A stretch of DNA of 64,000 nucleotides from Monosiga brevicollis MX1 (lineage: Eukaryota > Opisthokonta > Choanoflagellata > Craspedida > Salpingoecidae), in assembly GCF_000002865.3 (NCBI RefSeq), contig NW_001865058.1:599661-663660 (forward strand), written 5' to 3'. This document shows, in pieces, positions 1 through 64,000 of the stretch (position 1 is the first letter of the stretch; every line of letters starts with the position of its first letter). A model generated the notes under the pieces. That model did no database searches. It saw only the letters and a list, made by a program, of their open reading frames with translations, and was not told the origin of the DNA. Position numbers and translations under genes: made by a program.

Positions 1-504
1 AGAGGGACAGTTTCCTCTTGTGGTCAGTCGCGCGCTTCTCTCTCTCTCTCTCTTAAAAAAAAAAAAAAAAAAAACGGCAGCCCCCGAGCACCAGCGCCTC
101 GTCGCCCGCTTGCTATTCTCAGCTCTGGCTTTTTGGCTTGATTTAAATGCATTTCATCACTTTTGGCTACTTGCCATCTGCTCCTCTCGCGGCCAACTCA
201 ACAGTGTCTCGTACACGACCTTTTTTGGCCCTGCTCATTGGACTCACTCACCACCCGCCTGCTCCTCACCCCGTTTCGCCTGCCCATGCGAGTGCAGACT
301 GGATTCCAAGTTGCTTTCCATTGTTGGAGCAGCAAAAGAGCCTGCTTCGCAGTCACGTTGGCTTGATATCCCGTCACAGCAACTCTCCCTCTGTCCCTCT
401 GCCTCTCTCTCTCCCTCTCTCAGAATTCGAGCTTGTCTTGTTCGTACACCAGCTGCTGCTGTCAACACGCTTCGGGCTTGTTTCCCCTCTGGGCAACCGT
501 CAGG
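1..504. other. 5' flank of EIF2B2 with simple repeats
   Basis: No gene is supported here. It holds a short CT run (about 37-53) that passes directly into a poly-A tract (55-74), then pyrimidine-rich sequence leading to the EIF2B2 start at 505. Open frames in this stretch are composition-driven and have no recognisable domain. It is probably the EIF2B2 promoter and 5' UTR. Confidence 0.4.
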
Positions 505-2380
505 ATGGCCAAACGCACACCGAGCGAGCAGATGAGCGCTGATAACAGCGTTCAAGAATACAAGACTTTTCTCGTCCGCCAAGGCACCAACACGGGTGCC
601 TTTGCCCTGGCCAAATCATGCACCATCCTTCTTCGTAACATTGTCGCCATGCACAAATGGTCGACCGCCAAGTACGCCAGCTCCCGCCTGCCCAGCCTTT
701 TTTCCTTGCTCCCACAGGCTCGAGTGAATCCAAACCCCTCAAAGTTGGCCATGTCTTCACCATCCCCTCACACCTTGATCCGTCGCAGGGACCTCATGGC
801 CCTCATTCGCGCTGCGGGCAAGGAACTCGACGATGCTCGCGCAGGAGGTGCGTCCCGATTATCCTCGGCTCGCTCTTGGCATCCTATACAGCCCCGCAAA
901 GCCTCGCCCATTCACATTTTCCCCATCTACCGTTTAGAATCAGCCGTGGGCAACATGATCAAGCGCGTCCTGCGTCTGGTGCGCGAAGCTTATGCACAGT
1001 ACGTGAGCCTTGACCCCTTGATCGCCATGAACAGAGGCACAGTCAACCTCATTCTGGGCCTCTCTTGACGCGTCACGATTATCTCCTAGATGCGTCCGCG
1101 AGGAAAAGGGTGCTGGTGTCGAGACCATGGCCTCGCTTCATGTATGAACGGTTGCCCACTTGCCCATCCTGCCATCTGCCTGCTTGCATTGTCTGACCGC
1201 CACTGGCTTCTTCCTTCTTCCCCCATAGAACATGTTGGTCTCGCGTGACAGTCGGGCCGACTATGACCATCCTTTTAAGAGCCTCAAGTCCAATGTCATT
1301 GTGAGCATTGGTGAACTCTTGGAAGACCTTGAAATGGCTGCCAAGGACATTGCCGAACAGGTGCTCGCCCTTGCCCAGCAAACCCAAACCTCGTCGTGCG
1401 CTCCCGTGCTCACATTCTCTGACTCCGCCCGAGCGCGCGTTTTACTCATGAACCAACACACGCCCGCACGCTTGTGCCTGTGTCCGCGATAGGCCAAAGA
1501 CCACATCCACGCCGACGAGGTGATCATGACATTGGGCCACTCCCACACGGTAGAGGCCTTTCTCAAGGAAGCCTCCAACTCTCGAAGCTTCCACGTCATT
1601 GTGGCCGAGGGCGCACCCCAGTACCAAGGCCAGCAAATGGCCATGAACCTTGGCAAGGCTGGCATCGAAACCACCCTCATCACCGATTCCGCCATCTATG
1701 CCATTATGTCTCGCGTCAACAAGGTGCCCTCACGCCGCTCCCCCCCCACAGGTCACGCTTGTCTGCCTCGCGCTGCTCATCTGCTGCCTGCGCCCCCGCT
1801 TTCACCGCGCACAGGTCATCATTGGCACTGCTGGCGTTATGGCTGATGGCGGTCTGATGGCCATGAGCGGCTCGCATGCACTTTGCATGGCTGCCAAGCA
1901 CCACTCGGTTCCCGTCCTGGTTTGCTCGGCCATGTTCAAGCTCTGCCCCAAATACTTGTGCTCGTACGATCAAGACGCCTTCAACAACCTCGGCTCACCG
2001 GCAAGCATCTTTGATCACAGCGGCGGTTCGTGCGCATTTACTCCGCCCGCGCCCATCTGTTCCTTTCCTGAACCTAACCAACGTTCGTTGCCAATTCTGA
2101 CCTTCTGTCTCGACTCTAGGTGATCTGATTGATAAGATCAGCGTGGTCACACCCTTGTATGACTACGTGCCGCCAGACCTCGTCACACTCTTTATTTCCA
2201 ACCTGTACGTTTGAAGCGATTTTGTAGGCATGCTGTCTCGTGCACAGCGCACCCGAGTCGACAACCCCATCTCGCTTGATCCTCACGGCCCGACGACCCG
2301 TCTCTAGGGGTGGCAATGCGCCGTCATATGTGTACCGATTGCTGAGCGAGTACTACCATGAGGATGATTACGAGCTCTAA
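505..2380 (+). CDS. EIF2B2: Translation initiation factor eIF2B subunit beta
   Basis: This is a subunit of the regulatory core (alpha, beta, delta) of eIF2B, the guanine-nucleotide exchange factor that recharges eIF2 with GTP in the cytosol. About eight exons are joined by short introns. The N-terminal helical part carries [17 protein letters not shown] and [16 protein letters not shown], matching the metazoan beta subunit. The Rossmann-like C-terminal half has [57 protein letters not shown], then [37 protein letters not shown] and [16 protein letters not shown] to the stop. The start at 505 gives MAKRTPSEQ and continues in frame into the conserved first helix. NAPSYVYRL near the C-terminus is typical of beta rather than delta. 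Nothing is missing. The region 1080-1230 is an intron or linker whose exact splice sites I did not fix. Confidence 0.93.
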
Positions 2381-2565
2381 GCACGTCTCGATTGTTCTCT
2401 CCCCCTTTGTCCCCCGCTCTTTTCCCCTCGCTTTGACCTCGGATCTAGCCACCCTGCTTCACCTCCCGACTTTTTTGGGTTCTGCTTCTATTCTCTTTTG
2501 CGCGCCTTCCTTCAGTGCCACTTACTTGGCAACTCGCCGAGGGCAGCGCCCTTGACAATTCAATC

Positions 2566-2637
2566 TCTTACACGGTTTCTTCTCGGTTTCCTCCACAGTT
2601 TCCTCCACGATTTCTTACACAGTTCCTTACACAGTTG
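2566..2637. repeat. 12-bp degenerate minisatellite
   Basis: Five to six copies of a 12-bp unit of the form TTTCYTMCACRG lie in tandem between the convergent ends of EIF2B2 (+) and FAM135 (-). It is probably 3'-flanking DNA of both genes. The rest of the 2381-2691 gap is pyrimidine-rich with no gene seen. Confidence 0.7.
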
Positions 2638-2691
2638 ACAGCTGTTCAGTGGATCAATTGTGCTGCATGCGGTGGGCCCCCGGTCCGCCAG

Positions 2692-5600
2692 CTAGTTGAC
2701 TGGGTCGCGTTGAAAGACATTCAACTGGCTGGCCAAAAGTTTTCGAATAAAAGGCAAGCTATCCAGCAGTGCAACATGGGCAGCCCGCCCAATCGTGGAG
2801 GCCAGAGACGCCCCTGCTGGCTTGAAGGTCACCTGAATTCGAAGCAAGCGCACACGTGCCGAGGCAATCAGTGCTCCCATCAGGTTGCGACGCATGCGAT
2901 CATAAGCTGGCCCAATGCGACCATCGCGCTCCGCACGACGATCTGGAAGCAACAAGGCTGAAGTCGTCGGCACGTAACCGTCCTGCGGTGATGCAACCAA
3001 TACCACGTAGGCAAAGTGCCGTAGCGCTGTATCCTCACTCAACTTATACACCCGTGTCTGCGTGGCGTCGGGATGATCTTTCAGCTCCAGCTGGGGGATA
3101 CTGGTGCTGCGAGTGAAGCGCGAGAGAAGCCACATGCCCGCACCCACCAGTCCCCCGAGATGTGCCACACCGAGATGAGGGCCAGCCAGCGAAAGAAACA
3201 GCTGTAGTCGAGGCTTGGCGCTGGGCGCACTCTTGTCCTCTCCGAGAGCAAAGAGCGCCTGAGCCTGAGGTAATTGGAGCATGGTACGAGCTACCAATGT
3301 ACCCAGAGAGTGACAAAGGAAGCTGACGTGGGTGGGCTTATGCCGCAGCAAGGCACGCTCCACTTGCTCCAACAAGGAGAGTCCCAGTTCGTCCAGTGAA
3401 GCATGTGTCTGCCCATCAACCGACCCCATGCTGGCCATGTGAAAGTGGGCTTTGGGAAAGTGGCGGCTCAACTCGAGCCGATACAGACGCAGGTCATACT
3501 CATTTCCACCCAGTCCGTGCACACCCACAAACAGCAAGCCCTGGCCATCGTCTCGATCGAGGTCAGCATTTGCCCCGAGCCGATCCACGGCAAACCCTTG
3601 CAAGCACTCCAGATCATCGCGTAACTGACGCCCGCGTCCACGCCGTGCACTTGATGAGGGCGGCGGCGAGATACCTCGGAGCGGGGTGCTGCAGGCAAAC
3701 ACGGGCAAGCACGACGTGGCCATCGCACTCACGACCTCTGGGCCAGATGCAGTAAAGACTTCGTCATCGGCCATGCCCACGGAGCTGGAAGAGTGGCGGT
3801 CAGTGCGCCGAGATGCTACGCCGCCTTCACCTACGGCTGGAGACAGGGCCTCTGAGGTGGAAGCAAGAGCCTGATGTAGCTCCTGACTGGTCAGAGAGGC
3901 GTGAAGGGAGCTGGCCTGTGAAGTGCGCGAGCTGCGCCGGCTCCGAGCAGGACGCAGTGGTACCAAGCTCAGTTCTTGAATGAAGATAAAGGGTCCATCG
4001 CTGGGGTGGAGGGGCGGGTCTTTCAGCGTGAAAAACTGTGGGCCCGCAAGGCGTCAACGCAGAAGAGACGTTGAGGATGAGCGAGGCGACTCATTTTTCT
4101 CGCACAGAATCAAATGGAGATGGGAAGGACGGCGCCAACCTCATGACGGGGCGGGTCATTTTCAAAGTTCTGGGCACGTCGTAGCGCCTGTGACCACGTC
4201 AGAGGGGGCCGATCGGCAATGCAGCCTGCAGGGTGCGTGTCACAAGGCACCATGAGTTTAGAGAGCCATGTCCACAATTCAGGTGGAATGTGACGGGGTC
4301 GTGCTGGTAGGAGAGAAACCGGGTAACATTGTCATGGCAGCGCGCGGAAAGGGAGGGTAGACACTACGAATTTACAAACCATCATCGGTAATGGATGCGT
4401 GTCCCAAGCGGTGAGGCGCAAAGAAGCAGCCCTTGCGAAGCCAGCGCAAAGTCAGCAGCTCAAGTTCGCGGCAGAGATAGGTAAAGGAGTGGTTGTTGAA
4501 TGCGACTTGGGCAATAAACTCATGCCAGCGCTGTTGAACTTGTCGGACCGCGGAGAGCAGCGCCCGAACGACGTTTTCAGCAAGCTCGGGGCCGAGAGCC
4601 CCGGTTTGAAGTTCAGGATGTTGGTGGGTGAGAGTGCTGAGGTCAAGGGTGACGTCGTCGACGTTGACTTCGTCCTGGCAGACAACAAGAAGGTCGACAA
4701 GCTGACCGCCACCCAAGTTCAAATGCTGTAGTACGCCCTTGTAAAGCATGCGGGCGCGACGATGCGGCGCCTCCCACGACACGTCCGACTGACTGGTGCC
4801 TGATTGAGGGTTAATTTTTACAGCGTGAGTTGCCAAGGTGAGATGAAAGGCTCATAAGGGGAGGATGGGGGCGGGGTGCTGATGGACGGTCAGCACTGAC
4901 TGTTGGTCTCGGTGGGGGTACCCTCGGCGATTCCAAGAAGTTGGCTGAGTGACTGCGACCAAGAAACGGTCCGCCTGGGCTGGGGCGGGGAGAAGGGCAT
5001 GGTTTCTTGAACAGGAAGCGAAGGGAAGAAAGACAAGGTTAGCCGTGGGATGAAGGTGAGCAGGCGGACGGCAAGCCGGCACAGCACAACTGGGCGCTCG
5101 CCAGGGCCATTTGTTAGAAGAGAGGATCACCAAACGCACCAAAGTACGACTGGACGGCGTGCTGAAGGACCAGTTCCTGGGTTTGGTCAGGCAATATGGG
5201 TAGGATATCTCGCTCGGGGGTTAGATCATAGGTGGTGAGCCCCAACAGATAGGCGTGAACCTGAGAAGAAGGTAAAGGAGGACAAGCGTCAGGGTTGGGT
5301 TTCAGTGCTCAAAAGCAAGAAAGGGCTGGGATTGCACCTGCGTGTCGATGCTTGCGGTGTGAAGATAGTCAAAAGTCAGGGCTTGAGCCCAGGCTCGTCG
5401 GCGGCAGTGAGCACCGTGGATGACGAGTGTGTGGGATGCAACGGCTTTGAGGGCCAGCGGGTCCTCCTCATGAAAGAGTAACTCATAGGTCACAGTGGCC
5501 ACACCCTGATTGAAGAGAAGCGGGACGGGAAAGCACAAAGCAAGGGTCAGAGCAAGGAACAGAATTAGCCAGACCTCTTCAAAGCTGTTGGGCCCGGCTC

Positions 5601-6262
5601 TGAGGTGGGGATGTGCACGTTGAGGAGGGTGTGCCTTGAAGGCGGACCTGCGGTGAGTCATAGAGACGGTAGGGTAGGACGAGATCGATGGTAGCAGCCG
5701 TGTCTAGGTGGCAGGCTTCTTTGCTGTACCTATTAGAGGGGGGGGAGATTCCGTTTCAGCAGGAGAGATGAGACACAACAGCCACGGAGATCGAAGCAGC
5801 GGTGAGCTGTCAGTGGGGGTCAGGGAGGCAGTCTTGTTGTTGGGGCCTGAGGTGGTACGCGTGAGGAGAGGGGAGAAGCAGACCGGATGTAGGTGGTTTT
5901 GGTCAGTAAGACCACGCGGCGGTCCAGACATTGGACCTCGCCATATCCAAGAAAGCGACCTGACAAGCATTGATGGCGGCATGTGATGGGCGTTGTGAGC
6001 GTGAACACACAAGTCTGTCTGGTACGATGGGCATGGGCGATGGGGCCATGGTCGGGGGTGGCACTGACGAACCGTTGCCATAAAGGTCGCCATTGGCGAT
6101 TTGGCGCTGGGAATGAATGGACGAGGCGCAATGGACAACGGCGCGCTTGTGGGTGGGCCGCAACGTGCATCGCACGGCATAGTGGCCCTTCTCAAACAGG
6201 TCCACGTTGAGGAAGCGCCCCAGCTCGAGGTACACCCCGACCTGCGCGAGCAGGTCATCCAT
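2692..6262 (-). CDS. FAM135-family protein (DUF3657 + DUF676 lipase-fold)
   Basis: The C-terminal exon (3966 to 2692) has an alpha/beta-hydrolase DUF676 domain: FVGVHGLGGNEYDLR, then the nucleophile elbow CHSLGTLVAR, LFLSLAGPHLG, LEL-DHPDATQTRVYKLSE, VVLVASPQDGYVP and the family signature IGRAAHVALLDS before the stop. The first exon starts at 6262 with a VYLELGRFLNVDLFEKGHY segment, which matches the FAM135 N-terminal domain (human: VELNKFYNVDLFQRGFY). Middle exons are visible around 5.9 kb (RRVVLLTK), 5.3-5.7 kb (VTYELLFHEED, LTFDYLHTAS) and 4.37-4.8 kb. The elbow reads C-H-S-L-G, so the first glycine of G-x-S-x-G is Cys. The protein is shorter than vertebrate FAM135 because the long disordered middle is reduced. 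In animals the family is poorly characterised. The product is probably a cytosolic lipase-fold protein. Middle exon ends are not fixed. Confidence 0.85.
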
Positions 6263-6501
6263 CTCGACCTAACCGCGTCAAGCCAGCCAGAGCAACAGCC
6301 AAACAACGCCGATCCAGACCCAAGCCTCCCCACCCCACACTCCCGAGCCACCACCACAAAACAGCCCCTCCCCGCCAGCGCCCCGCCCTCGCGTCCTCTT
6401 GACAACGCCGCCCCCGACATCCAGCAGCAGCAGCGCGCTCTCTCTCTCTCTCTCTCAAAATCTCAAAATCTCAAAATCTCTCTCTCTCTCTCTCACAAAA
6501 T

Positions 6502-6546
<45 letters not shown>

Positions 6547-6817
6547 GAAAGACCGAAAAAAATTAAACTTTTAAACATCTGATTTGAATTTTCAACTGTT
6601 TCCTTTTAAAGAAAAGCTTGAGTAGATTTAAACTTTAGTATACCAATGTTATGAATTAAATTGATTGTGAAGGCCGATGTCAAAGTTTAACATCCATGCA
6701 TGATTCAAATGTTAAAAGCTTTTGCCCGGAGGCGGTCCTCGACTCCTTCTGGCGCTGCTACCGAGCTGCCCCTCCCCTCCCTCACCCCTGGATGCCCCAA
6801 CAGCGGCTGAAGAAGCG

Positions 6818-6869
<52 letters not shown>

Positions 6870-7346
6870 TAAACTTGTTGTTCTCTTTTGCGTATGGATG
6901 CATAGAATACGACGATTTATAAGAAGATGTAGTTTTCAACGTTACATCTGTGTTAGTTTGTGTAGATCAAAGTCGACTATTTGTTGGAGATTTCGTACTC
7001 GACCATCAACGTGCGTGAAACACGAGAGAGAGAGAGAGAGAGAGAGATCGCGCGCGACTCGAACACCGTGCTGCCCCTCATGCCCTCCCCCGCCTGCTTC
7101 CCCCCGCCTCCCCCGCTTCCCCCACTGCTCTTCATTCTGAGCGCAGGGCTTGTTGGTGTGAGAGGATTGAGGATCGAGGTGGAAAGGCCAAGCCCTGTCA
7201 AACCGTGCTCTCCAATTTTGATCTTCTTCTCGTGATAGACTTGAGCGAGCCTGGGGTGGTCCGTGTGCGCTTTGCGTTGCTTGAGCAAAGCTTGCTGACG
7301 GCGGCCGAGTTCAAGTGACCAAATCAACCCACCACAACCCACCACC
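6263..7346. promoter_or_regulatory. Divergent promoter region with (CA)n tracts and AT-rich island
   Basis: This lies between the divergent starts of FAM135 (-) and the AAAP transporter (+). It holds CT repeats (6440-6494), (CA)n at 6504-6544 and again at 6819-6864, and a GA run at about 7025-7047. An AT-rich island (about 6555-6725) sits between the two CA tracts. TTAAACTTT-like words occur three times in the island, twice on + and once on -, and its ends look like a weak inverted repeat (CTTTTAAACAT against CTTTTAACAT on the opposite strand). No gene is seen. Confidence 0.4.
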
Positions 7347-8343
7347 ATGACGGGCGACGACTTTCTCGAGCGTCTGCAGCACGATGTCAAGGCCTTTGGT
7401 CACAAAACTATTGGCTATTTTGCCGGCATCGCCCTCTTGATGTAAGGACCCCCCACCCGCCTTCGCTCCACCGCTGTACTTGATGCAGCTCATGTCAGCT
7501 TTGATGCCGCTTCGGGCTCCATAGCAATAACATCACTGGGCCAGGTGTGCCCAGCCTGGCCAACATGTTTGCTGAATCGGGTTGGCTCATCCCCACCTTG
7601 GTCTTCCTTGCCGTATGGCTCATGTCAAGTGCGACCCGCCTCCCATCTCTCCGCCTTTGCCCTCTGCCCCTGACCCGATCCGTTGTGGTCGTTGACATGC
7701 GAGCCTGCCCTCATATCGCCCCGCCCCACGTCTGATTGAATCCGTCCCAACTTCCCTCCCCTCAGGCATCTCGACCACCATGTACTGCGAGGCCATGCGT
7801 CGCATTCCCCACAACGAACACTTTCGCCAACGCGTCGAATACACCTCGGTTGTCAAATACTACTTTGGTACCAAGTGAGTGGTTTGGTTTGGGGCTCACA
7901 CTCCCATCTTCCGCGCCACAATCCGCCCGCACTCCCACGCTCCGACCCCACGGCTCATCGCGCTCGGAACATTTCAGGGCATACGTCGCAGCACAGATTG
8001 GTCTCTCGGGTGCCCTTCAATCTCTCAACATCATCAGCGTTGTACAATCGGCGCAGGTCGAGTTTTCCTCCTCCTCCTTCTTTCCCCCTTTATTTATTGC
8101 GCACACCCTCCTAGTCCTTCACCCTCTGGCAGCCCGCATGTTCATCCCAGTCTCGAGGCCTGCCTACCTCTTTTTCTGCTGACCGGATAGGTAATGGATA
8201 ATGCCATCTCTGCCATCTTTCACAAGAGCTGCGGCCTCAATCTCAGTCCCTTTCCCGTCCACTTTGCCAATGCCTCCCTACCCGCTGCCACCGAGGTCTG
8301 TATACCAGGTTGCAAGAGGGCGGCCCTCTTGTGTTGTTTCCCA

Positions 8344-8393
<50 letters not shown>

Positions 8394-10258
8394 TATGAAT
8401 CAAGTCCTCAAGCACCTCGAGCATTGTCGTGACAGTCCCATGCCACTCATTTGGCTGCTGCGCCCATTTCTTAGTTTTGGAGTTGCATCGACACGAACCA
8501 TGTCGATGTCGACGGCAATGCCTGGGGCTGCCATGTCGTCCTGACCGCCGGCTATCTCTTTGCATTGCTCCTGACCGTGCCCATGGGCTACTTTAATCTG
8601 GATGACAACATGATTGTCCAGGTACGCGGGATCTCCGTTGCAGTTCTTGACGTGGCCTTGGAGTGTAAAGAACCCGCTACCGAGCAAGGCGCTTTGAAAT
8701 GAGATTACAAATTGCTAATTCTCTTGCTCTTGGCCTTGCTTCATCCGCACGGATTCTGTGCGTTTGTGCGTGCTTTTTCAGGTGGTGGCGTTCGTCTTGA
8801 CATTTGTCTGCTGGCTAATTTGGTTGGTGGGGTGCTTCTTCTCTCCACGCTTTGCCGAGGGCGAATGGCACTTGCCTGCGGTTGCGTCGGGTCATGCATG
8901 GACATCCCAGGCCGGTGTCATTGGAACCGTGCTGTTCAACTATGGATTTGTCACGGTACGATCATTGAGCCATGCTTGTAGTCATCGACTCTGCGCGGCC
9001 TGCGAATAATCTTATTCTGGGCGCTGGGTGTGTGATTGCTTGGAATCTCCAGACGGTACCATCTTTTATCAATGAGAAGAAGCCGCACGTGAGCGTCAAC
9101 AAGGTCACATGGGTCGCCACCTTCATCTGCGTGGTGGTGTTTATGGTCATGGGACTGCCGGGGGCCTTTGCCTTTCGCCGGCACCTGGCAGGGCCTGCCA
9201 CGGGTGTGTGCGAGGCAGATCCCACTGGCGCTAAATGCGCCAGCTCCCTCATGGACATTTTCACAACCGAGGGACTGGCACCGGCCGTGCTGAGCGAGAA
9301 TCGGGTGGCTAGTGGCATAATGCAGACCTCGGTCTACCTGTTCCCGATTGTCGCCATCCTTTCCAGCATTCCCGTCTTCTCCATCGTCATCAAGTACAAC
9401 ATGCTCGAGAACGGCTTTTCAAAGGGCTTTAGTAGCTTCTGGGGTGTCATCTTTCCTTGGGTTGTGGCCTTGCCCTTGCTGTACCAACCCGATGCGCTGA
9501 ACCAGTTTATCACCTTCTCCTCGCTCATCTTTGTCTCGTGTACGTAGCTCTGGCACGGCCAGACACGCACTTTTGGGTCCATTGTTTTTGTTTGAGGAGG
9601 GGGGGGTTCCGTTTGTTTGCTTTTTAACCGCATCACTCACCTGGCTCTTTGTGAACGGGTATTTCTTGGCAGTTACGGATTTCATCGTTCCATGGGCGTT
9701 GTACATGGTGTTGCAAAACAAGCATGACCATGCTCTCGATCAGAACTATGATGAGGACTGGAGCAACGACCATGACAACAACCTGTGCGCGGGCATTCAG
9801 GTAAGGATGGTGTGCTTTCGTTCGACTCCAGACGTGGCTTGCAAGATTGAGAATGTTTTGGGCTTGATCCGAGAGCTCATCTCGTCCCTGGCGGGGTGCA
9901 GGACGTGGAAGATGAGGAATCAGCTCTGCTACCGCTTACGAAGAAGGCGCCATTCTACATTGCGGAGCACTTTGCTCTGCCTCCTAGCTGGAATCTTTCA
10001 AGCAGTACGTTTGGCGCTCGTAACACGGTCCTTGGTCGCGCCTGAGCAGAGGCAGGCGCCATCATCTCATCCGTGCATGTCCTTGTTTTGGATCTCGGAT
10101 CCGGGTGGTCTGCATTTCAATGTGCTTATGTAGGGTTCAAAATGTGGTTTTCTGGCTGTCTAGTCGTTATCATGGCGGGTGCATGTGTGGCTGGCACCAT
10201 CCTCCAGATTCAAACCAGCGCCAGCTTGGAATGGGACTGTGGTACCGTAGGGAGTTGA
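7347..10258 (+). CDS. AAAP-family (amino acid/auxin permease-like) membrane transporter
   Basis: Predicted polytopic membrane protein, probably moving amino acids across the plasma or vacuolar membrane. Exon 1 (7347-7441, MTGDDFLERLQHD) splices in phase to 7525 (NNITGPGVPSLANMFAESGW), the glycine-rich unwound first helix typical of AAAP carriers. Next come TTMYCEAMRRIPHN with VEYTSVVKYYFG, and later helices AGYLFALLLTVPMGYF, FVLTFVCWLIWLVGCFF and the diagnostic TVPSFINEKKPHVSVNK. After that come FICVVVFMVMGLPGAFAF, VYLFPIVAILSSIPVFSIV and a last helix CLVVIMAGACVAGTILQIQ. The final intron joins ...SWNLSS to RFKMWFSG in phase, giving a stop at 10258. A long cytosolic acidic loop (DQNYDEDWSNDHD) precedes the last exons. 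One intron holds a (GTT)n tract at 8343-8392. The substrate cannot be deduced. Confidence 0.85.
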
Positions 10259-11487
10259 AGGCCTCTGCCTCATTTTGCTAGCTTGACTGATGACGTGTGT
10301 TGCGTGAAATCGTACGCCTCGTGGCCCTGCTTTGGAGTGGGGAGCCTTTGCGACAGAGTGCCTTGTATCGCGCGTGCGACCCGATAGGAATTGATTTTTT
10401 CAACTTGCTTTTCCCGTGTCAGGCTCCAGCACGTCTGGAGGCCGGTTGTGCTCAAATGCGTGGAAGCACGAATTTGACGCTAACATCCCGTTCTCCCTCT
10501 CGTTCTCATTTTTGGCTTCTCATCTTTCGAAATGTGCCTCATTTGCACAAGAGGAGAGTTTGGTGGACGAGCACGAAGCCAACAGCAGTGCTTGAATTTT
10601 GTAACTTGGGTTGAACAGGATCCTCCAACTGCATCGCTGCAATCCCTATGCTCATCCGCAGATAAAATTTGTACAAAAAAGGCGGAGCCCCAGATGCGGG
10701 TACCATGAGTTCGAGTCACGACAACCGTTGGTGTGTGACTCTGTCGCAGAAAGGGCTCAAGTCCACCCTCGCTCGTCCGCACCACCTCGTCCCGAATCAA
10801 TGCCTTTGCGCCTCGGCGTCTCGGCCTTCTTCCTATGGGAGCGGGGTTCGCTTACACTGGGAGTGGGACAGTCCTTGAAAGGGAAAAACAAGCCAATTTG
10901 ATGTTTTATGCATAAACTATAAGGTTATTGACGAGATGAAATAAATTTATGTATCGATTTTGTGAAATGATGCTTTGTGTTTACTACACTAGTAATATAA
11001 TAACGTTATCAAACGACATATTATTGAAGCAAGTGATGGACTTATCGTTGAAGAATCTAAAGTAGATGTAGATGATAACAACGTTATCGTTGTGTTTTGG
11101 TTTTGTGTGTGTGTGTGTGTTTTATTTTTTTATTTTTTTTTTGTGATCGAAAGGTCAGTGATCGTTGAGATCAGATTGCTTCGGCAGCGCGCATCAGAGT
11201 ACAACGGCGGTACGGGGGCCTGGCTGGGGGTATGGATGGTGGAGGGTGTGTGGGACACGTGTTGGTGGCATGTTGTCTCGCCTGCTTGGCGCACACGTGT
11301 TTGCTTATTGGGCCGTCACACTTCTGCACCCAGCACCCCACCGTCCAGGCCCCGGCGCGTGCGCGTCTGCTCCGGACAGGGTCGACTCATTGCTTGTTTT
11401 TCTCAAGGGCTTGTGCCTGCCCCTCCTTTGTGCGCCCTAGTTGAGCACACCTGGAAAGAAAGGGGAGCGCGAGAAGCTGCCGCAAAC
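10259..11487. other. Intergenic region with AT-rich island
   Basis: No gene is supported. The stretch 10890-11090 is strikingly AT-rich for this window. It contains an AATAAA at about 10939 and two AACGTTATC words about 80 bp apart, the first inside a self-complementary ATAACGTTAT. It is followed by a short (GT)n and T-rich tract (11105-11145) and GC-rich sequence up to the next start at 11488. It is probably the 3' flank of the transporter and the promoter of the glycosidase. Confidence 0.35.
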
Positions 11488-14400
11488 ATGGCCCGCATGC
11501 TCATCGGGCTCGCGATCGCCCTGATCGCCATCGAGGCACCATCAGCAGCAGCCGAGGTGCCTCAGGGATATTTCTACGTTGCCCTCAACAGTAACAACAA
11601 CCTGTGCGTCCCAAGTAACGATCCCAATCTTGTCTTGTCCCATCCCCCTGCTACCCCTTATCCCCACTTTTATCTCAAAACCCTCAGGCTACTGCGTCAC
11701 TGTGATTTTGAAGCCTTTGTTTGCAACGACGACCACACTGACGACTTTCATTGGCATTTGGCGCCGGCCCTCAACGGCAATGCTGGTGCGACGCTCAGCC
11801 CTCGCATGCACACTGAAACCCATCGCCTCCACTTTTGACTCACTTGCGCTCGTGTTGTTTAGATGCCGTGTCGATCGAATCCTACAATTATCCCGGTACC
11901 AGCTCATCACCATTTCTACCCCACAAACGATTGCGCGCCAGACTTGCCTCATGCGCACGGCTGCTCGCCATTGCATCTCACAGGCTACTATTTGGCCTTG
12001 TCGGAGCAACCCAACCGCCTTGGTGTCATCACTCACCCGGATCCGAGCGCCGCCTCCTTTGTGGTACAAACCTCTGCACCAGCCAGGCTGGCCAAAAAAA
12101 CTCAAACCTTTATACCCCTCACCCCGACTTCAACTTGTTTGTCCACTGACCTTTCTGTTCCTGCCAACGTTGCCTTGTAGGTCAAAGCAGGGGGTGCCAA
12201 CAATCAGTACTCTTTCCTAACGGGTGACGGTACTCAGGTCGTGGGCATCGATCACCAGCTTCAGGGCGGCTGTGCCTCAAAGTCCGTCAGCACACGTGCT
12301 CATCGCTGGTAGCGATAGTGGCAGAAACTGGCAGACACTAGCTCCACCACAGCATTTGTCATTCATACCCCGGTACTTGGGCATCCTGATTCTGTTGTGC
12401 TTAGATATGCGCTGCCCGAATCGGATGTGGTCCTACTCAACGCCAGCCAGGTCCTTGTTTTGCCCCTCCCTCCCCTGACGTGCCCGCACCGACTCAAACC
12501 GGTGGCTCATGTGCATTCACATGCTATGCTCATTGTGCTTGATATTCCAATGCAGGCAAGCAGCGACGCCACAACCTGGCTGCTCAAGCCCATGCCACTA
12601 CCGGCCCCCGGCAATATCACCGTTGATTTTACCAACACCACAAAGCAAATCAATCCTCTCTTTCTGTGCGTCTCCGCCCCCATAACACGCAGCCACGCCA
12701 TACCATGACACAGGCACACACGCACACATTCCCTCACTCGCTCGTCGAAACGGATCGACATCCTCGTGCCATCTGGACTACGTCAGGGGCTGTCATTCCG
12801 ACACCGGGTACGTACACCAAGGTCGAGCCTTCTTCTCACAACTGCTCTATGGAGAATCCTTCGAAACCAACCTGCCAGAGAATTCGGCCTGGACGAGCAC
12901 GTTTTTCGGTACGACCTGGCTTTGATTCTGGCCCTGTTGCTCTTTTGACATCATTCGCACTTTTGGTTATCAATTTTATCTCAGTCGTGTTCTCCTCATG
13001 AGACCACCCCTCGCGCCTGCTTGGCATATTGGTTGTGACTAGGTTTGACGCACTCCAACGTCAGCTTCGACGACTCGAGCAATCCTTTCCATGGCCGAAA
13101 CTCCCTTCGCGTACGCTGGACACTCTTTTTGTTTGGCCACCTAGTTCATGCCATGCCTCTCGTGCACTCGCTCAAGCTTTTGCGGCCGGACTTTGATGAT
13201 AGATTGATGTAGCCTCGGGCTCGGGCTTTGCTGGTGCCAGCAACCGCGCTCTTGGCAACGAAGGCCTGTACCTGGAAGCCGGTACGCTTTTACGAAGTGC
13301 ACACAAGTGTGCGCCCGCCATGATTTATTAGAGTCGACGCCAGCGACAGCACCAACCTTTGTACACCCATTTGACGGTCTTCTCTGTTGTCCCCTGTTGT
13401 TTCCTTAGGTAAAACCTACGAGGGCTTTTTCTTTGCTCGCACCGACGGCAAGCCCATTAACGTTTCCATTCTGCTCCAAAACTATCTGGAAAACAACGTT
13501 CTGGGATACACCTCTGTCCTTGTGTCCGGTTCAACTTGGCAGCGCTACAACTACACGATCGTGGCCCAGCTCGGGGCTGCATGCCATGATGGAACCCACG
13601 CCGAAGGGGTAGGAATCCGCGCCTGCCAGGATAAACTTGGTGTTCTTGCCGCTTGCCATTTCTCTCGTCCCTTTCTTTGATTGGGTGCCATGTGCGCGTG
13701 CCAAACGTGTTCATTTGTGCGAGGGCTTTCTGTGTCGATCCGAGTGAGTATAGTGGGTTTGCGGGCCTATCAGTCCTTAATTGCGCTGGCTGTCCGCGAG
13801 AGATAGGTCAATTGTGGCAAGATGGGACCCGAATCACACGTTTGTGTGCAGTGTGAGGGTCAATTCTCAATCGGTGCGCTGTGACTGCTTTGGTCAATGT
13901 CATTGATTTGCACGCCTTTTTGTCCTCATGAACCTGGGCGGCTCCTAGGCCTGGAAATGCCTGGATCGGTGAACATTGATTATGTTGTGCTTCAACCCGG
14001 TGCTTGGGGCCGTTATGCTGATCTGCCTGTCCATCGGTCCGTCTTCTTTTTTTGCATCCTCCAGATGCATCAACCTGCCTTCTCCCCTTGCCTCTCACTT
14101 GTTCTTCTTGCTCGACGCAATAGCGGCCAAGTTGAGCTGCTTCAGTCGATCGGCATTTCGGCGATCCGCCAAGGGTAGGCTGCGGGAGGGTTCGTTGACC
14201 ATCATGAATGCAGCCAAGGTGCCTGCACGTCCTCATCAGCTGGAAACATGCTCCGCGCCCTCCTCCAACCAACCACCTGCCCTCTTCACAGCGGCACATT
14301 TACAGATTCATCTTACTACTTTTGGAAGAACTGGCGAGGTCCGGCATGGGAGCGCCCTTCAGTTGGTGCGACCTGGGGCGACGAGCTCATCGGTGGTTGG

Positions 14401-16265
14401 GGGCCCTTTGAAATGATTGACATGTGCATGGCCGCCGGTATTGAGCCGATCATGACCACTACTGGTGCGTTTGCTCGACCTGGACATACTTGGCAAGCAC
14501 CCCGCATCGGTTTAAGATGCTCGAGGAGGGATGGTTAAGCTCTAACGCGTCTGGCAAACACGTGTGCCTGTAGCTCAAGCATCTGATCCCGGGTGCTGTG
14601 CAGCCGATGACATGGCCGATCTCGTTGAGGTACGCCTCGGTCACTTGAACGCCCTCCATTGTCTTTTCGCCAGGTATTCTGTTATTGCCCCCAAAGACGA
14701 CGGGCCTTGAGCACTTCATCTCAACTCTTTGCATGGGTGCGCATAGTATTGCTGGGGCGATAACACCACGACTTGGGGCAAGCAGCGCGAGGCTGACGGC
14801 CACCCCGAGCCGTACCGTGTCCACTTCTTCGAGCTTGGAAACGAGCAGTACAACTCGTTCTACCCAGATCAGGTGGGACACTGAGCCTCCAGGCGTTTGG
14901 ACTTTGTGGAGTTGTATGGCCTAATTTGAATCTTAACAACAGGTGGCAGCCATGGAAGCACGGGCCAAAACGGTCGGCAAAGGCGGAGAACTCTACTACA
15001 TGTTTCCCTGGAACTCTTGGCTTAATGTACGTTGACTCTGCTTGTCAGTTGCATGGCCAACAAGCCTTGCCTGGTGGGCAGCGCGTCTTGGCCACGCTCT
15101 GGCACGGCCACGAGCTTCGACCAATCGTCCTACTCACAGGGTGTAACCCATGTTTTCAGGACACGCAAGCGGCTCAGGTGGAGCAGCTGGGTTTGAAGGA
15201 CCACGTTGTCAATGACATTCACATTGGGTGCGCTGTGAATCGTGACTTTGAGCCCCAAAAAGGCCGGCTCCATGCGGGCGCTTGGGGCTCATTCTCTTGT
15301 CTCACGTTTTGGTTCGGTGGGTTGCGTAGGGCGGGGGGTGCTGTCGAAACGGCACTCTCCGAGTTTGAGGCGCGACCTCAGTATTCGTGGGGCGCGGTGA
15401 ATGCGGAAACGAATGCTGGTACCCATGACTTGCTTCGTGCTTTGGACGAGGCGGCAGACCTGAACGACTGGTTTAGCTGTGCCGAGCCTAATTGCCAGCG
15501 GTAAGGCAGCCGTGCTTGAAGGCTATCATTGGGCCGATGGCGGACGTGTATTCACAGCTGGACCGCGTCATGTGGGTGCTGGCCTGGGTAGCCTCAAATT
15601 TCGAACGGCCAGCTTTTGTAACGAGCGCTCGGGTCATTACGATAACTTTGACCAAGGTACGTGCCAGCGTCGTGCCTTTGGCCGGGGAGTAAAAGGAAGG
15701 TGCATCCACATGTGGCTCAATAACCGAGTGGTTGGTGGTTGGTGGGGCGGTGGCTTAGGCATTACCTTTTTTCTGCCAAACATGACATGGATCCAGCCTC
15801 CTGGCTACGTACATCAGATTATTAACCAGACCTTTATGGGGTCGGCCGTCAACGTACAGGCACAGCTGCCGACTGAGGCAAGCGTAAGCGCGCAGGTGTC
15901 GGCCGATGGCAAGGAGGGGGTGTTGCGCTTCACCAATCGGGCCAGCGTTCCGATTACCATGAACATTGACTTTGTCCAAGGCAAGCCGGCCGCCACGGTG
16001 AAGCAAACCATTTTGCGTGCGGGCCTCAACGGGGAGACGGCCAATGCACCCAGCAACCCAACGGCCGTTTCGCCTGATACGACCCAGGTATGTCATACAA
16101 TCCTGGTCAACGGTCAAGGGAAAGCCTGAGACAAGTTTGAGAGAGGCCGCTAGATGGGCAGGCGTCACCTGATGACTTCTCGGTGTATAGGTGTCGATTG
16201 TTTGGGATGAAGGCGTCACGTTGGCGCCTCTCTCGTACACGGTTCTGGTGGTGAGCCTCTCTTAA
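11488..16265 (+). CDS. Secreted alpha-L-arabinofuranosidase-like glycoside hydrolase (GH51)
   Basis: Predicted secreted glycosidase that would release arabinose from plant or algal polysaccharides. The start at 11488 opens a clear signal peptide (MARMLIGLAIALIAIEAPSA, then AAA). About 15 small exons follow. A beta-sandwich/CBM-like part reads EAGKTYEGFFFARTDGKPIN and VLVSGSTWQRYNYT. The (beta/alpha)8 part reads ELLQSIGISAIRQG, SSYYFWKNWRGPAWERP, GGWGPFEMIDMCMAAGIEP, then FFELGNEQYNSFYPDQ, whose GNE should hold the acid/base Glu. VNAETNAGTHDLLRALDEAA should hold the nucleophile Glu. IQPPGYVHQIINQTF and the C-terminal beta domain (LNGETANAPSNPTAVSP, SIVWDEGVTLAPLSYTVLVV) match GH51 ends. The family is known from bacteria, fungi and plants. 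Exon boundaries in the first 2.5 kb are uncertain. The alternative is a related clan GH-A family. Confidence 0.75.
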
Positions 16266-16873
16266 AGGCGAGAAACCCGTGGTTGAGCCATGGCTTTGGG
16301 GTTGGAGGAGGCGGCTGCTTCTTCTGGCAAAGGATTATTGCTTTGCCAGGCGATTTGCAGATCCTTGACCCCTTGTGCCCGAGGTTTTGTGATATCTTAT
16401 TATACTTGGTTTCTCTTCGTTTTTGCTGTTTTTCTCCTGCTTTTTTTGTTTTTTGTTTTTGTTTTTTGCGTTCGATGCTGCTGACGGCACTGGCGCGTGC
16501 GTCGCGGGCTTGGTCTTGGGACGGCGGGCCATGGGTGTGGTGGCATTGGTGTCCACGAGCGGTGCGCTGCGATACAACCACGCACTCGGAATTGAACGGG
16601 GCACTTTGTTCGATTATTGATCGGTGGGGCGCGCTATGCGGGACGAGTGGTAGCAGGGTTAAAATCAAAGGCAAGTGGGGGTTCAGACATCAGCGTGTCT
16701 CGTATGCGGATCGCTTTGCAACCTTTTTGACTATCAGCTATGTGGGGCAGGCATGATGCAGCTCTTCAGTTTGTGCGGCGTTTATTCTATCACAAGTTTG
16801 GCCCCCCATTGTAGACGATTCCAAAGTGAGAATGGGATAGAGACTGGCTAAAGACGAACATGATGACGACCAC
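16266..16873. other. 3' flank of glycosidase gene
   Basis: T-rich stretches and GC-rich sequence without a convincing exon. The open frames on both strands at 16.28-16.75 kb look like composition effects. Confidence 0.3.
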
Positions 16874-17568
16874 TTACGCGATCGACGGCATGCCCACTTG
16901 CGACAGTGACGTGCATGTCATCGTCGCTGTCATCGTCGTCCATTCGCCGGCGATTCTGTTCAGGCCATCCCGAAAAAAAAAAAAAAAAAAAAAAAAGGGA
17001 AAGGGAGTGTCAAGGGCTGATGGGGGTGGGTGCATGGGCGGGGCGGGAACTGACCGACGCGCGGGCCAGAGATGCTTGGTTGGAGGCCTGATCAACTCTA
17101 GAAAGGCAAGGGACGGGCACAATCGAGCAACGAGTGAGGGGAGGAGAGAGAGGAACTCATGTTTGTTGAATCAAGTGGACGTCAACGGCCACGCCACCGT
17201 CTTACGTGCGGACGTAGCGGGTGGCGTTGCTGGCCATGGACATCATCTGCGAGAGTTGCGAGTAGGCTGACGGCACCAGCAAGTATTGAGTGACTCGACG
17301 GATCTTCAAAACCCCGTGTTTGCATTTCCCTGTCCACCTTCGCCTCTTGAGAGATACCACATTGACATGCCATTCACACCAACATCCACACTCGCGCATC
17401 TGCGCCCCCCGCACGTGATATCCCACCTGCCCCGGAGCGAGGCGCCGACGCGGGCGCAGGTGCGGGCGGCTCCGACCCATCGGCCGTCACGTCCATCCCG
17501 TCGGTCCGAGTGCGTGCTTGTAACGGCGAGTAGTGGAAAACCACAGTCTCACTCCCTTCGTTTACTGT
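16874..17568 (-). CDS. Unrecognised small multi-exon gene (tentative)
   Basis: I do not recognise this gene. Minus-strand exon-like pieces are flanked by proper splice signals. One piece starts after a CATCACAG acceptor near 17568 (NEGSETVVFHYSPLQAR, then a Pro/Ala-rich stretch). A second ends at a GTAAGA donor at 17206. It reads either YLLVPSAYSQLSQMMSMASN or, one frame over, SILAGAVSLLATLADDVHG. A last piece follows a CTGAACAG acceptor near 16966. With phase-2 splicing the first reading ends with MTCTSLSQVGMPSIA and a stop at 16874. Which frame is right, and where the 5' end lies, cannot be decided by eye. A poly-A/T tract (about 16972-16997) sits in the last intron. Confidence 0.25.
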
Positions 17569-17659
17569 GATGAACAACAGGTGTTATGTTTGTGTGTTGT
17601 TCACTTGAATGGACACACGGCGTGACACGCGCGCCCCGAGAATGGTCGAGCCCTTCCTT

Positions 17660-18085
17660 CGGTGTGAGTGAGAGGATGAGAGAGAGAGAGAGAGTGAGAG
17701 TGAGTGTGTGTGCGCGTATGTGTGTGTATGTGTATGTGCCAGGGCGAGAGAATGAGGCGAGAGGGAGCCAGGGACAGGCGAGAGAGAGAGAGTGAGAGTG
17801 TGTGTATGTGTGTGTGTCGGAGAAGAGAGAGGAGGTAGGGATGATTGGGCAACATGCCTTTGAACTTCTTTCAGATGTCAGTTGACATGTTTTCACCCTC
17901 TCTCTCTCTCTGAATTCAATCTCTCATCAGTCTTTATCTCTGTCTCTGACTCTCTTTCCCTCTATCTCTCTCTTTATTCTTTTGTCTCTCTCTGTCTTTT
18001 CAACGGGTGTATCCCTCTGTCTCTGCCGTTGTTACTGTCTCTGTCTCTGTCTCTGTCAATGCCCCCATCTCTGCTTTTGTCTCTG

Positions 18086-18131
<46 letters not shown>

Positions 18132-18145
18132 TTTTTTTTTTTTTT
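17660..18145. repeat. Low-complexity GA/GT, CT and (CA)n block
   Basis: Mixed simple repeats: GA and GT runs (about 17671-17820), CT-rich sequence (17898-18085) and a (CA)n tract (about 18088-18130) ending in a poly-T run. The block lies just upstream of the PFKFB gene. All open frames here are repeat-derived. Confidence 0.85.
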
Positions 18146-18300
18146 TGGTTCTTGAAACGGCAGCGGCGAACGGCTGCGCCTTTGGGTCAGTGTGCAATGT
18201 GCCATGATAGCTGGGTATCAAGATCAATCAAATGGAACACTCGCTCGCTTTTCATTCCTCACCTTTGTTTGGTGTGTGCTGGACGTAGAGACCCATCAGG

Positions 18301-22355
<4,055 letters not shown>

Positions 22356-22647
22356 GGGGGGGAATGGCTTGGCTCAGCCAACGCGTGTTGTGTCTGTGCC
22401 AAACCTGTATTGTATGTATCTGTAGTGTGTGTGTGGGAAGGGATTTTTCTTTCTTTCTTTGGCATTTCTTTGTGAGCCATCAATTGTGATTTTGCGCCTC
22501 TCTTTGCCATCTACGAAGGCTCTGCACTCTTGCTTGGTTTCTTGGAGCCTGCTTTGTCGAAAGACGAGGCAGTCCATTAGTGTAGACTGGCCATGACTGC
22601 GTTTCACGGCGACGGGCGGCGACAAAAGTTTTGAATGACCCCTTTAA

Positions 22648-22653
22648 AATAAA
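22648..22653 (+). terminator. Candidate poly(A) signal of PFKFB
   Basis: AATAAA, 293 nt downstream of the stop codon, in AT-rich flanking DNA. No closer canonical signal was seen. Confidence 0.4.
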
Positions 22654-22812
22654 ATTATTCACCCATAAGCCAGTGTATTTTGGTATCGTCTATATATGCT
22701 TTGCTTTGGTTACCTTTCAGTATCCTTCCGCAAGGGCAATTCGTGTATCTATGAGGTCCCATCCGATGGTCACGATATTGCTGATTGAAAACTTTCAGTC
22801 CGGTTACCCAGG

Positions 22813-22865
22813 AAGCGCCTAACGGCGCTTGCCTAATATTTGGGGGCGCTAAGCACGCCGTGCTT
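22813..22865. repeat. Two adjacent perfect short hairpins
   Basis: AAGCGCC-TAAC-GGCGCTT (22813-22830) is a 7-bp stem with a 4-nt loop. Twenty bases on, AAGCACG-C-CGTGCTT (22851-22865) is a near-continuous palindrome. Both stems end in AAGC/GCTT. This could be an RNA 3'-end structure or a remnant of a small palindromic element. Confidence 0.55.
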
Positions 22866-23740
22866 ACTCTTTCTTCTTTCACAACTGAATTTCAACTGAA
22901 CGTGATTGTCTCAAAACCTGCGAGAAGAGAGTGTGCTGAGTATGGTCACAGCTTCGAAGATGCCATCTTTGGTAGACACGGCAAGGGGAGGCTGGACGTC
23001 AAACAACAACGCGACGTGTTGGTCGTTTTTGGGTCTTTTTGGGTCGTGCCCTTACAAGCAATGTACATGTTGCGCGTCACCAACAACGATATTCGCGTAA
23101 TCAATTAACCAAAGGGATTGGATGAAAACTACAAAAAGTAACATAAAGAATACAACATCCTAGTTTTTGCTGAAAATCAGAGAAACCAATGGTGTGTAAA
23201 GTCAATTTGATTACGAGGATATGCTACCTGTTGTTGTAGCTGTCGTGTGTGGCAGTTCTCGCAGCTACCAACTGTGAGAACCACTTGGTGTGTGTGCCAC
23301 TCACTAATTCTCGAGACTGTCTCTGACTGTCTGTCTCTCTGAAAACTCCTTCTATCCCTCTGTATCTCTGCTATGCAATTCTCTCACACTGTAAACCAAT
23401 TCAGTTCTGTCTCTGTTTTTCTTTGTCTCTCTCTGTCTGTCTGTCTCTGTCTCTGTCTCTGACTCTGTCTCTCTCTGTCTCTGCTTTGTCAACCAATTCA
23501 TCACACACACACACTCTCTCTCTCTTTCTCTCTCTTTTCTCAGAAGAAGAAGAAGATTCAAAGGTGCGCATGCATGTGCCCGAGCACAAAATGAACAAAT
23601 GGCAGTGCTGGTGCAGATGGCGGAATTGTTTGAGGGGGGACGGGCTTTTGGTCGTCTGGCATTGACCTCAATGCTACATTTATCTGCGTGGGTGTAGGGG
23701 CTGTGCGACTGTTGGCTGCTGCCAGAGATATCCGAGTGTT

Positions 23741-23764
23741 GTCGTCGACGTCGACGTCGACGAC
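23741..23764. promoter_or_regulatory. 24-bp perfect palindrome with GACGTC cores
   Basis: The stretch reads identically on both strands. It is built of overlapping GTCGAC and GACGTC units (left end GTCGTCGACGTC). ACGT-centred palindromes are typical binding sites of bZIP (CREB/ATF-type) factors, so a promoter element is plausible, about 310 bp upstream of the TPR-AAA start. No binding factor can be named from sequence. Confidence 0.45.
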
Positions 23765-23940
23765 CGCTTGCATGTGAGTGCCGGCAGCGTTTCCCACCAC
23801 TGTCTCAAGCCGCACCTCGGTTGTTGCGTGCTTTGCGTTTGCTACCAGCAGTGCTACTGCCTTATCTCACCAAATGTTGTTGTTGTCTTTGTCAGTGCCC
23901 CCTTTGGCGTGGGACGTGATTTTTCCATCTGCTCTTGCTT

Positions 23941-23941
<1 letters not shown>

Positions 23942-23973
<32 letters not shown>
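23942..23973. repeat. Poly-T tract upstream of TPR-AAA gene
   Basis: About 32 consecutive T residues about 100 bp before the start codon at 24077, in the promoter or 5' UTR. Confidence 0.85.
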
Positions 23974-24076
23974 CTGCTGCGGTCCAGAATTTGCTCGCAC
24001 GCGTCGCAAGCAGCCGTGCGCCCGTGCTAGCCAAGGCAACTCCTTTCTTTTGCCTCTGTGCGCCACGCACCGCGTC

Positions 24077-27000
24077 ATGGCTGCCCCAAAGGCCGACGAC
24101 CCGGACACGGGGTGTGCCAAGGCTGAGGCACTCAAGGAAGAGGGCAATGCCGCCATGCGCCGCGAGGACTTTGAGGGCGCCATTGGCAAGTATACCCAAG
24201 CCATCGACCTCTGTGCCAAGCGCGAATACTACACCAACCGCTCTCATGCCTATTTAAAGGAGGGCGATGCAGATGCCGCCCTCGCCGATGCCCAGCACGC
24301 CCGCCTGCTTGACCCCCAGTTTTGGCGCGCTCACCAAAGGGTCGCCGCGGCCCTGGAACAGAAGCAACAGCTTCACCAGGCCCGCGAAGCCTACCTCAAG
24401 GCCTTGGAACTCAGGCCTGACTGCCGTGACCTCAAACTGTGTCTCAGCGCCGTTGAACGCCGTTGTGCTCAGGACGATGCTGCTGCTGCCACTGCCACGC
24501 ATGCTTCCGCCGCCACAAACTCAAATACTGGCTCCGGCTCCGGCTCCGGCACAACTGCTGACTCCGGTGCTGCCGCTGCCAACACCAACGCCACCGCCGG
24601 CTCGGGCCCAATGACGTCAGAAAAAGCCGGAGCTAATGGGGACACCGGTGCCATCAAGCGCGCCGCCACCCCGACGCCACAGTCACCCAAAGCCGGGGGC
24701 TCGGGCAGCGCTCCCGCAACACCCTTTTCTGCCAGTGGCGATGCAGGGGGCCCTGCCGCGCCCGCACCCAAGCGCGCGCGCAGCACCGCCCCGACCCCGG
24801 CCAAAGATGGCCCCAGCCCCAGCTCAACTCCTGGCTCCTCAGACTCAAACGCGCGCATCGCCAATGACCTCATTGCTGCGCTTGCCAATGGCACCACACC
24901 TTCATTTGGCATCATCCCATTTGGTCCAGACGGCCAGCCAACCTCCAACTTTTCTCAGGACCAGCTGCAAAACCTTCTCATGTCTTTGTTTCAGCAAGGC
25001 AGCCAGCCCAACGGTAGTCCATCACCCACAGACCAGCACAGACGCAGCCACAAAGCACGCGATGGCTCGGGCCGGAGTGATCGTCAGCCCCCGCCTTGGT
25101 AAGCCCTCCCCATCTGCTCTTCCCCCTCCCACAACGTGGTCAAAAAGAATTTTCTTGGGCATGCACTTACCAGCCCCAACCCGCAACCTCCCCCCCCCCC
25201 CGCATTGGAAAGGTGGTGCCGTGGCATCGTTGTCATTCCCTGGACCCTCTTTGGGCGAGGTGGACCCGGATGCCTTTAGCCCGTCCCGGACAGACAGTTC
25301 CAATCCAGAGGCCATGAACTGGCAGCTACTCTTCTCTACCATCAACCGCTGTCTTGCCGAATTGCGCCAGGGCAAGGCGCGTCTTCAACAGCTTCATCGC
25401 TCTCGCTCGCGCCAAAGCTCGCCGGCTGCTGCTGCCCGCTCTTCGAACATCCGCCCGGCCCCCATTTTTCCGCTTGACCCTTCCCTCACATCGATAAAGA
25501 GTGGCACTGGGCACGAGGATGGCTCTGACAATGGCGCACGGCGCAAGAGTGGTGCTGGTTCGAGCGCTTCCAAGGCGCGGCCCCACTCTAGTCTGCGCTC
25601 CGCTGAGGGCGCAGTCACAGCGCCGAGCTCATCGGATAGCGCGGCCACTCATACCCGGGTGAGCTTGCCGTCTCTGTGCTGGGATGATAGTCACGTGCGC
25701 GCAGCTTGGGACTGCTGCGTGACCGCGCCGACCCCTCATGCGCGGGCGCTGGACGAGCTCCGATACCCTCTCCACCCCCACATCGTCAGTGCGCTCCGGG
25801 GTGCACTTGCAGTGCGTGTCCTCTGTCCAGAGGCCCTGACCAACCTGCACCTCGGCGATCGAACCAGTGAGGCTGTGCGGCTCCACCGCAACGGTCAGAC
25901 CCAGGGTTCGACACAGTCTCTGGAAGACGCTTTGGCCGAGGCCGTGGCCAGCACGGCCGAGGCCCGTCTAGTTTCGATCACCGCCGAGCGCCTTAGCGAG
26001 GTGTCCACGAGTTGTAGCGTCAGTCAACCCACGGCCTGGGCCTGCTTGCTCAACAAGCTGGCTGCTGACAAAAAGCCCACGGTTCTCTACTTCCGGGCAG
26101 CTCGTGAGGAGGACTCGCTGGAGTGGCTCGAGGCCGATAAGCGCCTGCTCGAGCCCCTTTGCGCCTTCATGCAGCTTCGTGACACTCGCACGCTGCTGTT
26201 GATTGGCAGCTTTGGCTTTGCAGAGGCTGGGGGATCGCATCCCGATAGCCAAGAGGAGTTTTTACAGTTGATCATGGGATCTCAGCCCCCGCGCAACATG
26301 ATTCGACCCCGACGCGGTCGCCAAGGTGGTAGCAGCTCTGCCACGGGCCTTCGTGGTGGTAACGGCGGTGGCGTCGGCGGTGGCGGCGCGACTGGTGGGA
26401 GCAGTGGTGGTGGGGCCGGGATCTTGGGGGGCCCTGGCTCTAGCCATCGCCCGCCCAAGAGCCGAGCCCATGCTGCGCGCAGTGCTGGCACCGCGTCCAA
26501 TAGTGCTTCGTCAAGTCGGCGAGGTCCTCGAAGCCGAGCAGGTCGAGGAGGCGGCTCTGGTGCTAGCGGTAGCGTGTCTGACCTGTACTCTTCCACTCGC
26601 AGTGGCCGGCACCGTGCCAGCGACCTTTTCATGCTGCCACCGGGCCTGGCATTTGGCAACTATGACGGCGACGAGGGCGACGAGGGTGACGGAGATGAGC
26701 GATCGACAGCCAATCAGCGTGACAAGAGCCAAGCCCCTAGTGAGGATCTACTTGAGTGGTGGCAGCAGGCCGCCGAAGCCGTTGTGCTGCAGCCTCCCGA
26801 GGACATGCCTTCAAGCTCACTGTGGAACAAACTGCTCAATGACGATGCTCGACACGCGCGGGTGCTCGAAAACGTGAACCAACTGCGTACGGCGTGTCAC
26901 AATCTGGGTCTCACCGTGCCGTCCTGGCTCACGGCTCAAAAGCTTGAGCCAGAGGAGGAGATTGAGCCCGCCACGAAGGGCATGGGCACAACGCCCGCGG

Positions 27001-28598
27001 AAGCGACCCAAGAAGCAACCCAGGAAGCAACCCAGGAAGCAACCCAGGAAGCAACCCAGGAAGCAACCGAGGAAGCAACCGAGGGAAAAACAGCCGTACC
27101 GTCTCGCATGGACATTGGCCTACTGCACGACTTTTTGGGCATGGCTCAGCTGGAAGCCTCAGATGCTGATCAGGTGCTCTTTGATGCCATCCGGCAGCAA
27201 GTGTATGCAGCGCACGCAACCGCCTCTCAGGATACGTCCACCAGCTCCCGCGCTGCGTCTGCTATGACCTTGCCCGAATCCAGCGATGGACCCAACCCGA
27301 AGCGAACCAAGCAAGAGGAGTCCAGCAGTACCAACGAAGCCACCAATGCAAAACCCGGGACCGCATCTCCGGCTCCAAAGCAAGCCACCTCAGAAGTTGC
27401 CATGGATGTGGGCTCGGACGGCAACATCGAGGCTGCTACGCCGGCTGAGGTCGAGGGCAACTCGACCAGCACGACTGCGTCTGCGTCTGCGTCTGCGTCT
27501 AGCTCAAAGCCGTCGGCGGGCCGTTCCCTCGAGTTGAGCGGTCCGGCCCTGCTGGACGCGTTGAAGCGCTTTTTGGGAACGGACAAGCCACCGGTGGGTC
27601 CCGCGGCGCGCTCGCCCGAGGAACTTGCAGCCATCGCGTCGGACCAGCACGAACAGCAACTGCTGAGCTTGGTCGTCGATGCAGCCGATGTCAATACGCC
27701 CTGGTCGGCTCTGGGTGGGCTGGACAAGGTGAAGGAGACACTCAAGGAGAACACGGTCTACCCGCTCAAGTACCCGCAGCTCTTCCAGGAGGGCTCGGCA
27801 AGCCAGGCTGTGAAGGGTCTCTTGTTGTTTGGTCCGCCAGGAACGGGCAAAACCATGCTGGCCAAGGCGGTGGCCACAGAGACGGGCGCTACCTTTTTGA
27901 ACGTGGACAGCGCTAGCATCTCATCCAAGTGGTATGGCGAGGCTGAGAAGATGGCACGAGCCGTTTTCACGCTGGCGCGCAAGCTGGCGCCAACCATCAT
28001 TTTCATTGATGAGATTGACAGCTTGCTGTCGGCTCGCGATGACACGGAGCGCTCGACAATCGCCAGCGTCAAGACCACACTGATGCGCGAGTGGGATGGC
28101 TTGTCGACGACGGCAGACCGGGTGCTGGTCATTGGTGCGACCAACCGACCCTACACGTTGGACGAGGCCATTTTGCGGCGCATGCCGCGGCGTGTCATGG
28201 TGGACTTGCCGGACAAGGCCGAGCGCATTTCGATCCTTGAGGTGGGTCTGCGGGGTAACCGTTTGGCAGCCAGTCTGAGTCTGGACACGCTGGCCGAGCG
28301 CCTGGACAGCTACTCGGGCTCGGACGTGCGGGAAGTGTGCCGCGAGGCTGCGGTCTCCATCGCCAATGCCAAGGCGCGCGAGCTGGAGGAAATGGCGTCG
28401 CGAGGCGAGCCCTTGGTGGGATCGCGCTTTGCGCTGCGTCCCCTGAAAATGGCTGATTTTGAGGCAGCCATGAAGAAGATCCGACCCTCCATTCCCAAGG
28501 ACTCGGCCATGCGCAAGAAGGTGCATGAGTGGAATGAGCAATTTGGCGAGGGCGGCAACGGCAAGAACAATTCTGGATATGAATCCATCTACCTGTAA
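24077..28598 (+). CDS. TPR domain - Msp1/DAA1-type AAA ATPase (probable fusion)
   Basis: Exon 1 (24077-25098) encodes three TPR-like repeats (EALKEEGNAAMRREDFEGAI, YYTNRSHAYLKEGDADAAL, QAREAYLKALELRPDCRDLK) and then a Ser/Ala/Gly-rich linker. The stop in this frame (25100-25102) lies inside a GTAAGC donor. Splicing to the TGCCTTTAG acceptor before 25280 is in phase, giving 4341 coding bases (1446 residues). Exon 2 has a helical N-terminal part, a conserved pre-ATPase segment (KPTVLYFRAAREEDSLEWL, TLLLIGSFGFAE) and a glycine-rich linker. The AAA domain follows: WSALGGLDKVKETL, GPPGTGKT (Walker A), TIIFIDEIDSLL (Walker B), GATNRP, RRMPRR (arginine finger), and an EWNEQFGEGG tail like plant and fungal Msp1-type proteins. 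Relatives extract misinserted membrane proteins or act at organelles. If not fused, the AAA gene would start at 25315 (MNWQLLFST). Confidence 0.8.
27003..27086. repeat. In-frame 12-bp minisatellite coding (QEAT)n
   Basis: Seven near-identical 12-bp units (CAGGAAGCAACC type) lie within the AAA gene. They encode tandem Gln-Glu-Ala-Thr tetrapeptides, with the last units Glu-Glu-Ala-Thr. Twelve-base units keep the frame, so copy number can vary without damage. Confidence 0.93.
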
Positions 28599-29112
<514 letters not shown>

Positions 29113-29182
29113 AAAAAAGGCTGACAAAACCACGTGTCGTTGATTTTATTTTATTTTACTTTGGGCGACAAACTCGCTCACG

Positions 29183-30583
29183 ATGCCGCGACGAGGGGAG
29201 AGCAGCGAGAGTAGCGACGACGATGCGCGGCCGCCAGCGCCAGTCGATTCAAATGGCGAGTCAGCCGACTCGGAGGTGAGCTCGGCCGAAGAGGCCGCAG
29301 TGCCGGATATGGCCATCAAAAGCGACGAAGAGCCCAGCACAGCAGATGACGACTCTTCGAGCGACGAGGAGGAGGACGATGAAGCAGATAGCGATGATGA
29401 TAGCGGCAGCGACAATGAGGAGGATGAGGACGAGAGTGAGGACGAGAGTGACGAAGATAGTGACGCAGATCAAGCGGCTGCGCCGCAAAAGGGTTCCGGG
29501 GCGCTGCGCGCACGGGGCGGTGAGAGCGATGGAGAAGATGACTCTGATCAAGAAGGCGAGGTGCGCGCACAGCGTGGATTCTATTGCGCAGACTGCGAGC
29601 GCAGCTTCAACTCGGATTTTCAAATCAAGGAACACCTGGAAAGCAAGGCACACCGCAAGCGCGTAGCGCGGCAGGCGCAGGTCAAAGGCACGGGCAACAT
29701 TGTGTTTGTGGGCCAGCTGCCGTATGGGGCCTCGGAGGCGTCACTGCTGGCATTTTTCCGACCCCACGTGTCGGCCGACCCCTCAATTCGCATGCGAACA
29801 GATCCCAAAACGGGCAAGTTCAAGGGGACATGCTTTGTGGAATGCAGCACGGCCGAGGACGTCACCAAGTTGTTGCAGCTGCATCAGACAGAGTTTGAAG
29901 GGCGACGCATCAATGTGGAGCCGTCAGCCACGGCTGGAGGCAAGGCCAAGCGTAGTAAGGAGATTAAGCGCCTGCGCGACGAGCAAGCCACCTCGCGCCG
30001 GGAAGCTGTCGGTGCGCTCCTGGACCAAAAGGCGGCAGAGTATGGGGCCGACTTTTCGCGCAGTGACTTTGACGCGGACACGCGGGCCTACATGTGTTTG
30101 ATGCCTCCGAAGATGGCGGGCCAAGCCGTGGACGAGTTTATGGCAGCGGATCGAAGCAAGCTTACCAACCGACCGGCTTTTCTCATGGCCATTCTGAAGC
30201 GACTGCGAGATGGCGGAGGCCGGTCGTGCTTTACCTGTGGCAGCACGGACCACGTCAAGGCGCAATGTCCAGAGCGCAAATCGGCCGGGCGCGGTCGCGG
30301 GCGTGGTGGAGGCGGTCGCGGGCGTGGGGGCGGCGGCTACGGTGATCGGGGCGGTCGCGGTGGCGGCTACGGTGATCGGGGCGGTCGTGGTGGCGGCTAC
30401 GGTGGCCGTGGTGGATACAGTGGCCGGGGTAGCGGCGGCGGGGGGGATCGTGGCCGGGGCCGAGGCCGGGGCAGCTACGGGGATCGTGGTCGTGGCGGCG
30501 GCCGTGGTGACAACCGAGGTCGTGGCCGTGGCAGTGGTAGCGGCGGCCCGCCCTCCAAGCGCTTCAAACCTGACCAGGACTGA
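29183..30583 (+). CDS. Nucleolin-like RNA-binding protein (C2H2 + RRM + CCHC + RGG)
   Basis: Intronless, 466 residues, unlike its neighbours. An acidic Ser/Asp/Glu region (about residues 1-130) comes first. Then a U1-type C2H2 finger (CADCERSFNSDFQIKEHLES ending in HRKR, about 133-160). One RRM (about 171-250) follows, with RNP2 IVFVGQLP and RNP1 KGTCFVEC. A helical region ends in ADRSKLTNRPAFLMAILKRL. A CCHC zinc knuckle (CFTCGSTDHVKAQC, about 350) and a long RGG/GRG-GGY tail close the protein, with a basic KRFKPD end. Acidic arm plus RRM plus RGG is the nucleolin plan, so a nucleolar role in pre-rRNA or ribosome assembly is the best inference. The added finger and knuckle make it not a simple nucleolin orthologue. 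The start is the first ATG and gives MPRRGESSES. Confidence 0.85.
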   Translation: MPRRGESSESSDDDARPPAPVDSNGESADSEVSSAEEAAVPDMAIKSDEEPSTADDDSSSDEEEDDEADSDDDSGSDNEEDEDESEDESDEDSDADQAAAPQKGSGALRARGGESDGEDDSDQEGEVRAQRGFYCADCERSFNSDFQIKEHLESKAHRKRVARQAQVKGTGNIVFVGQLPYGASEASLLAFFRPHVSADPSIRMRTDPKTGKFKGTCFVECSTAEDVTKLLQLHQTEFEGRRINVEPSATAGGKAKRSKEIKRLRDEQATSRREAVGALLDQKAAEYGADFSRSDFDADTRAYMCLMPPKMAGQAVDEFMAADRSKLTNRPAFLMAILKRLRDGGGRSCFTCGSTDHVKAQCPERKSAGRGRGRGGGGRGRGGGGYGDRGGRGGGYGDRGGRGGGYGGRGGYSGRGSGGGGDRGRGRGRGSYGDRGRGGGRGDNRGRGRGSGSGGPPSKRFKPDQD

Positions 30584-31438
30584 ACCCAGTAACTTTTTGA
30601 ATCTGTGCCTGTGCCCCTCTTGTGTCTGAGTCTATGGTTGTCTTGTGTTTATCGCCACCAGTTCCAAAGTCTTGTTTTGTCTGATTCTGTTTGCCGAGCA
30701 CCATTGGCTGCCAAATCCAAGCTGAGCCCACTTTGAGAACCCTGCTGTTTGCTCCCGGAGATGACGCCTGTTTTTACACCACACACACACGGGCACTTAG
30801 TTTCTTGTAGGCGAGTCGAGCTTGAGCCCTTTTTTCTCTGTCCTGCTCCAGTGAGTGGCAGCGAAGTCAGTGAAGATGACCGCTTGCCTCGCGTATTGTC
30901 AGATAAATTCAAGTGTGATAGACATGACCGACTAATTTTGGACGATCGTCTATTTTCGGACGATGGGCACGCCAACCTTGGCGCCCAAGGTCCTCGTGTG
31001 TGTAAGGGGGCGTGCCTGGTGATGATGGTGTGCTTGGCGCAAGATCCAAGATGACTCTCCAAAACGGCAGCGCCCGGAGCATCTCAAAGATCCCGACACA
31101 CATACATTGTCATAATATTATGATCTGTGCGCTGCTGGTGTTGGTGTTATATCGGTGTTGTTGTGAGGTGAAGATATCTGCCCGATCCCCAGCAGGAGGC
31201 AGACAACCAGGCAGGGACAAAAACGCGTTTCCAACACACACACACACACACACAGTGGCTATTATTTAAAAAAAAACAAAAGGGGGGAAAGCACAAGGCC
31301 CAAGGCCCAACAAGGTATAACATCCACACACATGACGCCCCTTTGTGATTCTCTCTCTCTCTCTCTCTCTCCTTCTGCTTTACGGATCACTGCACACTGC
31401 ACTGCACTGCACTGGGCACTGGATCACGCACTCTTCAC

Positions 31439-31493
<55 letters not shown>

Positions 31494-31822
31494 TCGCACA
31501 CACAAGCGTGCGCGTTCCAAAATTGGTGGCCTGTCGGTAAGGGGGGGTTTTTCGGATCGGCTATTTTTATCGGGGTCCCTTGCGCTTGTGCTTGTTCCCC
31601 GCCCCCGCTGCCCACTCTCCGTATATGTTGTGGTGCGGGGCTTTGGTCTGGCATTTTCTTGCTCAGTCTCATCTCATTTGCCTTGGCCTGCCCTGCCCCA
31701 TCTTGCTTCAAACCCCCCTCCCCTTCCCTCTCACTTTGGGGGCTGTTGGTCTCTGCCATCGGCGTTGGCGGATTCGTGCATTAGCTCTTGTTGTCTTTGA
31801 TTCGTGATCCATCACCAGTACC
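30584..31822. other. Intergenic region with simple repeats
   Basis: No gene is supported. It contains short CA tracts (30779-30790, 31235-31255), CTGCACTGCA repeats (31391-31412) and CT runs (31350-31373 and about 31442-31490). Pyrimidine-rich sequence precedes the MVP start at 31823, probably the promoter and 5' UTR of MVP. Confidence 0.4.
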
Positions 31823-34800
31823 ATGGCGGCCAAACGTAAGCGGCGCGGCGCTCTTGTTTGTTTGGACCTTTTGTGGTTCAACTCGTCCATCGTTGCTTGT
31901 TCGATTCCGCTAACCTGGCTCACCACTTCTCCTCGGCCTTGTCCTCCTTGTCCTGTGTTCTTCTTCTGGCAGCCAACGGCGATAAGAACGTGTTTCGGGT
32001 GCCCCCGTTCCACTACCTCCATGTCTTGGACCAAAACACCAACGTCACCCGAGTGGAGCTGGGTCCCATGACCTTTTATCGCCAGGACAATGAGGTCGTC
32101 AAGTTTGGCCCGGAAAAGATGGTCACGGTGCCCCCGCGCCACTACTGCGTCGTGGAGAACCCCGTGGCTCGGACCAGCGATGGCAACGTCGTGTACATTG
32201 GCGGCACCAAGCAGGTCAAGCTGCGCCATGCCGAGCAGGAGGTCCGCGTGGCCCAAGATCCCTTCCCCCTCTTTCCCGGCGAGCAGCTGGCCACTCCCGT
32301 GACCCCACTCACGGTGGTCGAGACCAACTCGGCCCTTCGCCTCAAGGCCGTGCTCGACTTTGACGATGAGACCAGCTCCGTTCATCGCGTGGCCGGCGAC
32401 GAGTGGCTCTTCGAGGGCCCCGGCACCTACATTCCTCGCGTCGAGGTGCGCGTTGAGGAGCTCATCAAGGCCTTTATCATCATGCCCAACCAAGCCCTTC
32501 GTCTCCGCGCCCTCAAGGAAACCACTGACCGCTCCGGCACGAGCCGCGTCACTGGCGAGGAATGGCTCGTCAAGGACACTGGTGCCTACCTGCCCGGTAC
32601 GTCGGTCACGGGGTGTATTTTTTCCATGCCCGAGTCTTTTTGCTTCTTCTTCTTCTTCTTCTTCTTTTGCTTCCTCTCTTTCCTCTTCATCCTCTTCCTC
32701 TTCCGCTTGTTTCTTTCGCGTTCTCACATGAGTTTGTTGGTTGCGCTTTTGGTATGAGTAGGCGTTTTCGAGGAGGTGCTGGACGTGGTCAACGCCTACG
32801 TTCTGACGGAGAAGCAGGCCCTGCACCTGCGCGCCACCCGTACCTTTGTGGATGACCTCGGTACCACCCGCAAGACGGGCGAGGAATGGCTCATGACCAA
32901 CGAGCACTGCGACACGCACATTCCCTCCGTCTACTCTGAGGTGGTGGCCCTGGTCGATATTACCACCCTCACCAACCGTCAATACGCCGTCATTGTCAAC
33001 CCCGTCGACGAGAAGGGTCACTCCCAACTCGGCGCCAAGAAGCTTGTCAAGGGCCCCGCCTCCTTCTTCCTCCAGCCCGGAGAGACTCTGGAGAAGGGCG
33101 TGCAGGACGTCTTTGTTCTGGGCGAGGACGAGGGCATCATCCTCCGTGCCGCCGAGACCTTCAAGGACACGGACCACCTCACCGGCAAGCCCGTGGAGCG
33201 CAAGCCCGGAGACCGCTGGATGATCCGCGGCCCTGCCGAGTACGTCCCCAGCGTCTCTGTGGAGGTGGTGACTCAGCGCAAGGCCATCCCCCTCGACGAG
33301 AACGAGGGCATCTACGTGCGCAACATCACCACGGGCCATGTCCGGGCCATCATGGGCAAGACCTACATGCTGCAGGAGTGGGAAGAGCTCTGCGACAAGG
33401 AGTTGCCCGCTCAGGTGGAGGAACTCCTCAGCAACGACTATGATGTCGTGGCCGACCGCAACGGCAGCGGTGGTCGCCGTGGTGGGTCTGGCGGCGCCGG
33501 TGGTAACCGCAAGCGTGACAAGACTCGCGTCGTCACCTACCGTGTCCCCCACAACGGTACGTGCCCCTTTTGCATTTGTTGTTCTTGTTCTTGTGCGGGT
33601 CATGTTCTCGTTTTATTTAATTTTATGTTTTTTTTTTGTTTTTTGTTTTTTTGTTTTTTTTTTTTTTCCTTTGGTTCTCTGTGGCGGCTCTCTCACTTTT
33701 TTTTTACCTTTGTTTGCCACCGACCCTACTTGGCTTCCCACAGCTTGCGTACAGATTTACGACTACAAGCAGAAGCGGGCTCGTGTCTGCTATGGCCCCG
33801 ACCTGGTCAAGCTGGACTACGATGAGCAGTTTACCGTCCTCTCCCTCTCGGGTGGCAAGCCCAAGAAGCCCCACCAAATCAAGGCCCTGGCCCTCCTCCT
33901 GGGCCCCGACTTTGCCTCTGACATTATCACCATCGAGACGTCGGACCACACTCGCCTCCAGCTTCAACTTAGCTACAACTGGCTCTTCCAGGTCAAGGAC
34001 AAGTCGGACCAGAGCGAGGCCCAGCGCCTCTTCTCGGTCCCCGACTTTGTGGGTGACATGTGCAAGGCGGTGGCTAGCCGCGTGCGTGGGGCAGTGGCCC
34101 AGGTGTCCTTTGACGACTTTCACAAGAACTCGGCCAAGATCATCCGCTCGGCTGTCTTTGGCGTGGATGAGAAGGCACGTGTCCGTGACAAGGACGGCTT
34201 TGTCTTCCCGGCAAACAACCTGGCCATCACCAGCATTGACATCCAGTCGGCCGAGCCCGTGGACCAGCGCACCCGCGAGGCGCTTCAAAAGTCGGTGCAG
34301 CTAGCCAGTACGTTTAACATCCGCCCTTCCCTGGCCCTCTGACCTTCTCCGCGTCGTCTTGTTGCGTGTTTTATGTGTGGTCATGCGCTCATCATGTGTG
34401 TGTGTTTGTCTATGGCAGTTGAAATCACCACCAACTCGCAAGAGGCCGAGGCCCGCCACAAGGCCGAGCATCGCGAGCAGCAGGCCAAGGGTGCTCTCGA
34501 GCGTCAAAAGATCCAGGACGAGGCCCAGGCCGAACAGAGCCGCAAGGCCCTGCTCGAGCTCCAAGCTGAGTCGGCGGCCGTCGAGAGCACGGGTCAGGCC
34601 AAGGCCGAAGCTCAGTCGCGTGCCGAGGCCAACCGCATTGAGGGTGAGGCCGCCGTCGCGCAGGCCAAGCTTCAGGCCGAAGCCCGCCGTATCGAGGGTG
34701 AGGCCGAGTTGGCGCGCCTGCGCGCTGCCCGCGAGGCCGAACTCGAGTACATCCGAGCCCAGAACGAGCTTGAGGTGGAGAAGTCCAAGCGCCTGATGGA

Positions 34801-35008
34801 CATTGAAACCTCCAAGTTTGCCAACATGGTCAGCGCAATCACCCCGCAGACGCTGGCCGAGATGGCTCGCGCTGGTCCCCAGATGCAGGCCGAGCTCCTC
34901 AAGGGCCTGGGTATCCAGAGCACTCTCATTACCGATGGTGCCACCCCCATCAACCTCTTCAACACGGCCAGCGGCCTGGTTGGCGGCGCCCTTGCCAAGC
35001 CCAACTGA
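31823..35008 (+). CDS. MVP: Major vault protein
   Basis: Subunit of the vault, a large cytoplasmic barrel-shaped ribonucleoprotein. Five exons with matching phases (31823-31835, 31973-32596, 32762-33556, 33744-34307, 34419-35008) give 861 residues, close to the human length. The 13-base first exon encodes MAAK and one base more. N-terminal barrel repeats: [91 protein letters not shown]. The shoulder domain has [54 protein letters not shown] and [18 protein letters not shown]. The cap helix is the long Ala/Glu-rich stretch from [20 protein letters not shown] to [10 protein letters not shown]. The cap ring has [19 protein letters not shown] short Arg/Gly insert ([13 protein letters not shown]) precedes the shoulder. 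All domains look intact. Confidence 0.98.
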
Positions 35009-35119
35009 GCCAGTCCCCCCCGCTGACCTCCCTCTCCTGTCATCTCTATGTATGTATGCGGATGTATAATTGAAAATCTGAGTTGCTCTTGTTCACGCTG
35101 ATGAGCCACATGAGCAAAA

Positions 35120-35200
35120 ACATCAAACATTCCACTCACTCACTCACTCACTCACTCTCACTCACTCTCACACACTACACTCGCACACTCGCACACACGC
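35120..35200. repeat. CACT / CACA simple repeats
   Basis: Tandem ACTC tetranucleotides (about 35131-35157) grade into CTCACACA and CGCACAC sequence, in the gap between the MVP stop and the tRNA-like gene. Confidence 0.7.
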
Positions 35201-35279
35201 AACAAATATGCTGACAAAAACTATCCCCCAAAAAGATTTGCTTTAAATATTAACCTAACGTCTCTACAGTCAGTACATC

Positions 35280-35369
35280 GGGGCATTGGCGCAAATGGTA
35301 GCGCGCTCCCTTAGCATGGGAGAGGTACTGGGATCGATCTGTAACTCGAAGACCCACCCGGATGCTCCA
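35280..35369 (+). tRNA. tRNA-Ala(AGC)-like gene with a T-arm insertion
   Basis: The cloverleaf can be laid out base by base. Acceptor GGGGCAT (35280-35286) pairs fully with ATGCTCC (35162+200 = 35362 minus 200 offset not needed: it lies at 35162 of the local line, i.e. the last eight bases before 35370) plus A73. D stem is GCGC/GCGC (35289-35292, 35301-35304) with loop AAATGGTA. Anticodon stem CTCCC/GGGAG (35306-35310, 35318-35322) carries loop TTAGCAT, anticodon AGC at 35313-35315. T stem is CTGGG (35328-35332) with CCCGG just before the 3' acceptor strand. The T loop should be 7 nt (ATCGATC) but 24 nt separate the stem strands, so about 17 extra bases (TGTAACTCGAAGACCCA) are present. The A box has about one mismatch and the B box is interrupted at its 3' end. 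It may be a non-canonical intron, a tRNA-derived ncRNA or a pseudogene. Confidence 0.75.
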
Positions 35370-35377
35370 TGATTATC

Positions 35378-35382
35378 TTTTT
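35378..35382 (+). terminator. Pol III-type T5 terminator
   Basis: Five T residues eight bases after the 3' end of the tRNA-Ala-like gene, the expected RNA polymerase III stop signal. It supports a transcribed unit of about 100 nt. Confidence 0.6.
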
Positions 35383-35726
35383 GCATCCGTATTGTGGGTA
35401 TGGGCGGATGCAATTTGGTCACAACGATCGTTGTGGCCATTTGTCGGTTTTTTTTTTTTTTTTTCCTCTTTTTTTGGATGTCGCTCGCTGCAGCGAGCTG
35501 GATGTGAACGGGCAAGTATCCTCCTCGCCTGATCTGATCTTCTCGTCTGATCTTCTTGGAGAGGTTGGCTGCTTGCTCCGACGCCTGCCTGTTCACCTGC
35601 CCAAGGCCCGGCCCGGCCCGACGTCCGCCCCCACCTCGAGTTGACAGTGGTGTGTTTCGTGGCATCGAGCGCTGCTCGCGTTCGAGGAAACCAAGAGTTG
35701 ACGCCACCTTGAGCGTCGCCGAGGCC

Positions 35727-37785
35727 ATGTCAGCCACCGACTCAATCAATCAACCCACAACCCCATCCGCATCCACATCCGCAACCAAACCCGGCACCAT
35801 GAGTGCAGCTGGCCCTGCTCCCAAAACCAACTCAGAAGGTAGCTGGCACTCTCACCTTTTCGCCATCCATCTCGCCCTGAGCTCGCTTGGTCCTCATCTA
35901 TGCGATGATTCTCTGTCGTCAATAGCTGCAGCCTCTGTGGCACCAAGCAAGACAGAATCATCGGCTGCCGCTACGGGCTCTGCTGCTCCCGCTTCTGCCG
36001 CTTCTGCCGCTGCGCCTGCGTCTGCTTCGGCTCCTGCCCCTGGCCCCGCTCCTGCCGCCCCGCCGTCCAAAGCCACAACCGGGGACTCGACTCCCCAAGC
36101 AACAGCAGCACGCTCAGCCAATGCAGCCACTACCACTGCGGCCGCTACTACTGCCAATACCACCACCGCCACTACCAACACCTCGGCTACCTCAGCAGAG
36201 TCGGCGCCTGCTGCCAAAGATGCCAAGGCCCCGCCTGCAGGCTTGGCGTACGTCCTCTTGCTCGTAGGCCATTGAGTCACCCAAGTTTCCAGGGCTACAA
36301 CTTTGCTCAACTATGCCCCACCTCTGGGTCTCCTCCTTGTGCTCTCACCGTTGCTCCGCTCGCTGTTATTCGTGACTTAGGCGACGCACAAGCAGTCGGC
36401 GTGCCCATCAGGTATATTGCTCATCCCATGCCGCGACCCGATCGCTGGATGAGGCCAACCCCTGGCCACCCTGGCCACTGCGATCATGATGCGCATCAGC
36501 CTCACCTTGCCTTATCCTCGCCTCCCATCAGCTTCGTGTCAAAATGGTTGATGTGAACCAATACATCGTGTGCCAGATTTGCATGGGCTACATTGTCAAC
36601 GCCACTACCATTAGCGAGTGCCTTCACAGCTGTAAGTCTACCCGTCTCTCAAGTTTTGAACTTGCCCCATTGCCGCCCACACCACCCTCTCTCTCTCTGT
36701 ACATGCCCGCGTCTGCCGCGCTCAATCGCGTGTGGCCGTCTAGTTTGCCGATCGTGCATCGTCAAGCATTTTCGCAAATCCAAAATATGCCCCGTTTGTA
36801 ACCAGCAAGCTCATGAAACAGCGCCGCTCGACACCCTCCGGTCGGCCTGCCTGCCTCCCTCAAGACAGCTGGCCTTGCTCATCCCAAAACTCCCCCTATT
36901 CTCTGCCAAACCTCTGCCTCACCACCAGTCTTTCCTTGCTCCCCCCGCTGGCTCTCGTTGCCTACGGCGTAGGCAAGATCGTACGCTGCAATCCATCATC
37001 AACAAGCTTTTGCCCGATGTGGCTGAAGGTTCGATCACGTTGTTGAGATACAACCGAGCCTTTCCTTGAATGGGCGGCCGACACACATCTTACACCACCC
37101 GGTACATGCCTATGTTTGTGTCTGCGTGCGTGCGTCCCGAGTAGCCGAACGCGAGGCACGACGAGCTTTTTACGGCATTGAAGATGAACCGGACGCGAAA
37201 CCCGGTTCTACCACCACTGCGACCACTAATGGCGAGGTACACCGGGGTGCCCGATCGAGGAACCCATGGCTCGCTGCATTATACGTGCGATGCTAACGCT
37301 CATACATACTCGCCATTCCCCTGTGTTGCGGCCGCTGTGCCTGCTAGCCCACCCCCAAGCGCCAAAAGATGGATGATTTGATTGATTTTGTCATGCAAAA
37401 GGCTGATTGGTCGGATCAAGACGCGGAAGATTTGGGTGACGTTGTTTCCAAGCTGACGGTGCGTCGCATCGGCATTGCCGACTCAAAAGTACTGGTGAGC
37501 GCAGCTGACCTCACTCGTGTTTGACTCCATGTGCCGGTGGGGTGGATGGACGCCATACAGGAGCTGCCCAAGCCTTTTATTCGTACCAGTGCTGCCGTCA
37601 CCATTTTGCACTTGAAAAAGTTTCTAGCCAAGAAACTGGCGTTGGAGGAGCCGGATGACGTCGAAATCTTGTGCAATGGCGAGGTTCTCGGCCGAGAATA
37701 TAGCCTAGAGTATGTGGCTCGCACCCGCTGGCGTGACACGGCTCAGCTCTTGACGCTCCAGTTTCGGCCGCGCTCTGTCTATTAA
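35727..37785 (+). CDS. Polycomb group RING finger protein (PCGF3/5-like)
   Basis: Predicted PRC1-type RING partner that would help monoubiquitinate histone H2A in the nucleus. The core begins LRVKMVDVNQYIVCQICMGY, and a C3HC4 RING is complete across an intron: CQIC, CLH (exon ends 36631), then FCRSC (exon from 36744) and CPVC. DRTLQSIINKLLPDV and EREARRAFYGIEDE follow, as in PCGF proteins. The C-terminal RAWUL domain has ELPKPFIRTSAAVTILHLKK, FLAKKLALEEPDDVEILCNG, EVLGREYSLEYVARTRWRD and LTLQFRPRSVY to the stop. An Ala/Thr/Ser-rich N-terminal extension (35727-35838, 35926-36247) can be joined in phase through a 31-base exon (36381-36411) to the RING exon at 36532. Otherwise the gene would start at 36544. 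AATAAA follows 110 nt after the stop. Confidence 0.88.
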
Positions 37786-37894
37786 GCCACAAAAGGGAAC
37801 GAGATCTCAACCTGCCGCTTGCGACAAGACCTTTTTTGTTGATCGCGCCCCGCACTGGTGTTTTGCACTATTAAATGATTCCCAGAAGAAAGAA

Positions 37895-37900
37895 AATAAA
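37895..37900 (+). terminator. Poly(A) signal of the PCGF gene
   Basis: AATAAA, 110 nt downstream of the stop codon at 37785, in an A-rich context. The convergent PMVK gene ends at 38249. Confidence 0.6.
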
Positions 37901-38248
37901 ATTGAGAAATTGAGCAATGTCAATTGCGTTTGAACATGAGTCGTCAGGATCCGTCCTTGCCGTGGCAGGCGATGCGTGCATGTCATGGGTGGTGTGCGGC
38001 CAACCTCAAAGTCAAGGTGCTCACAAAGCCATCGGCAACCTGATTTTGAATAGAGGAGAGGGCACGCCAAAGATAATCTCAACAACAACTCGGTCTCCGT
38101 CTCCGTCTCCATCTCCCTCTCCTTTTCTCCTTCTCTCCTTTCCTCCTTCTCTCCTTTCCTCCTTTTCTACCTCTTCACCGCATCGTGGGTGGTATGTATG
38201 GGCACGTTGGCCCCGTGTGCAAGTTGGCCTCTGCGCTTGCCATTGGGA

Positions 38249-39370
38249 TTACTGCAAAGATTGATGAATTTGGGCCAGTAGCTGATCCAAGGCGGCCGCG
38301 GTAGCCTGGCCATCCCCGTCATTGTCTATCACGATGTCGTGCTGCACAGCATCAAGGCCGCATTCCGACTCGGCGTCGTCCACGCCTGTCGTAAAAGTGT
38401 AGCCGCGCTGCGCTCGCGTTGCCACGCTAGCTTGCACACGCACGGTCACGCAAGGGTATCGAGTCTACAGGAGAGGTTAGGGACCAGTCAACCCGGTGCT
38501 GAAATGGAGCTGGCACGCCAACCCAACGACGCACAAGACGGCACGCAAAGCTCGGGAGGATGGAAAACGCACTTGAAAGTAGGTCAAGTCGGTTTGTCGA
38601 CGACAATCAACCACGAGCCAAATGGGTGCCTGCAGATCGTGGGTGGCTAGGCGCGCGAAAAAGCCCGGGTCGGCGCGGCGCTTCTGCTCTCCCCAAACAA
38701 TCATGGCCTGCCGATGCCTGTAATGTCGAGCACACCCCAACCAAGGAGCCGCAATCAACAAGCCACGGAGACCATGGCGTCCAGGTATCCCTGGGTTGGT
38801 CATGACAATAACGGCAGCATCACAAGGCACAGTCCCAACAAACAGACTGGTGGCGAGGTACGCACTGCTCCTTGTAGGTGGAGGCTGAGAGCAACTCCTG
38901 GTAATCGAGACCGTGGTCCTGATGGCCGACAAAAACCAAAGGCGAGATGAGGACGGGAAGAGCAATGGTGTGTTGACAAGACTCCCGGTGCTCAGCTCTG
39001 GGCAAGAGAACATCAGTCACAGGTGGTCACGGGCCACAGGTCACAGGAGGTCACAGGAGGTCACAGAAGGTCACAGTACCAGGGCATATTGGCGCTTCAG
39101 CGGAGCAGAAAGGCGCACTTGCGCCAGCACGGGCGCTAGGTCAGGCCTATACCGCGCAAGGCGAGCCAGGGTTGAATTAATTGAAGAGCGGTGAGCCGTT
39201 GGAAACGCAAGTCTGCCTTGACAAGAACGAGCCATGACCTCACCTCTGAGCCAGCTGATCCGCAAGGTAATCCTTGCCGCTCTTGCGCTTGCCGGAGAAG
39301 AGCAGCACGAGTTTGGGTTGAGGCGCCGCCCATGCAGCCCACGCCTCGGCCACCGCCGTCTAAGGCCCCA
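38249..39370 (-). CDS. PMVK: Phosphomevalonate kinase, animal type
   Basis: Converts mevalonate 5-phosphate to the diphosphate in sterol and isoprenoid synthesis. Five minus-strand exons are recognisable. The first has PQPKLVLLFSGKRKSGKDYL with the P-loop (about 39250-39320). The next reads APVLAQVRLSAPLKRQYA (about 39085-39160), then LDYQELLSASTYKEQ (about 38870-38920). The fourth reads WGEQKRRADPGFFARL and APIWLVVDCRRQTDLTYFQ (38580-38725). The last reads TVRVQASVATRAQRGYTFTT, GVDDAESECGL and DIVIDNDGDGQA to a stop at 38249. These match the vertebrate enzyme exon by exon and not fungal Erg8 (GHMP fold). The first readable exon opens after a GCCTTAG acceptor near 39363, so a short 5' exon with the start codon lies further upstream and is not identified. 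An AGGTCACAGG minisatellite sits in an intron. Confidence 0.9.
39014..39076. repeat. 10-bp minisatellite (AGGTCACAGG)n in PMVK intron
   Basis: About six imperfect copies of a 10-bp unit with core GGTCACAG, in the intron between the YKEQ and RQYA exons of PMVK. The last four units are nearly perfect. Confidence 0.85.
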
Positions 39371-39531
39371 CCAAGCATATCCATGAGAATATCAAATCCA
39401 GCCATCCATCCAGCCATCGCTTCCAACTACCACCAAAAGACACGCAGATCCGCAAGCACCCTCCTCCACCCCAGAGGTCGGTCAACTCCCGAGGGAGGTC
39501 AACCCCCGACCGAGGTCACGCCGCCTGGCCG

Positions 39532-39532
<1 letters not shown>

Positions 39533-39584
<52 letters not shown>
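39533..39584. repeat. (CA)26 microsatellite
   Basis: An uninterrupted CA run of about 52 bp in the divergent promoter region between PMVK and TBC1D2. A second CA-rich run (about 39780-39812, interrupted by CGC) lies on the other side of the inverted-repeat element. Confidence 0.93.
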
Positions 39585-39585
<1 letters not shown>

Positions 39586-39629
39586 CGGAACGTTACGTAC
39601 TGTCAGGAACATGAGCATTTGATGGGTGT

Positions 39630-39749
39630 ATGAAAAGTATAATACTAAAATGGCTGGGGAAACTGGGGAGAATACAAAGTTTGTTGGTAGCTGCTGTATC
39701 TTTGTCTTACCATGGGTTGGCCTTGAACTGTAAGTAATATACTTTTCAT
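39630..39749. mobile_element. 120-bp MITE-like inverted-repeat element (candidate)
   Basis: ATGAAAAGTATA at 39630-39641 is exactly reverse-complementary to TATACTTTTCAT at 39738-39749. With mismatches the similarity extends inward to about 20 bp. The interior is AT-richer than its surroundings and codes for nothing. No clear target-site duplication is visible, so it may instead be a symmetrical promoter element of the divergent PMVK/TBC1D2 pair. Confidence 0.35.
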
Positions 39750-39958
39750 GGGAGCTGCGCAAAGTATTACATCAACATAGCACACACACACGCACACACA
39801 CACGCACACACACAGAGCAAGAGTGTGTGTGAGCAAAACGGCAGCCGGCAGCCGGCGCCGGGGCAGACAACACTGGAGGCGGACAGGGACTTTTTTTTCC
39901 CCGACACCTCTGTGATACGTTTGGCTGCATTTGATACAACATCTGCTACAGCCCGAGC

Positions 39959-40580
39959 ATGGCGGCCAGAAAACCTGCGGCGGCCGCGAGTACGCCCGCG
40001 GTCGCCCTCACATCGGGCAGCCTCGCAAGCCAAAGGGGCGAAGGACCAGAGGGGCTCAGCAGCCAGATTCGCTTGGTGGAAGGATGGATGCATAGAGCCG
40101 TCCAAGGTGTTATGCGTACGTTGATGGTGGCAGTGGCCCCGTGTGCCTCGAGTTGGATTGTATGCACCCTCCCTCGCCCCCTCGCGGGCTTCTCAGGTCC
40201 ATGTGCTCGTCCTTGTTTGTTCATCAGGTCGCAAGCTGGATCGCCGCTTCTTCGTCCTGCTGGTCCAGGAATGCTGCTTGCTGCAGTTCAAGCAGATACG
40301 ACCCAACCTTACAGGTACGCTGTCACCCCGCATCTTGGATCGTGTGCTCCCATCGCACATGTACACGCTCCTTCACTTTTTGCTGACCTTCTCCCTCTCT
40401 TGCTCTCTGTCACCTTCACCTCCGACTCATCAACCTTCCGTGTTTATTCTCTGTGCTGGGACAGACTACGAGTCCTTGATTGATATCCGCGCAGCTACCC
40501 TTCTTCTCGCTGACGCCGGAAGTCCTGGTCAGTCTGCCCCGGATACGCACGCCGAGTGATGCCTCGAGGGTGCATTTGAT

Positions 40581-40625
<45 letters not shown>

Positions 40626-43600
40626 TTTCTGCCCCATTTCCATTCCCCTTGCCTTACCTAACCCATCGGCCTTGGCATGATGACCGTGCTTGTCGATTCT
40701 ATCCGCAGGCAACAAAACGGCGCAGACCGTTGAGCAAGTACTTTATTTACGGTGAGAACAAAGCTCGACCCTGACACCCACTCGGATAGCCATACCCACA
40801 CTTTCGCCTGCATGTGGGGCAAGGCGAAAGAACTACACCCCATCCCATGCATCTGGCACGCTCTCACACCTCGTCTTCCTGCGCCTGCCTCGTGCGCAAA
40901 CAACTTCCCTCCACCCCTGCATCACCAGCTCTGGGCAAGAGGATATCGAGTTGCATGCCAGCCGCGAGTGCCTGGCTCAATGGTACCAATGGCTACAGGT
41001 ACCCCATTTCGAGTGCCAAGTCAACCCTCGCCAAGCCTTTCCCTCCTTGTGAAATTTACATCGGGCTGATGTATCGGATCGCAAAGCCGATACATCAGCC
41101 CTATGTAGTCCTGTCTTGTCCTGCTCACGACTGCCATGTTCCCTCTTCGTAGAAAGCACGCCAACTCCATGCGGGGCAAGTTGGCCCAGGCCCAACCCAT
41201 GCCATGACGCGCCGTCATGTGGCTGCCGCCGCCACCGATGCCGCCCACTGTCGTATGCAGATTGGCAGCTTAACCCCGCCAAATGACCAGCACCGCGTTT
41301 TGCGTGTGCTTTCGTACGTGCTGATGACTGCAACCCGTTGCTGCACCGGCTTGTCCCTCGCGCCGCCCGCGGCTTGGTTCTTTCCTGCTCGACTTCAGTT
41401 GTGCGCTGCCCCACCTACCATAGTTTGGGCCTGCGCGGGCGCAACTCGCAAAATGGGATTGACTTTGAACAAGGCAGCTCTTTCATCGAATACGATGACA
41501 CGGCCGAGGAACGGTATGATGCACCAGCCCCCCGCGCGCAATGCGCCGGATTACCGACCTCCGACAACACATGCGAGGGTTTGGCAGGTTTTGGGGGCTT
41601 ACTTTGGTGTTTCAAGTTCCCAAACCCCGCCACCCTAACCCTCAATCTGCTTCTGGTCTTGTCATGCCAAATGGCTGATATTCTGCGTCACCAGCTACAT
41701 TCAGCAGCTGCAGATTGAAGTCAAGGCTCTTCGCGAAGAACTGACTGCTTCCGAGATGCGCAATAAGGCTCAGCAAACTGAACTTCAAAAGTTTCAGGAT
41801 ACTGCCAGCTTTGCCCATGCCAGCCCTCAAGAACAAGCCCGCACCTTTGGTAAGATCGATGCATGATCAATAGAAAACCATCCTCACACGGTCGACTGAC
41901 CCCTCCTCCCCTGGGTACCTGCTACCCGTCTTGTCTCCGCCGATGGCGTCTCCTCATTTCGATCGATCGACATGCTTGGCACGGGAAATGATAGGTGAGC
42001 TCAAGCTCAAACTTGTGGAATGCGAGGAGCAAACCAAGGCCATGACCCGTGAACGTGATGCCAGCCGTGAAAAGACTGTTGCGGTTCGGCTCGCCTTTCT
42101 ATGTCGCTTTTTCACCCCGTATTGCTCCTTTGGTCCCAGTCCGAGGCTCTCACATCCCCCCATCCATGCGCTTAGATTCGCACCCAGCTTCAAGACTGTA
42201 TGCAGAAGCGAGATGAGCAAGCCCATACCATTGCCGAACTACGTGAAGAGGTTGGTCTAGCTCCCCTGATTCCTCCACTCATTGCCATCGTGAGGTAGTG
42301 GTAGCCGTCGACGTCATGGTATGCTCATGGAGCTCCGTTCGGCTCTACAACACTGTGTCTCCGAACATCTCTCGGGACACAGGTCCGGCGTCTGCAACAG
42401 CAGCAAATGCAACGACTGAGCCATGAGAACACTGGTGCCCAATCGCCAATGGCCGGCGCGACGGCAAGTGGGACTCATGGTGCCGACCACATCTTGCTTC
42501 AATCTGCCTCCGTCTCCGATGATCTGGAGCTTGATTCCTTGGGCGAGCAGCTTCGACGCGAAAATTTACTGTTCCGAGCTGAGCTTAGAAATACCCTCCA
42601 ACGCCTTGAAGCTGCCGAGGACGAAAACGCCGTACTGCAGCGTCGCCTGTACGCAACTAGCTTGCTTATATGTAGGGTCCAAGCCTGGTCTTAGATACTC
42701 ACACTGACTTCACAACGGACTTTGCAGTACAACCAATCAAGTCAAACTTCAGGGTTTCTGGCGGAGCCACCTCCAATTATTGCAGGAAATGAGCTGTGAG
42801 TGTAGCGCCACGTGCGCGGTTGGCCCCCACTGCTGCTGCAATTGCTCTCATCCTTGTAATTTTTTGATCCTGTGATCCTGCGTGCCCTGGGCACATCAGC
42901 TTTGCCTGCAGCCAGCGAGAGCGCCAAGTTTCAGCACATGCTCGAGATGGCCATTAAGCTTCAAGCCGAGGTACTTTTTGTCGAGCACTGCGCTTCTCTC
43001 ACCATATCACCAAGTCATGGAGGACGAATGGCACACGTGTCGCGGTTCATGGCCTAACATAATCCGCTCATTTTGTGGTGCCGCTCAGGCTGGTGATCTG
43101 GACTTGCTGCCCTCCGAGCCCATCATCATGGCGTCTCCAACTTCGGGTAGCGCTACGGTGCCTACAGTCGTCACCTATGATGAGTTTGGTTTTCCTGAGC
43201 CTAATCTTCCCCAGGTGCCCTTGGGCATCCTCAACACCATGGCTCGAGAGCGTGACATGGAGCCCGAATGGGCCAAGTTTATGACCGAAGCCAACAGCCT
43301 CGACGAAATTCGGTACCGAGCTTCGTCTCAAAAGGTCAAGGACCTTGTTCGCCGCGGTGTGCCGGTACGATAAATCCCACCTCGGATGCATTCAAGACGC
43401 TCACTCTTTAAGCTCATGTGTCAACCTCTGCTTGGTCTAATGGATAGAGCCGCTTCCGAGGCGAGCTGTGGAAGCAGCTTGTTCGTGATGTGAGCGCCCC
43501 CTCGCGCCGATCTTACCCGCCCAACCACTTTGCGCAGCTGCGAGGTCAGTTTGAAAGATCAAGCTTTATGCTGGTGCAGGCACGAGCGTTGAGATTTTCT

Positions 43601-44017
43601 TCGGTGACACTTCGTCGCGACCATTGGCTGCAAACACTCATGTGACCCATGACCTGTCTCACTTCCCAGAGCAAAACAAGGGCAAGTCATCTCCGGCAAT
43701 TCGGCAGATTGAACAGGACTTGCTGCGCACCTTTCCCAGCCATCCTGACTACATGACTATGGGCTCGGACCGCATTCAATCTTTGTACACGGTGCTGAGC
43801 GTCTACACATGGCATGATCAGCTTCTCGGCCAAGACATTGGCTATTGTCAAGGCATGAACCTGATTGCCGCCGTCCTTCTGCTTTATCTGGATGAGGAGG
43901 AGGCGTTTTGGGGTTTGGACGCCATTGTGGGCCGTATCTTGCCTGCTCACTACTTTGACAAGACCCTGATTGGCGCCTTGGTTTGTATCGAAAAAGTGGG
44001 AAAGAAGCCCTCACTTT

Positions 44018-44053
<36 letters not shown>

Positions 44054-44923
44054 GTCTGCATTCAACAATGGGAGCCAGTGATTGCCTTTGCCGCTCAACA
44101 ACTCCTTTCGTTGTATGTGCACCTCAATAGACGGATCAGCGCGTGTGTCATGAATTGTTTGTTGAGCGTTCTCCCAAGCTGGCCGCACATTTGCGAGCCT
44201 ACGAGGTGGACCCGGATATGACTATCTTTCAGTTCATGCTGACACTGTCCATCGATGTGCTGCCCGTGTTCACGGCCGTTCGGATTATGGATTCCATCTT
44301 GCTCGAGGGCAATAAGGTGCGACAAGTAGCTCGCACTCATGTGTAGGGGCGAGTGAATGACTGTCGACAACCTCAGTCTTTAGAATCATCAGTCGTGAGA
44401 GCGAGACAGCATGCGGTTCCTGGAATACCCTCACGTCTTGTCTCATCATCAATTCAACCTTTGACAGGTTCTATTCCGCTACGTGCTGGGCATGTTTAAG
44501 GCGCTCGAGCCGGACATCATGAAGCTCAACGACCGCTCGGCTCTGCTTTCCTATATTCGGTACGACCAACATGACGCTTGAGAAAACCTTCACTCTGACC
44601 TGCACGGATGACCCGCTCCACCTCTCACCCGTGATGCGCGACCTGATAGCGAGGCTTGCCAATGCGTATACGACGTACCGCTGCTGGCCAAGCATGCTTT
44701 TGACGGCCTCAAATATTTTACATCTCGTACCATCGACGACAAGCGCCAGCGCCACCAGTACGTTGCCTGTTGATGGTATAGGGGGAGGCGGGGGTACCCT
44801 GTTTGTAATTTCTGGTTGCCATCCCATCTAGCACTCACACCTCTGTGGTGCAGAGAGCTTGTGTGTCGCGAACAGGAGGAGCTTCAAGCCACCCGTCGGC
44901 GTTTCAACAGCAGCTCAGCTTAG
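39959..44923 (+). CDS. PH - coiled-coil - TBC RabGAP (TBC1D2/Armus-like)
   Basis: Predicted GTPase-activating protein for a Rab (animal TBC1D2 acts on Rab7). Exon 1 (39959-40115) ends in the PH start EGWMHRAVQG and joins in phase to RKLDRRFFVLLVQECCLLQF (40228-40314), then DYESLIDIRAATLLL. The PH C-terminal helix is ECLAQWYQWLQ before 41008. Coiled-coil exons follow: YIQQLQIEVKALREELTASE, LKLKLVECEEQTKAMTRERD, LQDCMQKRDEQAHTIAELRE, LRRENLLFRAELRNTLQRLE. The TBC domain reads LVRRGVP, FRGELWKQLVRD, RQIEQDLLRTFPSHPDY (arginine finger in I-x-x-D-x-x-R), DIGYCQGMNLIAAVLLLYL (glutamine finger YCQG), EEAFWGLDAIV, DQRVCHELF, FRYVLGMFKALEPDIMKL. The terminal helix ELVCREQEELQATRRRF ends at 44923. Around 17 exons. 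Both catalytic fingers are present. Confidence 0.9.
40585..40621. repeat. Poly-A tract in TBC1D2 intron
   Basis: Thirty-seven consecutive A residues in an intron within the PH-domain coding part. No retroposed sequence or flanking duplication is visible next to it. Confidence 0.9.
41063..41101. repeat. Perfect 15-bp-stem hairpin in TBC1D2 intron
   Basis: GGGCTGATGTATCGG (41063-41077) and CCGATACATCAGCCC (41087-41101) are exact reverse complements around a 9-nt loop (41078-41086). It lies in the intron after the PH-domain exon (donor at about 41008, next exon from about 41154). Confidence 0.9.
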
Positions 44924-45387
44924 CCGACTGCTCGCGACGTCGGCAAAGAGACTGCCCATCTGCAAAGTGTACCAGAGCACCACCTTTTGTTTGAAACAGC
45001 TGTGCGGGCCGCGGCTGGCAAGTCAAACCTTCCTGACCAGACATTCACTGTGGCGTCGTTCGCCCGCCATTTGGTGCGTCGAGACGACGTTTTATCCCCG
45101 CCCCGTAGCATGGGTTTTTTTGTTTTGTTTTGTTTTGTCTTGTTTTTGCCTGTGCCTGTGTTGTCTGTGTGTCTTTTATATCTCCTCCTCCCAGCAGAGC
45201 CTGGTGCTCTCGGGAAAATTAATGTTTATTCCGTGCATGGCGCTGTTGAGCAGCGACAACTGATTTTCCAATCCAATGGCAGTGACTGGATCGAGTTACT
45301 CAAGGGACGAATTCAAAAATTGATGACGTGTGAATTGATGTGTGAGTGAAGTGAAAACCTTGATTGTCAATTGAGAGCACATAACAT
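44924..45387. other. Convergent 3' region of TBC1D2 and the next gene
   Basis: No separate gene is called. The first 180 bases after the TBC1D2 stop stay open in the same frame with coding-like composition (HLLFETAVRAAAGKS, FTVASFARHLVRRDD) before a T-rich stretch at 45116. An AATAAA on the minus strand (45225-45230) probably ends the minus gene. Confidence 0.35.
45225..45230 (-). terminator. Poly(A) signal of the mitochondrial-protein gene
   Basis: TTTATT on + (AATAAA on -), 158 nt beyond the stop codon at 45388. Confidence 0.5.
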
Positions 45388-48300
45388 CTATAATTTGACA
45401 AATTGTGCGCCACGACGATCGTTCCGACCCTGGCGGTTGGCGTTGGCGTTACCGCGTTGGGCATGAGCACGTGTCGGTCGCATCTTCTCCTGGGCACGAG
45501 CCGATACCTCGGCAACGTGCTGCCTAATACCGACATGCCAGCATCAGACTGAGGCGAGGAGCATGCAGAACACAGGCTGGGCTCATGATCACGTATTAGA
45601 GCGGGCTGCAAGCTGGGGGCGTACTTAATAGAAGGCCATTGATGCTTAAATGTTTGAGCTGCACGACGCAATTCAGGCTCTTGCGCGGCAAAGCCAACGC
45701 TAGCGCCAACGTCAAGCATGGTCTATCATTGCAGAACGCCCCCCACCCCAGGTGCAGGACATGTGAGGACGGGACAGACTCAAATGCCGACCTGATTTGG
45801 TCGCCCCTGCGCTCGTCAAACCGGCTCTCAGACAACAGGGTGAGGGGGGAGACTATGGCGCCGTCAACTTACCAGCCAGCTTTCCAGCTGCTTGCTGCTG
45901 CGGGACACGTTGAGAAGCACGCGAATCAAGTCGTAGGAAGGCGTGAAGCGACTGTTGCGGTACAAGCGCACAACAGAGTCCACGAGTTGCTGGGCCAGAC
46001 CCAAATCCTGCACCCATTCGTGATCAAAAACACATTAGTGAGTTGGCGGTCGGTGGGGCTGGAAGGCGTACTCTGCGACATGTGCCTGTGCGAGCAAGCA
46101 GACCGAGAACTGCACACACCTTGGCTGCCACAAAAATCCGGTCCGCATCGTCGGCATTGGCCTGCGGCGAAAGTGAAGACGAAAGCGCATTAACGGGCCA
46201 GTGAGGTTGGCGGCTATGCCACAAGCCATAATGACGTCACGTGCCGCACCTCAATAAAAGCGTCGAACAGGTCTGTGATGGTTGATGCATCAACAACGCC
46301 CTGGCCATGCAGGGTCCTACAGCCCAGCAGCGCACAGGCGAGAAGGTTGGAAATGTGAGCTTCAGGCACACTTTTGAACAGTAGGTGTTTAGCAGAAAGA
46401 GATCACATGCATCGAGGGGCGGACGTACTCTAGGATCTTGCGACTGCGGCCCAGGTACATGGCGCTCTGGCGCGAGTCTGAGTGGTGACGCTAAGAAGCG
46501 GGCAAACGACCAATGAGGTGAGCCAGAGCATTACCGGAGGAGGGAGTGGGAGAGTATTACGACGTACGGCCATGTCGAAATAGAGAACGGCGCCGTCAGC
46601 CGGCTCATCCAGCAGAATGCGGTTTTCAGTCTCCAGGACGGCAATCGTCTCGTCAATGATGGAATCAAGAATGGCGGGCTGCTGCATCTGGCTGCCAGCG
46701 GCCAGCAGTAGATGGAGCTGGTCGGGCGAGACGGGCCAGCCCTTGCTAAATTGATCGCGAACAATGTTGATCAGGCGACGCACTCCATCCTCGCCGGGGC
46801 AATAAGTAGCAGTGACGGCCATAAGGCCAGCAAAGAGGGCGGGCGGCGGCACAGCCGCGGCCTCGTTATCCGTGTCGAGGACAAATTGGATGATGGTGTT
46901 GACGTGATCGCTGGCACTTTGCAGACGCTGTTCAAAGCTGGCAGGCACACCGTCATCGGAGCCCTGGCTATCATTCAGGGCACCGTGTGCCTCGAGTGCC
47001 TCCAAAAACTGGGACTCGCTTTGCACACGACCATCAACAGCGGAGGTAGCCAGCGACACCGCCATGTCGCCTGCACCAACAAGTCGAGCCATGTCGAGCA
47101 AGAATGAGCAAACAAGGGGGCGAGAGGAAGTGGGATGCGCATGTGGAAGGAGAAGGAGGAGGAGAGGAGGAGGAGGAGGAGGAGAGGTTACTCAGACGTA
47201 CGGGTGATGTCACCACTGGCCAAGAGCTCCTTCAAGGTGGCCACACCTTCCTCAGCGCCGACGTTCTAAAGGACGAGAGGGCATCGCCCGAAAGGTGCCC
47301 GGCACGAATGAGCTTTGCGAGCAGGCAGGTACATGCGGGCAGCTCCGTCGAGGCTGCAATGGTCAACATGTGGGCAGCCGTGCAGCAGTCCACAACATGA
47401 ACATACAAAGCAGGCGGTGCTGTAGCAGGAGATTGCCTCGACGGGACGAAGGGGAAGCTGCTTGAATAGGCTTTGCAAAGTGGGCAGGGGCGAGGATACA
47501 GCCTGGAGGTTGGTCGAAAGTTGAACCGCTTGTCTGCACGAGGAAGACCAAGACCAAGAGGTACAAAACCATGAGGTACAAATGAGGGCAGGCTCACGAA
47601 TTTTCTCTCTCAACCAAGACCACAAGGGCATGCATGAACTCGAGGAGGCGCCAAACCGTACTCATCGCTGGGTTCGCGGCCTTGTAGTTGTGTCATCATC
47701 GCCTCGGTGATCTGATGCCATCCGACCGGCGTGCGTGCCAATTGTGCGTGAAAAAGAGTACCATGGGACACATCGGGGAGGGTCGCACACCCGACGAAGC
47801 AAGGCCGAGCAAGCAACGTACGTTGTGAATTTGGGCCCAGTAATCGCCCATGATTTTTTCAACGCACGACTCATAAAAATACGCGACACTAAGTGGCTCA
47901 GCCTCCTGGCGCTTAAGCAGCGCCAGGGCCTCTGTAACTCGGCCATACCCAGGTGAGTGGGCACTGCGGCGATAGAATGCACCAGCGCTAGCAGAGGAAA
48001 AACAGCGTGGGTCCAAGGCGGCAGACGGGGACACTCTGGTAGCCGTACCGTCAAACTTGTTGGCCTTGACGAGCTCGTCCATGGGGTTGATAGCAGCGTC
48101 TTGCTCTGCCTTGGCCTTGGACAGCGATGGGCCCAGGATATCGCGGGAAGCTTGGAGAATCTGACTCGCCAGCTCACGCATCGCCTGGTCTTGCGCTTGG
48201 TCATCGACGGGGCCACGGAGTTGTCGGATCTTCTCATTGGACAGACCAGCCGGCTAGAACAACAAGAAAAGCAATCATGGGATACGGGTCAGCCACCATA

Positions 48301-48789
48301 ACCAGCGACAAGAGAGCAAGGGCGCAGCCCCGCCTTCAGAGAGGCACCAGTCTGACAGGGGGGAGGAGACGGTGGGGGGGGGCATGAACCAGACAACACT
48401 CCTCCTGCATTGTCTCCCAAAACACCCCCCTCTTGTATCACCACTCTCGGCCTCACTCGCGCAGCCGATGGTCTCGCATCTCACCCCACCAAAGCCTACC
48501 CTCTTCCCTAATGCTCACCCTCTACCTCACCCTCCATTCAATGCGGTAGAGAGGGGCACGGTTGCTGGCTGGCGGACCCAAGGGCGACATGGTCACGTAC
48601 GTTGCTGCCATGGGTGTTGTTCGTGCCCTTGTAGCGACGGGCATCCATCAACGGCGCCGCGCTGTGTTGCTGCAAACGCTGTGCTGCAACAGCAACGGCC
48701 CGCAAGCTAGAGTTGCGCGCTGCCATCCACCCCAAGCCACGGGCACTGACGGCTGCCATACTGCAGCGCGCGACCACCTGCGCTGCCAT
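45388..48789 (-). CDS. Predicted mitochondrial helical-repeat protein, function unknown
   Basis: I do not recognise the family. The start at 48789 gives an Arg/Ala/Ser-rich, acid-free N-terminus (MAAQVVARCSMAAVSARGLG, later RNSSLRAVAVAAQRLQ and DARRYKG), a strong mitochondrial targeting signature. Exon 1 (48789-48601) splices in phase 0 to AGLSNEKIRQLRGPVDDQ. Later exons are helical: MRELASQILQASRDILGPSL, EALALLKRQEAEPLSVAYFY, ITEAMMTQLQGREPSDE, TLQSLFKQLPLRPVEA, AAHMLTIAASTELPACTCLL, LINIVRDQFSKGW, AILDSIIDETIAVLETENRI. The C-terminus is a basic Asn/Arg-rich tail (RTRAHAQR-type, RQGRNDRRGAQFVKL). Helical pairs of this kind suggest a PPR-like or other solenoid protein, perhaps acting in mitochondrial RNA or ribosome biology. 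That is inference only. About ten exons; several boundaries are unresolved. Confidence 0.55.
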
Positions 48790-49791
48790 TTTCCGGTTGC
48801 TGCTGGGTCTGTTGTTGTCGCTTGAGCGTGCGTGGTGGTTAGTCTCCGCCAAGACTCGGCAGCCACAGCGCCTTTTGCGTTGAAAAGTACCGCCCAGTCT
48901 CGGAGGAGACTGGCCAGTCACATGCACCGATCCCCCTTTGGAACTCGTTTGAAACTAAAGGGGTGATTTTATGATGCATTGATGTAGAGTAAATGTCGCT
49001 TATGGTCGAGTTTGCGTATATTTTCATAGGCATTTCACTTTATTTATTGGTCTCTATGTAAAGGTTATTGCAGCGCCTTGTCACAGTCTTTATTTTTTCT
49101 TTTTCTCTGACTTGGACTTTTCAAACTTTTTTCTGATTTTTTTAGGGAGGAGTTTAGCGTCCAATGGCTCAAGCAAGGGGCTTGAACGCTAACAGGTACA
49201 GGCTGGTGACTGGTGTGAATGCATCGAGCACTGGAGCATGCCGGTGAAGCGCATTGTGACTTACATCTTCAAACCCCGTGTCTGCCTCGAGTGCCGCACA
49301 ACTCCGGCCGTCATCCTCTTTCAAAATTGAAAATCCCTCGCGTTTTGTAGTTTGTTAAGTGTTCGAGACGCTGCAGGGTAGGGAATTGCCTCGTGATTTG
49401 CCTTTAAAAAAAAAAAAAGGACCTGACCGGGACATAAGCTGCCCTGTCCAAAGTCACCGCAGTGTCACTTGTTGGTCCGGAATTGTGCATCAATTTGGTG
49501 CCGTGGTTGGCTTTTTACGCCAGGGTTTTCCATTTTCCATGACGGAAAGTATAACCTCAGGAAGTCGCGAAAGACGAAACTCGGAAGTAAGGCTCGACAA
49601 ACGGGTCATGACACATGAATACGTTGGTGGCAAAGGTGGAGCCTTAGTTTCATGAAACCATAACATCCGGGTTGTGGCTCGAGGCGTAATTAGTGCCATT
49701 TTGGCTTGGGCCGTTGCCGCCGCTAATCTATAGGATCCAAACATGACCCAAACGAGACCCCCAACAACCTGTCAGCACGCGCGCAACAGAG
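48790..49791. other. Intergenic region
   Basis: No gene is supported. AT-rich DNA at 48950-49140 with T-rich runs and a short poly-A (49407-49420). It separates the start of the mitochondrial-protein gene from the end of exportin-7, both on the minus strand. A 98-codon open frame on + (49359-49655) shows no domain. Confidence 0.4.
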
Positions 49792-52700
49792 CTACGAGTC
49801 GCAAACAGCGGCATCGGCCCACCGACGACGCACCATGGTTGCCTGACGACGAAAGGTGGCCAGGTTGGCAGTGAAGCGGTCGCGGTTCTTCATGCTCAGA
49901 TTCGGCTCAATCTTGGCCATAAGACCCTCGAAAGCTTCTGAAACCTGCACGCGCACATGATAGATCATGGAAAGCAACAACGCCATGAGAAGAACGATGG
50001 CCGTGCAACCAACCGATGACAGAAGGCGTTTTATTGGCCAGGGGGTAATATATCATCCAATCAACTCCAGCATGAGAGGAGACGACGAACGACGCGAGCG
50101 TCGCAGCCTCTTTTACGTCCGCAAAGACGTACCACTTGTTGTTTCTGGCCAGCCAGGTTCTGTGCCAGACGCATCTTGACGGCTTCAAAATGGCCTGCAT
50201 TCAGCAGGAGCAAACCCAGCATGGGTCGGGAGAGACTCCACTGGTTGCGGCATTCCTCAAACATGACGCTCGCAAACATGTCATATAGCATCTACAATGT
50301 CGGTCCCCAGACGTCAGTCACACCCGTAACCCCCTTGACATAGCGCTCCGTTTTATTTGCCAAGCCCATCCACACAGACCTCGCCCAATTTGTCGTTGCA
50401 TTGCTCAAGCAAGTTGCCAATGACGCTTGCCTCCATGTCGGGTTTTGAACGTGCCCGTCTAACAACAGCCATGATCATCATCAGCATCATCATTATCATA
50501 TGCGATACGTTGTCGGCTCAGGAAGACACCTCGGGGTGACAACTCACCGTGTCACAACAAAGGTGATGAGGAAGTCCAGGGTGGTGCAGCAGTGGGTGGA
50601 GATGGTCGTGGTCACCGACTGGATGCCGTCTGCCACCGTCGCAATCACGTAGCTAAAGCCACAGCCCGGCAGGCGCCAAAGTTAGACCGCACTTTGCCGA
50701 CCATGCAAGACTGAAAGGACCCTTCATTCTTCTTTTCCAGGGACCAACGCTTTTGACAACAAACCTAAAGAGATCGGCGGGTAGCTGGGCAAAGCAGTGC
50801 GTGTGGTCCTTGGCCACGGCCTGGAGCAGGCTGTAATACCCCTTGGAAAGCTTGGGGTAGCTGTTCAAATCTTCCAAGGGGATGGCTGCCAACATCTTGA
50901 AGAAGATGCCCAAGGCTCGGTCAAGTGCCGCATCACCTTGAACACACAAGAGACGAGAGAGAAAGTGAAATCAGAAGACGAAGATGGCTCAGGTAAAAGA
51001 GAAGCCACCGACGTCATCCCGTCTAGCACCCATTCAGCGCTGAAGAAACAGCCCGAACCACAAGTGCCAGACACCTCACGCACCATAGAGCGAGAAAACG
51101 CCAAAGTTAACGTAGTCACCCGTCAAGGCCCAGCGCAGAATGTTGAAGCAAACCGCAATGCCCTTGTACTTTTCACGGTACACATCGCCATTGGCCGGCA
51201 CGCTGGTTTGCAGCAATTGCTCACCATAGGCTTGGAGCATGTTGCTAAACATTAAAAGCCCAGATGCATGGCACAGACTATGAGCCCTTGCTCAAATCAC
51301 CCCAAGACACAGTAGCCAGGGGCAGTTGGACAAGCCACTCGCCTGGTCTCGCGGAAGAGCAAAATGCCATTGGGACTAGAAATGCCAAATTGCAGTCGGG
51401 AGTTGCGGTTGTGCACAAGCTCACACTATTCTCGTCAAGAACAGCCACCATCGATGAGGGTTTGTTTGCTCACAACAAGAGGGCCCAACGTAAGCCGCGA
51501 GGAACCCGTAATACCAACCATGCACTTGAGAATGGGATTGGCGACATCCGAGTCGAGAGCAAACAAGCCCGCACATTTGACCAGCAGCTGCATAATGACA
51601 CCCACACAAAGAGTCGTATCAGCTCGAACTTGAGAAAAACGAGCTTTCAAAGCAATATCGTTGCGCATGCTCGCTTGAGCTATGGCCCGCGTTGAGTTCG
51701 AACGCTAGCATACCTGGAGATAATCAGGATAAATCCATTCAAAGAGCATCATGTACGCAGAGCGCGTGGTGCAGGCAAACACCAAGCCACGCAGATCGCG
51801 AACAAAACCCAATGCTAGCGCCTAAGCCCGAAAACGGGTGCACCCATGTCACCCAGAGAATAGCGTGAAAGTTACGGTGCCCTGCCTCATGGCAAATTAT
51901 TCAGAAAAGTCCGCAACAACTCGGCTTACACGCAGTTCCATGTTGCGAGGGCTGCCATTCATCTGCAGCTGTTGTGCAATCTGTTGGCCCACAGCTGCCA
52001 AAGGAGCCATAAACTGCTCGAATCGCTGATCTTCCTCGGAGAATTCATGGGTCATGATTCGTCCCAAGGCCTGCACAGAGTATCAGATTCAACGGTCAGC
52101 TTCTCTCACGAGACGGGTGGACAGTCAAGATGGAGACGAGTGCTTTATGAGGAGGGGGCACACGCGTGAGAACATGCCGTGTAGAACGTGGTGCGGTGGC
52201 GCGTGTCTGTGACGTGCACGAGAAAAGGAAAGTTGCTTGGGGTATGGTTGGCCAAGATAAACTGCACCGATTGCAGCTTGACAAGCCTGCTCAAAGATAT
52301 GAAAGGACATGCAGCAATGAGTTGGTTGCATCCGCACAACAAAAAGTTTTGTCCTGAAACAAGAAAAGACGTGTCACGTGAAACTGACTTGCGCACGACA
52401 TTGAATGACAAGCAGAAGTCGCTAAACAACTTTAGAGTCTGCTCGAGAATGCGGTCCCTGCAAGCGTCGATCATGAACGCAAGTCAGCGAGTCACCATTA
52501 AACCGGGAAGGGGAGGAATCAAACTTCGGGAACCAGCGTTGCGATTTCGAAACCCTTTTTCCGGACAAGTGGACATGCGTGTGTGCTCACCCATCCACCC
52601 AGACTCGGAGGTTGGAGATGATCTTCTCGATGATCAAATTGAGCAGAGCGGTTTCGTCGCCCAGGCCCAGCTGCTGCTCCAAGCAAGCCTGCATGCGCAC

Positions 52701-55700
52701 AGAGCGGTTCATGTGCTCGCCAATGTAGTTGCTGCCGCAGCCACGCGCCAACAGGTCAACATAAGCTCCACGCGAAAGAGTTGTGTTTAAAAAGCAAAAC
52801 AAGATAGGGAATAGAAATGAAATGGCAGCCCTGTTTTGGCTTGTGCTGTCTTACATGCGCAGCTGCTGGAAAAAGTTGATCATGGCGATATCGATTTGCT
52901 CGCTCACGGGGGCGTTGCGAGCTTGAGTCTGCTCCTGCAGCGCATTCAGCAGCTTGAGGCAGCGACAGATGAGCTCGCCGTCAAACTGATCCTGATCGTC
53001 GTGGAGCACGCTAACACTCCGTGCGCCCAGGACCGCCCCGATAATGTACACGAGCCACGTCATTTGTCCTGCACACGATTTGACGACGATGCGAACACAC
53101 ACGTCACATCAGCAATAGCCAACGATCAAATACCTTCATGGTTTGTTTTTGTTTGCTTCTCGGTAATGAGTGGGCATTTCTCGGAATCAACACGGGGAGC
53201 ATTCACACGATGGCGTGGACAAGAAATCACGCCAACACGAGGACCCAACGCGTACCTTCAGCCAACCGGGTGGCTGGAGCAGATGGGCCAGATGCGGTGA
53301 GATTCTGCATGTACGTGGTCCCAACGGCGTCGAATCGCTCGACCAGCATACGACAGCCCTCTGCATACTCGCAGCGGGCAATGACCGCCGCCTGCTTCAA
53401 CTGTGTCTCGAGCAGCTAGATTTGGATCACGGCCGCACCAGGCAAGGTGACTGATGGCTTTGCGGCATGGTCGGTAACGAGGCGCAGGGGGAAGAAGCAC
53501 GACAAGGCTCACCGGTTGATCTTCGAGCGGATCATCCATTTGATTTTGCAAAACAAGCTCAACGGCAGACATGCGTGACTAATCGACGACACAATCCAAA
53601 CGCAAGCATGCCAGTGAGTGCAAAAATAAAAAAAAAAGACTACCATGGTTTGAAACCCGAGCGCAAGTTCGCGGAGGGGGAAGGGCACGTGGAAGCAAAG
53701 ACTGGGTGAAGAAGGCGTTTTGTTCCCCTGGCCCAACCTGGATGAATGCATCAAGGATGCGAGGCGCAAAGACGTGTAGGTTGTGTTGGTGCGTGTGGTC
53801 CGGTTTCAAGTAGGGAATGCCGTGAATCATGCGGTCCCACAAGCCCAAGACGTAGTGCAGGCTGAAAGGACCAAGGGCATGGCACCCAAGCAGGCGTTGG
53901 CATGAGAGCGGCGGCACTGAACGAGGCCAGTTCACTGCAGTACAGCAAGCAACTGAGACACGGTTTTGTGCAAGCCCGCCTGACCTGTTTGGTGCGTATT
54001 GCCAGTTGGTCAGGGATACGATGGTAAAGTTGGCCATGCCGGTGACAATTTCTTCATAGTACTTGGAGGCAATGAGCTCAGCCAGCTGAAAGTTTGTCTT
54101 GAGACGCGCAAGCAATCGACAAAACTCGTGGTAATTTCCTGGTCATGACAGGAACAAGAAAAACGAGGAGGTGAATGCGCCAAGCGCGACGGGTCAAGGA
54201 AAAGCAGGCATTCAGCAAAGTACGTACCAGGATCTTTGAATCCTTGCTGAGTTTGAAAGATTTGGCAGATGCCCTGTAGCAGCTGATCCAAATGCGTGGC
54301 CCGCTGGCAGAGTTTGCGTTTGGGGGCAGACATGGTTGGTGAGCCTGGGTATGTACTGCAGCAGCAAAGGGGCGCACTTGGGAGGAGGAGCGGCCAACCT
54401 GTTCCTGGTTGAAGATGGTACGACGAATGGAGGCCATCTGAACCAAAATGCCCAAAGCATGCGCTGCAATTCACTCGCGCGACGGCGTTGGGTTAGAGCC
54501 AGGCCAGGAAAAGCAGGTCATGTGCAGTAGTTGCTTTTGGGGTCCAGACATACTGGAGAGAGGGGCCTCCAGATTCATGTACAACTGAAAGAGGACAGGC
54601 AGGAGGGTTTCTTGGGTGATGGTACTGCGCCAAGCTGTCGAGCAAAGATGTGACCATTGGGGGCGGCGCATGAGCTTTGAGCAAATGGTGTCTGGGAGGG
54701 GTCGACACCGTGCATGCGCTAACCGGTAGGCGCTTGGACAGTTCGGAGGTCGTCGGTTGAGTCGTCGCCGGCCGTGCCAATAAAGTCAAAGCTGAGGCAA
54801 TTTTTCGTGAGCTGCAAAATCCAGTTCAGGAGCTGGAAGGCAGGCAAGGGGCAGTCCAAGTCAGCAGGGCTCACAGGGCCGGGGTGGCGGAGGAACGTGC
54901 AGCGAAGAGAAGGTGCAAGCAAAGCATACCCGGCCTGGATCAGCCACGTTGACCTTCTTGGCGGTGACGGCATCAATCATGTTGAGCGACTGTTGGAAAA
55001 TGGGAAACAAGACCTCGTCGCGAAAAGAGGCGGAGATCTGCAGCGGGAGCAACCGGCAATTGAGCATGCACCAAGAGGCTGTCACGTAAGCTGGCCGGGC
55101 CCAGTAGCAAAGGGCTGTGTCCAGCGGCCAACGCGGCTCCACCGTCTGAGAGTTTATGGGCAAGTGGGCAGCTCTGACCTTGCGATGCTTGGTCATGCCA
55201 CGAACGCTGTCGCTCTGGGACATTTCGCAGACGTTGGCGTTGAGGATCATGACGCCAATGGTCATGTAGACATCGCCACGGTCAAAGAAGCGTGCAGTGT
55301 CTTCGAGAATGGTGCGCGCTTCAAAGTTGCCAGCTTCGTCGGCGTCACACCAGCTGACTTTGGTGAGGCGGGCTATGCATTTGGTGACCTCGGTAATGAT
55401 AAACTGGTCCACCGAAGGTTTGGTGAGAAGATATTCGTAGAGAAAACTTCGCAGCTGCAGGCGGTCGGCCGGAGTGAGGGGCGACATGGTTTTAGTGACA
55501 CTGGCCGTGATGGCCGACGCTGCGATAAACTGGGCATAGGACTGGCTTGATTGTTCCAGGATGGTCCTGGTTCGAAAATGAGATTGTGAGCAGGTGTGGA
55601 GAGGTGCGCACCGCGAGTACCAGCAAAGGCCCTCAAGTCTGCGTGCTCCAGAAGCACAAGAGGCCAAACGGGAGAAGAAGAGACAGGCATTGCTTACCTA

Positions 55701-56085
55701 GCTTGTTCAAGGGCGTTGGGCCGCTCATCAAAGCTCATGAGAATCTGCTGTGCCTGCTGCCGCTCTTGAGCATCTGTTGTGCCTGTGGCATGAAGCGGGG
55801 TTCGGGCAGAGCAAAGAGGCGCGAGATATGTAGAGGAAGCAAAAAATCAACCATGTCAAGAGTGATTGAAAAGGAGGGCAAGGCAAGGGCGAGAAGGGGA
55901 CAACGGGCACACGAAATGAAATCGTGAAAAGACAGAATGCATGGAGGTCGAGCAGCCGTGCGCCGAGGCCACAAGCGCACGAGACCGTCTCCGCAAGAGT
56001 GGGTTGGGGTGAGGTGAAAACGGTGCGCACCTTCATAAAAGACATGGCAGATTCGCTCAAACTCAGTCAGAGAGGCTTGATCCAT
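49792..56085 (-). CDS. XPO7: Exportin-7 (importin-beta superfamily)
   Basis: Nuclear transport receptor built of HEAT repeats; binds RanGTP and carries cargo through the nuclear pore. The start at 56085 ([19 protein letters not shown]) aligns with the animal N-terminus; an upstream in-frame ATG at 56112 is possible. The importin-beta N-terminal part reads [60 protein letters not shown]7-specific blocks follow: [88 protein letters not shown]. Next come [69 protein letters not shown]-like and [37 protein letters not shown] and [20 protein letters not shown] near the stop at 49792. About 20 exons. Co-directional with the genes on both sides, no overlap. Confidence 0.95.
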
Positions 56086-56438
56086 GATGCCGGTGGCGAC
56101 GCGCCGCAGCACGCTGACCTAAAGCCTGCTGCCAAGCCAAAGTGAGCGCCTGTCTGACCACCGCTGGAGCCGCGCTGTTGGTCGATGACCGACGGCACCT
56201 CAACCCTCTTTCCCCACGCCCCTCCCCACACCACCCACCCATCCAAGCCACGTATACCCAACCCAAAGCCCCTCAAGCAAGCCATTCACCCCCATGCCCA
56301 CCGCCTCCCATCCTTTGTCCCGCTGCCGTTTCTCACCTCAAGGCCACTGCAGCAAACAAGCAACAACTTTTTTTTTTTGAAATTTTTATTTTATTTTCCA
56401 AGCTTTCTTTTTGAATGTTCAAATTTAAAAAATGTGGT

Positions 56439-56471
<33 letters not shown>

Positions 56472-56926
56472 GCATGTGTGTGTGTGTGTGTGTAAGCATG
56501 TGTGTGTGTAAGCATGTGTGTGTGTAAGCATGTGTGTGTGTGTGTAAGTGTGGTGTAAGCATGTTTGTGTGTGTGTGTGACTTCCGTGCATTTCGGCAAC
56601 CAACAGTGAGCAAACAAAAAGGGAAAAAAAAAGCTCGTCGCAGGGGGCAGGGTGTGTGAGGGGCTCAAACGGCCATAGCAAGCAGAGGTGCATCAATCGG
56701 CGTTCGATAAGAATAATGGAAAGAAGAAGAATGGTCATGGTCAGGCAAGCCGGCTCGATGATGCCTGCCTGCCATCTCCCAGCCAAATGTCAAGTGTCCT
56801 GGTTGGACCGACGAAGAACAATGGCATCATGAATATTATTAATTACATGTATCTCTAGCAATCATGGCAGTCGATCTGCTTCTGCTGGGAGGAAAAGGCT
56901 CCATGAAGAAACCGGCCAAACACTCA
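56086..56926. other. Intergenic region between XPO7 and the CKK gene
   Basis: Promoter side of XPO7 and 3' side of the CKK-domain gene, both on the minus strand. It holds a poly-T/AT-rich stretch (56369-56430) and the composite TG repeat (56438-56578). No gene is seen. Confidence 0.45.
56438..56578. repeat. Composite (TG)n / TAAGCATG repeat
   Basis: TG runs of varying length are interrupted five or six times by the same octamer TAAGCATG. The result is a higher-order pattern of about 16-36 bp. It arose by local duplication of a TG tract carrying the interruption. Confidence 0.9.
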
Positions 56927-59900
56927 TCAGAGCACGTTGACCTCTTTCTTCTTCCAAAGAATGTCACGGACCGCCACGCCATCGCAGACACTCAAGTCCC
57001 GAGATGGAAGGGGCTTAAACTCCTACACAGCACGGTAGAAGGTAAAATGGAATTGAGCCTGACAGCGCCAGTTCAAAACAAGGAAGCTCTCCCTTTCTCC
57101 TTCCTTTCCCGACCCCGACCGCTACCCCGTGGGTATTTCCAACTCGTCTTTTTCAAACCCTTTTCATCTTTTCGTACCTTGGCACCGCTGTCATAGCGGA
57201 AAAGCTGGGCGACCATGTCCGCAGGGATCACCTTGGGCCCGGCTCCAAACACCTTTTGAAGGACCGTGGGACGCTCCGGTGCTAAGCCATATATGGCACG
57301 GAACTTGAGGTTATTGGGGTCGCGCAGAACCACGACAAAGTGAGCCAGCGAGGATGCTTCCACGGCGGCCAGAGCCTTTCCCCGTCGGTCCGCATTTATG
57401 GCCCCCCCACCGAGGCAAGCTGGGCTCTTGATGGCGTTGCGGCAAATCCCCCGGTTGTCTCGGAGCGTCACCGCCGGGAGCGGCACACCCTCGGGTTGGG
57501 CCGTGCTCCGGCCCGATGGAGCGTTGGAGCCATGCCGTGAGCGATCGGAGCGGCGCGTACGGCCCCGCATGGTAGGGCTTGATGCATCGCGGTACTGGGT
57601 TCTCGACGTGCTGTGCATGGAAGGGCCTTCATCATCTGCAGTTGAAGCCGGATAACGCACCGACACAGTCCCACCGTGCCGCTGCTGTGCCCACGACGGC
57701 GTTGCTTCATCGTGCACTGAGCCATGGTACAGGTCGGATGAATCATCTTGAGCGACATGATGGCGCTGGTGGTGGTATCTGCTGCTGCTGTCGTTTTTGT
57801 TGTTGTTGCTGCTGCTGTTGTCCTGCTCGTGACTGCCGTTGCGAGCCGTTGTGGTATGAGATGAGACTGTGTTCTCTTCGCCCGAACGCGCCCGTCGCTG
57901 GGCTGCTAACCGATTGCGCTGCACGGCCAAAAGCCTCTCGCGTCGTTTGGCTGCATCCTCGGCCTGGCGCTCACGGGGCAGGGTATCGGAAAGTGCAACG
58001 GTAAACTCTACGGCAGTTGGCCGCACTCGGCCCTCGTTGTTGGGTGTGGCCGATCCTGGCGCGAGTCGGGGCGATGATGCTTGAAAGGGGTCTGATTGCT
58101 GTTGTTGCTGCTGCTGCTGCTGCTGGAGTTGTTGTTGTTGTTGTTGTTGTTGTTGCTGGTGGTGTTGATGTTGTTGCTGGTGTTGTTGTTGCTGGTGGTG
58201 TTGATATTGTTGCTGCTGGTGGTGCTGCTGTTGGTGGTATTGATGCTGCTGTTGTTGGTGGTGTTTGTGCTCATGATGGCGTTGCATTTCGGCAGTCGAA
58301 GCGATGCCACTCGTGTAACTGCGTGTCGTGGCTGATTCATCGCTCATCAACGAACGATTGAGGTCCTGCGCCGAGCGACGCTCAGCATCCGAGTGCCCAT
58401 CTGATCCATTGAGACGTGCATCGCCATTGATGGCACGCGGTCCACTATACTTGACGGTTCGGGATGGTGCCCCGGCAGTGGGGGAGGATTGCGCGTGCAG
58501 CTCCAGGCTTCTCTGGGACAGGCCTGTTGGCGCCTGCGCTGCATCAAAGGCGCGTAGAATGGAGTTGACCAAACCTTCCTGTGTCGAAGAGTCGAGTTGC
58601 CCAGCCCCTTGCTGGTTCAAGACCTGCTGGACGGCTGACTCGAGGTGACGGCGCGCATGCGGGTTCTGTATTTCTGCGGCCGAATCCTGCAAGTGATCTG
58701 GTCCATTGGGTGGCGCCAAGGGTACGAGGCGGTCCAGATGCAACGACGCCTGTACGCCCGGGGCCGTGGACATGCTGGTGGCCACGGCTCGCCGATTGCG
58801 GCGCACGGCGCTGCTTGCTCGTGGGCCTTGCACTGGCTCGACCTCGCCCGCACTCACAGCTGCAGAGCCCGAGTCCGAAGCGTCCTGCTCTTCAATTTGC
58901 GGCATATGGCGGGCAAAAAAATGTGTCGTGGCACTGGGTGTAGGGCGGCGCGGAAGCGGTGCCATCCCGTGCTCCGGTGAGCCGGCTCCTGGGCCCGGGG
59001 GTGAGGCGTTGACGGCAGCTTGGCGCGGTGGGGTGATACCGTGCCGTGAGGTTCCGGCTCCAGGCTCGGGACTGAGTGTGGCCCCATTGCGTTCCTCCTG
59101 CTCCAGCAAACTGACACCGGTAGGCACGTCCAAGGTGCTTGTGGAGCGGCGAAAGCGTTCAATGGCGTGGTGCTGCATTTCACTGCGTTTGGTGGCCAAG
59201 CGCTTGAGAGCAGCGGCGACTACGACCTCGTCATCATCCTGCCGGTCCTCATCGGTGCCCTGCATGGGGCTGGGGGAGCGCAAGGCGGGGTGGAAGGGGG
59301 AACGGCCGTTGTTACGACGGGCACTGGGTGCCGTCATGTCATCATCGGGATGTTCCGAGTCGCTGCTGAGTGACGCCGCCACAACTTGTCGCAATCGCTG
59401 CATGGCGGTCGTGGACTCGAGCCGCGTCAAGGCAGGCAAAACCTCGTCGTCGACACCATCGCGCCGAATCTGAACAGACACACGGGGTGCTTGCGAGCTG
59501 TCCCGGGACGCTGTGTCGTCTGGTTCTTCATCGGGCTCATCCTCGTACTCGGCATCGCTATCCTCGGAATGATTGGGATCACCACCGCGTTCCATTTTAA
59601 CAGCGTCCCCGTTGCTCAAGTCTTGCTCCTCATTCCTGCTCTCGTGATCCGGTTGCGGGCGCCCTGCGGCATCTTCTGCCGGTGAGTCGACTGCACCCGG
59701 AGCGGCCGCAGCCCTGGCGGCGGCCCTGGCAGCAGCCAGGACGGTGGCGTTGGCCTTTTGTGATTGGCGACGCTCGGCTTGTTCGCTGGCCTCTAGTGTA
59801 GCGTTGATGAGGACAGAGAGACGGCGGCCTGAGGCAGTGGCGGGGCCTGGCAATGATCGTCGACCCTTGGGTAAGACCTCGGCGAGTCGTGTGTGGTATG

Positions 59901-62118
59901 CCATGGCCGATGAAGTCGAGCCACGGCGTTGCGCACTAGGGGAGGGTGAGTCGGCGGATGCAACTGGGGAAGGGGAGCCAAAGGCAGGGGCCATGTTGAC
60001 GGTGAAGTGGGTAGATGCAAGGGCAGAAACTTCCCTGGAATCGTGAGCGGCGGGCACGGTGAGGCTGGCGCGCCCGGGGCGGGCAATTGGCTTTTTCGTT
60101 TGGGTGTGCGGAGCAGGGATGGACGCTCGGTGGGTTGGGGCTGGGGCACGAGCTGCAGTCCCATAGCCTTTGCCAAAGTGGACCACGACTGTGTCCTCGG
60201 CGTCGTTTGGCGTGGCGGCGGGAGGGGGGAAGAGCGGTTCGATGGTGGCGGCGGTGGGAGGCTCGACGGCAGGTTGTGCTTTGGACATGAAGTTGTTGGT
60301 GTTGCCGTCGGCAGGCGGAGCGCTCGACAGGCTTTGCTGTTGAAGCGGGCTGGGTTTTGGCAGGGTGCCGGGGCCGCTAGCGACGGGTGGGGTTGCTTCG
60401 GGCTCGGACCGAGGTTCTTCATCGGCATCGCTGGGGGTGTCCATTTCGGTTCCGTGATCTCCGTGCCGGCGTGGATCGTTGTGGTGGTAGATACGGTCTT
60501 CTGGACCAAAAACCAAATCAAAATCCTCCCAATCGGGCGATGCATGCTGACTAGCATGGGGACGGCGGTGGGAGCCGGCACTGTTCGTGTCACGTATGGG
60601 TCTGGAGAGAGATTGTCGATGAAGGTGGGCGTGAGATCGAGCATCTCCTGAATTGGGGTGTGCGGGCAGCCGATGGTCATTGGCTTGAACGTGGCTGCTC
60701 GTGGGGTGCTCGGTTGGTGACTGCCCTGTTGGTTGCAAGGGGGCGCGGGCGTCGGCGCTATGGTAGTGTGATGGTCCAGGGCTGTGCGGGTTGTCAGATT
60801 CAGGTGTGGCACCAGCGCGACGCAGATTGGAGGTGTTGGACTCTGGGCGCGAGGATTTGTGGGCGTGTAGAGCTGAGATTGGCCTGGCTCGCCGATTGGC
60901 AGGTCCACTGGTGGTGCGAAGCTCTTCTGCCTGTTGTTTCTGGGCCAGGAAGAGGGAGAGTGAGGAAGAAAGACAGGGCAGGTGAGAAGCAAGGAGGTTG
61001 TGGATCAAGCATGGAAGAGGGGGCACAGAAGGTGGATATTGGCTGGGCACAGAGGGTGGACATTGGCTGTGAGGGGATCGCTGTCAGGAGGGCGGGCACG
61101 TACAAGATGGGAGACGAGCTCAGAGTAGCGTGCCTGGCCAGCTTTGACGTTGGCGGGGCTGGTTGCAGATTGCGTGCGACGGGGCGGGGGTGTTTGAGGG
61201 GCTACATGCATGGCTTCGAACCGATCAAGATCTGCCAAATCATCAGCATGAGGCTGTTCATCTTGCAGGGTCGTGGTTGTTCGCATGGGATGTTCGCGGG
61301 AGACAGTGGCGTGCTTGTCGGTTGTGGTGCTCAGTTGAGGGCGAGCTGACACCACGCGGCGGGTATTGGCAAGTTGCGACTGGTCTGTGGAACGGCGGGC
61401 TGAGTAGGGCCGATTGTGTTGCCTGTGTGCGAAGGGCAGGGCGGGGGGGAGGAAAAGGGAAAGAACATGGGATGAGGGATGGAACGGGGTACAGGACTAC
61501 GAGGGGTTTACGTAGTGGTGGCGCCTTGCGAGCTCTTCACGTGGATGATCAAGAGTGCAGGGGAAAAGTAGGACACGCGAGATGAGGAGAGATACCTTCG
61601 CATGGCGGCAGCGCTGGTGGGACGCTTCGATGTGTGCGCGGCCAGGACGGCTTCATGGGAAAGGCCAGCCATATCAGGACTCGGTCCCGAGTGGCTACTG
61701 CCAGGCCTGCTCCTAGGATCGGGTCGAGCCATGGGTGAGCAGGTGAGCTGAAGAGAAATCACATGATGGAACGGGATCTTCGGGCTGTGAGAGATATGCG
61801 AGATGTGCGAGCTATTCAGGCTGTGTGGGATGTGCGAGCTATTCGGGCCGATCCCAACCTGGCAGAGGGCGGGGGCTGTGTCATGGCAGTGTGCATGGCG
61901 CGCGCAGCGGCAGCCGCTGGGAGGGTTGAGGATATGGGGCAAAACAGGAGAAGCATGATGAGATGGAGGTGAGAGGAGAAACCTTTGCAGCTCTTGGCGT
62001 GTGCAAAGACCACGGCGATGGGAGACATACCTTCAAAGTGATGGGCCTTGGCCTGAGCCTGATGTTGCTGGAGATAGCTTCCCTGAGCCATGATGGCGGC
62101 CAACGCGGCGGGGTTCAA
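56927..62118 (-). CDS. CKK-domain microtubule minus-end protein (CAMSAP/Patronin-like)
   Basis: The C-terminus is a CKK domain, the module with which CAMSAP/Patronin proteins bind microtubule minus ends: GICRNAIKSPACLGGGAI, SLAHFVVVLRDPNNLKFRAI, YGLAPERPTVLQKVFGAGPK, VIPADMVAQLFRYDSGAK. A phase-0 donor (exon ends 57178) joins the last exon (57022-56927), EFKPLPSRDLSVCDGVAVRD then ILWKKKEVNVL, completing the domain. Before it lies a charged helix (ERQAEDAAKRRERLLAVQRN) and a His/Gln tract (58090-58290), then about 900 low-complexity residues. The phase-0 intron near 60.94-61.1 kb joins ...ELVSHL to KQQAEELRTTSG. The 5' end is uncertain: Q-rich exon 1 from 62118 (MNPAALAAIMAQGS) with a GTATGT donor, or a start at 61732 (MARPDPRSRPGSSH). 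No calponin-homology domain, present in animal CAMSAPs, was found. Confidence 0.78.
58090..58290. repeat. Poly-Gln/His trinucleotide tract in the CKK gene
   Basis: Mixed CAG/CAA/CAC/CAT codons (minus strand) encode a run of about 65 residues that are almost all Gln or His, with a few Tyr and Leu. It lies about 90 codons upstream of the charged helix preceding the CKK domain, counted from the N-terminal side. Confidence 0.92.
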
Positions 62119-63196
62119 GAAAGGCTGACGCGTCGCGAGAATCGAGAATGCTGATCGGTTGGATCAGCAATCGCAGGAGGCGGAGGCAGAGGCGGGTGGG
62201 GGTTGTGTCCGCGGGTCGGGCGCGCGTTGATTGGGCTGGACTCTCTACGCCCCCACCCACGTTGAATGGGTCTGACCCGCCGCGGGGGGCTTGATGATGG
62301 CGCACATAGGCCCCCGAGCGGTTGAAGGAAGCAAACAGCTACAACGAGTACAGGGTTTCAAGAAGCGATGCTCGTGGTGAGCCGATGGCCAGAGGAGAGA
62401 TTGCGCCTCCCCAGGTCAGCGATGGATCACACTCCAGCGCGTTTGTTGGCAAGGGAAGCAAGGCCGGGCGGTGTCACCTTGTTCTCTCTCTCTCTCCCCC
62501 CCCCCCCGAGTCTTCAGATCTACCCACACGCCATATGTCAGGCAAGGACACAGGCGAGAGAACCAGCGCAAGAGCGAGAACGAGAGCGAGAACGAGAGAG
62601 TGATAAAAAAACGAAAAGAAAGCCCGCTCACGTTCAGCAAAAGCACCCAGCGCCACCCAGCCAGCCAGCCAGTCAGCCGTGCCCGCGCGAAAGAGAGAGA
62701 CAGAGACAGAGACAGAGACAGAGACAGAGACAGAGATAGAGAGATAGAAAGACAGAGGGAGAGAGTTTTTTGTTGTTCTACAAACACACTTTTTGGTTGT
62801 GTTTTAAGAGAGAAAGAGAGACAGAGACAGGGGCAGCGACAGAGACAGAGATGGAGATGAACTCTTGGTCACAGAGAGAGAGAGAGAAGAGCATGAAATT
62901 TTTAACTTTTTTTGTGGTCATACAACAAACAAACAAACAAACCAAGCGGGAGCTCTTGGATGGTGTGGTGGTAAACCGTGACGACAGAAACTCAAACTTT
63001 TGCTTCATAAACTACGGCGCAGTTTCCTCTTAAACGCCATGTACTGCTTCATCAATCCTCTAAAACAGCGCGTCAACTTCATCACCGTCTGACATTCGTG
63101 TCATTGAAGTGTGACTTTTATCACATTGTCGTTTGCTAGCAAGCCCACAACTTGACAACCACGCTCAAAAAAAAAAACACTCTGTGCCCGGCGACA
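62119..63196. promoter_or_regulatory. Divergent promoter region with purine-rich repeats
   Basis: This lies between the CKK gene (-) and the WD-repeat gene (+). It contains CT/C runs (62485-62508), GAGC/GAGA repeats (62574-62600), a (CAGAGA)n tract (62694-62742), further GA-rich DNA (62808-62890) and (CAAA)n (62925-62942). No gene is seen. Confidence 0.4.
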
Positions 63197-64000
63197 ATGG
63201 CGGCCGCCGTGCAGCACGTCGTTCATGGCAGCGTCGCGCTACTCCCGGCGGCCCCGTCTCAGGCGGCAGATCGTCTGTTGTACAGTGGCATTGATGCCCT
63301 TTGGCAATATGACCTGCACAGCAAATCAGCAGCCCCCCTTATCCGTGGTACGCGCGCTCCCGAGATGAGCAACAGCAAGCAGCTCTGGGCACCTTCAAGG
63401 CTGCACAGCCCGCTCCATCACCCGACGGCTGCCGTGCTCGTGCTAGTCCCACGTTGCATCTTACCGCAAGCACTCTTGCCTTTGACCCTTTCCTTCCCTT
63501 TTCCCCCTCTCCTCTGTCTGACTTAGGCCCCGAGCCCACCACCCTTTTTGCCGTCGCCGACAAAGGCAACACCATCGCCCTCATCCCAGATCGGCCCAAA
63601 CCCCCGATCATCCTCGCCAACACGGCTGGTGAACCCGTGCAGCAACTCGTGAGAGGTCAGCCTACCTAGAAGCCATCTGTCACAACCCATATTTAGTGTG
63701 GCTGGCCGACCGCCTCCTGCCACCACCGCTTTGCTCCGCACACACATTTCTCAGCCTCTGCATGCCAATCCCCCCCCGCCCCCACCCTGCCCATGGATCA
63801 GAGGAACGCGACTTCGCTGGATATGCGGCCTTGGCCCTCAGTACACATGGCACCTTTGTCCTCACTGTCGACACTGTGCGTCGACGCATCAAAACCCCGG
63901 ATGAAGCCGTCATCACCATCTGGGACACTCGATCCAGTGAAGGTAACCGCCACCCATCCCCGTGAATCGCAACACCAACCGCACCTGCCTTGTTCTTGTC
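63197..64000 (+). CDS. WD-repeat protein, 5' part only (possibly CFAP43/44-type)
   Basis: The gene runs off the window. The start at 63197 (MAAAVQHVVHGSVALLPAAP) leads to ADRLLYSGIDALWQYDLHSK, then, after a short intron, TTLFAVADKGNTIALIPDRP and PPIILANTAGEPVQQLVRG. A third exon has FAGYAALALSTHGTFVLTVD and PDEAVITIWDTRSSE followed by a donor. The pattern of beta-strand pairs with S-x-H/D-G and a closing W-D is a WD40 propeller. The order of a global-state blade, an 'ADK-x-KPxI' blade and a 'ltiWD' blade recalls the axonemal proteins CFAP43/CFAP44, and a flagellate would need these. The family assignment is a guess; the WD40 call is firmer. Confidence 0.6.

Follow-up and report, generated by a model that had tools for sequence, protein, structure and literature searches.

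Introduction

Introns in the T arm and permuted tRNA genes have been described in the red alga C. merolae, in prasinophytes, in nucleomorphs and in archaea (PMC4090602, PMC3978253, PMC9602550; for these and the other papers cited, our statements refer to the portions available to us). Permuted tRNA genes are also present in Auxenochlorella (PMC12636532), and upstream TATA-like elements have been discussed for algal tRNA genes (PMC3978253). The closest parallel to the genome examined here, that of the choanoflagellate Monosiga brevicollis, is C. merolae, in which T-arm introns and permuted genes likewise occur together in one nuclear genome (PMC4090602, PMC9602550, PMC3978253). The positions differ: the T-arm intron of C. 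merolae tRNA-Ile(UAU) lies at 53/54 (PMC9602550), whereas the T-loop inserts of M. brevicollis are all compatible with 59/60. That position is among those listed for archaeal non-canonical introns (PMC4090602). The archaeal sites form bulge-helix-bulge structures that are cut by the archaeal endonuclease. Here the candidate is the eukaryotic SEN endonuclease, and a search for a bulge-helix-bulge motif gave no support for one when judged against shuffled introns, a further difference from C. merolae. Finally, the nucleomorphs of Guillardia theta and of chlorarachniophytes carry short T-arm inserts in eukaryotic tRNA genes, as M. brevicollis does. Those of G. theta, however, are 3 to 24 nt long and belong to an enslaved algal nucleus, and their excision has been confirmed by RT-PCR sequencing (PMC4090602).

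The annotation program tRNAscan-SE 2.0 is described as analyzing non-canonical introns for archaeal-model candidates (PMC8450103). In the literature that we searched, which covered few subscription papers, we found no report of permuted tRNAs or of T-loop tRNA introns in choanoflagellates. Here we describe a tRNA-Ala(AGC) gene of M. brevicollis with 17 extra nucleotides in its T loop. We consider it highly probable that this is a working nuclear gene with a 17-nt intron at 59/60, transcribed by RNA polymerase III, cut by SEN and completed by joining of its exons, and that the same machinery serves tRNA-Cys, -Ser, -Lys and -Thr genes that are also disrupted.

Results

A tRNA-Ala(AGC) Gene Is Interrupted in the T Loop

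The window, by which we mean the whole 64-kb stretch of DNA that was analyzed, contains the gene at 35280-35369 (Table 1). Its acceptor, D, anticodon and T stems pair, the anticodon is AGC and A73 is present, but the two strands of the T stem are 24 nt apart, leaving 17 extra nucleotides in the loop; a T5 run follows at 35378-35382. An earlier note on this DNA had listed these same features, and all of them are confirmed in the sequence. ARAGORN called no tRNA when run on the whole window, and the Rfam tRNA model did not reach its cut-off at this gene. When the insert was removed, ARAGORN called a 73-nt tRNA-Ala(agc). The uncut 90-nt sequence was aligned end to end, at 43.3 bits, by a covariance model made from six human tRNAs; this model was applied to 45 sequence sources. 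The sole Rfam match in the window was a complete U4 spliceosomal RNA (RF00015, 70.7 bits; 22722-22855, forward strand).

The insert can be slid by one base. Removal of CTGTAACTCGAAGACCC gives the loop ATCGATA and a junction at 59/60, whereas the alternative cut, which is the one made in the earlier note, gives ATCGATC and a junction at 60/61. The uncut sequence also folds well (z -2.1; 4 of 200 shuffles equal), with the TCGA of the T loop paired to a TCGA in the insert so that the T-arm hairpin is lengthened.

Table 1. Features of the window tRNA-Ala(AGC) gene and positions of the permuted tRNA-Thr(AGT) genes
Feature	Position	Strand	Basis
TATA-like element TTTAAA, at -38	35242..35247	+	read from window sequence
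ACATC, immediately 5' of tRNA-Ala(AGC), common to 5/5 copies	35275..35279	+	copy alignment
tRNA-Ala(AGC) 5' exon, positions 1-59, anticodon AGC	35280..35338	+	identical in 5/5 copies
Putative T-loop intron CTGTAACTCGAAGACCC, 59/60 (alternatively 35340-35356, 60/61)	35339..35355	+	sole gene part differing between copies
tRNA-Ala(AGC) 3' exon, positions 60-73	35356..35369	+	identical in 5/5 copies
Trailer TGATTATCTTTTT including T5 terminator, common to 5/5 Ala(AGC) copies	35370..35382	+	copy alignment
Permuted tRNA-Thr(AGT), L063-L067	C45:417740; C48:594804, 595604, 596566, 669827		

All Copies Found Carry the Insert

The earlier note had suggested a search of the genome for further tRNA-Ala(AGC) genes. 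We used window positions 35270-35450 as the query against 39.47 Mb in 57 contigs. Five copies were found, 97-100% identical: the one in the window (contig C37), two on C42 and two on C27. All five carry the insert. In the other four, similarity ends just past the T5 run (query positions 113-118 of 181); ACATC on the 5' side and TGATTATCTTTTT on the 3' side are kept, and the outer flanks are unrelated. The same gene thus recurs five times in unrelated surroundings, which argues that its structure is not a product of chance. The mature part of 73 nt does not differ among the five copies (0 of 73 exon columns variable), whereas the insert, which is 17 or 18 nt long, varies in 4 of 18 columns, including a one-base change in length.

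An uninterrupted tRNA-Ala(AGC) was not found in searches of the genome, which covered the best-scoring candidates in an assembly that may be about 2 Mb short. The Rfam tRNA search scored the best 63 of 760 candidates, and absence from that list is uninformative. The other Ala genes that we saw, two with anticodon CGC and two with TGC, are all ordinary. Among the Ala codons of ten long open frames in the window, none of them a confirmed gene, 375 of 629 are GCT or GCC.

Three Further Isoacceptors Have T-Loop Inserts

A search for other tRNAs with T-loop inserts, also suggested by the earlier note, yielded three further isoacceptors and, in addition, one permuted tRNA. Inserts compatible with 59/60 are present in Ala(AGC) (five copies), Cys(GCA) (three), Ser(GCT) (two) and Lys(CTT) (five). 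The original reading of the Ala gene as bearing an intron or insertion in the T loop is thus supported, and it underestimated the extent of the trait. In each of the four families, the inserted segment lies away from 37/38 and its removal restores a tRNA, as is the case for non-canonical introns.

The Lys(CTT) genes were found with an intact tRNA-Lys(TTT) as query, the match ending at position 59; the two isoacceptors are the same at 65 of 73 positions (8 differences). Each of the five (L045-L049) has a T-loop insert of 15-16 nt and a second insert, of 12-35 nt, at 65/66. The second insert is a hairpin with a variable upper part in four of the five copies, with fold z-scores of -3.1, -3.1, -2.4 and -5.6, the 12-nt insert of the fifth copy being left out of this test. 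A normal Lys(CTT) was not found in the genome searched here. In the two tRNA-Ser(GCT) copies (L040, C48:212570 and 212997), 59-60 nt are inserted at the T-loop site. ARAGORN places the 3' end of this tRNA wrongly, and the Rfam match is limited to model positions 8-63; both errors have one cause, namely that the true strands of the T stem and acceptor stem are displaced downstream by 59-60 nt. The three tRNA-Cys(GCA) copies have T-loop inserts of 23, 19 and 19 nt. They are informative about the site: a junction at 59/60 (or 58/59) gives identical mature T loops in the copies, whereas 60/61 gives differing loops. The Ala, Lys and Ser junctions can be slid by one base.

We compared variation in exons and inserts over the four families. 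Pooled, 1 of 300 exon columns and 42 of 152 insert columns are variable (Fisher p about 6e-21; the test takes the columns to be independent, which they are not, and Cys was counted on two of its three copies). By family, p is 3e-15 for Lys, 0.0006 for Cys, 0.001 for Ala and 0.42 for Ser, which is not significant alone. The Lys count includes gap columns from the copy with the shorter second insert; when this copy is omitted, none of the 73 exon columns is variable, as against 20 of the 51 columns of the inserts. We also counted how often 12 contiguous nucleotides would complete the T stem and acceptor stem by chance. This occurred at 8 (Ala), 1 (Cys) and 2 (Ser) of 127,976 window positions; for Lys it occurred at none of 127,976, a figure that is not directly applicable because the second insert lies between the two strands. 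ARAGORN assigned each of the 13 joined sequences tested (12 of them spliced, 1 re-ordered) to the correct isotype. When folded without constraints, the precursors of Cys, of Ser and of most Lys genes gave no cloverleaf.

A Permuted tRNA-Thr(AGT)

A tRNA-Thr(CGT) query returned five extra loci at which the match ended in or beside the anticodon loop. At each, a tRNA-Thr(AGT) is encoded with its 3' half first and its 5' half downstream. A 35-nt spacer, identical in all five copies, links the acceptor ends of the two halves, and T runs follow the 5' half (Table 1). The break falls in the anticodon loop, at 37/38 or 38/39. When the halves are re-ordered, ARAGORN calls a 72-nt tRNA-Thr(agt), which is the same as one normal Thr(CGT) of this genome at 68 of 72 positions (4 differences). 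The intact Thr genes found are two CGT and one TGT. This arrangement resembles the permuted genes of prasinophytes, in which the 3' half also comes first and the anticodon loop is broken at 37/38 (PMC3978253); the prasinophytes, however, are algae, whereas this five-copy Thr(AGT) with its invariant spacer belongs to a choanoflagellate.

Ordinary tRNA Genes in the Same Genome

The genes that we found for Gly, Asp, Pro, Val, Gln, Glu, Phe, Ile, Asn, Trp, Leu, Arg and elongator-type Met, and for Ser other than Ser(GCT), are uninterrupted. The one Tyr gene read, a tRNA-Tyr(GTA) on the contig of the window (L103, C37:683100-683210), contains an intron of the ordinary kind, 13 nt long and at 37/38. 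Nuclear tRNA genes of the same isotype are clustered locally in tandem, with a spacing of a few hundred bases (L019, L028, L037, L080 and others), and contig C57 has mitochondrial-type tRNAs in its first 40 kb. There may be more disrupted genes than we list, since the genes located did not include His, initiator Met, Arg(TCG/CCG) or Ile(TAT); Leu(AAG) was absent from the matches of a search with a Leu(CAG) query. A human tRNA-Val query gave no match although normal Val genes are present, so an empty DNA search is no proof of absence.

Upstream Elements

The B box is broken at its 3' end by the insert, for which reason the earlier note had raised the question of how RNA polymerase III would be recruited. 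A TATA-like motif lies between -60 and -22 in 52 of 73 distinct intact tRNA genes and in 13 of 17 interrupted or permuted ones; for random positions within the loci examined, the figure is 145 of 3200. We had already looked at some of the upstream sequences when we settled on the set of motifs. By family, it is present in 3 of 5 Ala, 3 of 5 Lys, 2 of 2 Ser and 5 of 5 Thr genes, Cys being left out. The interrupted genes therefore share the kind of upstream element that normal genes have, which answers the question in part. Together with the T runs, these elements also lend indirect support to the earlier suggestion that the locus may be transcribed. We propose that Ala(AGC) would be transcribed by RNA polymerase III and that, given the broken B box, the upstream TATA-like element probably helps.

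Splicing Machinery and a Possible Mode of Cutting

Matches to PF01974 were found at two loci of the genome. One of the fragments matches SEN2 of solved structures (best E 4e-9) and the other matches SEN34 (best E 8e-7); exons of an RtcB homologue lie on contig C50. Given these homologues and the ordinary Tyr(GTA) intron, tRNA splicing is to be expected in this organism.

The position of the inserts suggests how such an enzyme might act on them. A junction at 59/60 falls between the sixth and the seventh nucleotide of a loop of 7 nt closed by a 5-bp stem, which is the same geometry as 37/38 in the anticodon arm. SEN endonuclease could therefore cut the T arm at 59/60 in the way that it cuts the anticodon arm at 37/38, after which the Ala exons would be joined, probably by RtcB. 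The T-loop introns of Cys(GCA), Ser(GCT) and Lys(CTT) would be removed by the same machinery, which would also take out the second Lys(CTT) intron and process the permuted Thr(AGT). The second Lys intron does not fit the loop analogy, since 65/66 is outside the 7-nt loop.

In ordinary tRNA introns a helix between loop and intron marks the 3' site, and we looked for its counterpart between the T loop and the 3' part of the intron. Such a helix can form in Ala (TCGA with TCGA, kept in all copies) and in Ser (TTCG with CGAA), and it is shorter in most Lys genes and weak in Cys. Shuffled introns often do as well. Watson-Crick helices at least as long were obtained in 266 of 2000 shuffles for Ala (4 bp), 224 for Ser (4 bp), 229 for Lys L047 (4 bp), 1104 for Lys L046 (3 bp) and 1992 for Cys (2 bp). 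The ordinary Tyr intron (2 bp) was equalled in 1962 of 2000, and the test accordingly has little power. When the T stem was imposed on the fold, Ala formed a helix of 4 bp with 7-8 nt on the 3' side of the loop, and Lys L047 one of 5 bp with 4 nt there. Of the two Ser copies, one formed 4 bp with a bulge of 3 nt, and Cys formed no helix; here too, shuffles often match the helix lengths. A bulge-helix-bulge motif was for this reason dropped as proof of splicing. The mode of SEN recognition is unproven, because shuffles so often reach these helix lengths and the ordinary Tyr intron performs no better.

Discussion

Could the Ala(AGC) genes simply be dead? If the five copies were pseudogenes, an intact gene would have to lie in absent sequence or to have been missed, and there is some room for this: the assembly comprises 39.5 Mb, compared with 41.6 Mb given for M. 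brevicollis in the available part of a 2018 survey (PMC6188563), and only the best 63 of 760 candidates were scored in the Rfam search. The pattern of change, however, is the opposite of decay, for the exons are identical in all five copies and the insert alone varies. A tRNA pseudogene would be recognized by decayed exons or by synonymous intact genes; in this possibly incomplete assembly, neither was found for Ala(AGC), and a compatible insert site is used in four isoacceptors. We therefore regard pseudogenes as improbable. That the insert is retained, giving a mature tRNA-Ala of 90 nt with an extended T arm, is more improbable still. The good fold of the uncut sequence and its longer T-arm hairpin speak for this idea, but Ala inserts differ in length and sequence from copy to copy, and the 59-60-nt Ser insert and the second Lys insert, between the T and acceptor stems, could hardly be kept. 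An extended T arm, moreover, is incompatible with the contact between T loop and D loop and would abolish it. A tRNA-derived SINE or other repeat was suggested by a T run at 35448-35464, farther downstream of the tRNA-like head. It was rejected: our search found no more than five copies, the downstream part is absent from the other four, and what the copies have in common is the gene together with the segments next to it that hold the proximal promoter region and the terminator. We give this explanation almost no weight.

It may be, on the other hand, that the introns are real and that a nuclease other than SEN removes them. A SEN-type recognition motif could not be demonstrated statistically, and the second Lys intron sits outside a 7-nt loop. 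Nevertheless, homologues of SEN2, SEN34 and RtcB are present, 59/60 mirrors 37/38, and the corresponding sites in C. merolae and archaea have been ascribed to SEN-type splicing endonucleases (PMC4090602, PMC3978253). A different nuclease thus seems unlikely to us, if slightly less so than pseudogenes, and we favor a spliced tRNA-Ala(AGC) whose T-loop intron is cut out by SEN.

Spliced and permuted genes would also bear on earlier counts. The 2018 survey, as far as its available part goes, lists five M. brevicollis tRNA-Lys(CUU) pseudogenes and counts one further Lys(CUU) as normal in another assembly; it also reports a Thr mismatch in both choanoflagellates, Salpingoeca rosetta appearing to lack Thr(AGT) (PMC6188563). 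The five pseudogenes are probably the interrupted Lys(CTT) genes described here, and an intact Lys(CTT) may lie on sequence outside the assembly that we searched. The interruption of the Lys genes would explain why pseudogenes were reported, and the permuted Thr gene perhaps explains the Thr mismatch. The close matches of Thr(AGT) to Thr(CGT) and of Lys(CTT) to Lys(TTT) make a recent origin of the disrupted genes possible.

More broadly, we lean toward the view that in choanoflagellates, which are the sister group of animals, several isoacceptors are encoded solely by disrupted genes, with introns at 59/60 and 65/66 and a permuted gene, that SEN reads the T arm as though it were another anticodon arm, and that this is the first such case in opisthokonts. 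If this is true, the "pseudogenes" and odd isoacceptor sets that a standard tRNA search gives in choanoflagellates would be accounted for, and the disrupted tRNAs would serve the common codons GCC/GCT, AGC/AGT, TGC/TGT and ACC/ACT, of which they appear to be the sole readers in a close relative of animals. It would also mean that an opisthokont has splicing machinery able to process both T-loop introns and permuted tRNA genes.
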